Shown in pieces: positions 1 through 64,000 of a stretch of 64,000 bases of DNA (within the stretch, counting starts at the first letter, position 1; each line of letters starts with the position of its first letter). This DNA comes from Mesoterricola sediminis (GTDB lineage Bacteria; Acidobacteriota; Holophagae; Holophagales; Holophagaceae). The stretch spans positions 3,517,001-3,581,000 of the forward strand of contig NZ_AP027081.1 of the NCBI RefSeq assembly GCF_030295425.1. The letters are read 5' to 3'. Made by a program: the position numbers and the translations under genes. The notes under the pieces are model-generated. The model searched no databases. It saw only the letters and a program-made list of their open reading frames with translations, and was not told where the DNA came from.

Positions 1-776
1 CAGGCCCGCTCCGGGCGGCCCAGGTGGGCGAGGCTGAGGCCCATGGCCCCCGCCAGGGCCGCCGGGAGGGCCCAGGGGACGCGGGAGGGGCCCCCGGCGG
101 CCATCACCGCCGTGGCGGCGGAGAGGACCATCGTGAAGACCACCAGGGTCCATTCCCCGCGCAGGGTGACGCGCCGGGGCGGCGCCTGGACGAGGCCGGG
201 GAGGGCCAGGTCCGCCGCGGCCCGGTCCGGGGGCGCCGCGAGGCGCGGCGCGGCCGGGTCGAACACGAAGCGGATCCCGGGCCCCAGGTCCCGCCCGTGG
301 AAGCCCGGGGGCGCGGCGGCGCCGGGATCCCCCTCCCGGGGCTCGACCCCGAGCGCGCCCACGGGGCACCGGGCCGCGCAGGCCGGGACCTCGCCCCGGG
401 CCTGGCGCTCCGGGCAGAAGGTGCACTTCTCCACCGTCCCCGTGGCCTCGGAGAAGCGGGGGGCGTCGTGGGGGCAGGTCCAGGTGCAGTACCGGCACCC
501 GATGCACCGGTCCGCGTCCAGGGTCACGGCGCCGGTGGCGGGGTCCTTGGCGTAGGCGCCCGCGGGGCACCCTTCCAGGCACGCGGGCCGGTCGCAGTGG
601 TGGCAGGCCAGGGAGGCGTGGAAGACCGGCAGGTCCGGGTGGCGGTGGGCGTTGTAGGTGAGGACCTTGCGCCAGGGCCGGGACATGCGGGCCCGGTTCT
701 CCATCCAGCACCCGACGGCGCAGGCCTCGCACCCGGTGCAGCGGGAGGCGTCGAAGCGGAAGCGCAGGGCCGTCAT
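1..776 (-). CDS. DMSO reductase-type iron-sulfur subunit fused to membrane anchor (DmsB-DmsC-like), partial
   Basis: The frame opens at ATG 776 and runs off the window start; 258 residues are visible. The first ~160 residues carry ferredoxin-type cysteine clusters: CTGCEACAVGC near residue 13, a second group (CHHCDRPACLEGC), a third (CIGCRYCTWTC) and a fourth (CTFC...CAARC). This is the four-cluster layout of DmsB/NrfC-type electron-transfer subunits. After a linker, a hydrophobic stretch starts at GEWTLVVFTM, which looks like the first helix of a DmsC-type quinol-oxidising anchor, so B and C subunits appear fused. Its start overlaps the stop of the molybdenum subunit by 4 bp (ATGA), indicating translational coupling. 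It should pass electrons between membrane quinol and the catalytic subunit. The substrate is unknown and the C-terminus lies outside the window. Confidence 0.85.
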   Translation of the reverse strand, partial: MTALRFRFDASRCTGCEACAVGCWMENRARMSRPWRKVLTYNAHRHPDLPVFHASLACHHCDRPACLEGCPAGAYAKDPATGAVTLDADRCIGCRYCTWTCPHDAPRFSEATGTVEKCTFCPERQARGEVPACAARCPVGALGVEPREGDPGAAAPPGFHGRDLGPGIRFVFDPAAPRLAAPPDRAAADLALPGLVQAPPRRVTLRGEWTLVVFTMVLSAATAVMAAGGPSRVPWALPAALAGAMGLSLAHLGRPERA

Positions 777-2785
777 CGCGCGCGCTCCACGTCGACGAAG
801 GTCTCGTGGAAGGCCGCGCCGTGGCCCATGTCGGTCTCCAGGTCCTGGCTCAGGAGGTTCACGGATCCGCCGTGGGCGGCCCCGTAGCCGTTGAAGGCCA
901 CGGCCACGCCCCTGGGCAGGCTGAGATCCAGCCTGAGGGGCAGCACCAGTCCGCCCCGGGCGTTGTGGACCCGGACCCGGTCCCCCTCCCGGAGGCCCCG
1001 GGCGGCGGCCTCCTCCGCGCCCAGGAGCAGGCGGGGACCCGGATCCAGGGCCCGGAGGACGGCCAGGTCGATGAACTGGCTGTGGATGCTGTTCTTGTGA
1101 TTGGGGGTCAGGAGGCGCAAAGGGAAGGATCCTGGCGCGTCGGCCCGGGTGTAGTCCGGCAGGGGATCCACCCCCCAGCGGGCCGCGGCCTCCGCGGAGG
1201 CCAGCTCGATCCGGCCGGAGGGCGTGGGGAAGACCCGGTCCGCGAAGGCCACCTCCTCCGCGCCGGGGGCCAGGACGGGCCCCTCCCGGAGGCGGTCCAG
1301 GGTGACGCCCGGGAGGGGCGCCAAGCGGGCTTCCAGCCAGGCCTCCTCCCCGCCGGGGGGCACCAGTCCCGTCCGGTCCAGGCCCATGCGGCCGGCCAGG
1401 TCCCAGTACACCTCGGTCTCCGGCCGCACCTGGCCCGGGGGATCCACGAGCCGGGGCCGCAGCTGCAGGTAGGGATGCCAGTAGGCGCCGATGACATCGG
1501 TCTGCTCGAAGAGGCTCTTGGAGGGGAGGACCAGATCCGCCTCCCGGGCGGTGTCCGTGAGCCGCTCGTCCACGACCACCCGGAAGTCCAGGGCCCGCCA
1601 GGCCTCCAGCACCCGCGGGGTGGCGGGGTTCTGGCAGAGGGGGTTGCCCCGCTCCACCCAGGCCGCCTTCACGGGCGGATCCTGGAGGGCGGCCAGGTCC
1701 CGGCCCAGGCGGGCCGTGGACACCCCCACCCGGACGACGCCGTCGGGGCGCTCCGGCGGGTAGAAATCCAGGGGATCCTTGAGCCCCCCGAAGACCTGGG
1801 TCTGGAGGTTGGCGAAGACCCAGCCCGCCCCGGGCCGGCCCACGTTCCCCGTGAGGGCCAGGAGGGCGAGGATGGCCCGCATGGTCTGGCCCGAATCCTG
1901 GTAGCGCTGCATCCCGAAGCCCGCGCACACGGTGACGGGGCCGGCGGTGGCCAGGTCCCGGGCCAGGGCCTCGATTTCAGCGGACGGCACGCCGGTGACG
2001 GCCTCCGCCCGCGCCGGGGTCCAGGCCCGCACCCGCTCCGCGTAGGCCTCCCAGCCCAGGACGTGGGCGGCCAGGAAGGCCCGGTCCTCCAGGCCCTCCC
2101 GGAAGATCACGTGGGCGAGGGCGAGGGCCAGGGCCCCATCGGTGCCGGGCCGGGGCTGGAGGAGCACGGAGGCCCGCTCCGCGGTCTGGGTGCGGCGGGG
2201 GTCCACCACCACGAGGCGGCCCCCGGCGGCCAGGGCCTGGTCCACGAAGCGCATCTGGTGGACGTTGGTCTCGGCGGCGTTCTTGCCCCACATGACGATG
2301 AGGCGGGCGTTGGCCAGGTCCCAGGGCGCGTTGTGCCGGTTGTCCCCCAGGGTCAGGCGGGTGGCCTCCAGGCCCGCAGGCCAGCACAGGTCCCCGTACG
2401 TGGTCGTGCAGCCGCCGAAGCGGCGCCAGAACGCCATGCCCACGCCGTTGAGGAGGCCCTTGGTGCCGCTGCCCGCGTAGTAGAGCACGGCCTGGGGCCC
2501 GAACCGGGCCCGCAGGTCCAGGAACCGCGTGGCCAGGAGGTCCAGGGCCTCGTCCCAGCCGATGGCCCGGAAGGTGCCGTCCGGGCCCCGGCGCAGGGGC
2601 GTCAGGAGGCGGGAGGCGGGATCGGAGCGCTCCAGGTAGCTGAGGCCCTTCAGGCAGGGCCCCTCCGGGGTGGCCCGGTTGGCCGGATGAGCATCGATGG
2701 CGGTAACGTGACCTTCGTCAACGGTCACGCGAAGGCCGCACGTACTGTAGCAATTGCGTGGACAGGCAGAGGTATGGACGGGCAT
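773..2785 (-). CDS. Molybdopterin-dependent oxidoreductase, DMSO reductase family catalytic subunit
   Basis: This 670-residue protein binds molybdopterin guanine dinucleotide and a 4Fe-4S cluster. The N-terminus has the cluster motif CPRNCYSTC (residues 8-16) with the fourth ligand in GPCLKG near residue 43. Downstream are family blocks such as DLCWPAGLEATR, WGKNAAETN and VVVDPRRTQTAERA, and a C-terminal molydopterin-binding domain with LLTPNHKNSIHSQF. No twin-arginine signal is seen, so it may act in the cytoplasm or be exported with a partner. The length fits short anaerobic dehydrogenases/DmsA relatives. It is the first gene of a leftward operon with the fused Fe-S/anchor subunit. DMSO, TMAO, polysulfide or another oxyanion are all possible substrates; nothing here discriminates. 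Confidence 0.88.
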   Translation of the reverse strand: MPVHTSACPRNCYSTCGLRVTVDEGHVTAIDAHPANRATPEGPCLKGLSYLERSDPASRLLTPLRRGPDGTFRAIGWDEALDLLATRFLDLRARFGPQAVLYYAGSGTKGLLNGVGMAFWRRFGGCTTTYGDLCWPAGLEATRLTLGDNRHNAPWDLANARLIVMWGKNAAETNVHQMRFVDQALAAGGRLVVVDPRRTQTAERASVLLQPRPGTDGALALALAHVIFREGLEDRAFLAAHVLGWEAYAERVRAWTPARAEAVTGVPSAEIEALARDLATAGPVTVCAGFGMQRYQDSGQTMRAILALLALTGNVGRPGAGWVFANLQTQVFGGLKDPLDFYPPERPDGVVRVGVSTARLGRDLAALQDPPVKAAWVERGNPLCQNPATPRVLEAWRALDFRVVVDERLTDTAREADLVLPSKSLFEQTDVIGAYWHPYLQLRPRLVDPPGQVRPETEVYWDLAGRMGLDRTGLVPPGGEEAWLEARLAPLPGVTLDRLREGPVLAPGAEEVAFADRVFPTPSGRIELASAEAAARWGVDPLPDYTRADAPGSFPLRLLTPNHKNSIHSQFIDLAVLRALDPGPRLLLGAEEAAARGLREGDRVRVHNARGGLVLPLRLDLSLPRGVAVAFNGYGAAHGGSVNLLSQDLETDMGHGAAFHETFVDVERAR

Positions 2786-2837
2786 CTAGGCTCGCTCGGG
2801 GTTTCCCATGGCCGGCCAATTCCGGCAAACTAGAACC

Positions 2838-3263
2838 ATGGTGAAATCGTACTACGCCGGCCAGGAAGTAGACGCCCCCTGTGGGAGATGCAAAGGGGAA
2901 ACCCGGCACATGATCCTCTCCATCACCGATGGAGTGCCCGAAAAGCTCATCTGCGGCGCCTGCAAGTCCATTCACAAGTTCCGGGTCGAAAAGCCGGCCC
3001 CGGCCCCCCGCCCCGCCCGTCCCACGGCGGCGGCCCGCACCGTGGCGCCCATGAAGGCCGCCATCTCCCCCTCCCGGTTCCAGGAGCTGATGATCGAGGA
3101 GCAGGCGGGCGTCCGCGCCGTGCCTTACGCCGTCGGCGTCAAGTGGGAGGAAGGCACCTGGATGGACCACCCCAACTTCGGCCTGGGCCGCGTCCAGAAG
3201 CGCGCCGGCCGCAAGGTGGACGTGCTCTTCCGGGATGGCCTGAAGACCCTCGTCAGCGCCTAG
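2838..3263 (+). CDS. Conserved hypothetical protein with N-terminal two-CxxC zinc ribbon
   Basis: A 141-residue soluble protein. Residues 15-18 (CGRC) and 39-42 (CGAC) form two CxxC knuckles expected to bind one zinc. A Pro/Ala/Arg linker follows, then a ~70-residue C-terminal part (WEEGTWMDHPNFGLGRVQ...KVDVLFRDGLKTLVS) that resembles the small beta-rich DNA- or partner-binding tail seen in some CarD/Tudor-like proteins; that resemblance is only an impression. An in-frame ATG ten codons upstream (2808) is possible; I chose 2838 because the cysteine domain begins directly after it. It is transcribed divergently from the molybdoenzyme operon. No function assigned. Confidence 0.7.
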   Translation: MVKSYYAGQEVDAPCGRCKGETRHMILSITDGVPEKLICGACKSIHKFRVEKPAPAPRPARPTAAARTVAPMKAAISPSRFQELMIEEQAGVRAVPYAVGVKWEEGTWMDHPNFGLGRVQKRAGRKVDVLFRDGLKTLVSA

Positions 3264-3278
3264 CCCGCCCTGGGGTTG

Positions 3279-3302
3279 AAGGCGAACCCGCCTTCGGCTT
3301 TT
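3279..3302 (+). terminator. Possible rho-independent terminator of the zinc-ribbon gene
   Basis: AAGGCG-AACC-CGCCTT hairpin 15 bp after the stop codon, followed after four bases by TTTT. The stem is short, so this is tentative. Confidence 0.4.
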
Positions 3303-3340
3303 CCTCGGCCTCCCCGGCGCCTTGGACGCCTCTACCCATT

Positions 3341-3378
3341 CGCCGTCCAGCCGGGCCCTGGGGCCCAGCTGGACGGCG
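3341..3378. terminator. Strong hairpin between convergent genes
   Basis: Inverted repeat CGCCGTCCAGC (3341-3351) with GCTGGACGGCG (3368-3378) around a second short complementary pair. It sits between the stop of the rightward zinc-ribbon gene and the stop of the leftward OmpA gene, so it may serve both strands. No T-run is obvious. Confidence 0.5.
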
Positions 3379-3402
3379 GGGTTCGACCGACGTTCCGGGG
3401 GC

Positions 3403-4509
3403 TCAGTCCCGGAGGCCCGTCTCCGCGCGGCGGGTCTCGACGCCGTCGGCCTTGACCTCGATCTCCACGCGCCGGTTGCGGGCGCGGCCTTCGGCCGTGC
3501 CGTTGTCGGCGATGGGGGCGTCCGGACCGGCGCCCTCGGCCTTGAGGCGGGCGGCGGGGATGCCGGCCGATTCCAGGACCTTGGCCACGGCGCGGGCCCG
3601 GCGCAGGGAGAGGGCCCGGTTGTGGGCGGCGTTGCCGGTGGAGGAGGTGTAGCCGACCACGCGGAGGTCGTACTGGCCGCCGAAGCCCTTCAGGGTCTCG
3701 GCCACCTTCCGGATCGCGGCCTCGGCGGCGGCGTCCAGTTCGGCGCGGTCGTTCTGGAAGTGCAGGACGGCCTCGTCCAGCACCAGGCGGCGCGGGAGCT
3801 CGGGGGCGGGCGCCGGGGCCGCGACGGGGGCCGGCGCGGGCGGCTCGGCCACGGGGGCGGGAGCCGGCGCGGGGGCCGGGGCCACGACGGGGGACGGCGC
3901 GGGCGGCTCGGCCACGGGAGCGGGTGCCGGCGCGGGGGCCGGGGCCACGACGGGGGCCGGCGCGGCCACCGCGGAGGCCTTGCGGCCCCAGCGGAGGCCG
4001 AGGCCCACGAGGCCCTGGTACTCGGTGCGGCGGATCTCGTTCTCGATGGTCACCGCGCGGACCTCGGCGCTGAACAGGCCCCGCTGGCCGAAGGGGCGCT
4101 GAACGCCCACGCCGGCGTGGAACGCGGCCCGGGTGGTGCCGTGGTCGGCGAGGGAGTAGGGGGCCTGGATGGTGGCCAGGCCCGCCCCGGCCCGGGCGTA
4201 GGGGATCCAGGGGGCCGCCGCGGGGGCCAGGTTGAAGAGCCCGGAGGCCAGGACATGGGTCTCGTCGCTGGCGGCCGTGGTGTGCTTGCTCTTCAGGCGG
4301 AGCTGGAGGACGTCCAGTTCCGCGCCCCAGCGGGGCGTGATCCAGGCGCCGACGCCGCCCCCGCCGCCGAGGACGTCCTTGAGGCAGTTGCAGCCGTCGG
4401 GCTTGATCACGGCCGCCTTGGCCTGGACCCAGCCTTCGGGGAGGGGCTCCCCGGCGGCGAGGGTCGCGCCCAGGGCCGCGAGCAGGAGGGACATGGAGGA
4501 TGTGCGCAT
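3403..4509 (-). CDS. OmpA-family outer membrane protein
   Basis: A 368-residue protein with a signal peptide (about residues 1-19), a ~170-residue N-terminal part with alternating aromatic strands typical of an eight-strand beta-barrel, a long Ala/Pro/Val linker of repeated VAPAPAPAP/VAEPPAP units (about 180-235), and a C-terminal OmpA peptidoglycan-binding domain (about 240-360). That domain shows the landmarks VVGYTSSTG, LSLRRARAVAKVL and GRARNRRVEIEV. It should tether the outer membrane to the cell wall. It is the last gene of a leftward operon, 26 bp after the giant Ig-repeat lipoprotein. A similar but separate paralogue lies at 20984-22090. Confidence 0.9.
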   Translation of the reverse strand: MRTSSMSLLLAALGATLAAGEPLPEGWVQAKAAVIKPDGCNCLKDVLGGGGGVGAWITPRWGAELDVLQLRLKSKHTTAASDETHVLASGLFNLAPAAAPWIPYARAGAGLATIQAPYSLADHGTTRAAFHAGVGVQRPFGQRGLFSAEVRAVTIENEIRRTEYQGLVGLGLRWGRKASAVAAPAPVVAPAPAPAPAPVAEPPAPSPVVAPAPAPAPAPVAEPPAPAPVAAPAPAPELPRRLVLDEAVLHFQNDRAELDAAAEAAIRKVAETLKGFGGQYDLRVVGYTSSTGNAAHNRALSLRRARAVAKVLESAGIPAARLKAEGAGPDAPIADNGTAEGRARNRRVEIEVKADGVETRRAETGLRD

Positions 4510-4535
4510 GGGGACTCCGGTATCAGGTCAGGAAG

Positions 4536-7500
4536 CTATTGGCAGCCGATGCTGTCGAGGTAGGCGTAGCCGCCGTGGCCGCCCTGGGTGCAGTCCGCAG
4601 CCGTCACCACGATCCGGAGGTTGTGGTTGGCGCGGCCCGTGCCCAGGTTGAGGGACACCTTCTGCCAGGAGATGCCGAACCACTGGGAGGAGCCGGAACC
4701 GGCGCCCGAGATCCAGCCCGGGTAGCCGTCGGAGTAGGCGGTGCCGCTGACGGTGGAGGGCGGGAAGTGGTGCACGTAGTAGAGGACCTCGTCGGTGGTC
4801 GTGTCCAGGACCACGATGTCCACGTAGGGCTCCTGGGAGGGGATGTGGCCGGCGCTCTGGGCGACGAAGGCCCAGTAGAAGGAGAGCTTGGGGCGCTGGA
4901 CGCTGGAGGGGACGGTGATGGTCTGGTAGAGGCGGCTGATGTGGGCGCCGGTCGCGGCGTTGTTGATCCGGAAGGCGTTGTTGCCGTCGAGCACGGACAG
5001 GATGCTCGGGACGTAGGGGTCGGCGGCGTGCGTGGGGCTGTTGACCACGGCGCTGTCGATGCTGCCGGCGCTCCAGCTGACGCTGTAGCCGTTCATCTCC
5101 CCCGAGGGCCAGCTGAAGGTGTTGGCCTTGTAGGCGAGCGGGTTGGTGGAGTCGACGTTGGGGTAGGCGACGCCGGAGTTGGAACCCTGCTGGAGGCTCC
5201 AGGGCGAGGCGCTGGACGTGCTGTCCTCGAAGCAGGCGTTGGGGAACCAGGGGGTGAGGCTGGCCTGTTTGACGGAGAACTGCTGGAAGCCCGAGTGGGA
5301 GAACGTCGGATCACAGGGGTTGCTGGTGGTCTCCAGCATGACCGTGGTCCCGTAGGGGTCGGCCAGCTGGGGGATGGTGAAATCGAAGGTGCTGTGGGTC
5401 GCGTCCACGGGGGTGAGGGTCACGGCCGTGCGCGGGGCCTGGTCGTTCTGGCTCCAGAAGAGGGCGGTCGCGGTCTCGTCGCCGTTGGTGACCGTGCCGG
5501 TGACCCGCACGTTCAGGTTGCTGGCCACGGTCACGGTGGTGGAGACGTCGGGGCTGGTGACGCCGCCGATGCTGTCCAGGGCCACGGTGGCGAAGGAGGA
5601 GGTCGGGTAGCCGGCCTCGGCGCCCGAGAGCACCTTCTCGTAGTCCGCCAGGCGATGGACCGTGGTCTGGCCCTCGAAGGCGTAGGCGGCGAAGGAGGGG
5701 CTGTAGGCCATGTCGCGGTCGTAGCTGGAGAAGGCGCCGGTGGAGGCGTTCCAGGCGATGGTCAGGGTGTTGCCGGGGTAGTTCGGGTCGAGCAGGGTGA
5801 ACTTCCCGGTGCTCAGGTCGTACTTGGTGGCCAGGGTGGCCAGGGCGTTGTTCACGGCCGGCCGGGCGTCGCCCATGAGGAAGAGCTGGGGCTGGCCGGT
5901 CACCTTCAGGCCCGTGATGAGGGCCAGGCCCGTCTGGACGTCGGTGAGGCTGTAGGCGCTCTGGTCCCAGACCTGGTTCCAGTCGTCGGCGGTGCCGTTG
6001 GCCAGGCGGCTGATGAGGCCCTTGGCCGCGGTGTCCGAGGCGGAGGGGAACAGGCTGTAGAGGCCCGTCCCGCCGTTGGCGGCCTTGCGGAAGTTGTAAT
6101 ACCAGGAGGCGAAGCTGCTCATGCCGAGGCCGGCGCCGCCGGGCAGGTCATACACGTCCACGTTGTTCTGGAGCCAGCCGTCGGTGCCGGCGGCGAAGCC
6201 CGTGGCCTGGGTGGCGAGGGCGCTGGCGAGGCCGGGCACCGCCGCGACCACGTAGCGGCCGGGGGACAGGGTGGTGAACGTGACGGTCTTGGCGCTGGTG
6301 TTGACGCTCTTCAGGCCGGTGGCCACCCAGGCGCCGTAGTTGGCGTCCCAGTAGAAGGGGACGGGCAGGTCGGCGCCGCCGAGGTTGGGGCTGCCGGCCG
6401 TGGGATCGTAGGTGAGGGTGATGGTGACCGGTACCTTGAAGGGGTAGCCCAGGTCGGTGGCGATGTTGAAGACCTTGGAGTAGGTCGCGACGCTGGCGGG
6501 GAAGCTCCCCGGGAGCGTGTCCTCGCGGTTGACCGTGAGGGTGATGTCGCCGCAGGTGCCGCCCTGGGAGGGCACGACCAGGGAGATCTGGCCGTTGAGG
6601 GCGCTGCTGCCGTCGGGGGCGAAGCTGCCGCCCGTGTTCGGGATGGTGGTCGTCCAGGTGTCGGAGGGCACGGGGATCCACTGGACCGTCGTGCTCGAGG
6701 TGGCGACGTAGCCCTGGGGGCTGGTGACGGTGAGGGTGTAGGTGTAGGAGGTGGGCGACAGGATGATGCCCGTGGGAACGCTGTTGCCGTCGGTGGTGGG
6801 GGTGGGGCCGGAGAGGTTGCCGCCGGTGACCACGCCCGTCCCGCCCTTGAAGATGGCCGTGAGGCTGGAGCTCTGGCCGACGGGGACGATGGTGGGGTTG
6901 GAGGTGAGGCTGGCCGTCGGGTAGGCGAGGACCGTGATGCTCAGGCTCTGGCTGGCGTTGCCCGAGCCATTGGTCCCGCGGATCGTGACGGAGAAGGTGC
7001 CCGCCGCGGTGGGCGTGCCGGAGATCGTCCCGTCCGTGGTGTTCAGGGTGAGGCCCGTCGGCAGGCTGCCGGAGGTCACCGCGTACGAGGTGGGGGCGCC
7101 GCCGGAGGCGTTGGGCAGGTTGGGGGTGATCGCCACGGTCGCGGTGTAGGTGACGGGCGTCGTGTAGTTGAGGGCGGTGGGCGCCGCGGAGACGGTGGTG
7201 TAGGAGAGGGCGGCCGTGGCCGTCCGGTTACCGTTCGTGGCCCGGATCGAGAAGGCGTAGGTCCCCACGGTGGTGGGCGTGCCGGTGATGGTGCCGTCCG
7301 CGTTCAGGGTGAGGCCCGGCGAGAGGGTGCCGGAGACGACGGCGTAGCTGGTGGAGAAGCCCGTCGTGGCGTTGCCGAGGGTGGGGCTCTGGGTCGAGAT
7401 GGCCGTGCCGGAGGTGAAGGTCTGGGGCGTCGCGTAGCTGAGGGTGAGGGCCCCGGCGTTCTGCACGTAGTAGGTGGGCGAGGCCACGCCCGACCGGCTG

Positions 7501-10500
7501 CCGTTCATGGCCGCGATGGAGAAGGCGTAGGTCCCGGTGGCGGTGGGCGTGCCGGTGATGGTGCCGTCCGCGTTCAGGGTCAGGCCGGCGGGGAAGGTGC
7601 CCCCGGCGGAACCGAACGTGGTGGTGATGCCGCTGGTGGCGTTGCCCACCGTCGGCGTCTGGGTGGCGATGGCCGCGTTCACGGTGGCGTAGACCGGGGT
7701 CGGGTAGGAGACGGTCAGGGCCCCGGTGTTCTCGACGTAGTAGGTCAGGGCGGCGGTGGCGGTGCGGCTGCCGTTGGTGGTGGTCACCGAGACGGAGAAG
7801 GTGCCGCCCGCGGTGGGGGTGCCGGTGATGGTGCCGTCGGCGTTGAGGGTCAGCCCCGTGGGCAGGCCCGTGGCGGCGAACGTGGTGGTGATCCCCGCGG
7901 TGGCGTTGCCCACGGTCGGGTTCTGGGTGGCGATGGCCGCGTTCACGGGGAAGTACTTGGGCGTGGCGTAGGCCAGGGTCAGGGCCCCGGTGTTCTCCAC
8001 GTAGTAGGTCATGGCGGCGGTCGCGGTGCGGCTGCCGTTGGTGGCCGTCACGGAGACGCTGTAGATCCCCTGGGCCGTCGGAGTGCCGGTGATCGTGCCG
8101 TCGGCGTTGAGGGTCAGCCCGGTGGGCAGGCCCGTGGCGGCGAACGTCGTGGGGATCCCCGAGGAGGCGTTGCCCACCGACGGGGTCTGGGTGGCGATGG
8201 CCGCGCCCACGGGGAAGTACCGGGGCGTGGCGTAGGACAGGGCCAGGGAACCGGTGGCCTCCACGTAGTAGGTCAGGGCGGCGGTCGCGGTGCGGCTGCC
8301 GTTGGTGGCCGTCACGGAGACGCTGTAGACGCCCGTGGCGGCGGGAGTGCCGGTGATCGTGCCGTCGGCGTTGAGGGTCAGCCCCGTGGGCAGGCCGGTG
8401 GCGGCGAACGCCGTGGTGATCCCCGAGGAGGCGTTGCCCACCGACGGGGTCTGGGTCGCGATGGCCGCGTTCACGGGGAAGTACTTGGGCGTGGCGTAGG
8501 CCAGGGTCAGGGCCCCGGTGTTCTCCACGTAGTAGGCCATGGCGGCGGTCGCGGTGCGGCTGCCGTTGGTGGCCGTCACGGACACGCTGTAGGTGCCCGG
8601 CGCGGTGGGGGTGCCGGTGATGGTGCCGTCGGCGTTGATCGCCAGGCCCGCGGGGAGGCCCGTGGCCGCGTAGGTGGTGGCGACGCCGGCGCTGGCGTTG
8701 CCCACCGACGGGGTCTGGGTGGCGATGGCCGCGTTCACGGGGAAGTACTTGGGCGTGGCGTAGGCCAGGGTCAGGGCCCCGGTGTTCTCCACGTAGTAGG
8801 TCAGGGCGGCGGTCGCGGTGCGGCTGCCGTTGGTGGCGGTCACGGACACGGGGTAGGTGCCCGGCGCGGTGGGGGTGCCGATGATGGTGCCGTCGGCGTT
8901 GATCGCCAGGCCCGCGGGGAGGCCCGTGGCCGCGTAGGTGGTGGCGACGCCGGCGCTGGCGTTGCCCACCGACGGGGTCTGGGTCGCGATGGCCGCGTTC
9001 ACGGGGAAGTACTTGGGCGTGGCGTAGGCCAGGGTCAGGGCCCCGGTGTTCTCCACGTAGTAGGTCAGGGCGGCGGTCGCGGTGCGGCTGCCATTGGTGG
9101 CGGTCACAGACACGGGGTAGGTGCCCGGCGCGGTGGGGGTGCCGGTGATGGTGCCGTCGGCGTTGATCGCCAGGCCCGCGGGGAGGCCCGTGGCCGCGTA
9201 GGTGGTGGCGACGCCGGCGCTGGCGTTGCCCACCGACGGGGTCTGGGTGGCGATGGCCGCGTTCACGGGGAAGTACTTGGGCGTGGCGTAGGCCAGGGTC
9301 AGGGCCCCGGTGTTCTCCACGTAGTAGGTCAGGGCGGCGGTCGCGGCGCGGCTGCCGTTGGTGGCCGTCACGGAGACGGGGTAGGTGCCGGGCGCGGTGG
9401 GGGTGCCGGTGATGGTGCCGTCGGCGTTGATGGCCAGGCCCGCGGGGAGGCCCGTGGCCGCGTAGGAGGTGGCGACGCCGGCGCTGGCGTTGCCCACCGA
9501 CGGGGTCTGGGTGGCGATGGCCGCGTTCACGGGGAAGTACTTGGGCGTGGCGTAGGCCAGGGTCAGGACCCCGGTGTTCTCCACGTAGTAGGTCAGGGCG
9601 GCGGTGGCGGCGCGGCTGCCGTTGGTGGCCGTCACGGAGACGGGGTAGGTGCCCGGCGCGGTGGGGGTGCCGGTGATGGTGCCGTCGGCGTTGATCGCCA
9701 GGCCCGCGGGGAGGCCCGTGGCCGCATAGGTGGTGGGGATGCCGGGGCTGGCGTTGCCCAGCGAGGGGCTCTGGGTCGCGATGGCCGCGTTCACCGGGAA
9801 GTACTGGGGCGTGGCGTAGGCCAGGGCCAGGGGACCCTGGTTCTCCACGGAGTAGGTGACCTGGGAGGCGGCGACCCGGCTGCCGTTGACGGCCGTGATG
9901 GTGAAGGCGTAGATGCCCGGCACGGTGGGGGTGCCGGAGATCTGCCCGTCGGGGGTCATGGCGAGGCCCTTGGGCACGTTGCCGGAGAGGGCGTACGTGG
10001 TGACCAGGCCCGAGGTGGGATTGCCGAGGGCCGGAAGCTGGACGGGGATGGCGGTGTTGACGGGGAACACGCGGGGCGTGGCGTAGGCCAGGGCCAGGGG
10101 TCCGGGGGTCTCCACGGTCACGAGGACCCGGGCGGCCGCGGTGCGGCTGCCGTTCTGGGCGCTGATGGTGAAGTCGTAGTCACCCACCTGGGTGGGGGTC
10201 CCGGTCAGGGCGCCGGCGGTCGCCACCCCGAGGCCCGGCGGCAGCTGGCCCGAGGCCTGGTAGGCGGTGGACAGGCTGGGGGTGGCGCCCGTCAGGGCGG
10301 GGGGCTGGGGGGCGATGGCGGCGTCGACCGTGAAGAACTTCCGGCCGCCGTAGGTCAGGGCCAGGGGCGCGTCCGTCTCGACCGTGTAGACGAGGTTGGC
10401 GGTGGCCGTGCGGGTGCCGTTGACGGCGGTGATGGAGAAGGCGTACACCCCGGTGGCGGTGGGGGTCCCGCGCAGGCTGCCGCTGGCGTCCAGCATGAGG

Positions 10501-11285
10501 CCCGGCGGCACGTCGCCGCTGAGGCTGTAGGCGGTGGTCAGGCCCGCGGTCGCGTTCGCGAGGGTCGGCGTTTCAGGCCCCATGAGGCGGAGCATCGGGA
10601 ACCAGCGCGGCGTGGGGTAGCTGAGGGCGAGGGCGCCGGAGGCTTCGACGAGGGCGCTCACCGTGGCCGTCGCCGAGCGGCCGCCGTTGGCGAGGGCCAC
10701 CGTCCAGGTGTAGAGGCCCGGGGTGGTGGGCGTGCCCTGGATATCGCCGGAGGCGGCGTCCAGGTTGAGGCCCGCGGGCAGATTCCCGGAGGTCACCGCG
10801 AAGGTCGAGGCGGCGCCGGGCAGCAGGTTCTCGGCCGTGGCCTTCTGCACCGGGATGGCGGTGCCGGCCGCGAAGGTCAGGGGCGAGACGTAGGTGAGGT
10901 GGAGGCTCCCGGCCGGGAGGACGGTGACCCGGACGGGCACGTCGACCCGACCGCCCTCCGCGTTGCGGAGGGTGACGGTGACGGTGTAGATCCCGGGCAC
11001 CGTGGGCACGCCGGTGAGGCGCCCGTCGGGCCCGAGGACGAGCCCGGGCGGCAGGGTGCCGGAGGCCACGTCGGCCCCGGTGATCGGCCCATGGCCGCCC
11101 ACCGTCGGCGCGGCCGTGAGCGCCGTGCCGACCAGGCCCGTCTGGTCGGGATAGGCCGCCGTGGGGGCGACCACTTCAGTCGCTTGCTCGCAGTAGCTCC
11201 GGCTGCTGCCGCAGCCCATGGGCAACCCCAGCCCCAGGAGGCCGAGGACGAGGATCGCGAGGGAGGGAACCGGATTCAAGCGCAT
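4536..11285 (-). CDS. Giant surface lipoprotein with ~16 tandem putative Ig (He_PIG-type) repeats
   Basis: A 2249-residue protein. The N-terminus is a lipoprotein signal: hydrophobic core then LGLPMGC, giving a lipid-modified Cys near residue 25. From about residue 38 to 1430 I count some 16 repeats of ~85-90 residues, each with the pattern LPxGLxLxxDGxIxGTPTxxGxY..VTxxNGS, the hallmark of putative-Ig (He_PIG) domains. Several central copies are almost identical. After a further beta domain (about 1430-1560) comes a ~690-residue C-terminal region without repeats that I do not recognise; it ends in a jelly-roll-like segment (...LRIVVTAADCTQGG..). A surface adhesin or matrix-binding role is likely but inferred. 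It lies between the DUF1573 gene (18 bp upstream) and the ompA-like gene (26 bp downstream). Confidence 0.85.
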   Translation of the reverse strand: MRLNPVPSLAILVLGLLGLGLPMGCGSSRSYCEQATEVVAPTAAYPDQTGLVGTALTAAPTVGGHGPITGADVASGTLPPGLVLGPDGRLTGVPTVPGIYTVTVTLRNAEGGRVDVPVRVTVLPAGSLHLTYVSPLTFAAGTAIPVQKATAENLLPGAASTFAVTSGNLPAGLNLDAASGDIQGTPTTPGLYTWTVALANGGRSATATVSALVEASGALALSYPTPRWFPMLRLMGPETPTLANATAGLTTAYSLSGDVPPGLMLDASGSLRGTPTATGVYAFSITAVNGTRTATANLVYTVETDAPLALTYGGRKFFTVDAAIAPQPPALTGATPSLSTAYQASGQLPPGLGVATAGALTGTPTQVGDYDFTISAQNGSRTAAARVLVTVETPGPLALAYATPRVFPVNTAIPVQLPALGNPTSGLVTTYALSGNVPKGLAMTPDGQISGTPTVPGIYAFTITAVNGSRVAASQVTYSVENQGPLALAYATPQYFPVNAAIATQSPSLGNASPGIPTTYAATGLPAGLAINADGTITGTPTAPGTYPVSVTATNGSRAATAALTYYVENTGVLTLAYATPKYFPVNAAIATQTPSVGNASAGVATSYAATGLPAGLAINADGTITGTPTAPGTYPVSVTATNGSRAATAALTYYVENTGALTLAYATPKYFPVNAAIATQTPSVGNASAGVATTYAATGLPAGLAINADGTITGTPTAPGTYPVSVTATNGSRTATAALTYYVENTGALTLAYATPKYFPVNAAIATQTPSVGNASAGVATTYAATGLPAGLAINADGTIIGTPTAPGTYPVSVTATNGSRTATAALTYYVENTGALTLAYATPKYFPVNAAIATQTPSVGNASAGVATTYAATGLPAGLAINADGTITGTPTAPGTYSVSVTATNGSRTATAAMAYYVENTGALTLAYATPKYFPVNAAIATQTPSVGNASSGITTAFAATGLPTGLTLNADGTITGTPAATGVYSVSVTATNGSRTATAALTYYVEATGSLALSYATPRYFPVGAAIATQTPSVGNASSGIPTTFAATGLPTGLTLNADGTITGTPTAQGIYSVSVTATNGSRTATAAMTYYVENTGALTLAYATPKYFPVNAAIATQNPTVGNATAGITTTFAATGLPTGLTLNADGTITGTPTAGGTFSVSVTTTNGSRTATAALTYYVENTGALTVSYPTPVYATVNAAIATQTPTVGNATSGITTTFGSAGGTFPAGLTLNADGTITGTPTATGTYAFSIAAMNGSRSGVASPTYYVQNAGALTLSYATPQTFTSGTAISTQSPTLGNATTGFSTSYAVVSGTLSPGLTLNADGTITGTPTTVGTYAFSIRATNGNRTATAALSYTTVSAAPTALNYTTPVTYTATVAITPNLPNASGGAPTSYAVTSGSLPTGLTLNTTDGTISGTPTAAGTFSVTIRGTNGSGNASQSLSITVLAYPTASLTSNPTIVPVGQSSSLTAIFKGGTGVVTGGNLSGPTPTTDGNSVPTGIILSPTSYTYTLTVTSPQGYVATSSTTVQWIPVPSDTWTTTIPNTGGSFAPDGSSALNGQISLVVPSQGGTCGDITLTVNREDTLPGSFPASVATYSKVFNIATDLGYPFKVPVTITLTYDPTAGSPNLGGADLPVPFYWDANYGAWVATGLKSVNTSAKTVTFTTLSPGRYVVAAVPGLASALATQATGFAAGTDGWLQNNVDVYDLPGGAGLGMSSFASWYYNFRKAANGGTGLYSLFPSASDTAAKGLISRLANGTADDWNQVWDQSAYSLTDVQTGLALITGLKVTGQPQLFLMGDARPAVNNALATLATKYDLSTGKFTLLDPNYPGNTLTIAWNASTGAFSSYDRDMAYSPSFAAYAFEGQTTVHRLADYEKVLSGAEAGYPTSSFATVALDSIGGVTSPDVSTTVTVASNLNVRVTGTVTNGDETATALFWSQNDQAPRTAVTLTPVDATHSTFDFTIPQLADPYGTTVMLETTSNPCDPTFSHSGFQQFSVKQASLTPWFPNACFEDSTSSASPWSLQQGSNSGVAYPNVDSTNPLAYKANTFSWPSGEMNGYSVSWSAGSIDSAVVNSPTHAADPYVPSILSVLDGNNAFRINNAATGAHISRLYQTITVPSSVQRPKLSFYWAFVAQSAGHIPSQEPYVDIVVLDTTTDEVLYYVHHFPPSTVSGTAYSDGYPGWISGAGSGSSQWFGISWQKVSLNLGTGRANHNLRIVVTAADCTQGGHGGYAYLDSIGCQ
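8517..9836 (-). repeat. 264-bp tandem DNA repeat encoding near-identical Ig-like domains
   Basis: The boundary sequence GGTGTTCTCCACGTAGTAG recurs at 8517, 8781, 9045, 9309 and 9573, exactly 264 bp (88 codons) apart. Adjacent units differ by only a few bases, whereas flanking units of the same domain family are much more divergent. This indicates recent in-frame duplication or gene conversion in the middle of the array. Confidence 0.9.
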
Positions 11286-11303
11286 GGGGACTCTCTCAGG
11301 GAT

Positions 11304-12068
11304 TCAGGGGTGGGAGGACCGGGAACGGGTGGGCGCGCCCTGGACCGTCCAGTAGAGGGTGAGCGTCAGGGGCCCCGCCTCGGGATCGGCGGGAATGATC
11401 TGGATGTCGTCCGCGCCCCGCCAGACTTCGGCGGGGAGGCGATCGCCGCGGAGGGTCACCTCCACCACGGCTTCGGCGCCATCCATGCGGACGGCGGCCT
11501 CCAGGTAGGGCTTGGCGGGGACCGCGAGGCGGGCGATGGCCGCGGGGCGGCCGGTGTTGCTGCGCACCCGGACCTCGCCCCGTCCGCCAGCGGTGCGGGG
11601 GACGTCGTCGAAGATCAGGGCCTTGGTCATCAGTTCCAGGGGCCGGAACACGTCGGCCCGGAAACCCAGCGTCTGGAGAGGCCGGCCGGGATCGTCGGTG
11701 TGGAGCACCACGGACTTGTTCACCGGCCCCGAGAAGGCGCCGGGATCGAAGGTGACCTGGATCTCCACGCTTCCGCCGGGGGCGACTGTGGACTGCCCCA
11801 GGACCGCCGAGGTGCAGCCGCAGCCCGGCTGGACCTGGGTGATGCGCAGGGGGACCTGGCCGCCGTTGACGCCCTTGAAGACGTGGGTCACCTTCCGTCC
11901 GGAGGCGATGCGGCCGAAATCATGGCTCGCCTCCTGGAAGACCAGACCCGTGGGCGCCTCCGCCCGGGCCAGGGCGCCGACGCCGAGAAGCAGACAAGCA
12001 AACAAGCGTAACGCGCGCAGGAAGGACAAGGGACCTCGCGGACCGGGAAGGGGATCGGGGGGCGCCAC
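11304..12068 (-). CDS. DUF1573-domain secreted protein
   Basis: After a signal peptide (LRLFACLLLGVGALARA), the segment from SHDFGRIASGRKVTHVFKG through GCGCTSA to the LHTDDPG block is a DUF1573 domain, an Ig/MSP-like fold (about 100 residues). A second beta-rich half follows. Such proteins are periplasmic or outer-membrane and often accompany large surface proteins. Start choice is uncertain: the frame is open to 12113 (TTG/ATG-type start), a GTG lies at 12068, and a TTG at 12029 is immediately before the signal peptide. It is the first gene of the leftward operon with the giant Ig-repeat lipoprotein and an OmpA protein, so it probably works with them at the envelope. Confidence 0.75.
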   Translation of the reverse strand: MAPPDPLPGPRGPLSFLRALRLFACLLLGVGALARAEAPTGLVFQEASHDFGRIASGRKVTHVFKGVNGGQVPLRITQVQPGCGCTSAVLGQSTVAPGGSVEIQVTFDPGAFSGPVNKSVVLHTDDPGRPLQTLGFRADVFRPLELMTKALIFDDVPRTAGGRGEVRVRSNTGRPAAIARLAVPAKPYLEAAVRMDGAEAVVEVTLRGDRLPAEVWRGADDIQIIPADPEAGPLTLTLYWTVQGAPTRSRSSHP

Positions 12069-12113
12069 ATGGTGACGTCTTGGGTCATATTTACAAGCGC
12101 AGACCTGCCCCAC

Positions 12114-12243
12114 CCGGCATGCGGGTATGGAACGGCCTGCAAAACGAGGCGGTTGGGACGCCCTGGATCGGGATCTAGATTAATGCAAGGGAGGGTCGAT
12201 TTCGATATGTATTATTGCTTAGTCAAAAAAATATCCTTGAGTC
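12114..12243. other. AT-rich intergenic spacer, likely promoter region of the DUF1573 operon
   Basis: The stretch after the apt stop is strikingly AT-rich for this genome (e.g. a run of seven A at 12225-12231). Read leftward it offers TTGACT at about 12224-12229 as a possible -35 element, but I see no convincing -10 at the right spacing. No gene is visible. Confidence 0.35.
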
Positions 12244-12756
12244 TTAATACGTAAGAACGCTGAAAACCGGCATGCCCTTCAGGGCCTCCCGCCCGCCGGC
12301 GCCCACCATCTCGATGAAGGTGGTCAGGGCCAGGGGATGGGCCCCGGCGCGCTCGACCAGGTTCCGGGCGGCGGCGGCGGTGGCCCCGGAGGCCAGGATG
12401 TCGTCCACGATGAGCACACGGTCGCCCGCCTGTAAGGCGTCCTGGTGGATCTCCAGGCCCTCCTCCCCGCAGACGGTGGCGAAGGTCTCCCGGAGGACGG
12501 GCCGGGGCAGCTTCCCGGCGCGCCGGGCCGGGACGAAGCCCAGGCCGAGCTTGTGGGCCAGGGCCGACCCGAAGATGAAGCCCCTGGACTCCAGGCCCAG
12601 GACGTGGGTGGGGTGGAGGGGCAGGACCGGCTCCGCCATGGCCTCGATGGCCCGGGCGAAGGCGGCCGCGTCGCTGAAGAGGGGGGTGATGTCCTTGAAG
12701 TGGAGGCCTTCCCGTGGGAAGCCGGGGACATCGAGGACGGAGGTTTTCAGGTTCAT
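12244..12756 (-). CDS. apt: Adenine phosphoribosyltransferase
   Basis: A 170-residue enzyme converting adenine and PRPP to AMP in purine salvage, cytoplasmic. The PRPP-binding loop VLIVDDILASGATAAA is clear near residues 113-128. The N-terminal FPREGLHFKDITPLF and GLESRGFIFGSALA blocks are diagnostic for Apt. The frame is open 17 codons further up, but ATG 12756 places MNLK... just before the conserved FPREG block and fits family length. It follows the acylphosphatase gene by 7 bp in a surE-acyP-apt leftward operon. Confidence 0.93.
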   Translation of the reverse strand: MNLKTSVLDVPGFPREGLHFKDITPLFSDAAAFARAIEAMAEPVLPLHPTHVLGLESRGFIFGSALAHKLGLGFVPARRAGKLPRPVLRETFATVCGEEGLEIHQDALQAGDRVLIVDDILASGATAAAARNLVERAGAHPLALTTFIEMVGAGGREALKGMPVFSVLTY

Positions 12757-12763
12757 GGCATTC

Positions 12764-13036
12764 CTATCGCTGGATCTCGAATGGATGGGGAAGTGATTGT
12801 CCTCCATCCACCGCCCCCCAGTCCAGCCGGGAAACGCGGGCGAAGGGGGGTCCCTGCGCCAGCTGCTCCCGGAAGAGGTCGAGCCGCCCCAAATCCCCTT
12901 CCACCTGCCCGGAGACGCTGCCGTCCGGCTCGTTCCGCGCCCAGCCCGCCAGATCCAGGTCCCGGGCGGCCTGGAGGGTGAACCAGCGGAACCCCACCCC
13001 TTGGACGCGCCCGTGGACGTGGAAGTGGATCCTCAC
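12764..13036 (-). CDS. Acylphosphatase
   Basis: A 90-residue protein starting at GTG 13036. HVHGRVQGVGFRWFT (about residues 6-20) carries the phosphate-binding loop and catalytic Arg, and GWARNEPDGSV (about 31-41) contains the catalytic Asn; both are signature motifs of the acylphosphatase family, which hydrolyses acyl-phosphates such as carbamoyl- or 1,3-bisphosphoglycerate-type substrates. Length is typical. Its start overlaps the surE stop by 4 bp (GTGA), so it is translationally coupled to surE, with apt following. Confidence 0.9.
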   Translation of the reverse strand: MRIHFHVHGRVQGVGFRWFTLQAARDLDLAGWARNEPDGSVSGQVEGDLGRLDLFREQLAQGPPFARVSRLDWGAVDGGQSLPHPFEIQR

Positions 13037-13791
13037 GGCAGGCTGCCGTTGAAAGCCTGCTCGTAGGTCTGCTTCCGCCCCATGATGTCCGGGCAGGCGA
13101 GGTCCAGCCGCAGCGGGGTGAGGCTGGCCCAGCCGCCGTGCACCGCCTCGGCGTCGCTGCCGGGGCCGCGGGCGTAGGTGGGGCCCATCTCCCCGCCGAT
13201 CCAGAAGTAGGGGTTCTTGCGGGGATCGATGCGCTGCTCCACCTGGTCGTGGTACTTGCGCGTGTCCTGCCCCGTCACCCGGAAGCCCAGGGGCTCCTCC
13301 TTGGGGAAGTTCACGTTCCAGATGCGGTTGGCCGGAAGCGGCAGGGCCTCCCAGCGCTCCAGGAACCGGGTGATCCAGGCGCCCGCGGCCGCCAGGTCCC
13401 CCAGGGGATCGATGGAGAAGGCCGCGGACCGGGCCCCCTGCTGGGAGCCCTCGAAGGCGGCGCCCACGGTCCCGGAGTAGAAGACGTCCTCCCCCAGGTT
13501 GTAGCCGTGGTTGACCCCCGAGAGCACCCAGTCCGGCGCGCGCTCCAGGACGGCCCGCACCCCCACGAGCACGCAGTCCACGGGCGTCCCGTTGCAGGCG
13601 TACCGGTCCCCGCCCAGGTCCACCAGGCGCAGGATGTCGTTGAGGCTCATGGCGCTGGACACCGCCGACCGGTTCCGGTCCGGCGCGACCACGACCACCC
13701 GCCCGAAGCGGGAGGCCACCTGGGCCAGGGTCGCGAGTCCCGGGGCCCAGCATCCATCGTCGTTGGTGATGAGGATGAGTCGTTCCGTCAT
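13033..13791 (-). CDS. surE: 5'/3'-nucleotidase SurE
   Basis: A 252-residue metal-dependent nucleotidase that dephosphorylates nucleoside monophosphates. The N-terminal ITNDDG (residues 8-13) supplies the metal-binding Asp pair; [14 protein letters not shown] and [19 protein letters not shown] are the other family blocks with further ligands. Full length for the family. It is the first gene of a leftward operon with acylphosphatase and apt, a nucleotide/phosphate housekeeping set. It is divergent from the tRNA-Pro gene. Confidence 0.95.
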
Positions 13792-13860
13792 GGGGACAGT
13801 CTACCCCACCCCAAACAAGCCTTGACCCCGCCCCCAGACCGTCCTAGAATCAGAGGTTCA

Positions 13861-13937
<77 letters not shown>

Positions 13938-13949
13938 ATAGTAAGAAGA

Positions 13950-13983
13950 GAGGGCGGCTCCCCAAAGCCGCCCTCGTTTTTTG
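13950..13983 (+). terminator. Rho-independent terminator after tRNA-Pro
   Basis: GAGGGCGGC and GCCGCCCTC form a 9-bp stem around a short loop, followed by GTTTTTTG. It begins about 12 nt after the tRNA CCA. Confidence 0.9.
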
Positions 13984-14011
13984 TGCGCGGGGCCGCCCGG
14001 AACCTCGGGTA

Positions 14012-14269
14012 GGTAGATCGAATCACCGGAACCGCCTTGTTCCGATCCTTCGTGCTGGCGAGGGTGAGTAAAAAACCCGTACGCCGAGTTCGCCGAGAAG
14101 CAGAGTTACGCTGAGCCAGCTTCGCGATCCTCCGCGCCGCCCCACACCGCCCAGGCCCTGGCCCGCTGCCGCGGGCCGCGATGCTGCGCATCGCTCGGCT
14201 GGGGGCTCCGGGCCTTCCGCATGCACGCCTGCGGGTGCCCTGCGCCCCCAGCCTTGGACGGGCCTGGGC
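14012..14269 (+). repeat. Left arm of a ~257-bp inverted repeat around an IS630 remnant
   Basis: From GGTAGATCGAATCACCGG to the CCTTGGACGGGCCTGGG end, this segment matches the reverse complement of 14609-14865 with scattered mismatches. It contains a GGCCCGC/GCGGGCC hairpin and several GCCGAG motifs. No gene. Confidence 0.8.
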
Positions 14270-14329
14270 TCAGCCGCCGGATCTGCTTGAGGAACGTCAG
14301 CCATTCCGGGTGGTGGTGCCATGCCGCTT

Positions 14330-14600
14330 GGAGTCGTGGGTCATCGTTCCGCAGCGGCCCTGTTTCAGGGGCAGCCCGGGCCGAGTCCGGTCCAAGGCCT
14401 GAAATGAGGCTTGAGCCCGTAGGCCTTCCAGATCTTCCACACCGCGAAGGGGCTCAGCCCCGAGGCCTTGGCCAGGGTGGTCATCCGCACGATCTCGGCC
14501 TTGCGCTCCGCCGGGAGGGTGGCACCCGGCCTCCAGGAACCGGTCCCGCCACCGCCGGACGGTGTTGTAACCCACCTGGGGCTGGTCGGCGGTGGGCCGA
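14330..14600 (-). pseudogene. IS630-family transposase remnant
   Basis: Read leftward, one frame gives [17 protein letters not shown], the helix-turn-helix start of IS630 transposases. A different frame then gives [14 protein letters not shown], and [19 protein letters not shown] followed by LKPH, the next IS630 blocks. The frame switch and the absence of the DDE catalytic half show a decayed fragment. It sits between two inverted repeat arms. Confidence 0.75.
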
Positions 14601-14608
14601 ACCTCCGA

Positions 14609-14865
14609 CCCAGGCCCGTCCAAGGCTGGGGGCGCAGGGCACCCGCAGGCGTGCCTGCGGAAGGCCCGGAGCCCCCAGCCGAGCGATGCGCAGCATCGCG
14701 GCCCGCGCCAGCGGGCCAGGGCCTGGGTGGTATGGGTCGGCGCGCTGAACCGCGAAGCCGACTCAGCGAAACTCGGCTTCTCGGCGCACTCGGCGTACGG
14801 GTTTATTACTCACCCTCGCCAGCACGAAGGATAGGAACAAGGCGGTTCCGGTGATTCGATCTACC
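14609..14865 (-). repeat. Right arm of the ~257-bp inverted repeat
   Basis: Imperfect reverse complement of 14012-14269. The two arms plus the transposase remnant make a composite of about 850 bp that could fold into a very large stem-loop. Confidence 0.8.
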
Positions 14866-15084
14866 GACACGAGCCCAGCTGGGTCAGGAGGCGCTTGAGG
14901 GCCAGGGCCTGGGTGGGATGGGTCGGCGTGCTGAACCGCGAAGCCGACTCCGCGTGACTCGACATCTCAGCGCACTCGGTGTACGGGTACTTTACTTACC
15001 CTTGCCAGCACGAAGGATCGGGACACGATCGTTCCGGTGATTCGATCTCCCGACACTAGCCCAGTTGGGTCAGGAGGCGCTTGA
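14713..15084. repeat. 186-bp tandem duplication that captured the 3' end of the merR-like gene
   Basis: The sequence starting GGGCCAGGGCCTGGGTGG at 14713 recurs at 14899, 186 bp later. Each unit ends with the same ~38 bp (AGCCCAG(C/T)TGGGTCAGGAGG... at 14871 and 15057). The right-hand version is the actual C-terminal coding end of the MerR-like gene; the left is a copy. Confidence 0.8.
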
Positions 15085-15445
15085 GGGCCGCGCGTACCTT
15101 GGCCAGGCCAGGTTCCCGGGGCGCCGACTGGGGCGCGCGGCGGGGGGCCCGCGCCGGCGCGGGAAGGGGCGCCGGGGCCTCCTCCTCGTCCAGGCCGAGG
15201 CCCAGGCCGCGGGTCAGCTGGCCGTGGAGGAGGAGCTGGCGGCAGTCGCCGACGGTGAGGCCCTCCTGCAGCCACCCGCGGATGCGCTGGAGGCGGTCCA
15301 GCTCGTCCACGTGGTAGTACCGCAGGTTGCCGCGGCTGCGCCGGGGCTGGATCTCGGGGATGATGGACTCCCAGTAGCGCAGGTCCTTGGGACTCACGCC
15401 GATGCGGCGGGCGGCTTCGCCGATCTTCATCCAGACCTTTTCCAT
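15056..15445 (-). CDS. MerR-family transcriptional regulator
   Basis: A 129-residue protein. Residues 6-70 form a MerR-type winged helix: KIGEAARRIGVSPKDLRYWE, then RRSRGNLRYYHVDELDRLQ. The usual long coiled coil and effector domain are replaced by an acidic/proline-rich linker and a short basic end (KVRAALKRLLTQLG). Its ATG overlaps the stop of the NtrC-type regulator by one base (TGATG), so the two are co-translated. The last codons were duplicated into the repeat region downstream. Confidence 0.85.
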   Translation of the reverse strand: MEKVWMKIGEAARRIGVSPKDLRYWESIIPEIQPRRSRGNLRYYHVDELDRLQRIRGWLQEGLTVGDCRQLLLHGQLTRGLGLGLDEEEAPAPLPAPARAPRRAPQSAPREPGLAKVRAALKRLLTQLG

Positions 15446-16824
15446 CAGGCGTCCCGGGCCTCGATGCCGAGGGCCTTCAGGCGCTTGTAGAGGTTGGACC
15501 GGTCCAGGCCCAGCCGCTCCGCGGCCCGCGTCATGTTGCCGTTCTGGAGCTTGAGCTCCCGCTGGATGTAGGCGCCCTCGAACCACTCGCGGGCATCCTT
15601 GAGGCTGGGGAACTCGGGGAAGGAGAAGGGGTCGGGCTCCGCCAGGTGCCGCACGGCGAGGGGGCCCAGGTCGCGGGAGGTGATCTCGGCGCCCCGGGCG
15701 AGGATGACGGCCCGTTCCATGAGGTTCTTCAGCTCGCGGACGTTGCCGGGCCAGTCGTGGCGCAGGAGGGTCTCGCGGGCGTCCTGGGAGAGGCGCTTGG
15801 GGGGCCTGCCGTAGCTCCGCGCGATGCGCGAGATGAAAGCCTCGGCCAGCTGGATCAGCTCCTCGACGCGCTCCCGGAGGGGCGGCAGGCGCAGGGGGAC
15901 GACGGCGAGGCGGAAGTAGAGGTCCTCGCGGAAGCGCCCGGCCTTGATCTCCTCGGTCAGGTCCTTGTTGGTGGCGGCGATGATCCGCACGTCCACGCTC
16001 ACGGCCCCGCCGCCGCCGACGGGCTCGATGCGGCCCTCCTGGAGGGCCCGCAGCACCTTGGCCTGGGTCTTGAGGGACATGTCCCCCACCTCGTCCAGGA
16101 AGAGGGTGCCCTGGTGGGCCTCCTTGAACTTGCCCTTCTGGTCCCGGACGGCGCCGGTGAAGGCGCCCTTCACGTGCCCGAAGAGCTCGCTCTCGATCAG
16201 CTCCTCGGGGATGGCGGCGCAGTTCACCTCCACGAAGGGTCCGCGGGCCCGCGGGCTGCGGTCGTGGATGAGCCGGGCGACCTCCTCCTTGCCGCTGCCG
16301 TTCTCGCCCATGAGGAGCACCCGGCCCTCGGTGGGGGCCACGAGGTCCACGTCGGAGATGAGGCGCCGCATGGCGGGGCTGTCCGCCATGAAGAACCGGT
16401 CGGCGTCCACCTCCTGGTGGAGGCGCTGGTTCTCCTCCTCGAGGCGGCGCTGCTTGAGGGCGTTGGCGATGACCAGGAGGAGCCGGTCCAGGTCCACCGG
16501 CTTCTCGAGGAAATCGAAGGCGCCAAGCTTGGTCGCCTGGAGGGCGGTGTCGATGTTGCCGTGGCCGCTGATCATGATGACGGGCAGCTCGGGCCGCAGG
16601 ACCTTGGCCTGGGTCAGGGTCTCGAGGCCGTCGATTCCGGGCAGCCACACGTCCAGCAGCAGCAGATGGATGCCCTCCCCGTCGGCCTGGGCCAGCAGGT
16701 CCAGGGCCTGCTCCCCGCGCTCGGCCTTGAGGACGCCGTAGCCTTCCTCGGCCAGGGATTCGCCCAGGCTCCGGCGGATGCCGGGCTCGTCGTCCACGAT
16801 GAGGATGGTGGTCAGCGGCCGCAT
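15445..16824 (-). CDS. Sigma-54-dependent response regulator (NtrC/NtrX-like)
   Basis: A 459-residue activator. Residues 1-120: receiver domain with phosphoacceptor Asp in LLLLDVWLPG. Residues ~145-385: AAA+ sigma-54 activator domain with Walker A GENGSGKE, the sigma-54 contact loop GAFTGA and the sensor R in RFREDLYFRL. Residues ~410-459: Fis-type helix-turn-helix (NMTRAAERLGLDRSNLYKRL). It activates RpoN promoters when phosphorylated. No cognate kinase is adjacent; it is co-translated with the MerR-like gene. NtrX-like is a family impression, not proven. Confidence 0.92.
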   Translation of the reverse strand: MRPLTTILIVDDEPGIRRSLGESLAEEGYGVLKAERGEQALDLLAQADGEGIHLLLLDVWLPGIDGLETLTQAKVLRPELPVIMISGHGNIDTALQATKLGAFDFLEKPVDLDRLLLVIANALKQRRLEEENQRLHQEVDADRFFMADSPAMRRLISDVDLVAPTEGRVLLMGENGSGKEEVARLIHDRSPRARGPFVEVNCAAIPEELIESELFGHVKGAFTGAVRDQKGKFKEAHQGTLFLDEVGDMSLKTQAKVLRALQEGRIEPVGGGGAVSVDVRIIAATNKDLTEEIKAGRFREDLYFRLAVVPLRLPPLRERVEELIQLAEAFISRIARSYGRPPKRLSQDARETLLRHDWPGNVRELKNLMERAVILARGAEITSRDLGPLAVRHLAEPDPFSFPEFPSLKDAREWFEGAYIQRELKLQNGNMTRAAERLGLDRSNLYKRLKALGIEARDA

Positions 16825-16873
16825 GAATAAAGCCTATCGCGCTTTTGTGGCACCATGGGGGCCGGAGGGTACG

Positions 16874-17647
16874 ATGCTCGTGGATTCCCATTGCCATCTC
16901 ACGGGCAGCTACCTCGGCGAGGACCAGCTGCAGGCCGTGCTGGACCGGGCCCGGGAGGCCGGGGTCACGGGCATGGTGGCCGTGGGCTGCAATCTGGACG
17001 ACTCCCGCCTGGTGCTCGCCCTGGCGCGGCGCCACCCCTGCCTCGCGGCCTCCCTGGGCGTCCACCCCCACGACGCCCGCACCTGGGACCCCCTCACGCT
17101 GGACGCCCTGGAGGCGCTGCTGGCGGACCCGGCGGCGGTCTTCGTGGGGGAGACGGGCCTGGACTGGCACTACGACCTCAGCCCCCGGGAGGAGCAGGAG
17201 CAGGTCTTCCGGGCCCAGATCCGCCTCGCGCGCCGCCTCGGCAAGCCCCTCATGATCCACACCCGGGAGGCGCCGGAGGCGACCCTGGCCATCCTCCGGG
17301 AGGAGGGCGCGGACCGGGGGGTCATCCACTGCTTCTCCGAGGACCTGGCCTTCGCCCGGGCCGCCCTGGACCTGGGGTTCCACCTCAGCTTCTCGGGCAT
17401 CGTCACCTTCAAGAACGCCCAGGCCATCCGGGAGGTGGCCGCCTGGGCCCCCCTGGACCGGATCCTGGTGGAGACCGACGCGCCCTACCTGGCGCCGGTG
17501 CCCTTCCGGGGCAAGGCCAACGAGCCCGCCTTCGTCACCCATGTGGCGGCCCAGGTGGCCGCCCTGCGGGGGCTCCGTCCCGAATCCCTGGCGGAGACCG
17601 CCGCCGCCAACCTGGAGGCCCTGTGCGGCTGGGCACCTTCCTGCTGA
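16874..17647 (+). CDS. tatD: TatD-family metal-dependent hydrolase (DNase)
   Basis: A 257-residue TIM-barrel hydrolase. Metal ligands are visible in DSHCHL (residues 4-9, HxH), VGETGLDWHYD, MIHTREA and VIHCFS, and the final Asp in VETDAPYL. Family members act as 3'-5' DNases or D-aminoacyl hydrolases. ATG 16874 directly precedes the HxH motif as expected; the frame is open further up but that overlaps the divergent regulator promoter. Its last 25 bp overlap the next gene. Confidence 0.93.
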   Translation: MLVDSHCHLTGSYLGEDQLQAVLDRAREAGVTGMVAVGCNLDDSRLVLALARRHPCLAASLGVHPHDARTWDPLTLDALEALLADPAAVFVGETGLDWHYDLSPREEQEQVFRAQIRLARRLGKPLMIHTREAPEATLAILREEGADRGVIHCFSEDLAFARAALDLGFHLSFSGIVTFKNAQAIREVAAWAPLDRILVETDAPYLAPVPFRGKANEPAFVTHVAAQVAALRGLRPESLAETAAANLEALCGWAPSC

Positions 17648-18306
17648 TCTCCGCCCTGGCGGCCCCCGCCCTTCCGGCCCAGGTGGCGCCGGCCGAGCCC
17701 CCGGTCCAGACGGGCCGGCTGCCCTGGCTGTCCATCCCTTCCCTGCCCTGGAAGGCCGGGGAGACGGCGCCCCCCTCCCCACCGCCCGCCGCCGTGGCGG
17801 CGCCCCAGGCGGGCCTCACCGTGCGCATCGCCGCCGACGGCGTGCTCCGGGTGGTCGACGACCGGGGCATGATCCACCTGCGCTCCGGCCTCCCCGGGCG
17901 CCCCCTCCGCGCCTGGCGGGACGGAGGCGTCCCCGTGGCGGACCTGGGCGCCCCCCTCGTGTTCGGCCAGGATCCGCCCCTGGCCCGGGGCCTGGGCGCC
18001 CTCCCCGTGGCCGACCCTGATTTCCGCAAGGCCCTGGAGGGCCTCCTCTGGATCCAGTGCGACGACGGCCGGGTGCTCACCCTGGTCCTGCCCGCCACCG
18101 GCCGCGCGGTCTACCTCCCCCTGCCCGACGACGGGGACCTGGCCTTCGCCTTCCATGCGGACCGTCTGGAAGCCCGGTCCAGCCGCCGCGGGGAGTGCTG
18201 GTCCCTGCCCTGGCTGACCCTCCTGCCCCAGCTCATCCAGCTCGGCCAGGCCGCCCCCTCCGCCCGGGGTTCGGGCACCGCCCTGATCCCCTTCCCCCGG
18301 GACTGA
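17623..18306 (+). CDS. Hypothetical secreted protein
   Basis: A 227-residue protein starting at GTG 17623 inside the tatD 3' end, preceded by a GGAGG site at 5-bp spacing. It opens with a short hydrophobic signal peptide (FLLISALAAPALPAQ). A Pro-rich linker follows, then a ~150-residue beta-rich body (VRIAADGVLRVVDDRGMIHLR ... VLTLVLPATGRAVYLPL). I do not recognise a family. Overlap with tatD implies coupled translation. Confidence 0.7.
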   Translation: MRLGTFLLISALAAPALPAQVAPAEPPVQTGRLPWLSIPSLPWKAGETAPPSPPPAAVAAPQAGLTVRIAADGVLRVVDDRGMIHLRSGLPGRPLRAWRDGGVPVADLGAPLVFGQDPPLARGLGALPVADPDFRKALEGLLWIQCDDGRVLTLVLPATGRAVYLPLPDDGDLAFAFHADRLEARSSRRGECWSLPWLTLLPQLIQLGQAAPSARGSGTALIPFPRD

Positions 18307-18359
18307 ACCGCCTTGGCAAGGTTCTCGCAATAGAGGCGGGAACCCCCAAGGAGGCAGCC

Positions 18360-20099
18360 ATGTTCTCCAAGCGAATCCACGCGGCCCTCATCCCCGCGTT
18401 CCTGCTCCTGCCCGCCTTCCTCGCCCCCGGCCTTCCCGCCGCGGCCCAGACGGACCCCGGCGACGGCTGGGAGGACCCCGGGGAGGATCCCCTGCGCCAC
18501 GCCATGGTCCGCGAGGTGGACGGCACCGTCCTCCTCGCCGGGTCCGGGGAGGCGGAGACCCTGGGCCGGGGCTTCCCCCTGGGCGAAGGGGATGTGGTGG
18601 AAAGCCATGGGCGTGGCATCCTGCAACTGGGCGACGGCACGCTGGTGGCCTTCGGGCCGGGGACCCGCCTGCGGCTGGAGCAGCTCTTCGCGGGAGAGCC
18701 CGGCGAACGCGCCACCCGGCTCGTCCTGGAGGCGGGACGGGTGCGCCTGCGCCGCGCCACCCGCGGCGAGGCCGTCCTGGAGGTGGCCACCGGCGCCGGC
18801 GAGGTCCGCCTGGCCGACGGCGCCCGGGGCGACTTCACCCTCGACGCCGATCCCGGCCGCCCCACGGTCCTCCGGGTCCACCAGGGCCGGGCCACCTTCC
18901 AGAACACCCGGGGCTCCGAGCGGATCTTCGCGGGGGAGCGCCTGACGGTGTACGGCCCCTCGGACACGCTGGACCGGGTGTCCACGGCCTCCGCCTACGG
19001 CGGCGACGCCTTCGACGGCTGGGCCGACGAGGCCCTGGTGGTCCGCCTGGGCGAAAGTGCCGGCCGGGTCCCCGCCCCCCTGCGGTACTACGCCGATGAC
19101 CTGGACCGGGACGGGACCTGGATCCAGGTGGAAAACACCTGGTGCTGGCGCCCCCTCCGGGTGGAGGTGGGCTGGCGGCCGTACCTGCACGGGCGCTGGG
19201 GCGCCTTCCGCGGCGGCCTCACCTGGATCAGCGCCGAGCCCTGGGGCTACGTGACCCACCACCACGGCCGCTGGGGCTGGTCCCCGGCCTATGGCTGGTA
19301 CTGGATCCCCGGCGCGGCCTACAGCCCCGCCTGGGTGGCCTGGGGCAGCGAGGGCGGCTGGCTGGGGTGGGCCCCCCTCGGCCGCCACGGTCACCCCACC
19401 GTGTGGGCCAGCGGCCCCTGCTGGAACGTGGTGGCCTTCCGCGACGCCGGATCCCGGGACCTGTACCGCCACCTGCACGCCGATCCCCGCGTCCTGCGGG
19501 CCTTCGCCGAGCCCCGCCCCGGCCCCCGCCCCTGGTATGCCGGCCGCCTCGTGATGGACCGGGGCGAATGGCGGGATCCGGACCGCTTCCGCCACGTGCT
19601 CGCGCACCCGGATGTGGCCCGGGCCCGGGCCGAGGCCTGGGGACGCCGGGTGGGAGCCCCCGTCCCGTACCGCCCGCAGGAGCCTCCGCCGTCCGGGGCG
19701 TACCGGCCGGAACCCGTCCGTCCGCCCTTCCAGCCCCGCGCCGAGGCGCCCGTGCCCCGGTCACCCAGGCCCTGGCCCATCCGGCAGCCGGAGGCCCGTC
19801 CTTCCGAACCGCCCCGCGCCCCCGGCTTCCGGCCCGTGGAGCCGCCCCGCGCGCCCGAAACCCGGCCCGTGGGCCGGCCCTCCGAGCCGCCCCGGGAGCC
19901 CCAGGGCCAGCCGGTGCCCCGCCCCGTCGAACCGCGCCGGGATCCGGCGCCCCGGCCCGCGGAACCGCCCCGGCCGCCCGTGAACCCCGGGCCCCGGGTC
20001 CAGCCGCCCCGCCCCGCCGAGCCCCCCCGGCGCGAGGAGCCGCGCCGGGAGGAGGGCGGGAAGCCCTGGCACCACCCCGAGCGCCGGGAGCGGTCCTGA
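18360..20099 (+). CDS. Secreted FecR-domain/DUF6600-like protein with proline-rich tail
   Basis: A 579-residue protein with an AAGGAGG site before ATG 18360 and a signal peptide ending at PAAAQ. Residues ~45-200 look like a FecR domain (VREVDGTVLL, QLGDGTLVAFGPGTRLRLE, LRVHQGRATF). Residues ~225-340 are rich in Trp/Tyr (GRWGWSPAYGWYWIPGAAYS, WLGWAPLG) as in DUF6600-type proteins. The last ~170 residues are Pro/Arg/Glu-rich low complexity. An envelope role is likely; the function is unknown. It may follow the preceding secreted gene in one transcript (53 bp gap). Confidence 0.8.
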   Translation: MFSKRIHAALIPAFLLLPAFLAPGLPAAAQTDPGDGWEDPGEDPLRHAMVREVDGTVLLAGSGEAETLGRGFPLGEGDVVESHGRGILQLGDGTLVAFGPGTRLRLEQLFAGEPGERATRLVLEAGRVRLRRATRGEAVLEVATGAGEVRLADGARGDFTLDADPGRPTVLRVHQGRATFQNTRGSERIFAGERLTVYGPSDTLDRVSTASAYGGDAFDGWADEALVVRLGESAGRVPAPLRYYADDLDRDGTWIQVENTWCWRPLRVEVGWRPYLHGRWGAFRGGLTWISAEPWGYVTHHHGRWGWSPAYGWYWIPGAAYSPAWVAWGSEGGWLGWAPLGRHGHPTVWASGPCWNVVAFRDAGSRDLYRHLHADPRVLRAFAEPRPGPRPWYAGRLVMDRGEWRDPDRFRHVLAHPDVARARAEAWGRRVGAPVPYRPQEPPPSGAYRPEPVRPPFQPRAEAPVPRSPRPWPIRQPEARPSEPPRAPGFRPVEPPRAPETRPVGRPSEPPREPQGQPVPRPVEPRRDPAPRPAEPPRPPVNPGPRVQPPRPAEPPRREEPRREEGGKPWHHPERRERS

Positions 20100-20110
20100 G
20101 GGCGTCCTGA

Positions 20111-20470
20111 CTACTTCAGGGCCTTCTCCGTCTTCTCCTTGGCCTTGTCCGCGGTCTTGGCGGTGGCCTTCTTGGCCTTGGAGCCGCCCTTCGCGGTCGC
20201 GGCCTTGGCCTTGGCCTCCCCGGCGGCCACGGCGGCCTTGGCGGTGTCGCCGCCCACGGGGGCTTCGCCGGCCTTCTTCTCGGCCTTCGCCTTGGCCTTG
20301 TCCACCTTGGCCTCGGCCTTGGCCTTCCCTTCTTCAGCCTTCTTGTCCGCCTTCGCCTTGGTCTCTTCGACCTTCTGGTCCGCCTTGGCCTTGGCGGCGG
20401 CCTTGAGGTCGTCCATGGACTGGCCGCACAGGGCCACGGAAGCGAGGGTCGCCAACAGGATTGCGCGCAT
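20111..20470 (-). CDS. Small secreted Lys/Ala-rich protein
   Basis: A 119-residue protein: signal peptide (MRAILLATLASVALCGQ) then almost pure Lys/Ala/Glu repeats (KAKADKKAEEGKAKAEAKVD), which predict a long charged alpha helix like histone H1-type or LEA-type tails. It is convergent with the FecR gene, 11 bp apart. Function unknown; a periplasmic, DNA- or polyanion-binding role is possible. Confidence 0.65.
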   Translation of the reverse strand: MRAILLATLASVALCGQSMDDLKAAAKAKADQKVEETKAKADKKAEEGKAKAEAKVDKAKAKAEKKAGEAPVGGDTAKAAVAAGEAKAKAATAKGGSKAKKATAKTADKAKEKTEKALK

Positions 20471-20556
20471 GGCTGCTCCTTGGAAAAGCCCAGCATAGCC
20501 CGCCTCCCCTCCGGCGGGTAGCCGAAGGGTAGACTCGAAGGATCGAGAGGCGCACC

Positions 20557-20901
20557 ATGCAGGTCCGAACCTGGCTCCCCATCACCTTGCTGGTCTTCAG
20601 CAACGTCTTCATGACCTTCGCCTGGTACGGCCACCTGCGCACCCAGAAGGACACGCCACTGCTCTGGGCCATCCTTTCCAGCTGGGGCATCGCCTTCTTC
20701 GAATACATGCTCATGGTCCCCGCCAACCGCATCGGGTTCGGCCGCTACACCCTGCCCCAGCTCAAGGTCATCCAGGAGGGCGTCACCCTGGCCGTGTTCG
20801 CCGTCTTCGCCGTGGTCTACATGCGCCAGCGCCTCACCCTGAACCACGCCTGGGCCGGCCTCTGCCTCATGGGCGCCGTGTGGTTCACCTTCCGGAAGTG
20901 A
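20557..20901 (+). CDS. DMT-family protein (DUF486)
   Basis: A 114-residue membrane protein with four hydrophobic segments. TLLVFSNVFMTFAWYGHLR and AFFEYMLMVPANRIG are characteristic of the DUF486 branch of the drug/metabolite transporter superfamily, which probably forms dimers. Substrate unknown. It is divergent from the Lys/Ala-rich gene. Confidence 0.9.
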   Translation: MQVRTWLPITLLVFSNVFMTFAWYGHLRTQKDTPLLWAILSSWGIAFFEYMLMVPANRIGFGRYTLPQLKVIQEGVTLAVFAVFAVVYMRQRLTLNHAWAGLCLMGAVWFTFRK

Positions 20902-20930
20902 GACCGGCGCAGGCCCGCCCCCGCGCGGCC

Positions 20931-20963
20931 GCGCCCCGCCCGGCGTAGGTCCGGGCGGGGCGC
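20931..20963. terminator. Bidirectional terminator hairpin
   Basis: GCGCCCCGCCCGG (20931-20943) pairs perfectly with CCGGGCGGGGCGC (20951-20963). It lies between the convergent DUF486 and OmpA-like genes. Confidence 0.75.
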
Positions 20964-20983
20964 GGAGGTGGGCGGAGGGCCGC

Positions 20984-22090
20984 TCAGTTCTTGGCCTTGC
21001 CCTCTTCCAGATCGGTGGTGAGGGTGCGGGTCTCCACCTGGGCGCCCTTGACCTTCACGTCGATCTCCACCCGGCGGTTCCGGGCCTGGCCTTCGGCCGT
21101 CTTGTTGTCGCCGATGGGCTCGTCGGGGCCCACGCCGGCGGTGGTGACGCTGGCGGCGGGGATGCCGGAGGCCACGAGCACCTTGGCGACCGCGTCGGCC
21201 CGGCGCTTGCTGAGGGCCTTGTTGAAGGCGGCCTTGCCCACGGAGGAGGTGTGGCCGGTGACGTGGAGGGTGTATTCGCCCTTGAACGTCTTGAGCTTCG
21301 CGGCGACTTCCTGGATGGCGGCCACGCCCTTGGCGGGGAGGACGTTGCTGCCGTTGGCGAAGTGGAGGACCGCGTTGTCGAGGGTGATCTTCATGGGCGC
21401 GGGGGCCGGGGGCGGCGGGGGAGGCGGCGGCGGCACGGGCTTCTCCTCCACGGGGGGCGGAGGTGGCGGGGGCGGCGGCACGGGCTTCTCCTCCACCGGC
21501 GGGGGCGGCGGCACGGGGGCGGGCGCTGGGGCGGGCGCGGGCGCCGCCATGGGCGCGGCCTTGCCGCCCCAGCGGTAGCCGAGGGTCACCAGGCCCAGGA
21601 TCTCGTTGGCGTGGACCTGGGTGTAGATGCGCTGGCCCCGGGCCTCGAAGCCGAGCAGCAGATGCTCGGCGAGGTTCCCCTGGACGCCGATGCCGCCGTT
21701 GAAGCTCAGGCGGGTCGTGGTGCCTTCCTTGTACGACCAGGGCGCCTCCACCTGGGTGGCGCCGGCGCCGGCCCGCAGGTAGGGGACCCAGGTGCGGGCG
21801 GAGGGGGCGAGGTTGAAGAGGGCGGACAGCTGGCCGTGGTATTCCATGGCGTCAGCCTTGAAATGCTTGCCGATCAACTGGGTGCCCAGGACGGACACGT
21901 CGTAGCCCCAGCGGTTGGTGAGCCAGGTGCCGTAGGTGGCGCCCCAGATGGAGTTGTCCTGGACCCGGCGGCTGGCGTACATCTGCCGGTCATAGCCGCC
22001 GATGAGTCCCACCCACTTCTGGCCCTCCTCCGCGCCCAGGGCGCTGGCAGCCAGGCATAAACCGAGGCCCAGCAAGGTCGTCCGTTTCAT
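20984..22090 (-). CDS. OmpA-family outer membrane protein (second paralogue)
   Basis: A 368-residue protein: signal peptide (residues 1-19), ~165-residue beta-barrel, a Pro-rich linker with repeated PPPPPPVEEKPV units (about 180-235), and a C-terminal OmpA domain (about 238-350) with LHVTGHTSSVGKAAFN, LSKRRADAVAKVL and GQARNRRVEIDV. It has the same length and architecture as the protein at 3403-4509 but a different linker and about half-identical domains. It probably links the outer membrane to peptidoglycan. AGGAGG precedes the ATG. Confidence 0.9.
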   Translation of the reverse strand: MKRTTLLGLGLCLAASALGAEEGQKWVGLIGGYDRQMYASRRVQDNSIWGATYGTWLTNRWGYDVSVLGTQLIGKHFKADAMEYHGQLSALFNLAPSARTWVPYLRAGAGATQVEAPWSYKEGTTTRLSFNGGIGVQGNLAEHLLLGFEARGQRIYTQVHANEILGLVTLGYRWGGKAAPMAAPAPAPAPAPVPPPPPVEEKPVPPPPPPPPPVEEKPVPPPPPPPPPAPAPMKITLDNAVLHFANGSNVLPAKGVAAIQEVAAKLKTFKGEYTLHVTGHTSSVGKAAFNKALSKRRADAVAKVLVASGIPAASVTTAGVGPDEPIGDNKTAEGQARNRRVEIDVKVKGAQVETRTLTTDLEEGKAKN

Positions 22091-22218
22091 GTGACCTCCT
22101 TTGAGAAGGGATGAACCCGCCGATCAGGAGCGGATTCATCATGATTTTCCCACACCGTCGACCGTTCGCCAATGATTATTCCCAGCCAGGCGCTTGCATT
22201 TCAAGCTTTTCGAGGCAA

Positions 22219-22731
22219 TCAAGGGGTCCGCGAGCCCGGGGACCGGCGCTCGGTGGCGGCCTGGACGGCCTCGCTCCAGGCCCCGGGACCGGCGTCGTTC
22301 ACCGCCCGCACCCGGTAGGTGTGACTGGAGCCCGGCGCCAGGTTCGCGTGCACGAAGGGGCTCTTCATGCCGGAGCGCAGGGTCCCGTCCACCTGGAGGT
22401 CGTAGCTCTGGGCCCCCTCCACCGGCCCCCAGGTCACCAGGATCCGGGCCGGCCCGTCGGCGGTCGCCGCCAGGCCCCGGGGCACGGCCGGAGGCGTGGC
22501 CTCGGGCGCGGTGAAGACCCGCCAGAGCTGGGGGGCCGCGGGCGGCTCCAGGCCCGTCCGGGCCAGGTGGGCCTGGAGGCAGCGGTAGTCCACGCCCAGG
22601 TAGGCGACCAGATCCCCCGCCCGGTACGGGGTGCCCGCCGCCCAGGGCGGGCGCACGAGCTGCGCCTGGGCGGCGATTCCGGCGACGAGGACGGCGACGG
22701 GCCAGCAACGGCAAAGGTGGAAGGCGGCCAT
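22219..22731 (-). CDS. Secreted protein with chitin-binding-type CBM5/12 and fibronectin type III domains
   Basis: A 170-residue protein with a signal peptide (residues ~1-24). A segment with WAAGTPYRAGDLVAYLGVDY and QAHLA...W has the spacing of a carbohydrate-binding module 5/12. A fibronectin type III domain follows (ILVTWGPVEGAQSYDLQVDG ... TYRVRAVNDAGPGAWSEAV). No catalytic domain is present, so it may be a polysaccharide-binding accessory or surface protein. ATG 22731 has GGAGGAGG upstream. Confidence 0.75.
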   Translation of the reverse strand: MAAFHLCRCWPVAVLVAGIAAQAQLVRPPWAAGTPYRAGDLVAYLGVDYRCLQAHLARTGLEPPAAPQLWRVFTAPEATPPAVPRGLAATADGPARILVTWGPVEGAQSYDLQVDGTLRSGMKSPFVHANLAPGSSHTYRVRAVNDAGPGAWSEAVQAATERRSPGSRTP

Positions 22732-22798
22732 GGGTCCCTCCTCCTGGACGTCCCCACTATGGACCCATCCCGGGGCCGGTTCCACCCCCCGGACGCGG

Positions 22799-22838
22799 CT
22801 CCGCCCCGCTGACCGAGTGTTCGTCCAGCGGGGCGGAG
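22799..22838 (-). terminator. Terminator of the acyl-CoA dehydrogenase gene
   Basis: CTCCGCCCCGCTG (22799-22811) pairs with CAGCGGGGCGGAG (22826-22838), 13 bp, placed 12 bp after the leftward stop codon. There is no clear T-run. Confidence 0.65.
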
Positions 22839-22850
22839 GTCAGGACCGGC

Positions 22851-24608
22851 TCAGTACTGGACGATGGGGTACGACCCCTTCTCGATGAGCTGGGCGGCGA
22901 TGGCGCCGCGGAGGCGGGAGCTGGCCTGGGGCACGAAGCCGCCGAAGGCCTCCAGGTCCCGGATGGCGGCGGTCAGGGCCTCCCCTTCCAGGACCTCGGC
23001 CAGGAGCATGCGGGCGTTGACCTGCACCTTGTGCCAGTTCTCGTTGACGTAGCTGTCGGCGAACTGGGCGGCCAGACCGGCCCAGCGGTGGCCGTCCGCG
23101 GCCATCTTGTGGGCGCGGCCCACGGCGCTCTCCATGGCGTAGATCTCGGTGAGCATGTCCGCGACCCGGGCGGAGGCTTCCTGGTTCTCGATGAGCTTCT
23201 GGCCGGCGACCTCGAGGGCGGCGGCGGAGGCGTAGGCGCAGAGGCGCTTGCCCAGCTCGACGGCGTGGCGGCTGCCGGCGAGGGGGCCCTCGGGACGGAC
23301 GGGCACGTCGCCCACGTCCTTGCGCAGGGCCAGGGTGCCGTTGCCGGCGCGCTTGAACAGGGCGCCCGCGATGATCATGCGGTTGATCTCGTTGGTGCCC
23401 TCGAAGATGCGGTTGATGCGGTTGTCGCGGTAGATCTTCTCGGGGGGGTACTCGGTGGAGAAGCCGTAGCCGCCGAAGACCTGGACGGCGTCGTCGGCGC
23501 TCCAGAACAGGGCCTCCGAGCCCCAGACCTTGGCGATGCTGGCCTCCATGGCGTACTCGTCCATGATGTCCAGCTTGGCCTTGGCGGCGCCGGCGTCGTC
23601 CCAGCTGATGGCGCCCATGCCCTCGTCCACGTACCCGATGGTGCGGAAGTTCATGGCCTCGCCCACGAAGATGCGGGTGGCGATGTCGGCCAGCTTGGCC
23701 TGGATGAGGCCGAAGGCGTGGAGGGGCTTGCCGAACTGCTGGCGCTCGCCGGAATACTTGATGGTGTAGGCCAGCACCTGCTTGGCGGTGCCGGTGCAGC
23801 CGGCGCCCAGCTTGAAGCGGCCGATGTTCAGGATGCCGAAGGCGATGCGGTGCCCGCGGCCCACCTCGCCCAGGAGGCGATCCTTGGGGATGCGGACGTT
23901 GTCCAGCACCAGGGCGCGGGTGGAGGAGCCCTTGATGCCCAGCTTGTGCTCCTCGGCGCCGGTGGAGAAGCCCGCGTCCTCCTTCTCGACGATGAAGGCG
24001 CTGAACTTGCGGCCGTCCACCTTGGCGAAGACGATGAAGACGTCGGCGAAGCCGGCGTTGGTGATCCACATCTTGGAGCCGTTGAGCACCCAGTGGTCCC
24101 CGTCCAGGACGGCCGTGGTCTTGGCGCCCATGGCGTCGGACCCGGAGCCGGCCTCGGTGAGGGCGTAGGCGGCCAGCTTCTCGCCGGAGGCGAGGGCGGG
24201 CAGGTACTTGGCCTTCTGCTCGGGGGAGCCGAAGTAGACGATGGGCAGGGTGCCGATGCCCGTGTGGGCCCCGTAGCTGACGGACCAGGAGGCCTGCTTG
24301 CCCATCTCCTCCAGGAGGACCAGGCCGGTCTTCTTGTCCAGGTCCATGCCTTCGTAGGCTTCCGGGATCTCCAGGCTCAGGAGGCCCAGTTCGCCGGCCT
24401 TCTGCAGCAGGCTCCGGCTGAGGTCCAGGTCCACCTGGTCCAGGGCGCTCTCCACGGGGAGGACTTCGCCCTCCATGAAGTCGCGGGCCGCTTCGCCGAT
24501 GGCCTTGGTCTCGTCGCTCAGTTCCTCGGGCGTGAACTGGGGCTGGGAGCCGATCGGGGAGATGAGGAAACTGCCGCCGAAGAGCTTGTCGCTGGTCATG
24601 CCTTCCAT
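22851..24608 (-). CDS. Acyl-CoA dehydrogenase (long form)
   Basis: A 585-residue FAD enzyme of fatty-acid beta-oxidation. The core (~residues 40-400) has ALTEAGSGSDAMGAKTTAVL, WITNAGFADVF and GVRGSS-like landmarks, and the catalytic Glu in IFEGTNEINR. A ~170-residue C-terminal extension is also seen in the long ACAD branch. GGAGG lies at 6-bp spacing before ATG 24608. It is transcribed divergently from ubiE/menG. Chain-length preference cannot be told. Confidence 0.92.
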   Translation of the reverse strand: MEGMTSDKLFGGSFLISPIGSQPQFTPEELSDETKAIGEAARDFMEGEVLPVESALDQVDLDLSRSLLQKAGELGLLSLEIPEAYEGMDLDKKTGLVLLEEMGKQASWSVSYGAHTGIGTLPIVYFGSPEQKAKYLPALASGEKLAAYALTEAGSGSDAMGAKTTAVLDGDHWVLNGSKMWITNAGFADVFIVFAKVDGRKFSAFIVEKEDAGFSTGAEEHKLGIKGSSTRALVLDNVRIPKDRLLGEVGRGHRIAFGILNIGRFKLGAGCTGTAKQVLAYTIKYSGERQQFGKPLHAFGLIQAKLADIATRIFVGEAMNFRTIGYVDEGMGAISWDDAGAAKAKLDIMDEYAMEASIAKVWGSEALFWSADDAVQVFGGYGFSTEYPPEKIYRDNRINRIFEGTNEINRMIIAGALFKRAGNGTLALRKDVGDVPVRPEGPLAGSRHAVELGKRLCAYASAAALEVAGQKLIENQEASARVADMLTEIYAMESAVGRAHKMAADGHRWAGLAAQFADSYVNENWHKVQVNARMLLAEVLEGEALTAAIRDLEAFGGFVPQASSRLRGAIAAQLIEKGSYPIVQY

Positions 24609-24719
24609 GAATCCTCCAAGGGGGGGATGCGTACATCCGTGCCTATGAAAGATCAAGTTTACCCGGACGGGCTGTCCCCCGGGGCGCGGACCGTGGATCA
24701 TGTGAAGGAGGAGACCGTC

Positions 24720-25418
24720 ATGCCCCAGGGAACGCGCGTGCAGGCCATGTTTTCCGGCATTGCCGGGAAATATGATCTTTTGAACCACGTCCTCTCGCTG
24801 GGCACGGATTTCTACTGGTGGGCCCGCATGGCGCGGGTCTCCGGCGCCGCTCCGGGCCGCCGCTACCTGGATGTGGCCGCTGGCACGGGCGACTCCTCCC
24901 TTGCTCTCGCCCGCCGGGGCGCCGAGGTCATCTCCACGGATTTCACCCAGGCCATGCTCCGCCTCGGTCCGGCCAAGTTCCGGCGCAAGGGGCGGGCCGA
25001 CCTCATCTGGGCCTCCGTGGGCGCCGACGCCCAGCAGCTCCCCTTCCGGGACGCCTCCTTCGACGGGGTCACCATCTGCTACGGCATCCGCAACGTGGAG
25101 GACCGGGACCGGGCCTTCCGGGAGTTCAACCGGGTGCTCAAGCCCGGCGGCCGGCTCACGGTGCTGGAGTTCAGCCGGCCCCGGTTCGCCTGGCTTCGGG
25201 CCTTCTACGACCTCTACAGCCTGCGCATCCTCCCCGCCATCGGCGGCTGGATCAGCGGGGACCGGAGCGCCTACACCTACCTGCCGGAGAGCATCCGCGC
25301 CTTCCCGGACCAGCCGGCCCTGGCGGAGGAACTCCGCCGCGCGGGCTTCCAGGACGTCGCCTGGAAGAACCTCACCGGGGGCATCGTGGCCCTCCACACC
25401 GGCACCGCCGCGCGCTGA
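24720..25418 (+). CDS. ubiE: Demethylmenaquinone/ubiquinone methyltransferase
   Basis: A 232-residue SAM-dependent methyltransferase that methylates the quinone ring at the end of menaquinone (or ubiquinone) synthesis. FSGIAGKYDLLNHVLSLGTD, the SAM loop LDVAAGTGD, ICYGIRNVEDRDRAF and VLKPGGRLTVLEFSRP are the UbiE/MenG signatures. An anaerobe would use it as MenG. ATG 24720 has a GGAGGAG site; an in-frame ATG at 24643 would add 26 residues without such a site. Confidence 0.93.
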   Translation: MPQGTRVQAMFSGIAGKYDLLNHVLSLGTDFYWWARMARVSGAAPGRRYLDVAAGTGDSSLALARRGAEVISTDFTQAMLRLGPAKFRRKGRADLIWASVGADAQQLPFRDASFDGVTICYGIRNVEDRDRAFREFNRVLKPGGRLTVLEFSRPRFAWLRAFYDLYSLRILPAIGGWISGDRSAYTYLPESIRAFPDQPALAEELRRAGFQDVAWKNLTGGIVALHTGTAAR

Positions 25419-25533
25419 AGGCTGGCCCCGGCAGGACGGGCGGACAGGGGCGAGCGGTGCTATTCTGGAGAGAGAGGACGGATTCCGGCACCCCCGGCAC
25501 CCGCTCCCCGCTCCTTTCCAATGAGGCGCCGCC

Positions 25534-25734
25534 GTGTCCAAGCCCGATCCTTCCATCACCGCTGGCCTCCTGGGCAAGCTGCCCACGCAGAAGACCGAAA
25601 CGCACGCGGAGACCCATGTGCCGACCCTGACCAAGGCGTCCGTGCTCGGTCCCCGGGGCACCAAGCCCAGCGCCCGTTCCGCGGAGAAGTCCTCCGTCCA
25701 GGGCCACACCCGCTCCTCCAACCGGGGCAAGTAG
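25534..25734 (+). CDS. Small hypothetical protein
   Basis: A 66-residue frame starting at GTG 25534, with GAGG upstream, rich in Ser, Thr, Lys and Pro, with no hydrophobic segment. Its end (HTRSSNRGK) is basic. It lies alone between ubiE/menG and marC. Composition fits a small disordered protein; no family recognised. Confidence 0.45.
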   Translation: MSKPDPSITAGLLGKLPTQKTETHAETHVPTLTKASVLGPRGTKPSARSAEKSSVQGHTRSSNRGK

Positions 25735-25785
25735 CCCTCGTCCCCCTTCCACGGAAGCGCAGGCCGCCTGCGACACGGAACTTCC

Positions 25786-26427
25786 ATGCCCGACCTGCTC
25801 AACCGGACCTTCTTCACCTTCCTGGCCCTCTTTCCGATCCTGAATCCGCCGGCCATGGCCCCGGTGTTCCTGAATCTGACGAGCGGGGTCTCCGACCAGG
25901 AGCGGAACCGCCTCGCGCGGCTCATCGGCACGCACACCTTCACGCTCCTGACCGCCCTCCTCTTCCTCGGGGGCTGGGCCCTGAAGCTGCTGGGCATCTC
26001 CATCCCCGTCATCAGCGTGGCGGGGGGCCTCCTGCTCTTCCACTCCGCCTGGCACATGCTGAACAAGGATCCGCGCATGAGCGACACGGAGCGCGAGGAG
26101 ATCCGCTCCAGCATGCGGGACAAGGCGTTCTTCCCCCTGACCCTGCCCGTCACCGCCGGCCCCGGCGCCATCGCCGTCACCCTCAGCCTGGTGCCCTCCG
26201 GCAACGTCTTCGAACCGCCCGTCCTGGTCCAGTACCTGGCCGTGACCGGGGGCATCGCCCTGGCCGCCGCGTCGGTCTTCATCTTCTACCGGTTCGCCGC
26301 CGCCGTGATCCGCCGGATGGGCACCACCGGCGCCGCCACCGTCTCCCAGCTCTCCGCCTTCGTGCTGCTGGCCATCGGCGTCCAGATCATCTGGAACGGC
26401 CTCCACGCGCTGATCGGGACGCTTTAG
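25786..26427 (+). CDS. MarC-family integral membrane protein
   Basis: A 213-residue protein with six hydrophobic helices. PILNPPAMAPVFLNLT near residue 17 and PLTLPVTAGPGAIAV near residue 120 are the two conserved Pro/Gly-rich motifs of the MarC/YchE family. The family's function is unsettled despite the name; a role in antibiotic efflux is not established. Its stop is 2 bp from the convergent DUF2239 gene. Confidence 0.92.
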   Translation: MPDLLNRTFFTFLALFPILNPPAMAPVFLNLTSGVSDQERNRLARLIGTHTFTLLTALLFLGGWALKLLGISIPVISVAGGLLLFHSAWHMLNKDPRMSDTEREEIRSSMRDKAFFPLTLPVTAGPGAIAVTLSLVPSGNVFEPPVLVQYLAVTGGIALAAASVFIFYRFAAAVIRRMGTTGAATVSQLSAFVLLAIGVQIIWNGLHALIGTL

Positions 26428-26429
26428 CC

Positions 26430-27026
26430 TCAGGCCCGCATGCCGCCCGGGAACGCGGGCGCGGCGAGGCGGAAGATGTAGTCCCGCAGGTCGGGGGGCC
26501 AGGTGCGCACGTGGACGCGGAAAGCCGTGGCGTCGGAGGCCTGGAGGGCCCGCAGGGCCTCTCGGTGGCCCGGCAAGTCGCCGGTGAGGCTGGCCATGGC
26601 CCGGGCCGTGCGCGCCTGGGCCAGGCGGACGGTTTCCCGGGGATCCGGGGCGTGGCTGGCGGCCTCGACGAGCCGCCGGAGGGTCGCGGAGGCTCCGCCC
26701 GGCTGGGCCTTGAGCCAGGTCCAGTGGGCCTCCAGGAGGGTCACCTCCCGGGCGACCACCCCCAGGCGCGGGCGCCCACGGACGCCCCGGGGGGCGCCGC
26801 CGGGGGGGGCGGGTTCCGGGACCGCCGGCCCCGCCATGGGCGGCAAGGGCTGGTCCGGATCCAGGTCCGTCACCTGCCCGGTATCGTCCCGCACCACGAC
26901 CCAGGGCCGCCCCGGGTGCTCCGCGCGCCAGGCGCGCAGGCCCTGCATCACGGTCTCCAGCCCCCCGTTGGCGAGGCGCAGGGTGCCCGTGAAGGCCGTA
27001 AAGGTCGGCTGGCCGGGGTCGTTCAT
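26430..27026 (-). CDS. DUF2239 family protein
   Basis: A 198-residue cytoplasmic protein. FTAFTGTLRLANGGLETV at the start, VVVRDDTGQVTDLD, RGRPRLGVVAREVTLLEAHW and MASLTGDLPGHREALRAL are the conserved blocks of DUF2239. Function unknown in the family. The frame stays open 23 codons further upstream, but ATG 27026 fits the family start. Confidence 0.85.
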   Translation of the reverse strand: MNDPGQPTFTAFTGTLRLANGGLETVMQGLRAWRAEHPGRPWVVVRDDTGQVTDLDPDQPLPPMAGPAVPEPAPPGGAPRGVRGRPRLGVVAREVTLLEAHWTWLKAQPGGASATLRRLVEAASHAPDPRETVRLAQARTARAMASLTGDLPGHREALRALQASDATAFRVHVRTWPPDLRDYIFRLAAPAFPGGMRA

Positions 27027-27224
27027 GGGTGCCTCCGCGCCTATTATCGCCCGGATTAAACCCCAAGCAAATAACCCGGGTATAAATATCATCAAATCCG
27101 CGCCCGCGCCGGGGTCAACCTACGCAATCTTCTTCAATTGATGGGTATTCCAGGCTAGCATGGACGCTAAATCCGTCTGTCCGGACCTCGTCCAGTCGAC
27201 CTTTTCACACAGGTATAAATATCC

Positions 27225-28808
27225 ATGGTTTCCCCTGGCCTCCTGGGAGGCACCCCCCCGAAGGATGGGCTTCTGGCCCTGGGGTTCTTCGTTTTCGCGC
27301 TGCTGGTGGTCCAGGCCTGCCAGCGGCTGGTCGAGCACGCCTCCCAGCACATCGAGCCGGTGGAACGCCGGACCGGCCTCCTCCGGGGCGCCCTCTACCT
27401 GGGGTTCCTGGTCTGGGCCCTCGACATGGCGGGCTACGCCATGTATCCCTGGGCCCGGCTGGCCACGGTCCACCTGGGCCCCGCCCTCCTGGCCCTGGCG
27501 GCGATGCTGGTGCTCGCCCAGGCCATCTTCCCCCTGTTCGTGGGCACCCAGGCCGTGGGGCGCGCCTGGGTCGGCGCGTTCGGCCTCAGCGGGGGGGTCC
27601 TCAGCGTGCACGTGCTGGCGGCCTCGGCCTTCGGCGCCCGCCCCGGGGGGGTCATCTTCCCCAAGCTCCTCCTGGCCTTCCTCCTGTCCGCCGCCATCGC
27701 CGGCGGGCTGGCCATGCTCCACCGCAACCACCGGGGGTTCCGGGGGCGATCCCCCCGGACCCTCTCCTGGAACGGCAAGGTGACCGCCGCCGTGCTGGTC
27801 GTGCTCCTGCACCGGACCCTCTGCGCGGCCATTCCCCTCCATTCCGACCCCCGGCCGATGCTCCCGGACGCGGTGTCCACCCTCGTCGGCGTGGCCTTCT
27901 TCGCGGCGGTGGTGGGCCTGGACCAGTGGCTGTCCATGCGGGCGGAGCGCGCCCGGCGGGAGGTCTTCGACCAGGCCCACGCCCTCCTCCGGAGCAGCGC
28001 CTCCCGGACCGGAACCCAGCGCGAGGAACTGAGCAGGGTGGCCGAACGCGCGGAGGCCATCCTGGCCGAAACCCAGTTCGAAATGCACTTCCAACCCATC
28101 TTCTCCCTCCTGCCTGAACGCCCGGGCGTGAGGTTCGAAGCCCTCCTGCGCCCCCGCCATCCGGACCTGGGCCCGATCCATCCGGAGACGTTCTTCCTCG
28201 CCTGCGACCGCCGGGGCATCACCCCCATGGCCGACCGGATCGTGCTGGAATCGGCCATCCGCCGCTCCCGCGGCTGGGCGAGGCGCCTTCCGGGCTGCCG
28301 GGGCATCGCCGTCAATGTGAGCCCGAGGACGCTGCTGGACCCGGATTTCCCCGAATGGCTGGCGGCGGCCCGGGAAGGCCTGCCCACGGGCTGGCTCCAG
28401 CTCGAGATCACCGAGCACGCCATGGTGGCCAACCGCGGCCCCCTGGCCGAGGTGCTGCTGCGCCTGGAGGCCCTGGGGATCCAGACCTACCTGGATGACT
28501 TCGGCACCGGGTTCTCGTCCCTGGGCGTCCTGCCGGCCATCCCCGTCGCCGGCATCAAGTGCGACCGCAGCCTGCTCTCCGGCGAGCCCCAGGCGCGCAC
28601 CGGCCAGGTGATCCTCGAGAAGCTCTGCCAGATGACCCGGGAGCTGGGCATCGCCACCACCGTGGAGGGCGTCGAGACCCCCGCGGAACTGGAGATGATC
28701 CGCCGGTTCGGCGCCACCTCCGCCCAGGGCTTCCACCTGGGCCGGCCGATGCCCGCGGAGCAGGTGGAAGGCTGGCTGGTCTCCCAGGAAAGCTCAAGCG
28801 AGGGGTAG
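27225..28808 (+). CDS. Membrane-anchored EAL-domain cyclic-di-GMP phosphodiesterase
   Basis: A 527-residue protein. Residues ~1-235 hold about seven hydrophobic helices, a membrane sensor module I do not recognise. Residues ~275-520 are an EAL domain: FEALLRPR (EAL motif), IAVNVSP, LEITEHA, YLDDFGTGFSS, IKCDRS and TVEGVET supply the metal and catalytic residues, so hydrolysis of c-di-GMP is expected. No GGDEF domain. Its 3' end overlaps the convergent hybrid kinase gene by 15 bp. Confidence 0.9.
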   Translation: MVSPGLLGGTPPKDGLLALGFFVFALLVVQACQRLVEHASQHIEPVERRTGLLRGALYLGFLVWALDMAGYAMYPWARLATVHLGPALLALAAMLVLAQAIFPLFVGTQAVGRAWVGAFGLSGGVLSVHVLAASAFGARPGGVIFPKLLLAFLLSAAIAGGLAMLHRNHRGFRGRSPRTLSWNGKVTAAVLVVLLHRTLCAAIPLHSDPRPMLPDAVSTLVGVAFFAAVVGLDQWLSMRAERARREVFDQAHALLRSSASRTGTQREELSRVAERAEAILAETQFEMHFQPIFSLLPERPGVRFEALLRPRHPDLGPIHPETFFLACDRRGITPMADRIVLESAIRRSRGWARRLPGCRGIAVNVSPRTLLDPDFPEWLAAAREGLPTGWLQLEITEHAMVANRGPLAEVLLRLEALGIQTYLDDFGTGFSSLGVLPAIPVAGIKCDRSLLSGEPQARTGQVILEKLCQMTRELGIATTVEGVETPAELEMIRRFGATSAQGFHLGRPMPAEQVEGWLVSQESSSEG

Positions 28809-31800
28809 CCCGGACGGCGCGTCCAGGACGGCCCGGACCCGGGCGGCCAGTTCCTCCAGGGTGAAGGGCTTGTCCAGGAGCTGCACCTCCTCCGGGATGG
28901 ACCCCTGGGTGGCGATCACGTCGGCCGTATAGCCGGACATGTAGAGCACCCGCAGGTCCGGCCTCAGCCCCCGGGCCTTGGCCGCCAGGTCCCGGCCGTT
29001 CATGCCGGGCATGATGACGTCGGTGAGGAGCAGGTCCAGGGCCACCGGGCCCTCCATGATCGCCAGGGCCTCCGCGGGCGTGGCGGCGGGGAGGACGGTG
29101 TAGCCCAGGGTCTCCAGCAGCATCTGGGCGACCTCCAGGTTCATCGGCTCGTCCTCCACCACGAGGATCGTCTCGCCCCCGCGCCGTGCGGGAGCCTTCT
29201 CCTCGCGCAGGACCTCGCCGGCCTCCGCCTCCCCGCAGCGGGGCAGGTGGACCCGGAAGCGGGTGCCCCGGCCCGGGGCGCTCTCCACCTCGATGAAGCC
29301 GCTGTTCTGCTCCACGATGCCGTACACGGTGGCCAGCCCCAGGCCCGTGCCGCGCCCCACGGCCTTGGTGGTGAAGAAGGGCTCGAAGATGTGCTTCTGC
29401 TGTTCCGGATCCATGCCGCAGCCCGTGTCCCCCACCTCCAGGACGACGAAGTCCCCGGCGGGCCGGTGGGGCAGCGCGGGATCGGCCTGCACCGTCACGT
29501 TCTCGGTCCGGATCCACATGCGGCCGATGCCGGCGATGGCGTCCCGGGCGTTCACGGTCAGGTTCGCCAGCACCTGGTCCAGCTGGGCGGGGTCCATGCG
29601 GACCCGCCAGAGGCCGTCCGCGGGCCCGTAGTCCAGGGTGATGTTCTCCCCGATGAGACGGGTGAGCATCTGGATCATGTCCGGGATGGCGTGGTTGAGG
29701 TCCAGCACCTTGGGCGACGTGGCCTGCTTGCGGGCGAAGGCCAGGAGCTGCCGGGTGAGTTCCGTGGAACGGACCGCCGCCTTCTTGATCTCCTCGAAGC
29801 GGTCCAGGGCCCGCCCCGGGGGGCTCGCCAGGATGCCCATGTCGGCGTTGGCCACGATGACCCCGAGCATGTTGTTGAAGTCGTGGGCCACGCCCCCGGC
29901 GAGGCGCCCGATGGACTCCAGCTTCTGGGCCTGCTGCACCTCCTCCTGCAGGCGCTGGCGTTCCGACTCCGCGCGCACCCAGTCGGTGATGTCGGACAGG
30001 GTGAGCAGGGATTCGCCGCCCAGGGCCGTCGCGGAGACGAGGACGGTGCGCTGGCCCCCGTCGCGGCAGGCGACGGTGGATTCCAGGACGGGGATCCCGC
30101 TGCCCGGGTCGGTGCGGAGGGTCCAGGCCGCCTCCGCCCCTCCGGGGCGGGACGCGTGGAGCCAATCCGTCAGCGCGGGCACCTCGTCGAGGGAATACCC
30201 GAAGGTCCGGGTGAACTGGGAATTCAGGGCCGTGACCCGCCCGGCCTCGCCGAGAAGGCACATGGGCACGGGCGCGGCCTCGAACAGCTGCCGGAACCGG
30301 GTGCCGCTCTCGACCAGGGCGCGCTCCTCCCGGTCCCGCTCCAGGGCGATCGAGGTGACCTGGGCCGCCGTGGCCATGAGGGTCCGCATCTGCTCCGACG
30401 GCTTCCCGGGGGCGGCGCGGTAGAGGGTGAAGGCGCCCAGGACGCGCCCGTTGGCGGCGAGGATGGGCGTGGCCCACACGGCCCGGATGCCGTACGACCC
30501 CAGGTGGTGGCGCATGGCCAGGTCGCAGGCGGGATCGGTCATGAGATCCTCCACCACGACGTCGGCCTGCGCAGCGACGCAGCGCCCCGAGGGCCCGGCC
30601 CCCGCCCCGGCCTGGAGAGGAATGACGGGCCGGGCCTCGATGAGGCCCGGCGGGAGGCCCGCGTAGGCCGTCCACTTCAGCCCCCCGGCCCCCTCGTCCA
30701 CCAGCAGGATCCCCGCCATGGCGTCGGGGGCCAGGTCGCGCACGAACCCGCAGGCGGCCCCGAGCAGGGCCTGGATGGGCTCGCCGGCGACGATGCGCTC
30801 CAGGAACCGGTTCTGGGCCGCCAGCCTCCGCTGGGTCCACTTGAGCTCGGTGATGTCCCGGGCGATGCCGAAGTGGCCGGTGATGGAACCCTCCTCCTCC
30901 CGCAGGGGCCCCCGGGTCACCAGGAAGGTGCGGGGTCCGGCCGAGGTGGGCAGGATCTCCTCCACCGTGTCGGTGCGGCCGTGCACGAGCACCGCCTCTC
31001 CCGCCGCCAGGGCCCGGGCCGCCTCGGGATCCACCGAATCCCCTTCCCGCTTCCCGAAGACCCGCTCCGCGACGGGGTTGAAGACCAGGCGCCGACCCCG
31101 GCGGTCGAAGGCGAAAATGGCATCGCTGGACCCGCTGGCGATGCTGTCCAGCAGGCGCAGGGTCCGCAGGCGCTCCGCCTGGACCGCGCGCTCCCGCCGG
31201 GTGTCAGCCATGAGGCGCTGCTGCCGGAAGAGGTGGGCCGAGATGCCCACGAGGAACAGGCCCAGGAGCGCCGCGAGGCCGATGATGGCCACCTGGTTGC
31301 GGCTGGCGGCCACGATCTCCTCCTGGTCCATCTTGGCCAGGAGGAACCAGTCGGTGCCGGCCACCGGCACCACGACGCCGGCGATGGCCCGGTCCCGGAA
31401 ATCCAGACCCTTCAGCCAGGTGCCGGGCCGCACCTCGCCCCTCAGGACGCGCGCGCCCACCAGGGACGACGTCGCGAGGGGCCACCGGCGGTTCAGGGCC
31501 AGGCCCTCCTGGAAGCGGGAGTCCGTGAGCGGCAGGAGGTCGTCCCCGTCCCGGCGGAAGAGGATCGCCTCGCCCGTGGTGGAGGGCGAGGGCCAGTCCT
31601 GCAGGCGCGCGTGGACCTGGCGCGCCATGTCCGCCCCGAAGACCACCACCGGCACCCGCCCGCCGCCGGGGGCCCGCAGGGGCGCCAGGAAGTCCAGGTG
31701 GAGCCGGCCGCCGGCGTCCCGGTAGGGCCCCACGACCCGGACCCGCTGGTCCAGGGCCGAGGCCTCCGCCGCCTGCCCCACCTCGGGGGCCACGTCCTGG

Positions 31801-32390
31801 CTGGGCTGGGGCAGGACCCACGCCCCGCCGTCGAGGACGCCCATGGAGGAGAAGCCTCGCGCCTCCCGGTAGACCTCCAGGCGGCCCATGATGTGCTGAC
31901 GCCCCTCGTCGAGCCCCTTCACCTTCCACTTCCGGTAGGCTTCGCTCCAGACGGAGGAGGAGGCCGTGAATTCGGCGTCGCCGGTGCGTTCCTGGATCCA
32001 TTCTGCGGTTTGCCGGGCCTTCAGCTCCGCGATGGCGTGAAGGCGCGCGCCCTCCTTGCGCTCCTGGTAGCGCATCGCCTCCCCGGCCCCGAACCAGGCC
32101 AGGAGGAGGATGGCGAGGGCCGCCATGGCCGCGGGCTGGAAGATCCGCCGCCAGCCCCGGGGACGCTGGGGGCCGTCCCCCTCCGGCAGCCCCCCCATGC
32201 CCCGGTAGAGGAGGAGGGAGCTCACCCCCACGAAGAGCCAGCCCTTGAGGGTGTTGACCAGCGCGAGCCGGGCCGGGTCCCGGACGAGGAAGGACACGAC
32301 CTGGTCCGACAGGAGGATCCAGAGGGCGCTGAAGCCCGCATAGAGCAGCACCAGCCGCATCACGCCAACGGGCCGGGAACCTCCGCTCAT
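28794..32390 (-). CDS. Hybrid sensor histidine kinase (sensor loop, PAS, GAF, PAS, HK, receiver)
   Basis: A 1198-residue membrane kinase. Order: two N-terminal hydrophobic helices (about 10-70), another at ~88-108, an extracytoplasmic sensor region to ~360, a helix at ~367-388, PAS (~405-510), GAF (~525-680), PAS (~690-800), HisKA with AHDFNN (~830), HATPase with DTGCGMD and GTGLGLATVYG (~925-1045), and a C-terminal receiver (from ~1073) with Asp in LLLTDVIMPGMNG. The receiver lacks an output domain, so a phosphorelay or partner is needed. Clear GGAGG before ATG. Stimulus unknown. Confidence 0.93.
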   Translation of the reverse strand: MSGGSRPVGVMRLVLLYAGFSALWILLSDQVVSFLVRDPARLALVNTLKGWLFVGVSSLLLYRGMGGLPEGDGPQRPRGWRRIFQPAAMAALAILLLAWFGAGEAMRYQERKEGARLHAIAELKARQTAEWIQERTGDAEFTASSSVWSEAYRKWKVKGLDEGRQHIMGRLEVYREARGFSSMGVLDGGAWVLPQPSQDVAPEVGQAAEASALDQRVRVVGPYRDAGGRLHLDFLAPLRAPGGGRVPVVVFGADMARQVHARLQDWPSPSTTGEAILFRRDGDDLLPLTDSRFQEGLALNRRWPLATSSLVGARVLRGEVRPGTWLKGLDFRDRAIAGVVVPVAGTDWFLLAKMDQEEIVAASRNQVAIIGLAALLGLFLVGISAHLFRQQRLMADTRRERAVQAERLRTLRLLDSIASGSSDAIFAFDRRGRRLVFNPVAERVFGKREGDSVDPEAARALAAGEAVLVHGRTDTVEEILPTSAGPRTFLVTRGPLREEEGSITGHFGIARDITELKWTQRRLAAQNRFLERIVAGEPIQALLGAACGFVRDLAPDAMAGILLVDEGAGGLKWTAYAGLPPGLIEARPVIPLQAGAGAGPSGRCVAAQADVVVEDLMTDPACDLAMRHHLGSYGIRAVWATPILAANGRVLGAFTLYRAAPGKPSEQMRTLMATAAQVTSIALERDREERALVESGTRFRQLFEAAPVPMCLLGEAGRVTALNSQFTRTFGYSLDEVPALTDWLHASRPGGAEAAWTLRTDPGSGIPVLESTVACRDGGQRTVLVSATALGGESLLTLSDITDWVRAESERQRLQEEVQQAQKLESIGRLAGGVAHDFNNMLGVIVANADMGILASPPGRALDRFEEIKKAAVRSTELTRQLLAFARKQATSPKVLDLNHAIPDMIQMLTRLIGENITLDYGPADGLWRVRMDPAQLDQVLANLTVNARDAIAGIGRMWIRTENVTVQADPALPHRPAGDFVVLEVGDTGCGMDPEQQKHIFEPFFTTKAVGRGTGLGLATVYGIVEQNSGFIEVESAPGRGTRFRVHLPRCGEAEAGEVLREEKAPARRGGETILVVEDEPMNLEVAQMLLETLGYTVLPAATPAEALAIMEGPVALDLLLTDVIMPGMNGRDLAAKARGLRPDLRVLYMSGYTADVIATQGSIPEEVQLLDKPFTLEELAARVRAVLDAPSGLPLA

Positions 32391-32436
32391 GGACGCCTCC
32401 CGCGTCCGTCCCCATCCCGCCGATCCGCCGTTCCGA

Positions 32437-34104
32437 TCATGGCCACCCCCTCACACGCCGAGGATGAACTTCAGGTTCCTGGTCGCCTCCCGCCCGGCGG
32501 TGAAGACGATCCCGCCCGCCACGGTGATCCGGGACCGGCCCGGGAACAGAGGCTTGATCTCCTTCACGCCCAGCGGGTTCAGGAGGACGCCGTCCTCGAG
32601 GCGCACGAAGAGCAGGTGCGCGAAGGCCTGCTCCACCTCCCCCAGCGTGGTCCAGAAGGTGGCTTCCCGCGCGCCGTCCACCCAGGCCCACACGACCCCG
32701 CCGTGCACCTGGAAATGGGAGGTCCGCCCCACCGGCGCCTGCCGGGTCCCCTCCGGGCCCCGGATCGGATAGGTGGGGCCCGCGGACGGCTCCCAGGTCC
32801 TCGCCGGCTCCGGCGCGGCGGGGAGGGGCGGCTCGGGGACGGGGGGCGGGACCGGGACAGGCGAAGCCGGCGGGGCCGGGACAGGCGGAGCCGGCGGGAC
32901 CGGGACAGGCGGGGCCGGTGGCGCCGGGATAGGCGGAGCCGGCGGGGTCGGGACAGGCGGGGCCGGCGGCGCCGGTTTCCTGCGCTCCCCGTTCTGGCGC
33001 TTCCGGTGCGAGCCATTCCGGCGCTCTGAAGGCGGGGGCGGGGGCGGGGGCGGGGGCGGCGGCTCCGGCGCGGGGGCGGAGGGGGCGGAGGGGGCGGAGG
33101 GGGCGGAGGGGCGGAGGTTCGGGCGCAGGGGGTGGCGGCGGCGGCGCCGGCGCGGGGGGGGGCGGGAGCGGTTCCGGCCAGGGGGCCGGCGCGGGGAGGG
33201 TCGCCGGCGGCACCGGCTCGGCCGCCTCAGGCAGTTCGGGCGGCCGCACCGCGGCCAGGGCGGTGAGGTCCTGGCCCCTGTAGCCCTGCCGGCAGGCCTC
33301 GTCGAAGGCCCGGGCCAGGGTGCGGGCCCCGGGCACGCTCACGCCCGTCTCCACCGCGGCGTCCAGCCACAGGCGGAGGTCCTTGGCGGCCAGGTCCAGG
33401 GTGAGGTCGGTGGGCGCGAAGTCCCGGCGGACGATGAGCCCGCCCAGTCCGTCCAGCAGGGGGGACTTGAACAGGACGCCATTGAGCACCCGGAAGTATT
33501 CGGCGGGGGGGATCCCGGCGCGCTCCCCCACGGCCAGCGCCTCGGCGAGGCTCTCCACCACCGCCGCCGTCATGGCCGTGGCCCCCAGGCGCAGGACATG
33601 GGCCAGCTCGGGCCGGGTGCCGACCCGGGTGACCCCCTTGGCCAGGGATTCCAGCAGGGGCATGCAGCGGTTCAGGTGGAGTTCCGGCCCGGCGGCCAGG
33701 ATCCAGCCCTGGCGGGCGCTGACGAGGGCCGACTTGCCCAGGATGGGGGCGGCCACGAAACCCTGCCCGGCCGCCTCATGGGCGACGGCGAGCCGCCGGG
33801 ACGTGTCCATGCCGATGGAGCTCATGCACAGGTGGACGGCGCCATCGGCAAGGTGGGCGACCAACCCGTCCGGCCCCAGGGTGATGGCGCATTCCGCCTC
33901 GTCGTCCGGGACCAGGCTGAGGGCCACCGAGGCCCGGGCGGCCGCCTCGGCCACCGTGCCCCCGACCCGGGCCCCCGTTTCCGACGCGAGCTGGAGCGCC
34001 TTCTCCCCCACCCGGTCGTACAGGATCACCTCGTGCCCGAGCTGGACCAGGTTCCGCGCCACGGGGGCGCCCATCCTGCCGAGGCCGAGCACGGCGATGC
34101 GCAT
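32437..34104 (-). CDS. NAD(P)-dependent beta-hydroxyacid dehydrogenase-like protein with frame-disrupted 3' part
   Basis: Residues 1-290 are a convincing dehydrogenase: the Rossmann motif VLGLGRMGAPVARNL, the substrate-binding block GFVAAPILGKSALVSARQG, and the catalytic-Lys region (MTAAVVESLAEALAVGERAG; the usual Lys position should be checked, since I read HVLRLGATAMT without the customary GxxxK). From about residue 300 a Pro-rich linker starts. Around 33100-33120, in a run of G-rich repeats, the plausible frame switches. The rest of this open frame (GPACPGPAGSACPG...) looks like a shadow, whereas the other frame gives PVPVPPAPP and a LytTR-like end. It lies 3 bp after the tetraheme cytochrome gene. 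Confidence 0.65.
   Translation of the reverse strand: MRIAVLGLGRMGAPVARNLVQLGHEVILYDRVGEKALQLASETGARVGGTVAEAAARASVALSLVPDDEAECAITLGPDGLVAHLADGAVHLCMSSIGMDTSRRLAVAHEAAGQGFVAAPILGKSALVSARQGWILAAGPELHLNRCMPLLESLAKGVTRVGTRPELAHVLRLGATAMTAAVVESLAEALAVGERAGIPPAEYFRVLNGVLFKSPLLDGLGGLIVRRDFAPTDLTLDLAAKDLRLWLDAAVETGVSVPGARTLARAFDEACRQGYRGQDLTALAAVRPPELPEAAEPVPPATLPAPAPWPEPLPPPPAPAPPPPPPAPEPPPLRPLRPLRPLRPRAGAAAPAPAPAPAFRAPEWLAPEAPERGAQETGAAGPACPDPAGSAYPGATGPACPGPAGSACPGPAGFACPGPAPRPRAAPPRRAGAGEDLGAVRGPHLSDPGPGGDPAGAGGADLPFPGARRGRVGLGGRRAGSHLLDHAGGGGAGLRAPALRAPRGRRPPEPAGREGDQASVPGPVPDHRGGRDRLHRRAGGDQEPEVHPRRVRGWP
32451..33113 (-). CDS. Out-of-frame continuation: proline-rich linker and LytTR-like domain
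   Basis: This frame has no stop from about 33113 to 32451 and no credible start codon until GTG 32732, inside the domain, so it most likely continues the preceding dehydrogenase frame after a one-base slip. It encodes SAP repeats, poly-Pro, a basic patch (RHRKRQNGERRKP), then PPAPPVPVPP repeats and a final ~93 residues. Those read TTLGEVEQAFAHLLFVRLEDG, LLNPLGVKEIKPL and TAGREATRNLKFILGV in segments, the pattern of a LytTR DNA-binding domain. Whether the slip is natural, programmed or a sequencing error in the G-rich tract cannot be told. Confidence 0.5.
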   Translation of the reverse strand, partial: RPSAPSAPSAPSAPAPEPPPPPPPPPPPSERRNGSHRKRQNGERRKPAPPAPPVPTPPAPPIPAPPAPPVPVPPAPPVPAPPASPVPVPPPVPEPPLPAAPEPARTWEPSAGPTYPIRGPEGTRQAPVGRTSHFQVHGGVVWAWVDGAREATFWTTLGEVEQAFAHLLFVRLEDGVLLNPLGVKEIKPLFPGRSRITVAGGIVFTAGREATRNLKFILGV

Positions 34105-34107
34105 GGG

Positions 34108-34470
34108 CTACCGGGGTTTCAGCTTGAAATCGGGGTGGCACTCCAAGCACTTGACGACGGGCGGCTTGTGCTGGCGGTGGCAGTCGACGCAGGCGAAGGG
34201 CCCCGGGTGGCCCGCCTTCAGGGGCGCATGGGGGTTCAGCGGCAGGGCCTTGGTGTAGGCCGCCATCGCCGGATAGTCCCCATGGCAGTTGTAGCAGGAG
34301 CTGTCGGGGACCGCCGCCTTGTCCGGATTCTCGGTCCCATGGCAGTTGTGGCAGGTGACCCCTGCCTTCACATGCTTGGCGTTGAGCCGGGGGTCGGCGG
34401 CGAACCCCTGGGCGGACAGGATCATGCAGCCCACGATCAGCGTCAGGGACTGGAGGGCTCGCATATTCAT
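34108..34470 (-). CDS. Small tetraheme cytochrome c
   Basis: A 120-residue periplasmic protein with a signal peptide ending at GFAA and four CxxCH heme sites: C40-H44, C59-H63, C94-H98 and C108-H112. Several extra His can act as distal ligands. Size and spacing resemble small tetraheme cytochromes and the heme domain of flavocytochrome c fumarate reductases. It would shuttle electrons across the periplasm, fitting anaerobic respiration. It is followed after 3 bp by the dehydrogenase-like gene. Confidence 0.92.
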   Translation of the reverse strand: MNMRALQSLTLIVGCMILSAQGFAADPRLNAKHVKAGVTCHNCHGTENPDKAAVPDSSCYNCHGDYPAMAAYTKALPLNPHAPLKAGHPGPFACVDCHRQHKPPVVKCLECHPDFKLKPR

Positions 34471-34606
34471 TTCCTCCCGCGGAAGCTTGGTCTTGGTCAG
34501 GTGACGGGGTAGCGTTAGTCTACTAAACTACGATCCATAGGTCGCCTGCTTCTTCCTTAGGGCCGGTACGGAGACCGGGCGGCCAGCCCTCCATTCGGGA
34601 GCACCC

Positions 34607-35590
34607 ATGGGCCTTTCCATCCTCCGCATCGCCGCCATTCTCGCGCTGGCCGCCCTGCCTCAGGCTGCCCAGACCGCCCAGATGCGGGCCAAGGTCTCGG
34701 AAGCGCTGCCCCACTACAACCCGACCGTGGCCGTCAACGGCGCGGTGGAGATCCCGGGCACCGACGCCATCTCGGACCTGGGCGAGGAGTGGGGACGCCT
34801 GTTCCACCAGTACCAGCCCCAGGGGCGGATCGTCTACGTGCCCAAGCTCACCAAGGAGGCCGTCAAGGACCTCACCGAGGGCACGCGCCCCCTGGTCATC
34901 ACGGCCCGGGAGCTCTCCCAGGACGAGATGAAGGCCTTCCAGGCGAAGCACGGCTACATGCCGATGCGCATTCCCGTGTGCCTCGACGCCATCATCGTGT
35001 TCGTCCACAAGAACAACCCGATCAGCAGCATCTCCATGGAGCAGCTGGACGCCATCTTCGGGCAGGAGCGCCACGGGGGCTACAAGGAGCCCGCCGCCAC
35101 CTGGTCCGACTTCAGGGTCCGGGGCGACCTGGGCAAGCGCGCCATCGTCGCCTACGGCCGCGGCGAAGGCACCACGACCCGCGAGGCCTTCCAGGCCTCC
35201 GTGCTCCTGAACGGCCCGTTCAAGGCCGGCGTCATCGCCAAGCCCGACGCCTCCTCCCTGGCCGAGAGCGTCATCACGGACGAGGCCGGCATCGCCTTCG
35301 GATCCCTGGCCAGCTGGTACGCCGGCGTGAAGGTCCTCCCGGTCATCCCCTACAAGTCCTCCGACGCCCGCCTCCCCAACCAGGACAACGTCACCCTGAG
35401 CCGCTACCCCATGCCGCGGCTCTACTACGCCTACCTGAACCGGGCCCCCGGCGCCGCCCTCGACCCCGCGCTCGGGGAGGTGCTCCACTTCCTCCTCAGC
35501 CAGGAGGGCCAGGGCGTGGCCGCCGACGTGGGCCTCCTGCCCGCGCCCCACGAGTTCCTGACCATCGCCCTGAAGCGCCTGGAGCGGTAG
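34607..35590 (+). CDS. PstS-like periplasmic substrate-binding protein
   Basis: A 327-residue exported protein (signal peptide about residues 1-24). GTDAISDLGEEWGRLFHQYQ, PLVITARELSQDEMKAF, DAIIVFVHKNNPISSISMEQ and GRGEGTTTREAFQASVL match the type II phosphate-binding (PBP-like) fold. No pstCAB genes are adjacent, so it is an orphan; phosphate is the likely but unproven ligand. GGGAG precedes the ATG. It is divergent from the cytochrome gene. Confidence 0.85.
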   Translation: MGLSILRIAAILALAALPQAAQTAQMRAKVSEALPHYNPTVAVNGAVEIPGTDAISDLGEEWGRLFHQYQPQGRIVYVPKLTKEAVKDLTEGTRPLVITARELSQDEMKAFQAKHGYMPMRIPVCLDAIIVFVHKNNPISSISMEQLDAIFGQERHGGYKEPAATWSDFRVRGDLGKRAIVAYGRGEGTTTREAFQASVLLNGPFKAGVIAKPDASSLAESVITDEAGIAFGSLASWYAGVKVLPVIPYKSSDARLPNQDNVTLSRYPMPRLYYAYLNRAPGAALDPALGEVLHFLLSQEGQGVAADVGLLPAPHEFLTIALKRLER

Positions 35591-35605
35591 ACGGGGACGT
35601 CCGGA

Positions 35606-37006
35606 TCAGGGCCGGCCCGCGGTCCAGCCCGTGCCCAGCGCCTTGCCGATGGAGATGAGGGCCGTGAGGCTCTGGGCCTGGGCCTGGACCCCCTGGTCGC
35701 GCTGCTCCAGCAGGGCGCGGCGCGCCTGGAGGACGGCGGTCCGGGAAACCTCGCCCGCCCTGAACTGGCGCTCCGTGAGGTCCGCGGCGCGGGCCTGAAG
35801 GGCCTCGGCCCGGGCCAGGGAACTCCGGCGCTCCTCGCACCGGGCCATGCGCGTGAAGGCCACGTCCACGTCGGCCAGGGCGGTGAGCACGGCCTTGTGG
35901 TAAGCCGCCAGGGCCGCGTCCAGGGCGCCCTCGTTCGCCCTCACCTGGCTCCGCAGGAGGCCCCGGTTGAAGAGGGGCAGGCTCAGCTGGGGACCGAGGC
36001 TCCAGGTCCGGCTCGCGTTGTCCAGCAGGGTCCCGGACTGCACCGAGGTCCAGCCGCCGTTCCCGGCGAGGGTGAAGCGGGGGTAGAGGGCCGCCTTGGC
36101 GGCGCCCACGTCGGCGGTGGCCGCGGCCAGGTCCCCCTCCGCGGCCCGCAGGTCGGGGCGGCGGTCCAGCAGGTCCGACGGCAGGCCCGCGGCGGGCGGG
36201 GGAGGCACGGGGACCAGGTCCCGGGCCGGCTCCAGCCGGGCCCGCACCGCCTCCACCGGCAGGCCCGTGAGCACGGACAGCGCCGCGAGGCTCTGCCGCA
36301 GCCCGGTCTCCAGCGCGGGCAGGGCCGCGACGTAGGTTTCCCGGGCGGCCTCCACGCCCTGCAGCTCCAGGTCCGAGAGCTCCCCGGCGTCCCGGGAGAG
36401 GCGGGCCAGGCGCACCTGTTCGTCCAGGTCCGCGCGGCTCTCGGCCGCGATCCCGATGCGGGCCTGCCAGGCGCGGGCCTCGATGCAGGTGCGGGCCACC
36501 TCCGCGGCCACCATGAGGCGCACGTCCGCCAGACGGGCCTCCGCGGCGCCGGTGCGGGCGGCGGCGCCCTCCGCCAGACGACGCGTCCGGCCGAACACGT
36601 CCAGCTCCCAGCTGGCGTCGAAGCCCGCCTGGTAGCTGGTGAAATCCACCTTGGGGTTGGGCAGGGGCATGTTGGCCAGCTGCTCCCCGTTCCGGCTCAG
36701 GCGGTCCCGGGTGGCCTTCGCGCCGAAGCCCAGCGTGGGGCCCCCCTGGGCGTCCTGCACCCCCTGGAGCCCCCGGGCCTGGCGCAGCCGGGCCTCCGCC
36801 GCGGCCGCATCCGGCCCCGCGGCCAGCGCCTCCCGGACGAGTCCGTCCAGCACCGGATCGTGGAGGCCGGACCAGGGGTCCGCGCCCGCCCCCTGGGGGG
36901 GCGAGAACCGGTCGGGCAGCGGCAGGGCGGGCCTGCGGTAGTCGGTGCCCACGGGACGGCAGGCCAGGAGGGCAGGAACCAGGGGGAGGAGCAGGAGCTT
37001 GCGCAT
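35606..37006 (-). CDS. Outer membrane efflux channel, TolC/NodT-type lipoprotein
   Basis: A 466-residue protein with a lipoprotein signal (LVPALLACRP, Cys about residue 16) and two repeated outer-membrane-efflux (OEP) halves. DASWELDVFGRTRRLAEGA, RPDLRAAEGDLAAATADVG and SLGPQLSLPLFNRGLLRSQV are typical NodT/OprM landmarks. It forms the exit duct of a tripartite exporter. It is the last gene of the cecR-ybhGFSR-like operon, 11 bp after the second permease, which supports a dedicated channel. Confidence 0.93.
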   Translation of the reverse strand: MRKLLLLPLVPALLACRPVGTDYRRPALPLPDRFSPPQGAGADPWSGLHDPVLDGLVREALAAGPDAAAAEARLRQARGLQGVQDAQGGPTLGFGAKATRDRLSRNGEQLANMPLPNPKVDFTSYQAGFDASWELDVFGRTRRLAEGAAARTGAAEARLADVRLMVAAEVARTCIEARAWQARIGIAAESRADLDEQVRLARLSRDAGELSDLELQGVEAARETYVAALPALETGLRQSLAALSVLTGLPVEAVRARLEPARDLVPVPPPPAAGLPSDLLDRRPDLRAAEGDLAAATADVGAAKAALYPRFTLAGNGGWTSVQSGTLLDNASRTWSLGPQLSLPLFNRGLLRSQVRANEGALDAALAAYHKAVLTALADVDVAFTRMARCEERRSSLARAEALQARAADLTERQFRAGEVSRTAVLQARRALLEQRDQGVQAQAQSLTALISIGKALGTGWTAGRP

Positions 37007-37017
37007 GGAGGCCTCGA

Positions 37018-38112
37018 TCAGGCGATGTGGCGGCGGAAGAGGACCAGGGCCGCGGACAGGGTGCAGACGGCCACCGCCGCGAGGGGCCAGAGGTGGGGCA
37101 GCGCGTCCAGGAGCCCCCAGCCCTTCAGGAAGGTGCCCTTGGCGATGAGGATCACGTGGGTGAGCGGGTTGGCCTGGGCGATGGCCCGGAGCACCCAGGG
37201 CATGTTCTCGATGGGCGAGACGTAGCCCGAGAGCAGGACGGCGGGGCTCATGAAGGCGAACACCCCGAAGAAGGCCTGCTGCTGGTTCATGCACACCGAG
37301 CTGATGTAGAGCCCGATGCCCGAGAGGGCGATCCCGTAGAGGAGGATCCCCAGGAGGAGGGCCGGCAGGGACCCCGTGAAGGGCACCCCGAAGCCGAAGC
37401 GCGCCGCCGCGGCGATGAAGAGCCCCTGCAGGAAGGCCACCAGCACCCCGGGCACCGCCTTGCCCACCATGATGTAGGCGGGGGTGAGGGGCGATACGAG
37501 GAGCTGGTCGAAGGTCCCCTCCTCCCGCTCCCGCGCGACGGAGAGGCCCGCCACGAAGAGGCACCCGATCGTGGTGATGATGGCCACGAGGCTGGGCAGC
37601 ACGTGCCAGGCCGAGTGCAGGTTCGGGTTGTGGAGGTGGCGCACCGTCACCGCCGAGGCGCCGCCCCCGCCCCGTTCCGCCGCGTAGCCGGCGATGACCT
37701 GGGTGGCGTAGCCGCCGGCGATCTGGGCGCTGTTGGAGCGCCGGCCGTCCAGGATCAGCTGCACCGGCGCGGACTGGCCCGCCGCGACGCGACGGCTGAA
37801 GTCCTGGGGGAAGGCGATGGCGATGAGGGCGTCCTCCGCGTCCACCCGCTCCCGCAGTTCGGCCTCGCTGCGCACGGGCAGGACGCGGGAGAAGGCCGAG
37901 GTCCTGGCCAGGCGCTGGACGATTTCCGTGGAGGCCGGCCCCGCGTCCTGGTCCAGGACGGCGAGCGTGGCGTTGCGGACCTCCATGGTGGCGGCGAAGG
38001 GGAACAGGATGGTCTGGAGGATGACCGGCGCGATGAGCATGCGCAGGGTCTTCCGGTCCCCGACCACGATCTGGAGCTCCTTGCGGATGAGGGCGATGAG
38101 GCGTCGGAACAT
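37018..38112 (-). CDS. ABC-2 type exporter permease, YbhR-like
   Basis: A 364-residue permease. One N-terminal helix (~20-45), a large extracytoplasmic loop (~45-175), then five hydrophobic helices. VAREREEGTFDQLLVSPLTP and SGYVSPIENMPWVL are typical of the ABC2_membrane_3 family. It pairs with the adjacent YbhS-like permease (3 bp away) and the double ATPase. Substrate unknown; the E. coli system has been linked to cefoperazone/chloramphenicol sensitivity and to ion export. Confidence 0.92.
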   Translation of the reverse strand: MFRRLIALIRKELQIVVGDRKTLRMLIAPVILQTILFPFAATMEVRNATLAVLDQDAGPASTEIVQRLARTSAFSRVLPVRSEAELRERVDAEDALIAIAFPQDFSRRVAAGQSAPVQLILDGRRSNSAQIAGGYATQVIAGYAAERGGGGASAVTVRHLHNPNLHSAWHVLPSLVAIITTIGCLFVAGLSVAREREEGTFDQLLVSPLTPAYIMVGKAVPGVLVAFLQGLFIAAAARFGFGVPFTGSLPALLLGILLYGIALSGIGLYISSVCMNQQQAFFGVFAFMSPAVLLSGYVSPIENMPWVLRAIAQANPLTHVILIAKGTFLKGWGLLDALPHLWPLAAVAVCTLSAALVLFRRHIA

Positions 38113-38115
38113 GGC

Positions 38116-39222
38116 TCAGTCCAGGGTCCGCCGCGTCTTGCGGGCGGTGATGCCCAGCCAGAAGACCGTCAGCGCGGCCAGGGCGAGGGCGTTGGGGACG
38201 AGGACTTCCGGCAGGGTCCCCGCCTGGAAGAGGGTCGAGAGGGCGCGGGTGAAGTACCGGGCGGGGACGATGCGGGTGATGGCCCGGAGGACGACGGGCA
38301 TGCTGGAGATCTCGAAGACGAAGCCGCTGAGCATCATGGCCGGCAGGAAGCCCGCGACCAGCGAGGCCTGGGCCGCGTTGAACTGGGTGGGCAGGACCGT
38401 GGACAGGAAGAGCCCGAAGCCCAGGGCGCATCCCAGGAAGAGCGTCGTGATCCCCCCGAGCGCCAGGATGGAGCCGTTGAAGGGCACCCCCAGCAGGAAC
38501 ACGGCGACCGCGGTGCAGAGGGCCATCGCCGCCATGCCCAGCACGTAGTAGGGGATGATCTTGGAAAGCAGCAGCTCGGCCTTGGTGACGGGGGTGGCCA
38601 GGAGGGCCTCCATCGTACCGCGCTCCCACTCGCGGGCCACCACCAGGGAGGTGAGGAGGGCCCCGATGATCGTCATGACCACGGCGATGGAGCCGGGCAC
38701 CAGGAAGTTGCGACTCACGGTGTCGGGGTTGAACCAGGCCCGCTGCCGCACCTCGGGACCCGCCCCGCCCCCGCCCCGCCAGCGGTCGAAGGCGCCCTGG
38801 ACGTAGCTGGAGACGAAATTGGCGGTGTTGGGCTCGGCGCCGTCGGTGAGCACCTGGAGGGCGCCCCCCCTGCCCTGCAGCACCCGGGCCGAGAAGTCGT
38901 TGGGGATGACCACCGCGCCCCGCGCGTCGCCCCGGCCCAGTTCCCCCATGAGCTCCGCGCGGGAGCCCACCCGGTGGACGGCGAAGGCGGGCGAGCCCGA
39001 GAGGGCCTGCTCGAAGCGCACCGCCGCGGGGCCGTCGTCCAGCCGCAGCACCGCCACCGGCACGTGGTCCATGTCCAGGTTGATGCCGAAGCCGTAGAGG
39101 AAGAGCAGGATCACCGGCAGCACGAAGGCGATCAGGATGCTGGAGGGATCCCGCACGATCTGGAAGGACTCCTTGCGGCAGAGCGCGAAGAGCCGCCTGG
39201 GGGAGACGCCGGGGATCCTCAT
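38116..39222 (-). CDS. ABC-2 type exporter permease, YbhS-like
   Basis: A 368-residue permease with the same plan as its neighbour: one helix (SSILIAFVLPVILLFLYGFG), a ~150-residue outer loop, five C-terminal helices, and VAREWERGTMEALLATPVT and SGFVFEISSMPVVL motifs. Its ATG overlaps the ATPase stop by 4 bp (ATGA). Confidence 0.92.
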   Translation of the reverse strand: MRIPGVSPRRLFALCRKESFQIVRDPSSILIAFVLPVILLFLYGFGINLDMDHVPVAVLRLDDGPAAVRFEQALSGSPAFAVHRVGSRAELMGELGRGDARGAVVIPNDFSARVLQGRGGALQVLTDGAEPNTANFVSSYVQGAFDRWRGGGGAGPEVRQRAWFNPDTVSRNFLVPGSIAVVMTIIGALLTSLVVAREWERGTMEALLATPVTKAELLLSKIIPYYVLGMAAMALCTAVAVFLLGVPFNGSILALGGITTLFLGCALGFGLFLSTVLPTQFNAAQASLVAGFLPAMMLSGFVFEISSMPVVLRAITRIVPARYFTRALSTLFQAGTLPEVLVPNALALAALTVFWLGITARKTRRTLD

Positions 39223-40949
39223 GCCTCGGCCTCCCGGATGAGCCCGATGAAGGCGTCCTCCATGGTCGGATCCGGCAGGTCCGGGCCCGCGACCCGGGCC
39301 TTGAGGGCGTCGGGCGGCCCGAGGGCGATCATCTTCCCCCGGTAGACCAGGCCGATGCGGTCGCAGTACTCCGCCTCGTCCATGAAGTGCGTGGTGACGA
39401 CGATGGTCACGCCCTTGTTGGCGAGGCCGTGGATGTGGTTCCAGAACTCCCGGCGCGTCACCGGATCGACGCCCGACGTGGGCTCGTCCAGGAAGAGCAC
39501 CTGCGGCTCGTGCATGACGGCGCAGGCCAGGGCCAGCCGCTGCTTGAAGCCCAGGGGCAGGTCCCCGGCGGGCATGTCCAGGTAGGGCTCCAGGTCGAAG
39601 GCCTCGATCATCTGGGCGGTCTTGCGCGCGAGCTGCGCCCCCTCCAGGCCGTAGATCCGCGCGAAGAACTCCAGGTTCCTCCGCACCGGGAGCTGGCCGT
39701 AGAGGCTGAACTTCTGCGCCATGTAGCCAAGGCGCTGGCGCGCCGCGGCGGGGCTCTTCTTGAGGTCGATGCCCATCACCTCCGCCAGGCCCGAGGTCGG
39801 CTTGAGGAGGCCGCACTTCATCTTGAACGTGGTGGACTTCCCCGCCCCGTTGGGGCCCAGCAGCCCGAAGATCTCGCCCCGGGCCACGCTGAAGCTCACA
39901 TGGTCCGTGGCCGTGAAGTCCCCGAAGCGCCGCGTCAGGTCCTGGGCCCGCACCACCGCGCCGAGGTCCACCCCGGCGGGGAGCTCGTGGGGCTCCGTCA
40001 GGTCGGCCAGGGCCGAATCCCCGCCGGGCCCGCCCCCGAGCAGGTCGATGAAGGCGTCCTCCAGGCGCGGGGCCGCGGGCGCGAAGTCCGCCCCCGGGGC
40101 CGCCCCCAGCGCCGCCAGGTCGGGGAAGCGCCCCGCCTCCCGCAGCACGATGCGCACCCGCGCGCCCTGGATGGCCCCGTCGATGACCTCCGGCGCGTTC
40201 AGCACCCGGTGGAAGATCGCGCGCGCGGCGCCGGCCAGCCCCTGGATGTGCCAGGTGCGCCCCGCCATGGCCGCCATGAGCTGGGCGGGGGGCCCGCTCG
40301 CCTTGATGCGCCCTTCGTTCATGAGCCGCACGTCATCGCACAGCTCCGCCTCGTCCAGGTAGGCCGTGCTCCAGACCACGGTCATGCCGCCGGCGGCCAA
40401 CGCCCGCACCATGCGCCAGAGCTCCCGGCGGCTGATGGGATCCACCCCCACCCCGGGCTCGTCCAGCAGCAGGACCTCAGGCTGCCCGAGCAGGGAACAG
40501 GCCAGGCCCAGCTTCTGCTTCATGCCGCCCGAAAGCTTGCCCGCCGGCCGGGAGGTGAACCGGGCGAGGTCCGTGAAGGCCAACAGCTCCCCGAAGGCCC
40601 GGTTCCGGGCCTCCCCGGTCACGTGCCGCAGATCCGCGTAGAGCCGCAGGTTCTCCAGCACCGACAGGTCCTCGTAGAGGCCGAACTTCTGGGGCATGTA
40701 GCCGATGCGCTCCCGCAATTCCGGGCTCTGGGCCCCCGGGTCCATGCCCAGGAGGCGCACCGTCCCCTCCGTGGGCCGGAAGAGCCCCGCCAGGGCCCGC
40801 AGGAACGTCGTCTTCCCCGCCCCGTCCGGGCCCACGAGGCCCGTGATGGTGCCCGCGGCCATGGCCGTGTCCAGGCGGTCCAGGGCCGGCCGCGCCATGC
40901 CCGGGAACGTCTTGAGCAGGCCCCGGACCTCGATGGCGGATTCGTTCAT
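39219..40949 (-). CDS. Double ATP-binding ABC exporter ATPase, YbhF-like
   Basis: A 576-residue protein with two nucleotide-binding domains in tandem. NBD1 (~1-230): Walker A GPDGAGKTT, signature LSGGMKQKLGLA, Walker B VLLLDEPGVGVD. NBD2 (~320-560): Walker A GPNGAGKST, degenerate signature LPLGFKQRLALA, Walker B VLFLDEPTSGVD. NBD2's altered signature suggests unequal ATP sites. It powers the YbhS/YbhR pair and overlaps both the membrane-fusion gene upstream and the permease downstream by 4 bp. Confidence 0.94.
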   Translation of the reverse strand: MNESAIEVRGLLKTFPGMARPALDRLDTAMAAGTITGLVGPDGAGKTTFLRALAGLFRPTEGTVRLLGMDPGAQSPELRERIGYMPQKFGLYEDLSVLENLRLYADLRHVTGEARNRAFGELLAFTDLARFTSRPAGKLSGGMKQKLGLACSLLGQPEVLLLDEPGVGVDPISRRELWRMVRALAAGGMTVVWSTAYLDEAELCDDVRLMNEGRIKASGPPAQLMAAMAGRTWHIQGLAGAARAIFHRVLNAPEVIDGAIQGARVRIVLREAGRFPDLAALGAAPGADFAPAAPRLEDAFIDLLGGGPGGDSALADLTEPHELPAGVDLGAVVRAQDLTRRFGDFTATDHVSFSVARGEIFGLLGPNGAGKSTTFKMKCGLLKPTSGLAEVMGIDLKKSPAAARQRLGYMAQKFSLYGQLPVRRNLEFFARIYGLEGAQLARKTAQMIEAFDLEPYLDMPAGDLPLGFKQRLALACAVMHEPQVLFLDEPTSGVDPVTRREFWNHIHGLANKGVTIVVTTHFMDEAEYCDRIGLVYRGKMIALGPPDALKARVAGPDLPDPTMEDAFIGLIREAEA

Positions 40950-41926
40950 TTCGCGAGCCTCACCGTGACGGGCATCCCCTGGCGCAGGGCCGGGTCGGGA
41001 TCACTGACGACCACCCGGATCCGGTAGACCAGGGCCGTCCGGAGATCGGCGGTCTCCACCGTCTTGGGCGTGAACTCCGCCGTCGGCGAGACGAAGCCCA
41101 CCACCCCGTGGTAGACCTTGGCCGGGTCCAGGTCCGTGTGCAGCGTCACCGCCGTGCCCGTGTTGAACCGGCCCAGCACGGGTTCCTCCACGTAGGCGCG
41201 GACCCAGACGGGACGGGTGAGGCTCAGGCTGAAGCCCGGGGCCCCCGCCAGCACCATGGAGCCCTTCTCCACCGCGCGGGTGAGGATCACCCCGTCGCTG
41301 GGCGCCGTGAGGCGGGCGTCGCGCAGGTTCAGGCGCGCCGTCTCCAGGGCGGCCTGGGCCTGGCGGAGCTGGCCGTCGGATTCGGCGATCTCCTCCTTGC
41401 GGTAGCCCGCCTCCAGGCGGCGCAGGTCCTCCTCGGTGGCCTTCAGGGCGGCCGCGGTCTGGTCCCGCTGGGCCAGGGCGGCGTCCAGGGCCTTCTGGGA
41501 CGAGGCCCCCTCCGGCTGCAGGGTGCGCTGCCGGGCCCACTGCCGTTCCGCCTCCGCCGCCCCCGCCCGGGCCTGGTCCCGGCGCGCCCGGGCCTGGGCC
41601 ACGTCCTCCGCGCGGTAGCCCCGGTGCAGCAGCGCGTTCCGCGCCGCCACCGCCGCGGCGGTGGACTCCGCCGCCGCGAGGGCGTTGCGCAGCGGCTCCT
41701 CGTCCAGGACCGCGATCAGGTCCCCGGCCTTCACCGCGGAACCTTCGTCCACCTGGATCCCGGCCACCCGCCCCCCCACGCGGAAGGCCAGGCTCACCTC
41801 CCGGATGTCCACGTTCCCGTAGAGGGTCGTCCGGGCCGAGGCCCGGGAAGCGCGGCACGCGTAACCCGCCCCCAGCCCGGCCACGGCCAGGACGGCGACG
41901 GGAATCAGGATCTGCTTCTTGATCAT
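40946..41926 (-). CDS. HlyD-family periplasmic adaptor, YbhG-like
   Basis: A 326-residue membrane-fusion protein with one N-terminal helix (LIPVAVLAVAGLGAGYACRA), a biotinyl-lipoyl-like hairpin (GRVAGIQVDEGSAVKAGDLIAVL), a long coiled coil (~75-190) and a C-terminal barrel (SDGVILTRAVEKGSMV, RTALVYRIRVVV). It bridges the ABC pump to the outer-membrane channel. Overlaps the regulator stop by 4 bp. Confidence 0.94.
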   Translation of the reverse strand: MIKKQILIPVAVLAVAGLGAGYACRASRASARTTLYGNVDIREVSLAFRVGGRVAGIQVDEGSAVKAGDLIAVLDEEPLRNALAAAESTAAAVAARNALLHRGYRAEDVAQARARRDQARAGAAEAERQWARQRTLQPEGASSQKALDAALAQRDQTAAALKATEEDLRRLEAGYRKEEIAESDGQLRQAQAALETARLNLRDARLTAPSDGVILTRAVEKGSMVLAGAPGFSLSLTRPVWVRAYVEEPVLGRFNTGTAVTLHTDLDPAKVYHGVVGFVSPTAEFTPKTVETADLRTALVYRIRVVVSDPDPALRQGMPVTVRLAK

Positions 41927-42603
41927 CGGAGCTCCTCGGGGGCGATCAGGGCCGGGGGGAAGGGCAGCGGCTGGGTCGGATCGACGGCGATCCCCCGCCA
42001 GTAGACGTCGAGCCAGATCCGCTCGGCCCGGTCCAGGGCCTCGGCCGGATCCAGCCGGGTGAACGCGGGGGCCATCACCGGAACCAGATCCAGGATCTCG
42101 GCCTCCATGCGCATGAGGAACAGGGTGGCCAGGATGGGGGGCAGGTCCGGGCGCACCTCGCCCCGGCGCTGGCCCCGGCGGAAGATGGCCCGCATCGCCA
42201 CCTGGGCCCCCAGGAGGCGCCGGCCCACCGCATTGGCCATGCTCGGCCCCCCCTGGAGCACCTGCCCCTTGACCAGGCTCCGCAGGCCCGGATCCGACGC
42301 ATGCTCCCGGAAGATCCGGATCACCTCCCAAAGCTTCTGGATCGTGGTGCGCGGGTCCCGGGGATTGGCGAGGCGGCGGATCTTCCGGATCACGGGCGGC
42401 AGGCGCTCGTCCAGGACCGCCTCGAAGATCGCATCCTTGTTTTCGTAGTAATAGTAAATAAGCGATGCGTCGCAGCCGGCCTCCCGGGCGATTGCACGCA
42501 TGCTCGCCCCGTCCAACCCTTCCCGGGCGAACACCCGGAGCGCCGCGGCCAGGAGGCTTCCCTGGTCAAGGCGGGCATGCTTGGGACGGCGGGGCGTGGG
42601 CAC
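41923..42603 (-). CDS. TetR-family repressor, CecR-like
   Basis: A 226-residue regulator. The helix-turn-helix is at ~20-60 (AAALRVFAREGLDGASMRAI, CDASLIYYYYENKDAIF). The C-terminal ~150 residues belong to the CecR-type ligand domain (RTTIQKLWEVIRIF, RMEAEILDLVP). GTG 42603 was chosen because AGGAG lies 5-6 bp upstream; the open frame continues much further but without a start site. It heads the exporter operon in the same order as E. coli cecR-ybhGFSR and probably represses it. Confidence 0.88.
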   Translation of the reverse strand: MPTPRRPKHARLDQGSLLAAALRVFAREGLDGASMRAIAREAGCDASLIYYYYENKDAIFEAVLDERLPPVIRKIRRLANPRDPRTTIQKLWEVIRIFREHASDPGLRSLVKGQVLQGGPSMANAVGRRLLGAQVAMRAIFRRGQRRGEVRPDLPPILATLFLMRMEAEILDLVPVMAPAFTRLDPAEALDRAERIWLDVYWRGIAVDPTQPLPFPPALIAPEELR

Positions 42604-42666
42604 GGGGGCTCCTGCGTTCAACACCCGTTCAATATGGAGCGGAGCGAGCGGGGATGCAAGGAATAT

Positions 42667-42682
42667 TTCAACAGCCGTTGAA
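42667..42682. promoter_or_regulatory. Candidate CecR-type operator
   Basis: Perfect palindrome TTCAAC-AGCC-GTTGAA, 64 bp upstream of the chosen regulator start. A related site, TTCAAC-ACCC-GTTCAA at 42617-42632, lies just before the Shine-Dalgarno. Two such sites at the head of an autoregulated TetR operon are expected for an operator. Confidence 0.6.
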
Positions 42683-42683
42683 C

Positions 42684-43104
42684 ACCCCTCGAACCGACCG
42701 TCCCGCCGGAGCCCCTCCCACCGGATCCTCCGCAGGACGGGAGCGCCCCCCTGCTGCCGGCCCACCCCAAAGCATGCACGGCCCTCGGCAGGCTGGATGG
42801 CGTCGCGGCCCTGCTTCCGGATCCAGGATGCGAGCGCCAACGGAGAACCCAGGGTCGGTGTCGTCGTGAATGGCCTGCGATTTTGCGGGAACACCGGCCA
42901 CCAAGCCAGGAAGCAGGATGCCATCAGGGTGGCCGATTCCTACGCCAAGGTTGGTAGGGAGATGGCCATGGGGGGGCCTTGCCACCCGTGCAGGGTGGCA
43001 CGCCGTCCTTCCCCTGGTGAATCTGACCCAAAGGGCCTATTTTGATTTTGGGGGAAAATGAAAATTTGTTTCTCCCCTGTTTCGATTCCTGGAATAAGCC
43101 CCCT
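42684..43104 (+). pseudogene. Intergenic stretch holding a decayed copy of the array's small ORF
   Basis: At 42866-42964 the sequence matches, with drift, the 77-codon small ORF of the 52-55 kb array: it still reads VNGLRFCGNTGHQARKQ then DAIRVADSYAKVGREMA in one frame, against VNGRRFCGNTGHRDKKQ and AAIWVADFKAEVRKERA in the array. The start and the last third are missing. Nothing else is recognised here. Confidence 0.65.
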
Positions 43105-44244
43105 ATGCGACGAGAACCAACCGGTTCCTACCTTGTCCAAACCACGCTCGGGGAGGAGGTCCACGCCTTCCTTCCGAAGCCCCTTCCGCCGGATCCTCCC
43201 ATCCAGTGGAGTACCTCACTTCTGCAGAGGCATCAGAGGGCCTCAGCCGCCCTTGGCCGCCTTGACGGAGTGACCGCCTTTCTCCCGCATCCCGCAATGT
43301 TCCTATACAGCTACGTCCGGAAGGAAGCGGTTCTTTCCTCTCAGATCGAAGGCACCCAGTCGTCACTTTCCGACCTCCTTGCCTACGAGAACCTCCAGGC
43401 CCCTGGCGTCCCGATGGAAGACGTGGTCGAGGTCTCAAATTACGTGGCCGCCCTTGACCATGGCCTGGGCAGGCTCCGGGGAGGTTTTCCGCTGTGCCTT
43501 CGGCTTGTGCGGGAGATCCACGAGGTGCTTCTTTCAAAGGGGCGTGGTAGCGGGAAACATCCAGGTGAGTTCAGGCGCTCCCAGAATTGGATCGGAGGTA
43601 GTCGGCCGGGAAACGCAACGTTCGTGCCCCCTCCACATGAATGCCTTCCCGATTGCCTTTCGTCGTGGGAATCCTTTCTGCACTCGGACATGGACCCACT
43701 GACAAAGGCCGCATTGGCTCATCTTCAGTTTGAAACACTTCATCCCTTTTTGGACGGCAACGGACGCGTTGGCCGCCTCCTGGTATCCCTCATCCTTTGC
43801 CAGGAGGGGGTCCTGCGTGAGCCCATGCTTTATCTCAGCCTTTTCCTGAAGAGCCACCGCACCCGTTACTACGCACTGCTCCAGGAGGTGAGGGAAGACG
43901 GCGATTGGGAAGCCTGGCTGGACTTCATGTTCCAGGGGATGGCCGAAACCGCCCAGGGTGCAGTGACCGTGGCGAAACGGCTGCTTGACCTGTTTGAAAA
44001 GGACATCAGGACGATTCAATCGAAGGGAATGGCGGCCTCAGCCTTCCAAGTCCACCGTTACTTGCAAGAGCACCCTATCGCCTCTTCTCCCACCATCTGC
44101 CGGGAAGAGAACCTGGCTCCATCTACCGTGAACAACGCCTTGGCCAACCTCGAAAGGGCCGGCCTCATCCGCGAAATCACGGGAAGCGCCAGAAATCGAC
44201 TTTATGCCTACAGTGAGGTTCTGGATCTCCTGAACGAGGGATAG
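43105..44244 (+). CDS. Fic-family protein (AMP-transferase type, class II)
   Basis: A 379-residue protein. The core motif HPFLDGNGRVGR (HPFxDGNGRxxR, about residues 212-223) carries the catalytic His and is intact. An N-terminal inhibitory helix SSQIEG (about 76-81, consensus (S/T)xxxE(G/N)) marks it as class II with built-in autoinhibition. A winged-helix domain closes the protein (TVNNALANLERAGLIREITG). Such proteins usually AMPylate target proteins; toxin or regulatory roles occur. Lower GC than its left neighbours. TTG 43042 in frame is possible; ATG 43105 is preferred. Confidence 0.9.
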   Translation: MRREPTGSYLVQTTLGEEVHAFLPKPLPPDPPIQWSTSLLQRHQRASAALGRLDGVTAFLPHPAMFLYSYVRKEAVLSSQIEGTQSSLSDLLAYENLQAPGVPMEDVVEVSNYVAALDHGLGRLRGGFPLCLRLVREIHEVLLSKGRGSGKHPGEFRRSQNWIGGSRPGNATFVPPPHECLPDCLSSWESFLHSDMDPLTKAALAHLQFETLHPFLDGNGRVGRLLVSLILCQEGVLREPMLYLSLFLKSHRTRYYALLQEVREDGDWEAWLDFMFQGMAETAQGAVTVAKRLLDLFEKDIRTIQSKGMAASAFQVHRYLQEHPIASSPTICREENLAPSTVNNALANLERAGLIREITGSARNRLYAYSEVLDLLNEG

Positions 44245-44381
44245 AGCGTTCCGCATCGGTACACCGGAATCCGGGGGGTCGCCCCCTACTATCTTCCTGA
44301 GTCCGTGCAATCCGCCTGCGGCGAATCTCCGGAAACCCAATATCCATGAGGGTTTGGTACCATTGTAGTCGGGTGATCGGT

Positions 44382-44398
44382 GTCACCCAACGGGTGAC
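44382..44398. promoter_or_regulatory. Palindrome before IS1380-type transposase
   Basis: GTCACCC-AAC-GGGTGAC, 4 bp before the transposase ATG. A related palindrome CACCC-AAT-GGGTG is at 49983-49995, before the second IS1380-type gene. A subterminal binding site or a translational hairpin is possible. Confidence 0.5.
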
Positions 44399-44402
44399 CC
44401 GA

Positions 44403-45740
44403 ATGGAAATCAAGTTCATCAAGTCTGAGAAGATGGAACTGGTTGGAGGCGCAGGGCTTGCCTTGGTGGGCCAGATCCTGAACCGGTGCACGACCCTGGG
44501 CAAGGATCTCACCCGGCAGTTCCCCAAGCGGACCGGAGCCGTGCCGACCGGCGACGTGGCTTTGGCCTACGTCGCAACCCTCTGCACGGGGAAGAGCGAC
44601 TTCGAGGCCGTCTCGACCCTGGAGGACAAGGTGCTCGCGCCGGAGAGCCTGGGCCTTCAGGCCTTCCCCTCGCCGGTCACCGTCCGGCAGCGGCTGGACG
44701 AAGGGGCGGACCTCTACATGCCCTACGTACAGAAAGCCACCGGCGACCTCCTACGCAAGAGCAAGGCCCCGATCACCGCCCTCTCCACCGGGCACGTGGC
44801 CCTGGACGTCGATGTCACCCCGCTGGACAACTCCAACTCCAAGAAGGAAGGCATCGGCTGGACCTACAAGCAATTCGAGGGCTACGCGCCCATCGCCGCC
44901 TACCTGGGCGAGGAGGGCTGGGCCCTGGGCTTCGAATTGCGGGAGGGGACCCAACACTCGCAGAAGGAGACCCCCGCGTTCCTGGCGCGGGTGAGCGCCC
45001 TCGCCAAGAAACTGGTGAGCGGGAGGAGGATCCTGCTCCGCATGGATTCCGGCAACGACGCATTGGAGAACTACGCCCTGGCTGCCGAGGAAGGCATCGA
45101 CTACCTGGTCAAGCACAACTGGCGCACGGAGAACCTGGAGGTCTGGGCGGACAAGGCCGCGGGCATGCCGGAATCCGCCTGGAGCCACCCCCGGGAAGGG
45201 AAGCGGGTGGTGCGCTTCTCGGAGCGGATGGAACGAACGGTGAAGTTCAAAGGCGAGGAAAGGGTTGTTCGCTACCGGATGGTGGTGGAGGTTTCCGAGC
45301 GCACCACGGACGCCAAGGGCAACGCCCTGCTGCTCCCCCTGGTGGGCGTGGATGCCTGGATCACCAGCCTGGACCTGCCGGAAGCCGACGTGGTCGCCAT
45401 CTACCGGGACCACGGCACGAGCGAGCAGTTCCATTCCGAGATGAAGGGAGAACTCGATCTGGAGCGGCTTCCCAGCGGCAAGTTCATGACCAACGCCCTC
45501 ATCCTGGAGATGGGCGTCCTGGCCTACAACGTCCTGCGCCTCATGGGGCAGATCGGCCTGAAGGGGTACAAGCAGCGGCACGAGAGCAAGCGTCGCCGCA
45601 TCCGGACGGTGATCCAGGAACTGCTGTGCGTGGCGGCACGGGTCGTTCACCACGCGGGCCAGGTGGCCTACAAGTTCGGGCGGACCTGTCTGGCCTTCGA
45701 CCGGCTGGTCCTGCTCCGAGCCCATTTCTGCGGCGCCTGA
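44403..45740 (+). mobile_element. IS1380-family transposase, apparently intact
   Basis: A 445-residue DDE transposase. ALDVDVTPLDNSN (first Asp), ILLRMDSGND (second Asp), and GTSEQFHSEMKGELDLE (Glu) are in the order expected for IS1380. The N-terminal TGDVALAYVATLCTGKSDFE also fits. The frame is uninterrupted. I could not identify terminal inverted repeats with confidence, so only the gene is delimited. It forms the left border of the AT-rich cargo block. Confidence 0.88.
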
Positions 45741-46076
45741 CGGCCTCCACGCTCTCGATCGGATGCCTCCAGAAACCACCGGCGTCAGGCCGGAGGACCA
45801 TCCGGAATTTGGGGTATCCCGCCAAACGCCCCTGTTTCCCGGCCCACGAAGGGACCGTGAAGGTGCGAAGGCGGCCTTCGACATCTCAACCCGGCGCCTG
45901 GTCGGCGACAATGGCCCCATTCGGAGCGTGTTCCGTCGGATCCCGCAGGGATCCGCACGGATTCACGATCTTGTGTACCTCATACTTGAAAAGTTTCATC
46001 AAGTTACTGATTTATTTGCTGGTTGTACGTATTGAAGGGCCGACTAATTTAAGTCACGCTACTTTCCGGGGAGCCG
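45741..46076. other. Transition into AT-rich DNA, no gene seen
   Basis: Between the transposase stop and the first cargo gene the composition drops sharply from about 45950 on. No convincing reading frame. The right end of the IS1380 element should lie here, and the promoter of the cargo genes may too. Confidence 0.5.
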
Positions 46077-46391
46077 ATGGATTTTGGTCTGTTCTCGGAG
46101 ACTCTATTTTTTCTTGCTATTGGCTCATTTCTATATAAGATGCCTCAAAACCCTGCTACCTTGACCACCCTTATCCGAGACAACAGTCGGGTAGCCCTTC
46201 TTTCTGGAGAGACAAGGTCTAGAATCACGAGCCTCCTGCTTGTCGGGTTGCTTCTGGGTGCAACCATCCCACCTGCTGCTGCCGACTGCCCTATGGTCAT
46301 TGGGTGCCAGCTGGTATCCGTAAAGATAGTTATTACCAAAAATGATAATGGCACCACCTCGTCTGTAACGGAAGTCACCTATCGCTGTTAG
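46077..46391 (+). CDS. Small secreted cysteine-containing peptide
   Basis: A 104-codon frame with GGGGAG just before ATG 46077; a second in-frame ATG is at 46140. The segment RITSLLLVGLLLGATIPPAAA is a strong signal peptide (about residues 49-69), leaving a ~35-residue exported part that starts DCPMVIGCQLVSV and ends VTYRC, with three Cys. No family recognised. It lies directly before a secreted protein and an FtsX-type permease, with which it probably forms one transcript; codon use is AT-rich like theirs. A peptide pheromone or bacteriocin-like product is conceivable, nothing more. Confidence 0.55.
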   Translation: MDFGLFSETLFFLAIGSFLYKMPQNPATLTTLIRDNSRVALLSGETRSRITSLLLVGLLLGATIPPAAADCPMVIGCQLVSVKIVITKNDNGTTSSVTEVTYRC

Positions 46392-46417
46392 TAACTAATA
46401 GAAGGATGGAGGGCTGT

Positions 46418-46891
46418 ATGGTTGTTTTTCCAATGCTCATCGGATTCGCTGCTGCAGCTGTTGTGCCAGAAATTCATAATGTGGCTGTTGTTCATCGTTT
46501 ATCGGTGAGTGGTTCGGTAGATACAAAATACCGCCCTCCATTCAATTACAAAGTTGTCTTCAAGGTCAAATCTTCCCGCCTGACCAGTGAAAGCCCGATA
46601 TACAAGGTACGGTTAGTCGTTAAGGAACCAAATTTTTCAAAATTGGAAACATTTCGCGACACAGACTGGTTGCAACTAGCGGTTAATGAAGACCTGAAAA
46701 AGCCTGTTGAATTAGAGATCTTCGAATGCAAGATGATAGATCGTGACGGAAGAGAAATTATTAACCTGTCACACCCCGAGTCGCCCAAACTATTTGTTTA
46801 TCGGAATCTAAACCTGATAACTTTCTCTATAGACATCAAGCTTCCCGGAGCCTTTAGGGTTACATCAGAATTGAACCTTACCCCAAACTAG
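46418..46891 (+). CDS. Hypothetical secreted protein of the AT-rich block
   Basis: A 157-residue protein; ATG 46418 has GGAGGG at 6-bp spacing (an upstream ATG at 46406 overlaps that site). Signal peptide MVVFPMLIGFAAAAVV, then a beta-rich body (YKVVFKVKSSRLTSE, IYKVRLVVKEPNF, VELEIFECKMIDRDG). No family recognised. It is followed after 8 bp by the permease gene. Confidence 0.65.
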   Translation: MVVFPMLIGFAAAAVVPEIHNVAVVHRLSVSGSVDTKYRPPFNYKVVFKVKSSRLTSESPIYKVRLVVKEPNFSKLETFRDTDWLQLAVNEDLKKPVELEIFECKMIDRDGREIINLSHPESPKLFVYRNLNLITFSIDIKLPGAFRVTSELNLTPN

Positions 46892-46899
46892 GACTTCAG

Positions 46900-49302
46900 G
46901 TGACCGAGAATACATCGTCAAATCCTTGTGGGATTGCATTGGCATTCCTTTTAAAGTTATTTGAGGCCGGCTACCGTGGACGGCGCTTGATCCTCATTTC
47001 TTCACTTCTTTTGTCCTTTGGGCTCGGCACGGTTGGCGTCTTTGCAGCAGTCCTGCTTGCTTTTGGGCGAGAGCCCATTCCGGTGCGAGATCCAGGATGT
47101 TTAGGAGTCATCCGGGTTTATCGGGGCGGGAAGGACACCGCTTCTATGTCCGAACCAGATCTTTTGGATCTAAAGGCCGAAGGAGATTTGTTTCAATTTG
47201 TATCATCCTACCGGGTTGATTTTATGGCCGTTGGGGTGAAAGGCATAGGCAAGGCAGCGCGTATAGCGTCCGTCTCGGACGGATTCTTTAAATGCCTCGG
47301 GATCCTCCCTAGTTATGGGGTTATTGATGTAGACGACGATCATTTTGTATTTGTTAGCAATCGCTGGTGGAAACAGCACCTTCAAAGCGATACCGGGGTT
47401 ATCGGGAATGTTCTTACCATCAATCAAGTTCCTTTTGTTATTCGTGCCATTCTTCCTGAAGGATTCAACGGGATTGTGCCCGATGAGTATATAGATTTAT
47501 GGATTTCCGACTCCGCAAGAAATGGGATAGAGATAGCCACCGGCGCCCTTGACTTAAGGACGAACCGGGGAGCAAGGACCAAGCGTGATGTAATTGCAAG
47601 AACCCATCGCGGCGCATCCCAAAAGGGAATTGAACAGAGACTTGCCAAGTTATCCCAAGTATTGCAGACAGAATACCCGGAAACAAATAGAAATATTGAG
47701 TTTAGATGGGAATCTTATTCATCCTATCGACTAGCGTCAATTCGTAGGGTTATCCCCAATCCTGCAACAATTTTAGCGGCCGGAATTACAATCCTGGCCT
47801 TAGTTATATTGAATATGGCGTGTCTACACATCATTTATGGCAGAGCGCGAATTGGGAATCTGGCGATTCGGATGGCTCTAGGCGCAAGTTTTTTTGAAGG
47901 CATTCAAACAAACATTTTTGAAGTTTTCTATATTTGGCTCCTTGGCATTGGCGGCGGGGTGGCGGTTTCGCTTCTAGGGGCAAAAGCAATCTTTGCACTT
48001 GCCCCCATTAAGGATACTAGTTTTATTCCCGTTCTGGCTCCGAATTGGACCTTGATTACTTTTTTGTCTGTCTTTTCGTTGCTGGGGACTTTGGCTGGAG
48101 TATTCCCGGCGATTAAAATGTTGTGTCAAGTTGATCTTGTATCCGCTTTGGGGAATGGGTCCAAGGGTTCTTCGCGCCATGGAGCCAAGAGTCTTGGAAT
48201 GACAATCATGATTCAATTTGCAGTGTGCATATCACTGCTGGCAGGGACATTAACTGCATTTGCCTCCTTGCAGGCCGGATTTAATAAGCCTATTGGTTTG
48301 AATCCCGAGGGCCTTTGGACAGGATATTTTGAGCCCGGCGCACAAGGCAAAACACCTATAGAAGTGCAATTGTTAGCAAAAAAAGCAATGGATCGAGCGC
48401 TAAAAATACCAGAAGTAAGAGATGCCTGCATAATGTCCTATGCCCCATTGCAAGGTAAACTCACAATAGTTTCAATTCCCCATCCATCAACCGGAATTAT
48501 TGAATTTATTTCAGTAGCCCAGGTTAGCCCTGGTTTAATTAAAACTCTCGGCGGCATCTTTGTTCGCGGTGAGGATCTAAAAGTGGGTCAGCAGGGTTGC
48601 TTGATATGTGAGTCGCTCGCAAATCATTGGTGGCCCGGACAAGACCCGGTAGGCGTGTCTATCAATGCCTATGGGAAGCAATTGACCATCGTCGGAGTTT
48701 TCAAGAATATCCCCTTGGCTTCCATTTCGGCCACGGAAATGCCGACTGTTCTCATTCCCTTTGAACTAGGTAATCCGTCAAGCTTTTCGATACTAGCTAG
48801 AGGCAAAGGTAACCTCGAAGTTAAGCTCACAGCAGCCTTAAATGGCATAGATGCTCAGGTTCCAACTCTAGGGGTTCGGAAATTCACGGACCTTTTGGGG
48901 GCACAATTACACTATCAGAGGCTTGGGTCTTGGGTTCTTGGAGTCCTCACCTTCGCAACACTTGTTCTTACCATAATTGGATCTTGGGGACTTGGCAATT
49001 TGGTCATTCAAGAGCGGCAACAGGAACTGAATATCCGCATGGCCCTTGGCGCAACTCCTAATTCGCTGCTTCAGCTTGTCTTAATGTATATTTCGGGATG
49101 GCTGGTCAAGGGCCTTGTAATTGGCCTATTGGCGACCTTGATATTAGGTCTGTGTTTAACGACAAGGCTCTATGGCTTCCCTTCTCCCCCTTGGGTCCAG
49201 CTCTGGCTTTGCTCCGGTTTGTTATTTGTCGCATCACTCCTGGGCGCATTTTTTTCCGTGCACCGGGGCGTAATCCTTGACCCTTCAAAATTATTGAGCT
49301 GA
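46900..49302 (+). CDS. FtsX/MacB-type permease of the ADOP kind (orphan)
   Basis: An 800-residue membrane protein starting at GTG 46900. It has one N-terminal helix (~28-55), a MacB-like periplasmic domain (~75-270), three helices (~290-420), a helix (~432-455), a second periplasmic domain (~470-655), and three C-terminal helices (~670-790). GNLAIRMALGASFFEGI and QELNIRMALGATPNSLLQLV are the paired FtsX motifs. This duplicated plan without an ATPase is typical of acidobacterial duplicated orphan permeases. Strongly AT-rich compared with the rest of the window, so acquired or moved. Substrate unknown. Confidence 0.85.
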   Translation: MTENTSSNPCGIALAFLLKLFEAGYRGRRLILISSLLLSFGLGTVGVFAAVLLAFGREPIPVRDPGCLGVIRVYRGGKDTASMSEPDLLDLKAEGDLFQFVSSYRVDFMAVGVKGIGKAARIASVSDGFFKCLGILPSYGVIDVDDDHFVFVSNRWWKQHLQSDTGVIGNVLTINQVPFVIRAILPEGFNGIVPDEYIDLWISDSARNGIEIATGALDLRTNRGARTKRDVIARTHRGASQKGIEQRLAKLSQVLQTEYPETNRNIEFRWESYSSYRLASIRRVIPNPATILAAGITILALVILNMACLHIIYGRARIGNLAIRMALGASFFEGIQTNIFEVFYIWLLGIGGGVAVSLLGAKAIFALAPIKDTSFIPVLAPNWTLITFLSVFSLLGTLAGVFPAIKMLCQVDLVSALGNGSKGSSRHGAKSLGMTIMIQFAVCISLLAGTLTAFASLQAGFNKPIGLNPEGLWTGYFEPGAQGKTPIEVQLLAKKAMDRALKIPEVRDACIMSYAPLQGKLTIVSIPHPSTGIIEFISVAQVSPGLIKTLGGIFVRGEDLKVGQQGCLICESLANHWWPGQDPVGVSINAYGKQLTIVGVFKNIPLASISATEMPTVLIPFELGNPSSFSILARGKGNLEVKLTAALNGIDAQVPTLGVRKFTDLLGAQLHYQRLGSWVLGVLTFATLVLTIIGSWGLGNLVIQERQQELNIRMALGATPNSLLQLVLMYISGWLVKGLVIGLLATLILGLCLTTRLYGFPSPPWVQLWLCSGLLFVASLLGAFFSVHRGVILDPSKLLS

Positions 49303-49685
49303 GAATGGGATAGAGCAGTTCTGCAATGTAAGTGGGTGAAGCAAATTTTATCCTTCACACGGAGATGGTAATCGCTTCTCGCCACAATTGTGTCGCGGAA
49401 CCGGTCCTTTCTTGAACGGCGGGATGGGGTTTCAAGAGTTGAGTCCAGTCTTTTCTGCAAGTTCGCTCCAGTAGGGATTTCCTGAGACTTGGGAGGTCTG
49501 CCGAAGGCGGACCCCGACCGGCATGAATCCGCTGCTGCTGATCACCCGCTGTGGGGAATGTGGAGAACGCGCAGCGGTCTCCAGGCGCAGCTCGAGGCGG
49601 TGGGATGGCGGTGGGCAGGCCCGTAGGGTGGTTGTGTACAAAGGTTTCTGTATGTTAGTCGATCCTGCGAAACCCCTCCCGGCAT
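49303..49685. other. Non-coding stretch between permease and IS5 remnant
   Basis: Composition returns to high GC near 49500. Short open frames exist on both strands but none has a start site or recognisable protein. Probably IS debris. Confidence 0.4.
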
Positions 49686-49907
49686 TCAGAGGGCCCCAGA
49701 GGCCTCCCGATCGAGCCGGAGCACCTCCAGGTGACGACAGAGGGCTTGTAGGGCCTCCCAGGCGTTGCCGGTGAGCATGTACAAAAGGGCCCTGAGGCGG
49801 GCCAGGATCTTCCAGAGGTTGTGCCCGGCCCCGCAGAGGATCGCGTTGATCGCGTCCCCTGCCATGCCTTTGAGGAAGTTCCGTCCCAGCAACCCGTCTG
49901 CTTTCAT
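49686..49907 (-). pseudogene. C-terminal fragment of an IS5-family transposase
   Basis: Seventy-three codons read MKADGLLGRNFLKGMAGDA then INAILCGAGHNLWKILARLR, the conserved end of IS5-group transposases (LGRN(F/Y)LKG...GDxxNAxLCGAGHNxRKI). The catalytic part is absent; the upstream DNA does not continue it. Confidence 0.8.
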
Positions 49908-50014
49908 CCTGACCTAAGCGCCGCCAACCAATTTCCCGCCTGAAACCCGCGTCATTTCTGGGAATTCGTCGCCACCTGCGATCACCCAATGGGTGCAGAG
50001 CCAGGAGTGGTGCG

Positions 50015-51346
50015 GTGTTCGAGATCGAGGGAATGAAGGTGGAGTTTGGCCGTCCGGTTTCTACAGATGGCGGCGTGGTGTTTGTGGCCCGGCGGATCCG
50101 CAGGTCCGCATGGTTCCGTGCCCTCCTTGCCGAACTGCTGCCGGTCATCTGTGCGATGAACGGTGATCGATATGGGTTCGCCGCGGAGCCCAAGCTGAAA
50201 CGGAAATTGGTCGCCCTGATCGCCGGCATGGCGATGGGCTACCGCTCCGGCAAGGAGATCGCTGATGTCATCGGGGCCGACCGCCTTTGGCGGGAAATGC
50301 TCGGCGGGCGGGTCCCCTAGATCGATCTGTCCCGGCTCATTCAGGTCCTCTCCGGCCGCGGGCAAACGGCTCTGGACAAGGCCCTGGCAGGGTCGGCCGC
50401 CGATGGAGGGCGTCCCCTGCACTTGGATGGCGACTCCAGCCTCCTCGAATTGCACGGCAAGCAGGAGGGCGGAGCCTGGAATGGGCATTACAAGGACTTC
50501 GGCTATCACGCCGGATGACTCCTTGATCGCTCCGGCAGGCTCGCGGCCTTGTGGCTGATGGAGGGAAATGCCCATACAGCCCGGGGGCAGGCCGAGCGCC
50601 TGACCTGGATGCTGGAGGCCGGCCTTCCGGTGGCCTCCTACCGGGGCGACGCCGGAATGCTCAGCGCCCGGCTCATGAAGCTCCTGAACCAAGGCGGAGT
50701 GGACTTCACCATGCGCCTGCACGCCAATTCGAAGCTCGACGAACTGGCCCAGGATCTTTGTCCCGCCATTCCAAAGATGGGTGGGGCGGTGGCCTTCTCC
50801 GAGTTCCCATACCGGGCTGGAACCTGGGATCGGGAGCGGCGCGTGGTGGTCAAGTTCCAGGTGCCCCAGGACGAGAACGGTGCGCCTGCCCTGTTCACGG
50901 AGAACTTCTACTTCGTGACAACCCGCGAGGACGCTCCTGCGGAGGTCGTGGAGCATTACCTGGCCAGGGGCGAGGCGGAGCGCAGGATCGGAGAGTTCAA
51001 GGCGGCCTTCGAGCCCACCTTCCGGCACGCGGAGATGGACAAGAACCAGGTGTGGGCCAGCCTCCTGGCCCTGGCCCACAATGTCCTGGTGGACCTCCGG
51101 GAGCGCGTGAAGGGCGAACCGGAACTGAAGCCCAGGCCCAGCCTCAAGCCTCTCCGAGGCGGTTCGGGCTGGTCCGTCCTCGCCACCACCTACCAGTCCT
51201 CGCCGGTCCTGCCGAGCTTGGCCCGGTTCCGGGCCTTCACCCTCAAGCTGGCGAATGCCATCATGTGCCACGCTCGGCTACAGGTCCTGCGCCTCCATCC
51301 TCAGCATCTGAAGCCGGCCTGGCCATTCGCGCTCGCCCCGGCCTAA
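50015..51346 (+). pseudogene. IS1380-family transposase with two in-frame stops
   Basis: One frame from GTG 50015 to 51346 encodes an IS1380-type transposase of ~443 codons, broken by TAG at 50318 and TGA at 50516. The pieces read GYRSGKEIADVIGADRLWRE, LHLDGDSSLLELHGKQEG (first Asp), ASYRGDAGMLSARLMKLLNQ and RGEAERRIGEFKAAFEP (Glu). Both stops are one transition from sense codons (CAG to TAG, CGA to TGA). It differs clearly from the intact copy at 44403, so it is another IS. It forms the right border of the AT-rich cargo. Confidence 0.85.
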
Positions 51347-51636
51347 AGGCCATCGAGCACCCTACCGGCCGCGAGATCACCACAACATGAAGCCCTTGGC
51401 GGCTCGGCGAGGCGCAGGCTTGTTTTGGCGCGGGGCCATGAGTTGCTCAATACGCCGGTTCAAGGCCAATGGATTTGCGCTCGAAGGTGCGCTGAGCAGC
51501 TTGGTTTGGCGTTAACTGGGCCTTAGGTCAGGTTCAAGGCATGGGTTCGATGAATTGCGAGAACTGAGAACATGAGTGGTTCTGTGGCCTCCCTTCACAT
51601 CGCGTCGCTAGACTTCCGCATGGAGGCCCCGGGCCG
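51347..51636. other. Leader region of the first rpn gene
   Basis: No gene. The last ~65 bp (from the ATGAGTGG at 51572) resemble the leaders of the other three rpn copies, including the CCGGGCCG just before the GTG. The small ORF present before copies 2-4 is absent here. Confidence 0.5.
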
Positions 51637-52560
51637 GTGCGCATCGCCAACCCCATCTATGACGTGGTGTTCAAGTACCTCCTCGACGACGAGAAGGTGG
51701 CCCGGCTCGTGCTGTCCGCCCTCCTGGGCAAGGAGGTGCTCGAGCTGCAGTTCCGGCCCACGGAAGTGCACCACGAGGCGGCCCGCCCCGACGCCACCCA
51801 GCTCCTGGTCTTGCGCATGGACTTTGCCGCCACGGTGCGCATGGAGGACGGCAGCCGCAAGCTGGTCCTGATCGAGATCCAGAAGGCCCGCAGCGCCTGG
51901 GACGTGCAGAGGTTCCGGCGCTACCTGGGCTCCAACTACGCCAGCCCGGAGAACGTCTACCTGGATCCGGAAGGCAAGAAGCACGCGTTGCCCATCGTGA
52001 CCATCTACTTCCTGGGCGAAGGCCTGGAGTGCGTCGACGTGCCGGTGCTGAAGATCAACCGGCACTACCTGGACGTGGCCACGGGCGAGGAGGTGAAGAT
52101 CACCGATCCCTTCGTGGAGGCGCTCACGCACGACGCCATCGTGGTCCAGGTCAACCGCCTGAAGAACCGCCGGCGCACCGAGCTTGAGCGGCTGCTGGAA
52201 GTGTTCGACCAGGGCCTGGCGTCCCGGACGGACCCGCACCTGCTGGACATCCTGGAGGAAAACTTCCCGGAGCGCCATCGCGAGGTGCTTCGTCGCCTCC
52301 TGCGCGCCAGCGCCGAACAGGAGGTGCGCGAGAAGATGGACGTGGAGGACGACATGCTGGCCGCGATCCGGGACCAGGCCCGGGAATCCTCGGACCTGCG
52401 CCAGGTCGTGGCCGACCAGGCACAAGCCTTGGCCGAGAAGGACCAGGCCTTGGCCGAGAAGGACCAGGCCCTGGCCGACCAGTCTCAGGCTCTGACTGAG
52501 AAGGACCGCCTAATCGCCGAACTGAAGCAACGCATAGGGCAACCGCCTCCTGGGCGGTAG
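51637..52560 (+). CDS. Rpn family recombination-promoting nuclease, copy 1
   Basis: A 307-residue PD-(D/E)xK nuclease (PDDEXK-type transposase-like) starting at GTG 51637. NPIYDVVFKYLLDDEK opens the fold; D62 and E80-x-Q82-K83 (LIEIQKA) form the active site, followed by YASPENVY. Residues ~175-245 are alpha-helical. The C-terminus is a coiled coil of seven-residue units (EKDQALA twice, then DQSQALT) ending IGQPPPGR. Family members act as DNA nucleases with toxic, anti-phage and recombination effects. An internal start at 52354 could yield the coiled coil alone. Confidence 0.92.
   Translation: MRIANPIYDVVFKYLLDDEKVARLVLSALLGKEVLELQFRPTEVHHEAARPDATQLLVLRMDFAATVRMEDGSRKLVLIEIQKARSAWDVQRFRRYLGSNYASPENVYLDPEGKKHALPIVTIYFLGEGLECVDVPVLKINRHYLDVATGEEVKITDPFVEALTHDAIVVQVNRLKNRRRTELERLLEVFDQGLASRTDPHLLDILEENFPERHREVLRRLLRASAEQEVREKMDVEDDMLAAIRDQARESSDLRQVVADQAQALAEKDQALAEKDQALADQSQALTEKDRLIAELKQRIGQPPPGR
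52354..52560 (+). CDS. Possible intragenic short product (RpnS-like) of copy 1
   Basis: GGAGG with 5-bp spacing precedes an in-frame ATG at 52354; the product would be 68 residues (MLAAIRDQARESSDLRQVV plus the heptads). In known Rpn systems a separately translated C-terminal protein dimerises and blocks the full-length toxin. Translation here is inferred from the site only. The equivalent ATGs in copies 2-4 are at 53704 (47 residues), 54991 (75) and 56362 (61). Confidence 0.5.
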   Translation: MLAAIRDQARESSDLRQVVADQAQALAEKDQALAEKDQALADQSQALTEKDRLIAELKQRIGQPPPGR

Positions 52561-52638
52561 TCCCCCATGTCCTGAAGCCAGGTGGGACGCGGGCTCTCGA
52601 AGATGGACTTCCCGTACGCGTGACTCCCGCGTGATTTA

Positions 52639-52872
52639 ATGATTTCTTTTGATTTACGAAGGATTTCAAGGAGGCCCAATCGGATCGATCAAGGTGGGTT
52701 CATCCACTACGATGGAATGGTGAATGGCAGGCGATTTTGCGGAAACACCGGCCATCGGGACAAGAAGCAGGCCGCCATCTGGGTGGCCGACTTCAAGGCC
52801 GAGGTGCGAAAGGAGAGGGCCAACGAGGCCATCGCCAGGAAGGTTTTCCTGGAGGCGGAGGCTGCCAAGTAG
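52639..52872 (+). CDS. Array small ORF, unit 1
   Basis: Seventy-seven codons from ATG 52639: a basic start (MISFDLRRISRRPNRIDQGG), then VNGRRFCGNTGHRDKKQ and a helical charged end (VRKERANEAIARKVFLEAEA). No Shine-Dalgarno precedes ATG 52639; an internal ATG at 52721 before VNGRRF is also possible. It may instead be non-coding spacer DNA that is conserved because the units were recently copied. No family recognised. Confidence 0.4.
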   Translation: MISFDLRRISRRPNRIDQGGFIHYDGMVNGRRFCGNTGHRDKKQAAIWVADFKAEVRKERANEAIARKVFLEAEAAK

Positions 52873-52986
52873 CCTGCAAGGTCCGGTTCGCCGCTTCCGA
52901 GGCGTGACGAGAGCCAAGAGCATGAGTCGTTCCGTGGCTTCTCCTCGCGGAGGGTCGCTAGACTTCCCCCGGGAGGTCCCGGGCCG

Positions 52987-53847
52987 GTGCGCATCGCCAA
53001 CCCCATCTATGACGTGGTGTTCAAGTACCTCCTCGACGACGAGAAGGTGGCCCGGCTCGTGCTTTCCGCCCTCCTGGGCAAGGAGGTGCTCGAATTGCAG
53101 TTCCGGCCCACGGAAGTGCACCACGAGGCGGCCCGGCCCGACGCCACCCAGCTCCTGGTCCTGCGCATGGACTTCGCCGCCACCGTGCGCATGGAGGACG
53201 GCAGCCGCAAGCTGGTCCTGATCGAGATCCAGAAGGCCCGCAGCGCCTGGGATGTGCAGCGGTTCCGGCGCTACCTGGGCAACAACTACGCCAGCCCGGA
53301 GAACGTCTACGTGGATCAGGAAGGCAAGAAGCACGCGTTGCCCATCGTGACCATCTACTTCCTGGGCGAAGGCCTGGAGTGCGTCGACGTGCCGGTGCTG
53401 AAGATCAACCGGCACTACCTGGACGTGGCCACGGGCGAGGAGGTGAAGATCACCGATCCCTTCGTGGAGGCGCTCACGCACGACGCCATCGTGGTCCAGG
53501 TCAACCGCCTGAAGAACCGCCGGCGCACCGAGCTTGAGCGGCTGCTGGAAGTGTTCGACCAGGGCCTGGCGTCCCGGACGGACCCGCACCTGCTGGACAT
53601 CCTGGAGGAAAACTTCCCGGAGCGCCATCGCGAGGTGCTTCGTCGCCTCCTGCGCGCCAGCGCCGAACAGGAGGTGCGCGAGAAGATGGACGTGGAGGAC
53701 GACATGCTGGCCGCGATCCGGGACCAGGCCCGGGAGTCCTCTGACCTGCGCCAGGTCGTGGCCGACCAGGCTCAGGCTCTGGCTGAGAAAGACCGCCTAA
53801 TCGCCGAACTGAAGCAACGCATAGGGCAACTGCCTCCTGGGCGGTAG
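52987..53847 (+). CDS. Rpn family nuclease, copy 2 (shortest coiled coil)
   Basis: A 286-residue version, identical to copy 1 in the active-site region (D62, E80-x-Q82-K83). It differs at a few residues (GNNYAS, YVDQEG). The C-terminal coiled coil lacks three heptads: QAQALAEKD runs straight into RLIAELKQRIG. The internal GGAGG/ATG at 53704 is kept. Confidence 0.92.
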   Translation: MRIANPIYDVVFKYLLDDEKVARLVLSALLGKEVLELQFRPTEVHHEAARPDATQLLVLRMDFAATVRMEDGSRKLVLIEIQKARSAWDVQRFRRYLGNNYASPENVYVDQEGKKHALPIVTIYFLGEGLECVDVPVLKINRHYLDVATGEEVKITDPFVEALTHDAIVVQVNRLKNRRRTELERLLEVFDQGLASRTDPHLLDILEENFPERHREVLRRLLRASAEQEVREKMDVEDDMLAAIRDQARESSDLRQVVADQAQALAEKDRLIAELKQRIGQLPPGR

Positions 53848-53925
53848 TCCCCCATGGCCCGAAGCGAGGTGGGACGCGGGCCTCCGAAGGTGGGCCCCTC
53901 GTACGCATGACTCCCGGGTGGCTTA

Positions 53926-54159
53926 ATGATTTCTTTCGATTTACGAAAGATTTCAAGGATGTCCAATCGGATCGATCAAGGCGGGTTCATCCACTACGAT
54001 GGGGTGGTGAATGGCAGGCGATTTTGCGGAAGCACCGGCCATCGGGACAAGAAGCAGGCCGCCATCTGGGTGGCCGACTTCAAGGTCGAGGTGCGAAGGG
54101 AGAGGGCCAACGAGGCCATCGCCAGGAAGGTTTTCCTGGAGGCGGAGGCTGCCAAGTAG
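53926..54159 (+). CDS. Array small ORF, unit 2
   Basis: Same 77-codon frame, no stops. It differs from unit 1 at several codons, mostly changing the amino acid (for example N to S in FCGSTGH, A to V in DFKVEVR). That pattern gives little support for strong protein-level selection. Confidence 0.4.
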   Translation: MISFDLRKISRMSNRIDQGGFIHYDGVVNGRRFCGSTGHRDKKQAAIWVADFKVEVRRERANEAIARKVFLEAEAAK

Positions 54160-54273
54160 CCTGCAAGGTCCGGTTCGCCGCTTCCGAGGCGTGACGAGAG
54201 CCAAGAGCATGAGTCGTTCCGTGGCTTCTCCTCGCGGAGGGTCGCTAGACTTCCCCCGGGAGGTCCCGGGCCG

Positions 54274-55218
54274 GTGCGCATCGCCAACCCCATCTATGAC
54301 GTGGTGTTCAAGTACCTCCTCGACGACGAGAAGGTGGCCCGGCTCGTGCTGTCCGCCCTCCTGGGCAAGGAGGTGCTCGAATTGCAGTTCCGGCCCACGG
54401 AAGTGCACCACGAGGCGGCCCGCCCCGACGCCACCCAGCTCCTGGTCCTGCGCATGGACTTCGCCGCCACCGTGCGCATGGAGGACGGGGCTCAGAAACT
54501 GGTCCTGATCGAGATCCAGAAGGCACGCAGCGCCTGGGACGTGCAGCGGTTCCGGCGCTACCTGGGCTCCAACTACGCCAGCCCGGAGAACGTCTACCTG
54601 GATCAGGAAGGCAAGAAGCACGCGTTGCCCATCGTGACCATCTACTTCCTGGGCGAAGGCCTGGAGTGCGTCGACGTGCCGGTGCTGAAGATCAACCGGC
54701 ACTACCTGGACGTGGCCACGGGCGAGGAGGTGAAGATCACCGATCCCTTCGTGGAGGCGCTCACGCACGACGCCATCGTGGTCCAGGTCAACCGCCTGAA
54801 GAACCGCCGGCGCACCGAGCTTGAGCGGCTGCTGGAAGTGTTCGACCAGGGCCTGGCGTCCCGGACGGACCCGCACCTGCTGGACATCCTGGAGGAAAAC
54901 TTCCCGGAGCGCCATCGCGAGGTGCTTCGTCGCCTCCTGCGCGCCAGCGCCGAACAGGAGGTGCGCGAGAAGATGGACGTGGAGGACGACATGCTGGCCG
55001 CGATCCGGGACCAGGCCCGGGAATCCTCGGACCTGCGCCAGGTCGTGGCCGACCAGGCACAAGCCTTGGCCGAGAAGGACCAGGCCTTGGCCGAGAAGGA
55101 CCAGGCCTTGGCCGAGAAGGACCAGGCCCTGGCCGACCAGTCTCAGGCTCTGACTGAGAAGGACCGCCTAATCGCCGAACTGAAGCAACGCATAGGGCAA
55201 CCGCCTCCTGGGCGGTAG
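54274..55218 (+). CDS. Rpn family nuclease, copy 3 (longest coiled coil)
   Basis: A 314-residue version: three EKDQALA units plus DQSQALT, four heptads more than copy 2. Residues 72-75 read GAQK rather than GSRK. Active-site residues intact. Internal ATG at 54991 with GGAGG. Confidence 0.92.
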   Translation: MRIANPIYDVVFKYLLDDEKVARLVLSALLGKEVLELQFRPTEVHHEAARPDATQLLVLRMDFAATVRMEDGAQKLVLIEIQKARSAWDVQRFRRYLGSNYASPENVYLDQEGKKHALPIVTIYFLGEGLECVDVPVLKINRHYLDVATGEEVKITDPFVEALTHDAIVVQVNRLKNRRRTELERLLEVFDQGLASRTDPHLLDILEENFPERHREVLRRLLRASAEQEVREKMDVEDDMLAAIRDQARESSDLRQVVADQAQALAEKDQALAEKDQALAEKDQALADQSQALTEKDRLIAELKQRIGQPPPGR

Positions 55219-55296
55219 TCCCCCATGTCCTGAAGCCAGGTGGGACGCGGGCTCTCGAAGATGGACTTCCCGTACGCGTGACTCCCACGTGATTTA

Positions 55297-55530
55297 ATGA
55301 TTTCTTTTGATTTACGAAGGATTTCAAGGACGTCCGATCGGATCGATCAAGGTGGCTTCATCCACTACGATGGGGTGGTGAATGGCAGGCGATTTTGCGG
55401 AAGCACCGGCCATCGGGACAAGAAGCAGGCCGCCATCTGGGTGGCCGACTTCAAGGCCGAGGTGCGAAGGGAGAGGGCCAACGAGGCCATCGCCAGGAAG
55501 GTTTTCCTGGAGGCGGAGGCTGCCAAGTAG
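55297..55530 (+). CDS. Array small ORF, unit 3
   Basis: Third copy of the 77-codon frame, closest to unit 1 in its first 20 codons (LRRISRTSDRIDQGG) and to unit 2 in FCGSTGH. The mosaic suggests exchange between units. Confidence 0.4.
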   Translation: MISFDLRRISRTSDRIDQGGFIHYDGVVNGRRFCGSTGHRDKKQAAIWVADFKAEVRRERANEAIARKVFLEAEAAK

Positions 55531-55644
55531 CCTGCAAGGTCCGGTTCGCCGCTTCCGAGGCGTGACGAGAGCCAAGAGCATGAGTCGTTCCGTGGCTTCT
55601 CCTCGCGGAGGGTCGCTAGACTTCCCCCGGGAGGTCCCGGGCCG

Positions 55645-56547
55645 GTGCGCATCGCCAACCCCATCTATGACGTGGTGTTCAAGTACCTCCTCGACGACGA
55701 GAAGGTGGCCCGGCTCGTGCTTTCCGCCCTCCTGGGCAAGGAGGTGCTCGAATTGCAGTTCCGGCCCACGGAAGTGCACCACGAGGCGGCCCGCCCCGAC
55801 GCCACCCAGCTCCTGGTCCTGCGCATGGACTTCGCCGCCACCGTGCGCATGGAGGACGGGGCTCAGAAACTGGTCCTGATCGAGATCCAGAAGGCCCGCA
55901 GCGCCTGGGACGTGCAGAGGTTCCGGCGCTACCTGGGCTCCAACTACGCCAGCCCGGAGAACGTCTACGTGGATCCGTTCGGCAAGAAGCAGGCGCTGCC
56001 CATCGTGACCATCTACTTCCTGGGCGAAGGCCTGGAGTGCGTCGACGTGCCGGTGCTGAAGATCAACCGGCACTACCTGGACGTGGCCACGGGCGAGGAG
56101 GTGAAGATCACCGATCCCTTCGTGGAGGCGCTCACGCACGACGCCATCGTGGTCCAGGTCAACCGCCTGAAGAACCGCCGGCGCACCGAGTTGGAGCGGC
56201 TGCTGGAAGTGTTCGACCAGGGCCTGGCGTCCCGGACGGACCCGCACCTGCTGGACATCCTGGAGGAAAACTTCCCGGAGCGCAATCGCGAGGTGCTTCG
56301 TCGCCTCCTGCGCGCCAGCGCCGAACAGGAGGTGCGCGAGAAGATGGACGTGGAGGACGACATGCTGGCCGCGATCCGGGACCAGGCCCGGGAATCCTCG
56401 GACCTGCGCCAGGTCGTGGCCGACCAGACACAAGCCTTGGCCGAGAAGGACCAGGCCCTGGCCGAGAAGGACCAGGCTCTGGCCGAGAAGGACGTCCTAA
56501 TCGCCGAACTGAAGCAACGCATAGGGCAACCGCCTCCTGAGCGGTAG
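55645..56547 (+). CDS. Rpn family nuclease, copy 4
   Basis: A 300-residue version with two heptads more than copy 2, no DQSQALT unit, and EKDVLIAELK in place of EKDRLIAELK. It has the most private changes (VDPFGKKQALP, NFPERNREV, ending QPPPER). Active site intact. Its last codons and the following 30 bp match tRNA-Arg(CCT). Internal ATG at 56362 with GGAGG. Confidence 0.92.
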   Translation: MRIANPIYDVVFKYLLDDEKVARLVLSALLGKEVLELQFRPTEVHHEAARPDATQLLVLRMDFAATVRMEDGAQKLVLIEIQKARSAWDVQRFRRYLGSNYASPENVYVDPFGKKQALPIVTIYFLGEGLECVDVPVLKINRHYLDVATGEEVKITDPFVEALTHDAIVVQVNRLKNRRRTELERLLEVFDQGLASRTDPHLLDILEENFPERNREVLRRLLRASAEQEVREKMDVEDDMLAAIRDQARESSDLRQVVADQTQALAEKDQALAEKDQALAEKDVLIAELKQRIGQPPPER

Positions 56548-56577
56548 GTCGGCAGTCCAATGGTGCCCGGGATGACC
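56521..56577 (+). repeat. Partial tRNA-Arg(CCT) copy at the end of rpn copy 4
   Basis: By eye about 50 of 57 positions match the intact tRNA-Arg from the D arm to the 3' end, including ACCGCCTCCT(G/A)AGCGGTAGG and GGCAGT(C/T)CAA. It overlaps the last nine codons of rpn. It is on the plus strand, whereas the intact tRNA is on the minus strand. The acceptor 5' half is missing, so it is not a functional tRNA. Confidence 0.85.
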
Positions 56578-56587
56578 CGCGATAAAT

Positions 56588-56614
56588 AAGCCCGACCCTT
56601 TGATGGGCGGGCTT
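56588..56614 (-). terminator. Terminator after tRNA-Arg
   Basis: AAGCCCG and CGGGCTT pair around a loop with additional CCC/GGG pairing. Read leftward from the tRNA it is followed by ATTTAT. It could also end rpn transcription. Confidence 0.6.
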
Positions 56615-56623
56615 CAAGGCGGC

Positions 56624-56699
56624 TGGTGGTCCCGGGCAGAATTGAACTGCCGACCTACCGCTTAGGAGGCGGTTGCTCTATCCCCTGAGCTACGGGACC
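56624..56699 (-). tRNA. tRNA-Arg (anticodon CCT)
   Basis: A 76-nt cloverleaf on the minus strand: acceptor GGTCCCG/CGGGACC, D arm AGCTCAGGGGATAGAGC, anticodon stem ACCGC/GCGGT with loop CTCCTAA (anticodon CCT), T arm GGCAGTTCAATTCTGCC, discriminator A and encoded CCA. Confidence 0.95.
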
Positions 56700-56742
56700 T
56701 TGATGCAGCCTCGGCCATGATAACCGGAAACGGGGGGCGGCG

Positions 56743-57543
56743 CTAAGCGAGGAGGTCCCGGTCGGAGGCCCACTCGGGCTCGTGGGCGAGGATCCAGCGG
56801 TAGTAGTCGGTGCCCTGGAGGCGGGCGGCGGCCTCTTCGTCGACGACGACCTGGCAGCAGGGGTGGAGCTGCAGGGCGCTGGCGGTGACCATGGCGGTGA
56901 TGGGGCCTTCGACGGCGCGGGCGAGGATGTCGGCCTTGGTCTCGCCGGTGACGAGCATGAGGCAGCGCCGGCTGTCCAGGATGGTGCCGACGCCCATGGT
57001 CAGGGCCCGGCGGGGGACGCGGTCGGGGTCGCCGCCGAACATCTCGGCGTTCTGGGCCAGGGTGGCGGGGGTGAGGGCCTTCTCGCGGGTGCGGCTGCGC
57101 AGGGCGGAGAGGGGCTCGTTGAAGCCGATGTGGCCGTCGCTGCCCAGGCCCAGGAGCTGGAGGCCGATGCCGCCGGCGTCACGGATGCGGGCCTCGTAGT
57201 CGCGGCACGCGGCGGCGAGGTCCGGGGCCATGCCGTCGGGGAGGTGGGTGCGGGCCCGGGGGATGTCCACGGGCCCGAAGAGCCGCTCGTCCATGTAGCG
57301 GCGGTACGACCCGGGGTGATCGGCGGGGATGCCGATGTACTCGTCCAGGTTGAACGTGGTGCAGCGGGAGAAGTCCAGGCCCTCGCGGGCGTGCAGGTCC
57401 GCGAGACGCGCGTAGACCCGCTCCATGGTGCGGCCCGTGGCGAGGCCCAGGACGAGGCCGGGGTCCGCCCTGAGCTCGCGGGCGATGATCCGCGCGGCGA
57501 GGGTGGCGGCGCGTTCGCGGTCGGGCAGGATGAGGACTTCCAT
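56743..57543 (-). CDS. nagB: Glucosamine-6-phosphate deaminase
   Basis: A 266-residue enzyme converting glucosamine-6-phosphate to fructose-6-phosphate and ammonia. LGLATGRTMERVYARL, CTTFNLDEYIGIPADHPGSY, GLGSDGHIGFNEP (catalytic Asp/His region) and the lid segment are all present; length is typical. It follows the ROK-type kinase by 1 bp, so the pair probably handles amino sugars from chitin or cell-wall turnover. Confidence 0.95.
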   Translation of the reverse strand: MEVLILPDRERAATLAARIIARELRADPGLVLGLATGRTMERVYARLADLHAREGLDFSRCTTFNLDEYIGIPADHPGSYRRYMDERLFGPVDIPRARTHLPDGMAPDLAAACRDYEARIRDAGGIGLQLLGLGSDGHIGFNEPLSALRSRTREKALTPATLAQNAEMFGGDPDRVPRRALTMGVGTILDSRRCLMLVTGETKADILARAVEGPITAMVTASALQLHPCCQVVVDEEAAARLQGTDYYRWILAHEPEWASDRDLLA

Positions 57544-57544
57544 G

Positions 57545-58966
57545 TCAGCCTCCGGCCAGGCGGGGCAGGCTCGCGGCGGCCACGGCCTGGCCCACGCGAC
57601 GGCTCTTCTCGTCGGGGAGATGGAGGGCGAGGGTCCCGGCCAGGGCGGGGTCGGTGCGGGCCAGGGCGGCCCGGGCGGCCTCCAGGATCACGGGACCGGC
57701 GTCGCCGGAGGTGACCCGGCCCAGGATGAGCACGTGGTCCAGGGGGTAGAACGCGGCGTACCACGGCAGGGTGTGGCCCAGCCAGTGGCCGATGGTCCGG
57801 AAGAGGCGCAGGGCCCGGGGGTCTCCGGCCCCGAGGCGGACCTGGGCCTCGCGGAGGCGCCCGGGCAGGTCCAGGCCCGGCTCGAAGGGGAGGCCGGCGG
57901 CGGCGGCGAGGCGGTCCACGGCCTGCTGGGAAAAGCAGGCGGCCCCGGCCCCGGGATCCCCCGACCAGTCGTCGGCGGCGGCCCCGGGGGCCGCGTCCAC
58001 GGAGCCGAAGGCGAGCTCGTTGAGCCAGCCGGTGATGCGCCCCTCCCGGTCCAGGTATCCCGCGGCCTCGCTGGAGCCCAGGGCGATGCCCAGCAGGCCC
58101 CGGACGCCCAGGGAGAGGCCGCCGGCGAGGGCGGTCACGTCCCCGTCGTTGATCACCTCGAAGGGGACGCCCCAGGCCCGGCCCAGGCGCAGGAAGAGGG
58201 GTTCCACCCGGGTGCGGAAGACGGCCTCGGGCACGCCCCGGAAGAGGGAGGCCACCTTGACCCGGTTGCCCACGAGGATGCCCGCGGAGGAGCCGCCGAT
58301 GGCGTCCACCCGGGGGAGGTGGGCCGCCGCGAGTCGCAGGCCCGCGTCGATGCGCTCCACGTGGTAGGCGGGGTCCGCGGCGCCCTTGGGCTCCCAGGGG
58401 AGCTCCGCGGAGAAGACCTCGCGGCCGTCCATCACGGCGGCCACCTTGTAGTCGGAGGCCCCCAGGTCGAAGCCGATGCGGCACCCGTCCAGGTGGCCGC
58501 CGAGGATGGATCCGCAGGGCGCCTCGGGGGGGATGTCGCCGGCCTGGGCCGCTTCGGCGGCCAGGGGCTCGTCGTAGGCCCGGCCCAGGAGCTCGCGCTC
58601 GAAGGCCCAGTCCCCGTCCGGGCCGAAGGAGGCCAGGAGGGCCTCCCGCAGCCGGGGCGGGGCGGCGACGCGCACCCGGGATCCGCCCCGCGCCCAGAGG
58701 AGCCCGTCCAGGTGGGCGGTGACGTAGCGGAGGTTCTCCCGGTCCCGGCCCGCGCCCTCGGGGAACACCTCCAGCTCGAGGCGCGCCACGGGGCGGTCGC
58801 CCTGGGCCAGGCCGAGGACCACCGGCTCCCGGCGGGGCGAGGCCGTCAGGGCTGCGCGGAAGCGCCGCGCCCCCAGGGCCCACGGGCGGAAGCCGGGATC
58901 CAGGTCGGGGGCGGGGTCGGGCGCCGCGTCGAAGAGGCTCGCATGGAAGGTGTCGGTGGCAGCCAT
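57545..58966 (-). CDS. ROK-type sugar kinase-like protein
   Basis: A 473-residue protein starting at ATG 58966 with GGAGG upstream. Residues ~165-400 show the ASKHA/ROK fold: IGFDLGASDYKVAAVMDG (phosphate 1), FEVINDGDVTALAGG (catalytic Asp) and GLLGIALGSSEAAGYLD (phosphate 2). About 155 N-terminal residues form an extra domain I do not recognise. Next to nagB, it may phosphorylate glucosamine or N-acetylglucosamine. Confidence 0.8.
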   Translation of the reverse strand: MAATDTFHASLFDAAPDPAPDLDPGFRPWALGARRFRAALTASPRREPVVLGLAQGDRPVARLELEVFPEGAGRDRENLRYVTAHLDGLLWARGGSRVRVAAPPRLREALLASFGPDGDWAFERELLGRAYDEPLAAEAAQAGDIPPEAPCGSILGGHLDGCRIGFDLGASDYKVAAVMDGREVFSAELPWEPKGAADPAYHVERIDAGLRLAAAHLPRVDAIGGSSAGILVGNRVKVASLFRGVPEAVFRTRVEPLFLRLGRAWGVPFEVINDGDVTALAGGLSLGVRGLLGIALGSSEAAGYLDREGRITGWLNELAFGSVDAAPGAAADDWSGDPGAGAACFSQQAVDRLAAAAGLPFEPGLDLPGRLREAQVRLGAGDPRALRLFRTIGHWLGHTLPWYAAFYPLDHVLILGRVTSGDAGPVILEAARAALARTDPALAGTLALHLPDEKSRRVGQAVAAASLPRLAGG

Positions 58967-59010
58967 GGCCCCTCCGGGGACGAGGGTACCAGGAATCGGG
59001 ACGGGGCCGA

Positions 59011-59502
59011 TCAGCGGCCGCGCTTGCTCATTTGGTGGTCCAGGTGCCAGATGGCCCCGCCCTGCTCGCCCACGGCCCGGAGGCGGTCCACGACGGAGCT
59101 GACGGCCTGCTCCTCGCGCACCTGCTCGGTCACGAACCACTGGAGGGCGATCTCGGTGGCGTGGTCGCCGCCCGCCCGGGCCAGCTCGAAGCAGCGGCTG
59201 ATGCTGACCGTGTTCTCGCGCTCGTGGGCCATCACCTGCTCGAAGATGGAGGTGGGGCCGTCGAACTCGGAGGGGGGCGGGTTGATGGCGCGGAGTTCGA
59301 GCTTGCCCCGGCGATCCAGGACGAAGTCCACCAGCTTCAGGGCGTGCTCGGCCTCCTCCTGGGACTGCACCCGCAGCCAGTGGGCGAAGCCCAGGTAGCT
59401 GCGTTCGGCGAGATGGGCGCTCATGGCGAGGTAGAGCTGGGCCGTGTACTGTTCGGCGTTGATCTGGGCGTTGAGGGCGGCCAGGGTGGCGGCACTGATC
59501 AT
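59011..59502 (-). CDS. Non-heme ferritin
   Basis: A 163-residue four-helix iron-storage protein. AEQYTAQLYLAMSAHLAE (first ferroxidase Glu), QEEAEHALKLVDFVLDRRG (Glu and His ligands) and QWFVTEQVREEQAV complete the FtnA-type diiron site. It assembles into 24-mers in the cytoplasm. It has a GGAGTC-type site before ATG 59502 and stands alone. Confidence 0.93.
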   Translation of the reverse strand: MISAATLAALNAQINAEQYTAQLYLAMSAHLAERSYLGFAHWLRVQSQEEAEHALKLVDFVLDRRGKLELRAINPPPSEFDGPTSIFEQVMAHERENTVSISRCFELARAGGDHATEIALQWFVTEQVREEQAVSSVVDRLRAVGEQGGAIWHLDHQMSKRGR

Positions 59503-59605
59503 GGCGACTCCTGCGGGGCATGGGCCCCACCCTTACCTGGGCCCGCTGCGGGAAAGGTGCCGGGGAAGCGCCGCCCCTCTGGCATCCTGGTGGGCGGGAG
59601 GCCCC

Positions 59606-60226
59606 ATGCGCAGGCAGGAGAAGGACGTGACGGACACCGGGCTGGTCGACCAGCTGCTTTCCGACGTGGCCTGGGGCACCCTGGGCTTGGCGCGGCCCGG
59701 CGGGCCTCCCGCCCTCGTCCCCCTGGACTTCGCGGCCCGGGGCGACCGGCTGTGGTTCCACGGCTCCGCGGAGGGGGAAAAGATGGACCTGATCCGGGCC
59801 GGCGGCGAGGCGACCTTTTGCGTCGTGGACCCGCTGGCCATCATTCCCTCCACCGTGTCCGACCCCGAGCGCGCCTGTCCGGCCACCCAGTACTTCCGCT
59901 CGGTGATCCTGGAGGGGCGGGTGACGGAGCTGAAGGACCCCGCCCGCAAGGCCGAGGCCCTGCAGGCCCTCATGGAGAAGCTCCAGCCGGAGGGGGGCTT
60001 CCGGGCCATCACCGCCGGGGACCCGCTCTACGCGGGGTCCGTGGCCCACGTGGCGGTGCTGGAGATGAGGGTGACGCGCGTGACGGCCAAGGCGGAGACG
60101 GGGGCCCGCCTCACGCCGGAGAAGCGCGCGCGGGTGCTGGACCTCCTGGAGCGCCGGGGGACGGAGACGGATCTCCGCACCCTCGCCGCTATGGGCGGCC
60201 GTCCAGGATCTCCCGCATCTTCCTGA
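59606..60226 (+). CDS. Pyridoxamine 5'-phosphate oxidase-like flavin-binding protein (NimA-like)
   Basis: A 206-residue protein with GGGAGG before ATG 59606. The split-barrel core LLSDVAWGTLGLARPGGPP, RLWFHGSAEGEKMDLI and EATFCVVDP resembles the NimA/flavin-nucleotide-binding branch of the PNPOx superfamily. A reductase or heme/flavin role is possible. Its 3' end overlaps the convergent hybrid kinase by 38 bp. Confidence 0.85.
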   Translation: MRRQEKDVTDTGLVDQLLSDVAWGTLGLARPGGPPALVPLDFAARGDRLWFHGSAEGEKMDLIRAGGEATFCVVDPLAIIPSTVSDPERACPATQYFRSVILEGRVTELKDPARKAEALQALMEKLQPEGGFRAITAGDPLYAGSVAHVAVLEMRVTRVTAKAETGARLTPEKRARVLDLLERRGTETDLRTLAAMGGRPGSPASS

Positions 60227-62273
60227 GCAGCACCAGGGGCTGGACGGGCTTCATCAGGAGCTCCATGTCCTGGCCGAGCTCGCCGCGGCTCTGGATGAAA
60301 TCGGCGGTGTAGCCGCTGATGAAGAGGACCTTCGCGGCGGGCTCCACGGCCCGGATCTCCTCGAAGGCCTGGCGGCCGCCCTTGCGGGGCATGATCACGT
60401 CCATGAGGATGAGCTTCACCTCGCCGCGCCGCTCCGCGAAGCGCTCCACGGCCTCCTGGCCGTCGGAGGCGGACACCACCTGGTAGCCGTGGCGCTGGAG
60501 GACCATCTCCAGGAAGCCCCGGACGGAGGGGTCGTCCTCGGCCACGAGCACGGTCTCCGTGCCCCGGACCTGGTCCCGGTCGGGGTCGGGGGCCGCCTGG
60601 GGGGTGACGGGGTCGGGGGCGATGGGCAGGTACACCTGGAAGGTCGCGCCGCGCCCGGGCTCGCTGTCGGCCACGATGTAGCCGCCGTGCTGCTTGACGA
60701 TGCCGTACACGGTGGCCAGGCCGAGCCCCGTGCCCCGCCCCATTTCGCGGGTGGTGAAGTAGGGGTCGAAGACCCGGCGGAGGGTCTCGGCGTCCATGCC
60801 CACCCCCGAATCCCGCACCTCCAGGAGGGCGTAGGGGCCGGGCTGGCCGAAGCCGCGGCTATCGCGCCAGGCCGCGTCGATGGCCGTGGTCCGGGTCGCG
60901 ATCGCCAGGGAGCCGCCGGTGGGCATGGCCTCCCGGGCGTTGTTCGCCAGGTTCAGGAGGACGTGCTCGATCTGGCCCAGGTCGGCGTGGACGTGGAGCG
61001 GCTCGGGATCCTTTTCCACCGTGAGCCGGATGTCCGCGCCGATGATGCGCTTCAGGAGCTTCTCCACGTTGCCCACGACGCCGTTCAGGTCGAGGGTGCG
61101 CGGGTTCATGACCTGCTTGCGGCTGAAGGCGAGGAGGCTGTGGGTGAGGGAGGCCGCGCGCTCCGCGGCCTTGAGGATCTCGGCGAGCCCGGCCCGGTTC
61201 GGGTCGTCCGCGGCCTGGGTCATCTGCATGAGGCTGCCGTAGCCGTTGATGACCTGGAGGATGTTGTTGAGGTCGTGGGCCACGCCGCCGGCGAGGTTCC
61301 CGACGGCCTCAAGGCGCTGGGCGTGCCGGAGCTGCTGCTCCAGCCGCTTCTGGACGGTGATGTCCTCCTTGAGGCCCAGGTAGTGGGTGATCACCCCGTC
61401 GGCGTCCCGGAGGGGCGAGATGGTGGCCCGCTCCCAGAAGAGCTCCCCGTCCTTGCGGCGGTTCTGGAGCTCGCCCACCCAGATCTCGCCGGCGGTGACG
61501 GTGGACCACAGGTCCCGGTAGACCTTGGCGGGGGTGAACCCGGACTGGAGGATCCGCGGGTTCCGGCCCAGCGCCTCGTCGAGGGCGTAGCCGGTGAGCT
61601 GGGTGAACTTGGGATTGATGAACTCGATGGAGCCGGCTGTGTCGGTGATGAGGACGGAGATGGGGCTCTGCTCCACGGCCAGGGAGAGCCGGTGCACGAA
61701 GAGGTCGGCCTTGGCGCGGGAAGTGACGTCGCGGAAGCCCCAGGCGATGCCCTGGATGCCGTCCGCGCCCAGGTAGGGGCGCCCGTGCCGCTCCAGGACG
61801 CGGCCGTCCCAGAGTTCCAGGGTGTCGCTCCACACGGAGGCGGGGTCCTCCAGGAGGCTCCGGGCCCCGGCCAGGCAGGCGGCGGGGTTCTTGACCTGGG
61901 CGAGGAGGAAATCGGGGCCGATGCCGTCGGACCCGGGCTCCAGACCCCCCGCCGGCAGGCCCCACAGTTCCCGGAAGGCCCGGTTGCAGACCTGCACCCG
62001 GCCCTGGGGATCGGTGACCAGGATGCCCTCCCGCGTGGCGTCCAGGGCCAGGGGCGCCGGCGGGGGCGCCGGCTGGGCCCGCCCGGCCAGGAGGCTGAAG
62101 GAGGTCCACAGGAAGGCCGCGGCCGCGGCGTTCATGACGAGCCCCACCCCCAGCTCCGGGATCCACACCCACGCCGGTGCGCCCATTCGAACGGCCACGG
62201 GTGCGGCCAGGAGGAGGACCAGGGAAGCCGCAAAGGCTCCCTTCACGACTGTGGAGTGCTTGCCAGACGCCAT
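60189..62273 (-). CDS. Hybrid sensor histidine kinase (two PAS, HK, receiver)
   Basis: A 694-residue kinase from ATG 62273 (GTG 62282 in frame also possible). Two N-terminal helices (~10-65), a PAS (~75-190), a second PAS with PAC (~200-320), HisKA with GGVAHDLNNILQVINGYG (~340), HATPase with DSGVGMD and GTGLGLATVYG (~440-555), and a receiver (from ~573) with Asp in LILMDVIMPRKGG. It has the same kinase-receiver type as the 28794-32390 protein but a simpler sensor. No output domain; partner unknown. Confidence 0.92.
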   Translation of the reverse strand: MASGKHSTVVKGAFAASLVLLLAAPVAVRMGAPAWVWIPELGVGLVMNAAAAAFLWTSFSLLAGRAQPAPPPAPLALDATREGILVTDPQGRVQVCNRAFRELWGLPAGGLEPGSDGIGPDFLLAQVKNPAACLAGARSLLEDPASVWSDTLELWDGRVLERHGRPYLGADGIQGIAWGFRDVTSRAKADLFVHRLSLAVEQSPISVLITDTAGSIEFINPKFTQLTGYALDEALGRNPRILQSGFTPAKVYRDLWSTVTAGEIWVGELQNRRKDGELFWERATISPLRDADGVITHYLGLKEDITVQKRLEQQLRHAQRLEAVGNLAGGVAHDLNNILQVINGYGSLMQMTQAADDPNRAGLAEILKAAERAASLTHSLLAFSRKQVMNPRTLDLNGVVGNVEKLLKRIIGADIRLTVEKDPEPLHVHADLGQIEHVLLNLANNAREAMPTGGSLAIATRTTAIDAAWRDSRGFGQPGPYALLEVRDSGVGMDAETLRRVFDPYFTTREMGRGTGLGLATVYGIVKQHGGYIVADSEPGRGATFQVYLPIAPDPVTPQAAPDPDRDQVRGTETVLVAEDDPSVRGFLEMVLQRHGYQVVSASDGQEAVERFAERRGEVKLILMDVIMPRKGGRQAFEEIRAVEPAAKVLFISGYTADFIQSRGELGQDMELLMKPVQPLVLLRKMREILDGRP

Positions 62274-62547
62274 CGGGACCACGCTCGTCGGAGATGCGCG
62301 GACCCCGTGGCCAGGAACGGCCGAAGACCCGCCTGCCGGGAGGTGGGAGGCCCCCCTGTCCCTCCATTGTATCCCGGCCCCGCGCCCGCTCTCCAGCCAT
62401 GTTTAAAGTTTCAACAAATAAATGGCTCGTCCCCAAGATCTCCCCCTGGGCGCAGGATCCAGGAATGAAGCCCTTGACGCTGGGTGGCCGCGACCTACCC
62501 TGAAATACGAAATATTAATCTTTAATTCGTTCCGGGGAGGAGGTCCC

Positions 62548-64000
62548 ATGTCCCTGTTCACCCATTGCCAGGACCGCTTCGAAGCCTTCCGGGAGGAGGA
62601 GATGTCCCTCCAGGAGTACCTGGAGCTCTGCCGCCGGGATCCCTCCGCCTACGCCACCTTCGCCGAGCGCATGCTCAAGGCCATCGGGGAGCCGGAATTG
62701 GTGGACACGCGCCTGGACGACCGTCTGTCCCGGATCTTCTCCAACAAGGTCATCCGCATCTACCCGGCCTTCCGGGACTTCTACGGCATGGAGGAGGTCA
62801 TCGAATCCATCGTGGCCTACTTCCGCCACGCGGCGCAGGGCCTGGAGGAGCGCAAGCAGATCCTCTACCTCCTGGGCCCCGTGGGCGGCGGCAAGTCCAG
62901 CCTCGCGGAGGGGCTGAAGGCGCTCATCGAGAAGGTCCCCTTCTACGCCCTCAAGGGCTCGCCCGTGAACGACTCCCCCCTGAGCCTCTTCAACCCGGCG
63001 GAGGACGGCCGGATCCTGGAGGAGGACTACGGCATCCCCCGCCGGTGCCTTGGCACCATCCTCAGCCCGTGGGCCGTCAAGCGCCTCCAGGAGTACGGGG
63101 GCGACATCACCCGCTTCCGCGTCGTCCGGCGCTTCCCTTCGCAGCTGTCCCAGGTGGCGGTCGCCAAGACGGAACCCGGGGACGAGAACAACCAGGACAT
63201 CTCCAGCCTGGTCGGCAAGATCGACATCCGGAAGCTGGAGACCTGCAGCCAGAACGACCCGGACGCCTACGCCTACTCCGGCGGCCTGTGCCTGGCCAAC
63301 CGGGGGCTCCTGGAATTCGTGGAGATGTTCAAGGCCCCCATCAAGGTCCTCCACCCCCTGCTGACGGCGACCCAGGAGGGCAACTACAAGGGCACCGAGG
63401 GCTTCGGGGCGATCCCCTTCGACGGCCTCGTCCTGGCCCACTCCAACGAGGCCGAATGGCTGGCCTTCAAGGGGAACCGCAACAACGAGGCGTTCCTCGA
63501 CCGCATCTACATCGTCAAGGTGCCCTATTGCCTGCGGGTCTCCGAGGAGGTGCGCATCTACCGGAAGCTCCTGGAGGGATCCTCCCTGTCCGCCGCCCCC
63601 TGCGCGCCGGACACGCTGCGGATGCTCGCCCAGTTCTCGGTGCTCAGCCGCCTCAAGGAGCCGGAGAACTCGAACCTCCTCTCCAAGATGCGCATCTACG
63701 ACGGCGAGAACCTCAAGGACACCGACCCCAAGGCCAAGAGCCACCAGGAGTACCGCGACGCGGCGGGGGTGGACGAGGGCATGACGGGGCTCTCCACCCG
63801 CTTCGCCTTCAAGATCCTCTCGCGGGTCTTCAACTTCGACCATCGCGAGGTGGCCGCCAACCCGGTCCACCTGATGTACGTGCTGGAACAGCAGATCGAG
63901 CAGGAGCAGTTCCCCGCCCAGCAGGAGGAGGCCTACCGGCGCTTCCTCAAGGAGTACCTGGCGCCGCGCTACGCCGAGTTCATCGGCAAGGAGATCCAGA
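62548..64000 (+). CDS. prkA: PrkA-family serine protein kinase, partial
   Basis: GGGGAGGAGG precedes ATG 62548; 484 residues plus one base are visible before the window ends. The PrkA AAA domain begins early: Walker A LLGPVGGGKSSLAE (~110), Walker B-like DGLVLAHSNEAEW (~294), and GNRNNEAFLDRIYIVKVPYC. The C-terminal kinase-like domain is largely beyond the window. Family members respond to starvation or stationary phase. Confidence 0.93.
   Translation, partial: MSLFTHCQDRFEAFREEEMSLQEYLELCRRDPSAYATFAERMLKAIGEPELVDTRLDDRLSRIFSNKVIRIYPAFRDFYGMEEVIESIVAYFRHAAQGLEERKQILYLLGPVGGGKSSLAEGLKALIEKVPFYALKGSPVNDSPLSLFNPAEDGRILEEDYGIPRRCLGTILSPWAVKRLQEYGGDITRFRVVRRFPSQLSQVAVAKTEPGDENNQDISSLVGKIDIRKLETCSQNDPDAYAYSGGLCLANRGLLEFVEMFKAPIKVLHPLLTATQEGNYKGTEGFGAIPFDGLVLAHSNEAEWLAFKGNRNNEAFLDRIYIVKVPYCLRVSEEVRIYRKLLEGSSLSAAPCAPDTLRMLAQFSVLSRLKEPENSNLLSKMRIYDGENLKDTDPKAKSHQEYRDAAGVDEGMTGLSTRFAFKILSRVFNFDHREVAANPVHLMYVLEQQIEQEQFPAQQEEAYRRFLKEYLAPRYAEFIGKEIQ

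Follow-up and report, generated by a model that had tools for sequence, protein, structure and literature searches.

The window, by which we mean the whole stretch of 64,000 nucleotides that was analysed, carries on its minus strand a locus in which a dehydrogenase-like domain and a LytTR domain are joined by a long proline-rich linker, whose basic motif is also present in the closest relatives. The coordinates of the locus are exact, with the ATG at 34104 and the stop of the LytTR frame at 32451-32453, and its parts are collected in Table 1. The two domains lie in different frames. The frame of the dehydrogenase stays open to 32437 (555 aa) and is out of phase past the linker; that of the LytTR domain is uninterrupted over the 295 aa between its two flanking stops. 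The shift from frame 1 to frame 2 is +1, that is, one extra base or two missing bases. From the assembly as given, the product would be the dehydrogenase and a linker that continues out of frame as far as 32437, and the LytTR domain would be lacking.

Table 1. Position of the features found at the fusion locus and directly upstream of it
Feature	Position	Strand	Basis or remark
Dyad GTTAGTCTACTAAAC	34514-34528	.	Lies in a block conserved in G000, G001, G004 and G005, 5' of the cytochrome-fusion pair
Small cytochrome c (Cytochrom_c3_2, four CxxCH)	34108-34470	-	Directly upstream; ends 3 nt before the fusion ATG
N-terminal dehydrogenase-like domain (NAD_binding_2 and NAD_binding_11)	33237-34104	-	289 aa, frame 1; Pfam, alignments, AlphaFold, Foldseek
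Linker part one, proline-rich	33113-33236	-	Frame 1; contains the C9/G9 run at 33154-33162
Tandem array, 9-nt unit CTCCGCCCC (plus strand: GGGGGCGGA)	33072-33117	-	TRF; residue-composition scan
Basic linker motif SERRNGSHRKRQNGERRK	32976-33029	-	Frame 2; G004, G001 and G005 have a motif, ERRKN..ARK..E.ERR, that looks alike by eye
24-nt tandem repeat, giving a PAPPVP-type linker	32845-32975	-	Frame 2; TRF, translation
C-terminal LytTR domain	32454-32756	-	Frame 2; stop at 32451-32453; profile match, alignments, predicted fold, tree

The arrangement as two separate genes was ruled out. The earliest ATG, GTG or TTG of the LytTR frame is the GTG at 32732, within the LytTR domain, so that no start exists from which the linker could be translated as part of a second gene, and initiation at this GTG would truncate the domain. 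A Shine-Dalgarno-like GGAGGGG, recognised by eye, lies 15 nt 5' of it, at a spacing longer than usual. On these points the sequence-only reading was borne out, since it had described an N-terminal beta-hydroxyacid dehydrogenase, a LytTR-like 3' end in another frame and no start codon for a second gene with the linker; both dehydrogenase families, NAD_binding_2 (93.2 bits) and NAD_binding_11 (55.8 bits), exceeded the Pfam cut-off. The same reading had named the poly-G/C triplet repeats at 33030-33160 as a likely slip site, and the region (33030-33170) was right in outline. When the slip zone was scored by residue composition, with ten relatives providing the reference linkers, the highest score (91.0) fell at 33104-33112, where the CTCCGCCCC array has its first unit, and the G9 run at 33154-33162 was rejected as the best place with 73.6. 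Near ties were obtained at 32981-32983 (90.4) and 33096-33097 (90.1), so the switch maps best, but not uniquely, to 33104-33112, and composition alone does not fix the site. In addition, the basic motif read in frame 2 (33029-32976) resembles the linker motif of the relatives, which argues for a switch upstream of 33029.

To find out how rare such a break is, 464 kb of the genome (the window plus 20 stretches, 5 kb being masked) were scanned, with 442 coding segments and 283 same-strand neighbour pairs, gaps of up to 600 nt being allowed. The linker of the window was the only stop-free frame switch among the 283 pairs. The rule detected 76 of 100 simulated single-base indels and 24 escaped it, so that other breaks could exist; a looser measure, any same-strand frame change, caught all 100, but it is unspecific because 208 real neighbour pairs also show such changes. 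A generally poor assembly was rejected, as no further stop-free frame switch appeared in the 464 kb. The frame break is not due to chance: it is peculiar to the linker, and frame errors are rare elsewhere in the sampled genome. It fits three origins: an assembly error limited to GC-rich repeats, a true mutation where a repeat is prone to slip, or recoding.

The relatives show what the locus looks like when its frame is uninterrupted. In a first search of 41 genomes (its own and 40 relatives), 9 had dehydrogenase matches at E 1e-20 and 22 had LytTR matches at E 0.001, and in G004, G001 and G019 the two share an open frame. Of 77 Holophagaceae genomes searched with a profile, 29 had a close dehydrogenase at E 1e-50. 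The dehydrogenase, the linker and the LytTR domain share a single uninterrupted frame in 11 of these 29 (G001, G004, G019, G055, G056, G064, G067, G069, G070, G081 and G083), and 14 carry an unfused dehydrogenase of 291-293 aa. The remaining four are the window, G002, G005 and G079. In G002, contigs C212 and C257 hold one half each and meet in a 15-nt overlap, and the linker contains an NN gap with different frames on either side; in G005 the two halves lie on two contigs; in G079 the contig stops in the linker, and this genome was counted as fused solely by its place in the tree. Judging from these comparisons, the dehydrogenase-LytTR fusion is natural and conserved in Holophagaceae. The suspicion of the sequence-only reading that this could be a natural enzyme-LytTR fusion was thereby upheld, with in-frame homologues in 11 genomes that form one dehydrogenase clade with the window gene, and the arrangement as two separate genes was not found among the relatives. 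Within genus g4, genomes with a match are either unfused (14; L129-L142) or fused (9; L143-L151, one of these solely by where it falls in the tree), with one match each at E 1e-50. In G019 (L010 / L046), two tandem LytTR domains are fused to the dehydrogenase in one frame, and G017 has a two-LytTR frame (L200 4979-5719) whose 5' side is cut by the contig end.

Beyond the family, a scan of GTDB r220 (84,980 species) listed at least 288 relatives, of which 80 were kept; 2 of the 80 loci are intact fusions, both in Holophagaceae, and a contig end truncates a third one, L047. Of 297 genomes sampled from the phylum, 94 gave a match (E 1e-40). From the longer open frames beyond the family, eight were opened, and these have the dehydrogenase at the C-terminal end and no LytTR domain; the other rows of this search were judged from frame length alone. 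Thus, no fusion outside Holophagaceae was found among the 80 loci kept from the at least 288 matches listed or among the eight phylum frames, and a viral scan gave no relative. Literature searches, mainly of open-access papers, on LytTR with dehydrogenase or NAD_binding_2, on LytTR architectures and on LytTR in Acidobacteriota returned no report of the fusion.

These genomes bear on the origin of the break. A local assembly error, with the gene intact in the living strain, has in our estimation close to an even chance. The break lies within GC-rich tandem repeats, where short-read polishing often fails; the same linker is a trouble spot in the assemblies of G002 (NN gap), G005 (two contigs) and G079 (contig end); and the LytTR frame retains coding composition (GC3 0.97) and is free of stops. 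Against an error of this kind, the sampled remainder of the genome is free of frame breaks, and the linker is uninterrupted in G001 and G004, two congeneric genomes each assembled into a single contig. A functional slip, in which ribosomes would shift by +1 on slippery proline codons or the array would be phase-variable, would yield dehydrogenase alone and dehydrogenase-LytTR from a single gene, and we consider it unlikely. In its favour, the direction is +1, the arrays are able to change length, and the best site reads CCG-CCC-CUC, which as a +1-prone sequence is suggestive only; according to PMC4519876, CCC-C type sequences favour +1 shifts in Escherichia coli. However, the same paper gives low natural +1 rates (about 1% or less at the most shift-prone position) and a dominance of +2 shifts for one tRNA, both of which count against a functional slip. 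Furthermore, the frame is kept in each of the 11 relatives whose linker has no gap, and the array unit has 9 nt, so whole-unit gain or loss preserves the frame.

The identity of the C-terminal domain did not follow from the window profile score. Against Pfam LytTR it reached 19.5 bits (E 0.0012), under the cut-off of 22.6, which was passed by all five LytTR-bearing sequences of relatives that were scanned. It is 47-51% identical to the LytTR parts of G005, G002, G004 and G001, and its AlphaFold model (pLDDT 88, alignment of 4 rows) retrieved with Foldseek ten best rows that are all LytTR structures (3d6w, AgrA, ComE), with TM 0.74 to 3d6w_A and 0.60 to AgrA. The assignment, which agrees with that made earlier from the letters, is secure because of this identity to relatives that pass the cut-off, together with the predicted fold. 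The loop aligned with RCHN of AgrA, in which the Asn is a DNA contact, reads RLED in the window. Across the 15 fused LytTR domains this position holds QR or KR in 11, HR in G002, QS in the second domain of G019 (G019b), QH in G064 and ED in the window. Since ED replaces QR or KR, the window copy may not bind DNA as the other fusions do.

The dehydrogenase part has the predicted fold of its superfamily, and its active site has drifted. Both Pfam families are above cut-off also in G004, G001, G019 and G005. The Rossmann motif is GLGRMG in the window, and GxGxMG is present in 15 of 15 fused rows. The AlphaFold model of the window domain (pLDDT 95.9) has TM 0.93 to 3pef; the top Foldseek row is a chain of the Geobacter gamma-hydroxybutyrate dehydrogenase, and N-PAC (2uyy) comes eighth. 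Active beta-hydroxyacid dehydrogenases are defined by the KxxxN motif, and the Asn of this motif and a later Lys-Asp pair we take to be catalytic residues. The catalytic Lys and the KxxxN motif are absent in the window: R172, at the alignment position of the Lys in 4gbj and 1vpd, stands against K in the other 14 fused rows, and T176 against N in the unfused kin. Fused rows keep the catalytic Lys in 14 of 15, the Asn in 6 (lost in 9) and the Lys-Asp pair in 5 (lost in 10), and only G001, G004 and G005 retain all three features. The unfused proteins have all three in 9 of 9 rows checked (of 14 found), with the Asn in 14 of 14, and the outgroup has them in 10 of 10. Placed on the tree, these differences amount to at least four changes between Asn kept and lost, eight in the residue itself and two in the Lys-Asp pair. 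The nearest dehydrogenases found outside the fusion clade, the unfused Geothrix dehydrogenase (291-293 aa) and 4gbj-type proteins, have no C-terminal extension and keep KxxxN and the Lys-Asp pair in the rows checked. We regard the window protein as a homologue by descent of the beta-hydroxyacid dehydrogenases and do not claim it as an active enzyme. The loss of the Asn is not proof of inactivity, because TSAR (1vpd), an enzyme, carries Gln at the K+4 place, and catalysis may persist in G001, G004 and G005 because all three features are kept there.

In a tree of the dehydrogenase (34 rows), the 15 fused rows including the window form one clade (100/100), within which the window groups with G001, G002, G004 and G005 at 98/94. 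In a tree of LytTR (42 rows, 97 columns), the fused domains and the contig-cut L021 form a 99/98 set that sits among the other LytTR domains of Holophagaceae, and those of them that were read are mostly response regulators. The best LytTR tree does not separate the 15 fused domains from L021, and grouping the 15 was not rejected (p-AU 0.15). Pairwise dN/dS in five pairs of relatives was 0.04-0.25 for the dehydrogenase and 0.15-0.27 for LytTR, and for the linker (four pairs) it was 0.29-0.54. By these ratios, both domains are under purifying selection in the relatives, the linker less so. The window compared with G001 or G004 gave 0.59-0.84, values from divergent pairs on which we place no reading.

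The window copy stands out in these trees. Its LytTR domain is sister to that of G002 (98/84) on a branch of 0.94, the longest among the fusions, its dehydrogenase branch is the second longest (0.59), and no other of the 15 shows R in place of the catalytic K, or ED in the loop. These traits speak for a real and recent +1 mutation that severed the LytTR domain and left the gene decaying, or the dehydrogenase half persisting alone, an explanation to which we give a substantial probability, somewhat short of even. Against it, the LytTR frame has gained no stop, and the dehydrogenase has changed 6 of 54 columns, compared with 7 of 55 in G083, which is in frame. Strong decay of the LytTR domain was not borne out, as its changes in otherwise invariant columns (5 of 19) are close to those of G002 (4 of 18). 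Taken together, an assembly error and a real mutation are about equally likely, and recoding or phase variation is possible, although unsupported.

As regards function, we consider it reasonably probable that the Holophagaceae fusions are a family of one-component regulators, of which the window holds a copy with its frame broken by +1. This explanation builds on an architecture, a single clade of fused dehydrogenases, a conservation of both domains and an active-site drift that were observed, and on two folds that were predicted. The dehydrogenase-like module would bind NAD(P)(H) or a metabolite and form dimers or tetramers; the linker, flexible and carrying a basic patch, would let the LytTR domains reach repeated operator halves; and the ligand or redox state would set the occupancy of the operators by LytTR. 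Alternatively, the protein could still be a working enzyme in which the LytTR part is merely a localisation or oligomerisation domain. The Rossmann motif present throughout and the Lys kept in all fused rows except the window agree with this second possibility, which we nevertheless find rather improbable, given the repeated losses of the Asn and of the Lys-Asp pair and a LytTR part that falls among the other LytTR domains of the family, those read being mostly response regulators.

A one-component regulator of this type, binding NAD(P) and derived from a dehydrogenase, may be convergent with eukaryotic NPAC/GLYR1, which would be its nearest working analogue. N-PAC (2uyy) was also row 5 in a profile search of PDB sequences. 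NPAC/GLYR1 joins a beta-hydroxyacid-dehydrogenase-type domain with a changed catalytic residue to chromatin-binding parts in one protein, and the 11 in-frame relatives likewise join a dehydrogenase to a domain of a nucleic-acid-binding family. NPAC/GLYR1 differs in being eukaryotic, in having a PWWP domain and in carrying the dehydrogenase at the C-terminal end; its Lys is replaced by Met, and the inert dehydrogenase forms a tetrameric scaffold (PMC13144531). Six sequences from five relatives gave no PWWP match at E 0.01. Unlike NPAC, the bacterial fusions mostly retain the Lys, and a shared fusion event is not implied: the fusion may work like NPAC, and it is not an NPAC. A stronger version, a bacterial NPAC/GLYR1 counterpart whose dehydrogenase is midway to an NAD(P)-sensing transcription factor and which in the window species is switched by +1 slips in its C-rich linker between dehydrogenase alone and dehydrogenase-LytTR, seems to us very improbable. 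Concerning the midway picture, the three active-site features are intact in three species and drifted elsewhere.

Among bacteria, Rex-type NAD(H)-sensing repressors also hold Rossmann NAD(H)-binding and DNA-binding parts in one protein, but they have a winged helix at the N-terminal end and belong to a different Rossmann family. The REC-LytTR response regulators of Holophagaceae are those among whose LytTR domains the fusion LytTR falls; the fusion has a dehydrogenase and a long linker in place of the receiver domain. One-component LytTR regulators such as CoxC and RcoM share its layout, an N-terminal sensor part and a C-terminal LytTR domain. Of those compared, CoxC would be the nearest: it is described in PMC11347149 as an MHYT-LytTR protein with an N-terminal sensor and a C-terminal LytTR domain that binds direct repeats, whereas the N-terminal part of the fusion is Rossmann dehydrogenase-like. 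The family would thus record a fusion followed by repeated active-site changes, both domains staying under selection, and its natural series (an intact trio, partly drifted and strongly drifted members) could be used to ask how a sensor of redox state or metabolites arises from an enzyme. To our knowledge, bacteria seldom have DNA-binding domains joined to sensors of dehydrogenase origin. Furthermore, a fusion can go unnoticed when a GC-rich proline linker gives the appearance of a frameshift: a mechanical reading of this assembly yields the 555-aa frame and misses LytTR.

The neighbourhood of the fusion is conserved in part. A frame with four CxxCH within 700 nt upstream occurs, among 28 fused and unfused loci, in the window, G001, G004 and G005 only; it was found in none of the 24 others, G002 included. 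One of the 28 loci offered only 327 nt. In the same four genomes, the block upstream of the cytochrome-fusion pair contains the dyad GTTTAGTAGACTAAC, and its core pattern TTTAGTNNACTAA has a single occurrence in the window genome. This conserved dyad block sits between the divergent cytochrome-fusion and PBP_like_2 genes. Downstream of the fusion, in G055 (L155 9942-12425), an OmpR-type response regulator and a Biopterin_H protein are encoded; by similarity the pair also lies downstream of other g4 fusions, the Biopterin_H protein having close homologues near six of them. In the window, the fusion is followed at 28794-32390 by a large hybrid sensor kinase (PAS, GAF, HATPase, receiver), a homologue of which is found in G001 and G004 further downstream, past two other genes.

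Follow-up and report, generated by a model that had tools for sequence, protein, structure and literature searches.

The locus raises the question of how four tandem genes for an rpn-like protein have come to end inside pieces of a tRNA-Arg(CCT) gene, and why the longest of these pieces is inverted relative to the intact tRNA gene beside it. The window, the whole 64,000-nt stretch of DNA analysed here, belongs to a single-contig genome of 4.52 Mb. In it, four rpn-like genes lie head to tail (51637-56547) in repeat units of 1.3-1.4 kb, the inter-gene parts of which are 94-98% alike. The features of the locus are collected in Table 1.

Table 1. Coordinates in the window of the rpn-like array, the tRNA-Arg(CCT) pieces, the joins and the left side of the locus
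Feature	Position	Strand	Remark
Integrase N-terminal remnant	42863..42968	+	Further remnant, upstream of SoFic gene
SoFic-type Fic gene	43042..44244	+	PADLOC E 4.5e-118
GAGGGATAGAGC, tRNA D-arm-like end of Fic gene including stop	44236..44247	+	Short
rpn-like gene copy 1	51637..52560	+	Last 27 nt are tRNA-Arg core
tRNA-Arg(CCT) core, nt 19-45	52534..52560	+	24/27; encodes IGQPPPGR-stop of copy 1
Arm-type repeat pair GCGTGACTCCCGCGTGA	52618..52634	+	60 nt past core stem
Integrase N-terminal remnant (int')	52670..52874	+	Start codon lost
rpn-like gene copy 2	52987..53847	+	
tRNA-Arg core, copy 2 end	53821..53847	+	23/27
Arm repeat GCATGACTCCCGGGTGG	53905..53921	+	60 nt past core stem
Integrase N-terminal remnant	53959..54159	+	66-aa ORF with ATG; about 56 aa align to G003/G021 integrases, 65%
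rpn-like gene copy 3	54274..55218	+	
tRNA-Arg core, copy 3 end	55192..55218	+	24/27
Arm repeat GCGTGACTCCCACGTGA	55276..55292	+	60 nt past core stem
Integrase N-terminal remnant	55328..55532	+	Start codon lost
rpn-like gene copy 4	55645..56547	+	
Displaced tRNA-Arg(CCT) 3' fragment (about nt 17-76)	56519..56580	+	Contains end of copy 4; orientation opposite to intact gene
Palindrome AAGCCCGACCC-TTTGAT-GGGCGGGCTT, spacer between fragment and intact tRNA	56588..56614	.	Sequence reading
Intact tRNA-Arg(CCT), CCA encoded	56624..56699	-	Cloverleaf is the MFE fold

In a base-by-base comparison, 56519-56578 agreed with nt 17-76 of tRNA-Arg(CCT) at 51 of 60 positions, and 56521-56580 on the plus strand pair with 56622-56681 at 87% over 60 nt. 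The first-pass annotation of this DNA, which had put the match at about 50 of 57 positions, was accurate to one or two bases. The best unrelated 60-nt match to the tRNA on either strand of the whole window scored 34, a value common to two of the rpn cores and a tRNA-Pro gene, and 60 first-order shuffles gave a mean best score of 31.8 with a maximum of 34, so the similarity is better than that to unrelated sequence. The part of the tRNA that all four copies were said to share is a 27-nt core (tRNA nt 19-45), which scores 24, 23, 24, and 25 of 27 in copies 1-4, the background in the window being 17 and no shuffle exceeding 20. A chance likeness of the coding end to the tRNA might be expected from a GC-rich genome and a short C-terminal stretch, but the shuffles and the window background rule it out for practical purposes, and with the same end present in one congener and no further such match in the genus, its likelihood is negligible.

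In copies 1-3, the likeness to the tRNA comprises the core alone, up to the stop codon, and only in copy 4 does it run on to the 3' end of the tRNA. The in-frame product of the core is IGQPPPGR-stop, with IGQLPPGR in copy 2 and IGQPPPER in copy 4. Since the intact tRNA gene read in the same frame gives IEQPPPKR-stop, the last eight codons and the stop codon of all four copies are, judged from the sequence, tRNA-encoded, as the annotation had claimed. Stop codons are present in all three frames of tRNA-Arg(CCT) between nt 20 and 45.

The sole other rpn gene of the genus with a tRNA-type end is the copy in the congener G001 at the same nagB/tRNA-Arg locus, which ends in AEQPPPGS-stop with 16 exact tRNA nucleotides. 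Its core reads GCAACC where the tRNA of G001 itself reads GCGACC, a one-base difference hinting that core and rpn gene travelled together, and the tree did not settle whether this gene is sister to the window copies. The fifth rpn gene of the window's own genome and the other rpn genes of the genus have different, LIADLxxRLSxx-like ends, and their 3' ends showed no notable tRNA match (best E 0.003, at least 380 nt past the gene). A search for the core pattern in six genomes of the genus hit nothing besides tRNA genes and the ends of the four window copies, and the reversed control gave zero matches. None of 80 wider homologues ends in PPG or PPP or otherwise shares this C-terminus. The fetched flanks of 3 of the 80 contain a tRNA; this low number, together with the tRNA-free ends in the genus, led us to reject the idea that rpn genes generally sit at tRNA genes. 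The 3' flank in L023 had a tRNA-like look on visual inspection, but yielded no tRNA match of relevance.

Retention in four of four copies could indicate that the tRNA-like end is functional, either as a 3' fold of the rpn mRNA, which the first-pass annotation had suggested, or as a selected antitoxin tail on RpnS-like short products. RNA folding did form the hairpin of the anticodon stem in copies 1-3, but the mRNA ends had no excess stability, with z of -0.44, -0.39, and -0.82 compared to -2.87 for the real tRNA, which leaves the suggested fold unsupported. The dN/dS between copies was 0.14-0.49 (rows G005a and G003b left out), and therefore the rpn-like genes were under constraint, but this value covers the first 230 codons and so describes the body of the protein, with the tail outside. 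The Met234 codon, from which a short product might start, is ATG in 33 of 33 sequences, but the Shine-Dalgarno sequence before it is not conserved outside the genus. A functional end is, on balance, highly improbable. In the window (56310-56350 and equivalents) and in G001, AGGAGG precedes the Met234 ATG by 11 nt, a possible internal start.

"Rpn" serves here as a working name for the protein. None of 33 family members matched PF04754 (Rpn/Transposase_31), whereas E. coli RpnA, the positive control, matched at 1.6e-91, and hhalign against E. coli RpnA/B/C aligned the D..FK and E-Q motifs at a non-significant probability of 4%, leaving the identity assigned in the annotation unproven. Family profile scans produced coiled-coil noise and one weak Avs3b match only. 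The structure model (pLDDT 74.6) had no Foldseek match at E <= 0.001; among its weak structural matches PD-(D/E)XK nucleases recur, namely EndoMS (Z 5.0), McrC, Shedu, Cap4, and Avs3, and residues D62, E80, Q82, and K83 are invariant in the 33 sequences. The modelled fold suggests that the protein is probably a PD-(D/E)XK nuclease for phage defence. Its coiled-coil end contains 21-nt repeats (AEKDQAL; window 52401-52520, 55038-55165, and 56409-56493), and the repeat number varies between copies (286, 300, 307, and 314 aa), like the variable repeats of RpnS (PMC10327210).

Each join between rpn copies has the same order, with the core followed by an arm repeat 60 nt away and then by the first ~56 codons of an integrase. 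The pattern CCGC-N7-GCGG, 60 nt, GCGTGACTCC-GCGTGA was present in three of three joins, one of them with CTGC and GCATGA. The ORF fragment between the copies (MSNRIDQGGFIHYDGVVNGRRFCGSTGHRDKKQ...) is 65% identical over ~56 aa to the starts of tyrosine integrases in the relatives G003 and G021; the gene is full-length in G021 (PF00589, E 6.8e-14) and nearly complete in G003, and in the window island no functional integrase is left, only N-terminal remnants. In these relatives the core-to-arm spacing is 60 nt (G003) and 61 nt (G021), each before the intact 5' end of the homologous integrase gene, and the core is the reverse complement of the anticodon stem-loop of tRNA-Thr(TGT) in G003 and of tRNA-Arg(CCT) in G021. 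With the spacing the same as in the relatives, the window cores therefore hold the position of attachment cores. An anticodon loop serving as a 7-bp overlap is a known case (PMC8371274). The loop itself reads CTCCTGG, in tRNA sense, in the window joins versus TTAGGAG and TTACAAG, in antisense, in the relatives, and beside the integrase arm the former have the 5' half of the tRNA in sense, the latter its 3' half in antisense; the rest of the core reads alike either way because the stem is palindromic. The window joins therefore depart from canonical att products, and their formation would require an additional step. A literature search for an attP that overlaps the 3' end of a gene turned up no example.

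The same tRNA is occupied in relatives as well. In G021, an 18.4-kb island extends from the intact tRNA gene (L081:19151-19076) to a direct fragment of nt 29-76 (L081:669-622), beside which the integrase lies at 785. G004 contains two intact tRNA-Arg(CCT) copies 21.7 kb apart, and G005 has an rpn remnant that is convergent with the tRNA at a distance of ~350 nt. The nagB-tRNA locus of G001, the counterpart of the one in the window, contains a SoFic-like Fic gene whose end lies inside an inverted fragment (nt 17-76, 92%); from there the repeat extends a further ~370 nt into the attachment arm, giving ~437 nt in all. By this record tRNA-Arg(CCT) is a hotspot. Two further arrangements were seen at such genes. 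In G001, a gene for a 599-aa ORC-CDC6-like ATPase is bracketed by the ~437-nt inverted repeats of tRNA-Arg and attachment arm (L080:10901-13735), and in G008, from another genus of the same family, a tRNA-Arg(CCT)-like 5' half (nt 1-39; L082:1975-2014) lies inverted 194 nt from an intact tRNA-Arg.

The left side of the window locus contains a Fic gene with Fic_N and Fic domains that resembles the SoFic defence protein in its PADLOC profile match over the length of the gene (5-359 of 361). It differs in having its stop in a tRNA D-arm-like stretch, which is clear in G001 and short in the window, where the match gains most of its meaning from the 60-nt match at the equivalent position in G001. 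Two DDE_Tnp_1_4-type transposase genes (44346-45740 and 50015-51346, the second frame-broken) separate the Fic gene from the rpn array; loss of the island's left end may be due to them. The first-pass annotation mentioned neither the SoFic gene nor the integrase remnants, and it also lacked the arm repeats and the congener with the same inverted arrangement.

Given the tRNA identity of the gene ends, the core at every join, the integrase remnants, the core-arm spacing, the occupation of the same tRNA in relatives, and the exceptional orientation of the fragment, we consider it probable that the locus is the rearranged wreck of one or more tyrosine-integrase islands at tRNA-Arg(CCT), with cargo ending in the displaced fragment, units multiplied, and a segment inverted. 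For one or more such islands, the single tRNA-Arg(CCT) gene would have been the attachment site, with crossover in the anticodon stem-loop, the 7-nt loop as overlap, and the stem CCGC/GCGG as core-binding arms. Integration would have left the island's far end with a displaced 3' fragment of the tRNA, and the adjoining cargo gene, rpn-like here and SoFic in the congener, would have read into the fragment for want of its own stop at the usual place, a stop presumably lost by recombination; translation would then end inside the fragment because of the tRNA's stops in every frame. The unit of core, arm, truncated integrase, and rpn gene would have been multiplied to four copies, the core being kept at each join and the rest of the tRNA 3' half after the last copy only, and the segment with the fragment would have been inverted so that it faces the intact tRNA across the terminator. 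The rpn-like genes would thus end in a tRNA piece because an integrase-borne island, now dead, had docked at the tRNA. Points against this reading are the lack of a functional integrase in the island, the non-canonical sense of the joins, and the lack of a second tRNA-Arg(CCT) fragment at the other island end. The first-pass annotation had proposed that an rpn unit was inserted at a tRNA-Arg gene and later inverted or copied. The tie to integration is strengthened by the integrase remnants, the spacing, the G021 island, and the restriction of the tRNA end to the rpn genes at this locus, and the fragment is indeed reoriented; the inversion and the route of copying are put forward here as inferences.

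The growth of the array is compatible with serial insertion at the core as well as with plain tandem duplication; duplication of whole units by unequal crossing-over explains it as well as site-specific events do, and published rpn arrays have been put down to tandem duplication (PMC10327210). A different origin would be non-autonomous cassettes, active perhaps recently, in which circles of core, arm, int', and rpn gene were moved in trans by full-length integrases and inserted serially into the displaced fragment, its 3' half being kept only after the last unit. Such cassettes would account for joins that are exact at the core and for the lack of an integrase remnant in front of copy 1 and the G001 rpn gene, which is what serial insertion behind copy 1 would predict, and complete integrases are present in congeners. 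However, every int' copy has the same truncation, and the copies match each other about as closely as the rpn genes do (94-98%), so that plain tandem duplication fits too (PMC10327210), and the loop has the non-canonical sense, all of which makes this origin unlikely. It is rather improbable that the locus represents a cassette system in which minimal units of core, arm, integrase N-terminal domain, and defence gene are mobilised in trans and stacked in a displaced tRNA fragment, each with a tRNA-borne stop, and in which a second, inverted tRNA core next to the intact gene would allow the segment to invert while the tRNA is preserved.

The fragment and the intact tRNA lie tail to tail, 41 nt apart, with a palindrome between them; it was not listed by a consensus terminator scan, and by its sequence is a probable tRNA terminator readable from both sides. 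This geometry would also be expected from a local inverted duplication, in which replication slippage across the palindrome copied the 3' part of the tRNA onto copy 4 without an integrase, and the inverted repeat of G001 is likewise long, at ~437 nt. Copies 1-3, however, are kilobases off and also end in the core, with arm repeats at 60 nt and an integrase remnant; the cargo-fused end is diverged (87%), a slippage copy need not be the gene's stop, and in G001 a 599-aa gene lies between the two inverted copies. We therefore regard slippage as rather improbable and prefer the decayed integrase islands.

Ten other displaced tRNA copies were found in the genome, from tRNA-Lys (2), Arg(CCG), Arg(TCT), Thr, Val, Glu (3), and Phe (nearly complete), and all ten are direct, Arg(CCT) alone being inverted; those of Lys, Arg, Val, and Glu begin at about nt 28-31. 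Because these ten are all direct, we infer that the inversion of the Arg(CCT) fragment was a later rearrangement. Inversion of a segment would explain both the abutment of the fragment's 3' end on the tRNA terminator and the absence of a direct fragment, and the genome holds no second tRNA-Arg(CCT) fragment marking the other island end. Inversion after integration can place a partial and a full tRNA on opposite strands (PMC9897764), and an archaeal integrase has been seen in vitro to invert DNA flanked by tRNA sites in opposite orientation (PMC5495485). Inspection of five direct fragments of the genome for cargo ending inside them showed no convincing same-sense gene end, which speaks against such endings as a common habit.

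The locus shares with Islander-type tRNA islands, which have a tyrosine integrase and an anticodon-centred site A (PMC4383910), an intact tRNA with a displaced 3' fragment, a putative crossover region in the anticodon loop, the integrase family, and tandem occupancy. It departs from them in the opposite orientation of the fragment, for which Islander rejects a case, in an integrase reduced to N-terminal pieces so that no integrase gene remains in the island, and in cargo genes that read into the fragment and end there. At the putative crossover subsite, the core CCGC-N7-GCGG and the 60-nt arm spacing are as in the relatives, but the loop has the reverse sense. A rearranged island of Thermococcus kodakarensis (PMC9897764) likewise combines integration with subsequent inversion and has a tRNA-Arg fragment and an intact tRNA on opposite strands, ~179 kb apart there versus 41 nt here, where a defence-like array ends in the fragment. 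The RpnL/RpnS arrays (PMC10327210) are similar in their tandem genes, conserved body, variable-number C-terminal repeats, and suspected PD-(D/E)XK-like fold. They differ in that the genes described here have no PF04754 match, have repeats of 7 aa (21 nt) instead of 4 aa, join at tRNA-derived integrase cores, and have an internal start that is only putative. The parts are already known, and what is new is the combination of tRNA-encoded C-termini, a core at each tandem join, and an inverted fragment.

It is well-founded to view the feature as an attachment-site remnant turned coding sequence in a rearranged, decayed defence island. Island finders drop tRNA fragments on the opposite strand and take their number as the false-positive rate (PMC4383910). 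In two species of the genus studied here, inverted fragments that truly derive from attachment sites lie next to defence genes, and the orientation filter therefore loses real islands. The case also shows a route from a tRNA attachment site to coding sequence: with stops in all three frames of nt 20-45, a gene that loses its own stop at an island edge gets a predictable short tail, and this offers a searchable signature for cargo fused to attachment sites, e.g., a C-terminus of QPPP(K/G)R-stop.

The same genome (G000:C1) is rich in anticodon-loop islands. Three direct 3' fragments (1141194, 1149526, and 1155599) follow the tRNA-Glu gene at 1138910 and two (1587732 and 1606641) follow the tRNA-Lys gene at 1578208, both apparent tandem islands, and there are single direct fragments for Arg(CCG), Arg(TCT), Val, and Thr in addition to the second, near-complete tRNA-Phe. 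Adjoining a tRNA-Pro(CGG) gene, a 196-bp unit is repeated 3.4 times at 99% (L238:331-988; G000:C1:3202330-3202987), each unit holding the last 27 nt of tRNA-Pro.
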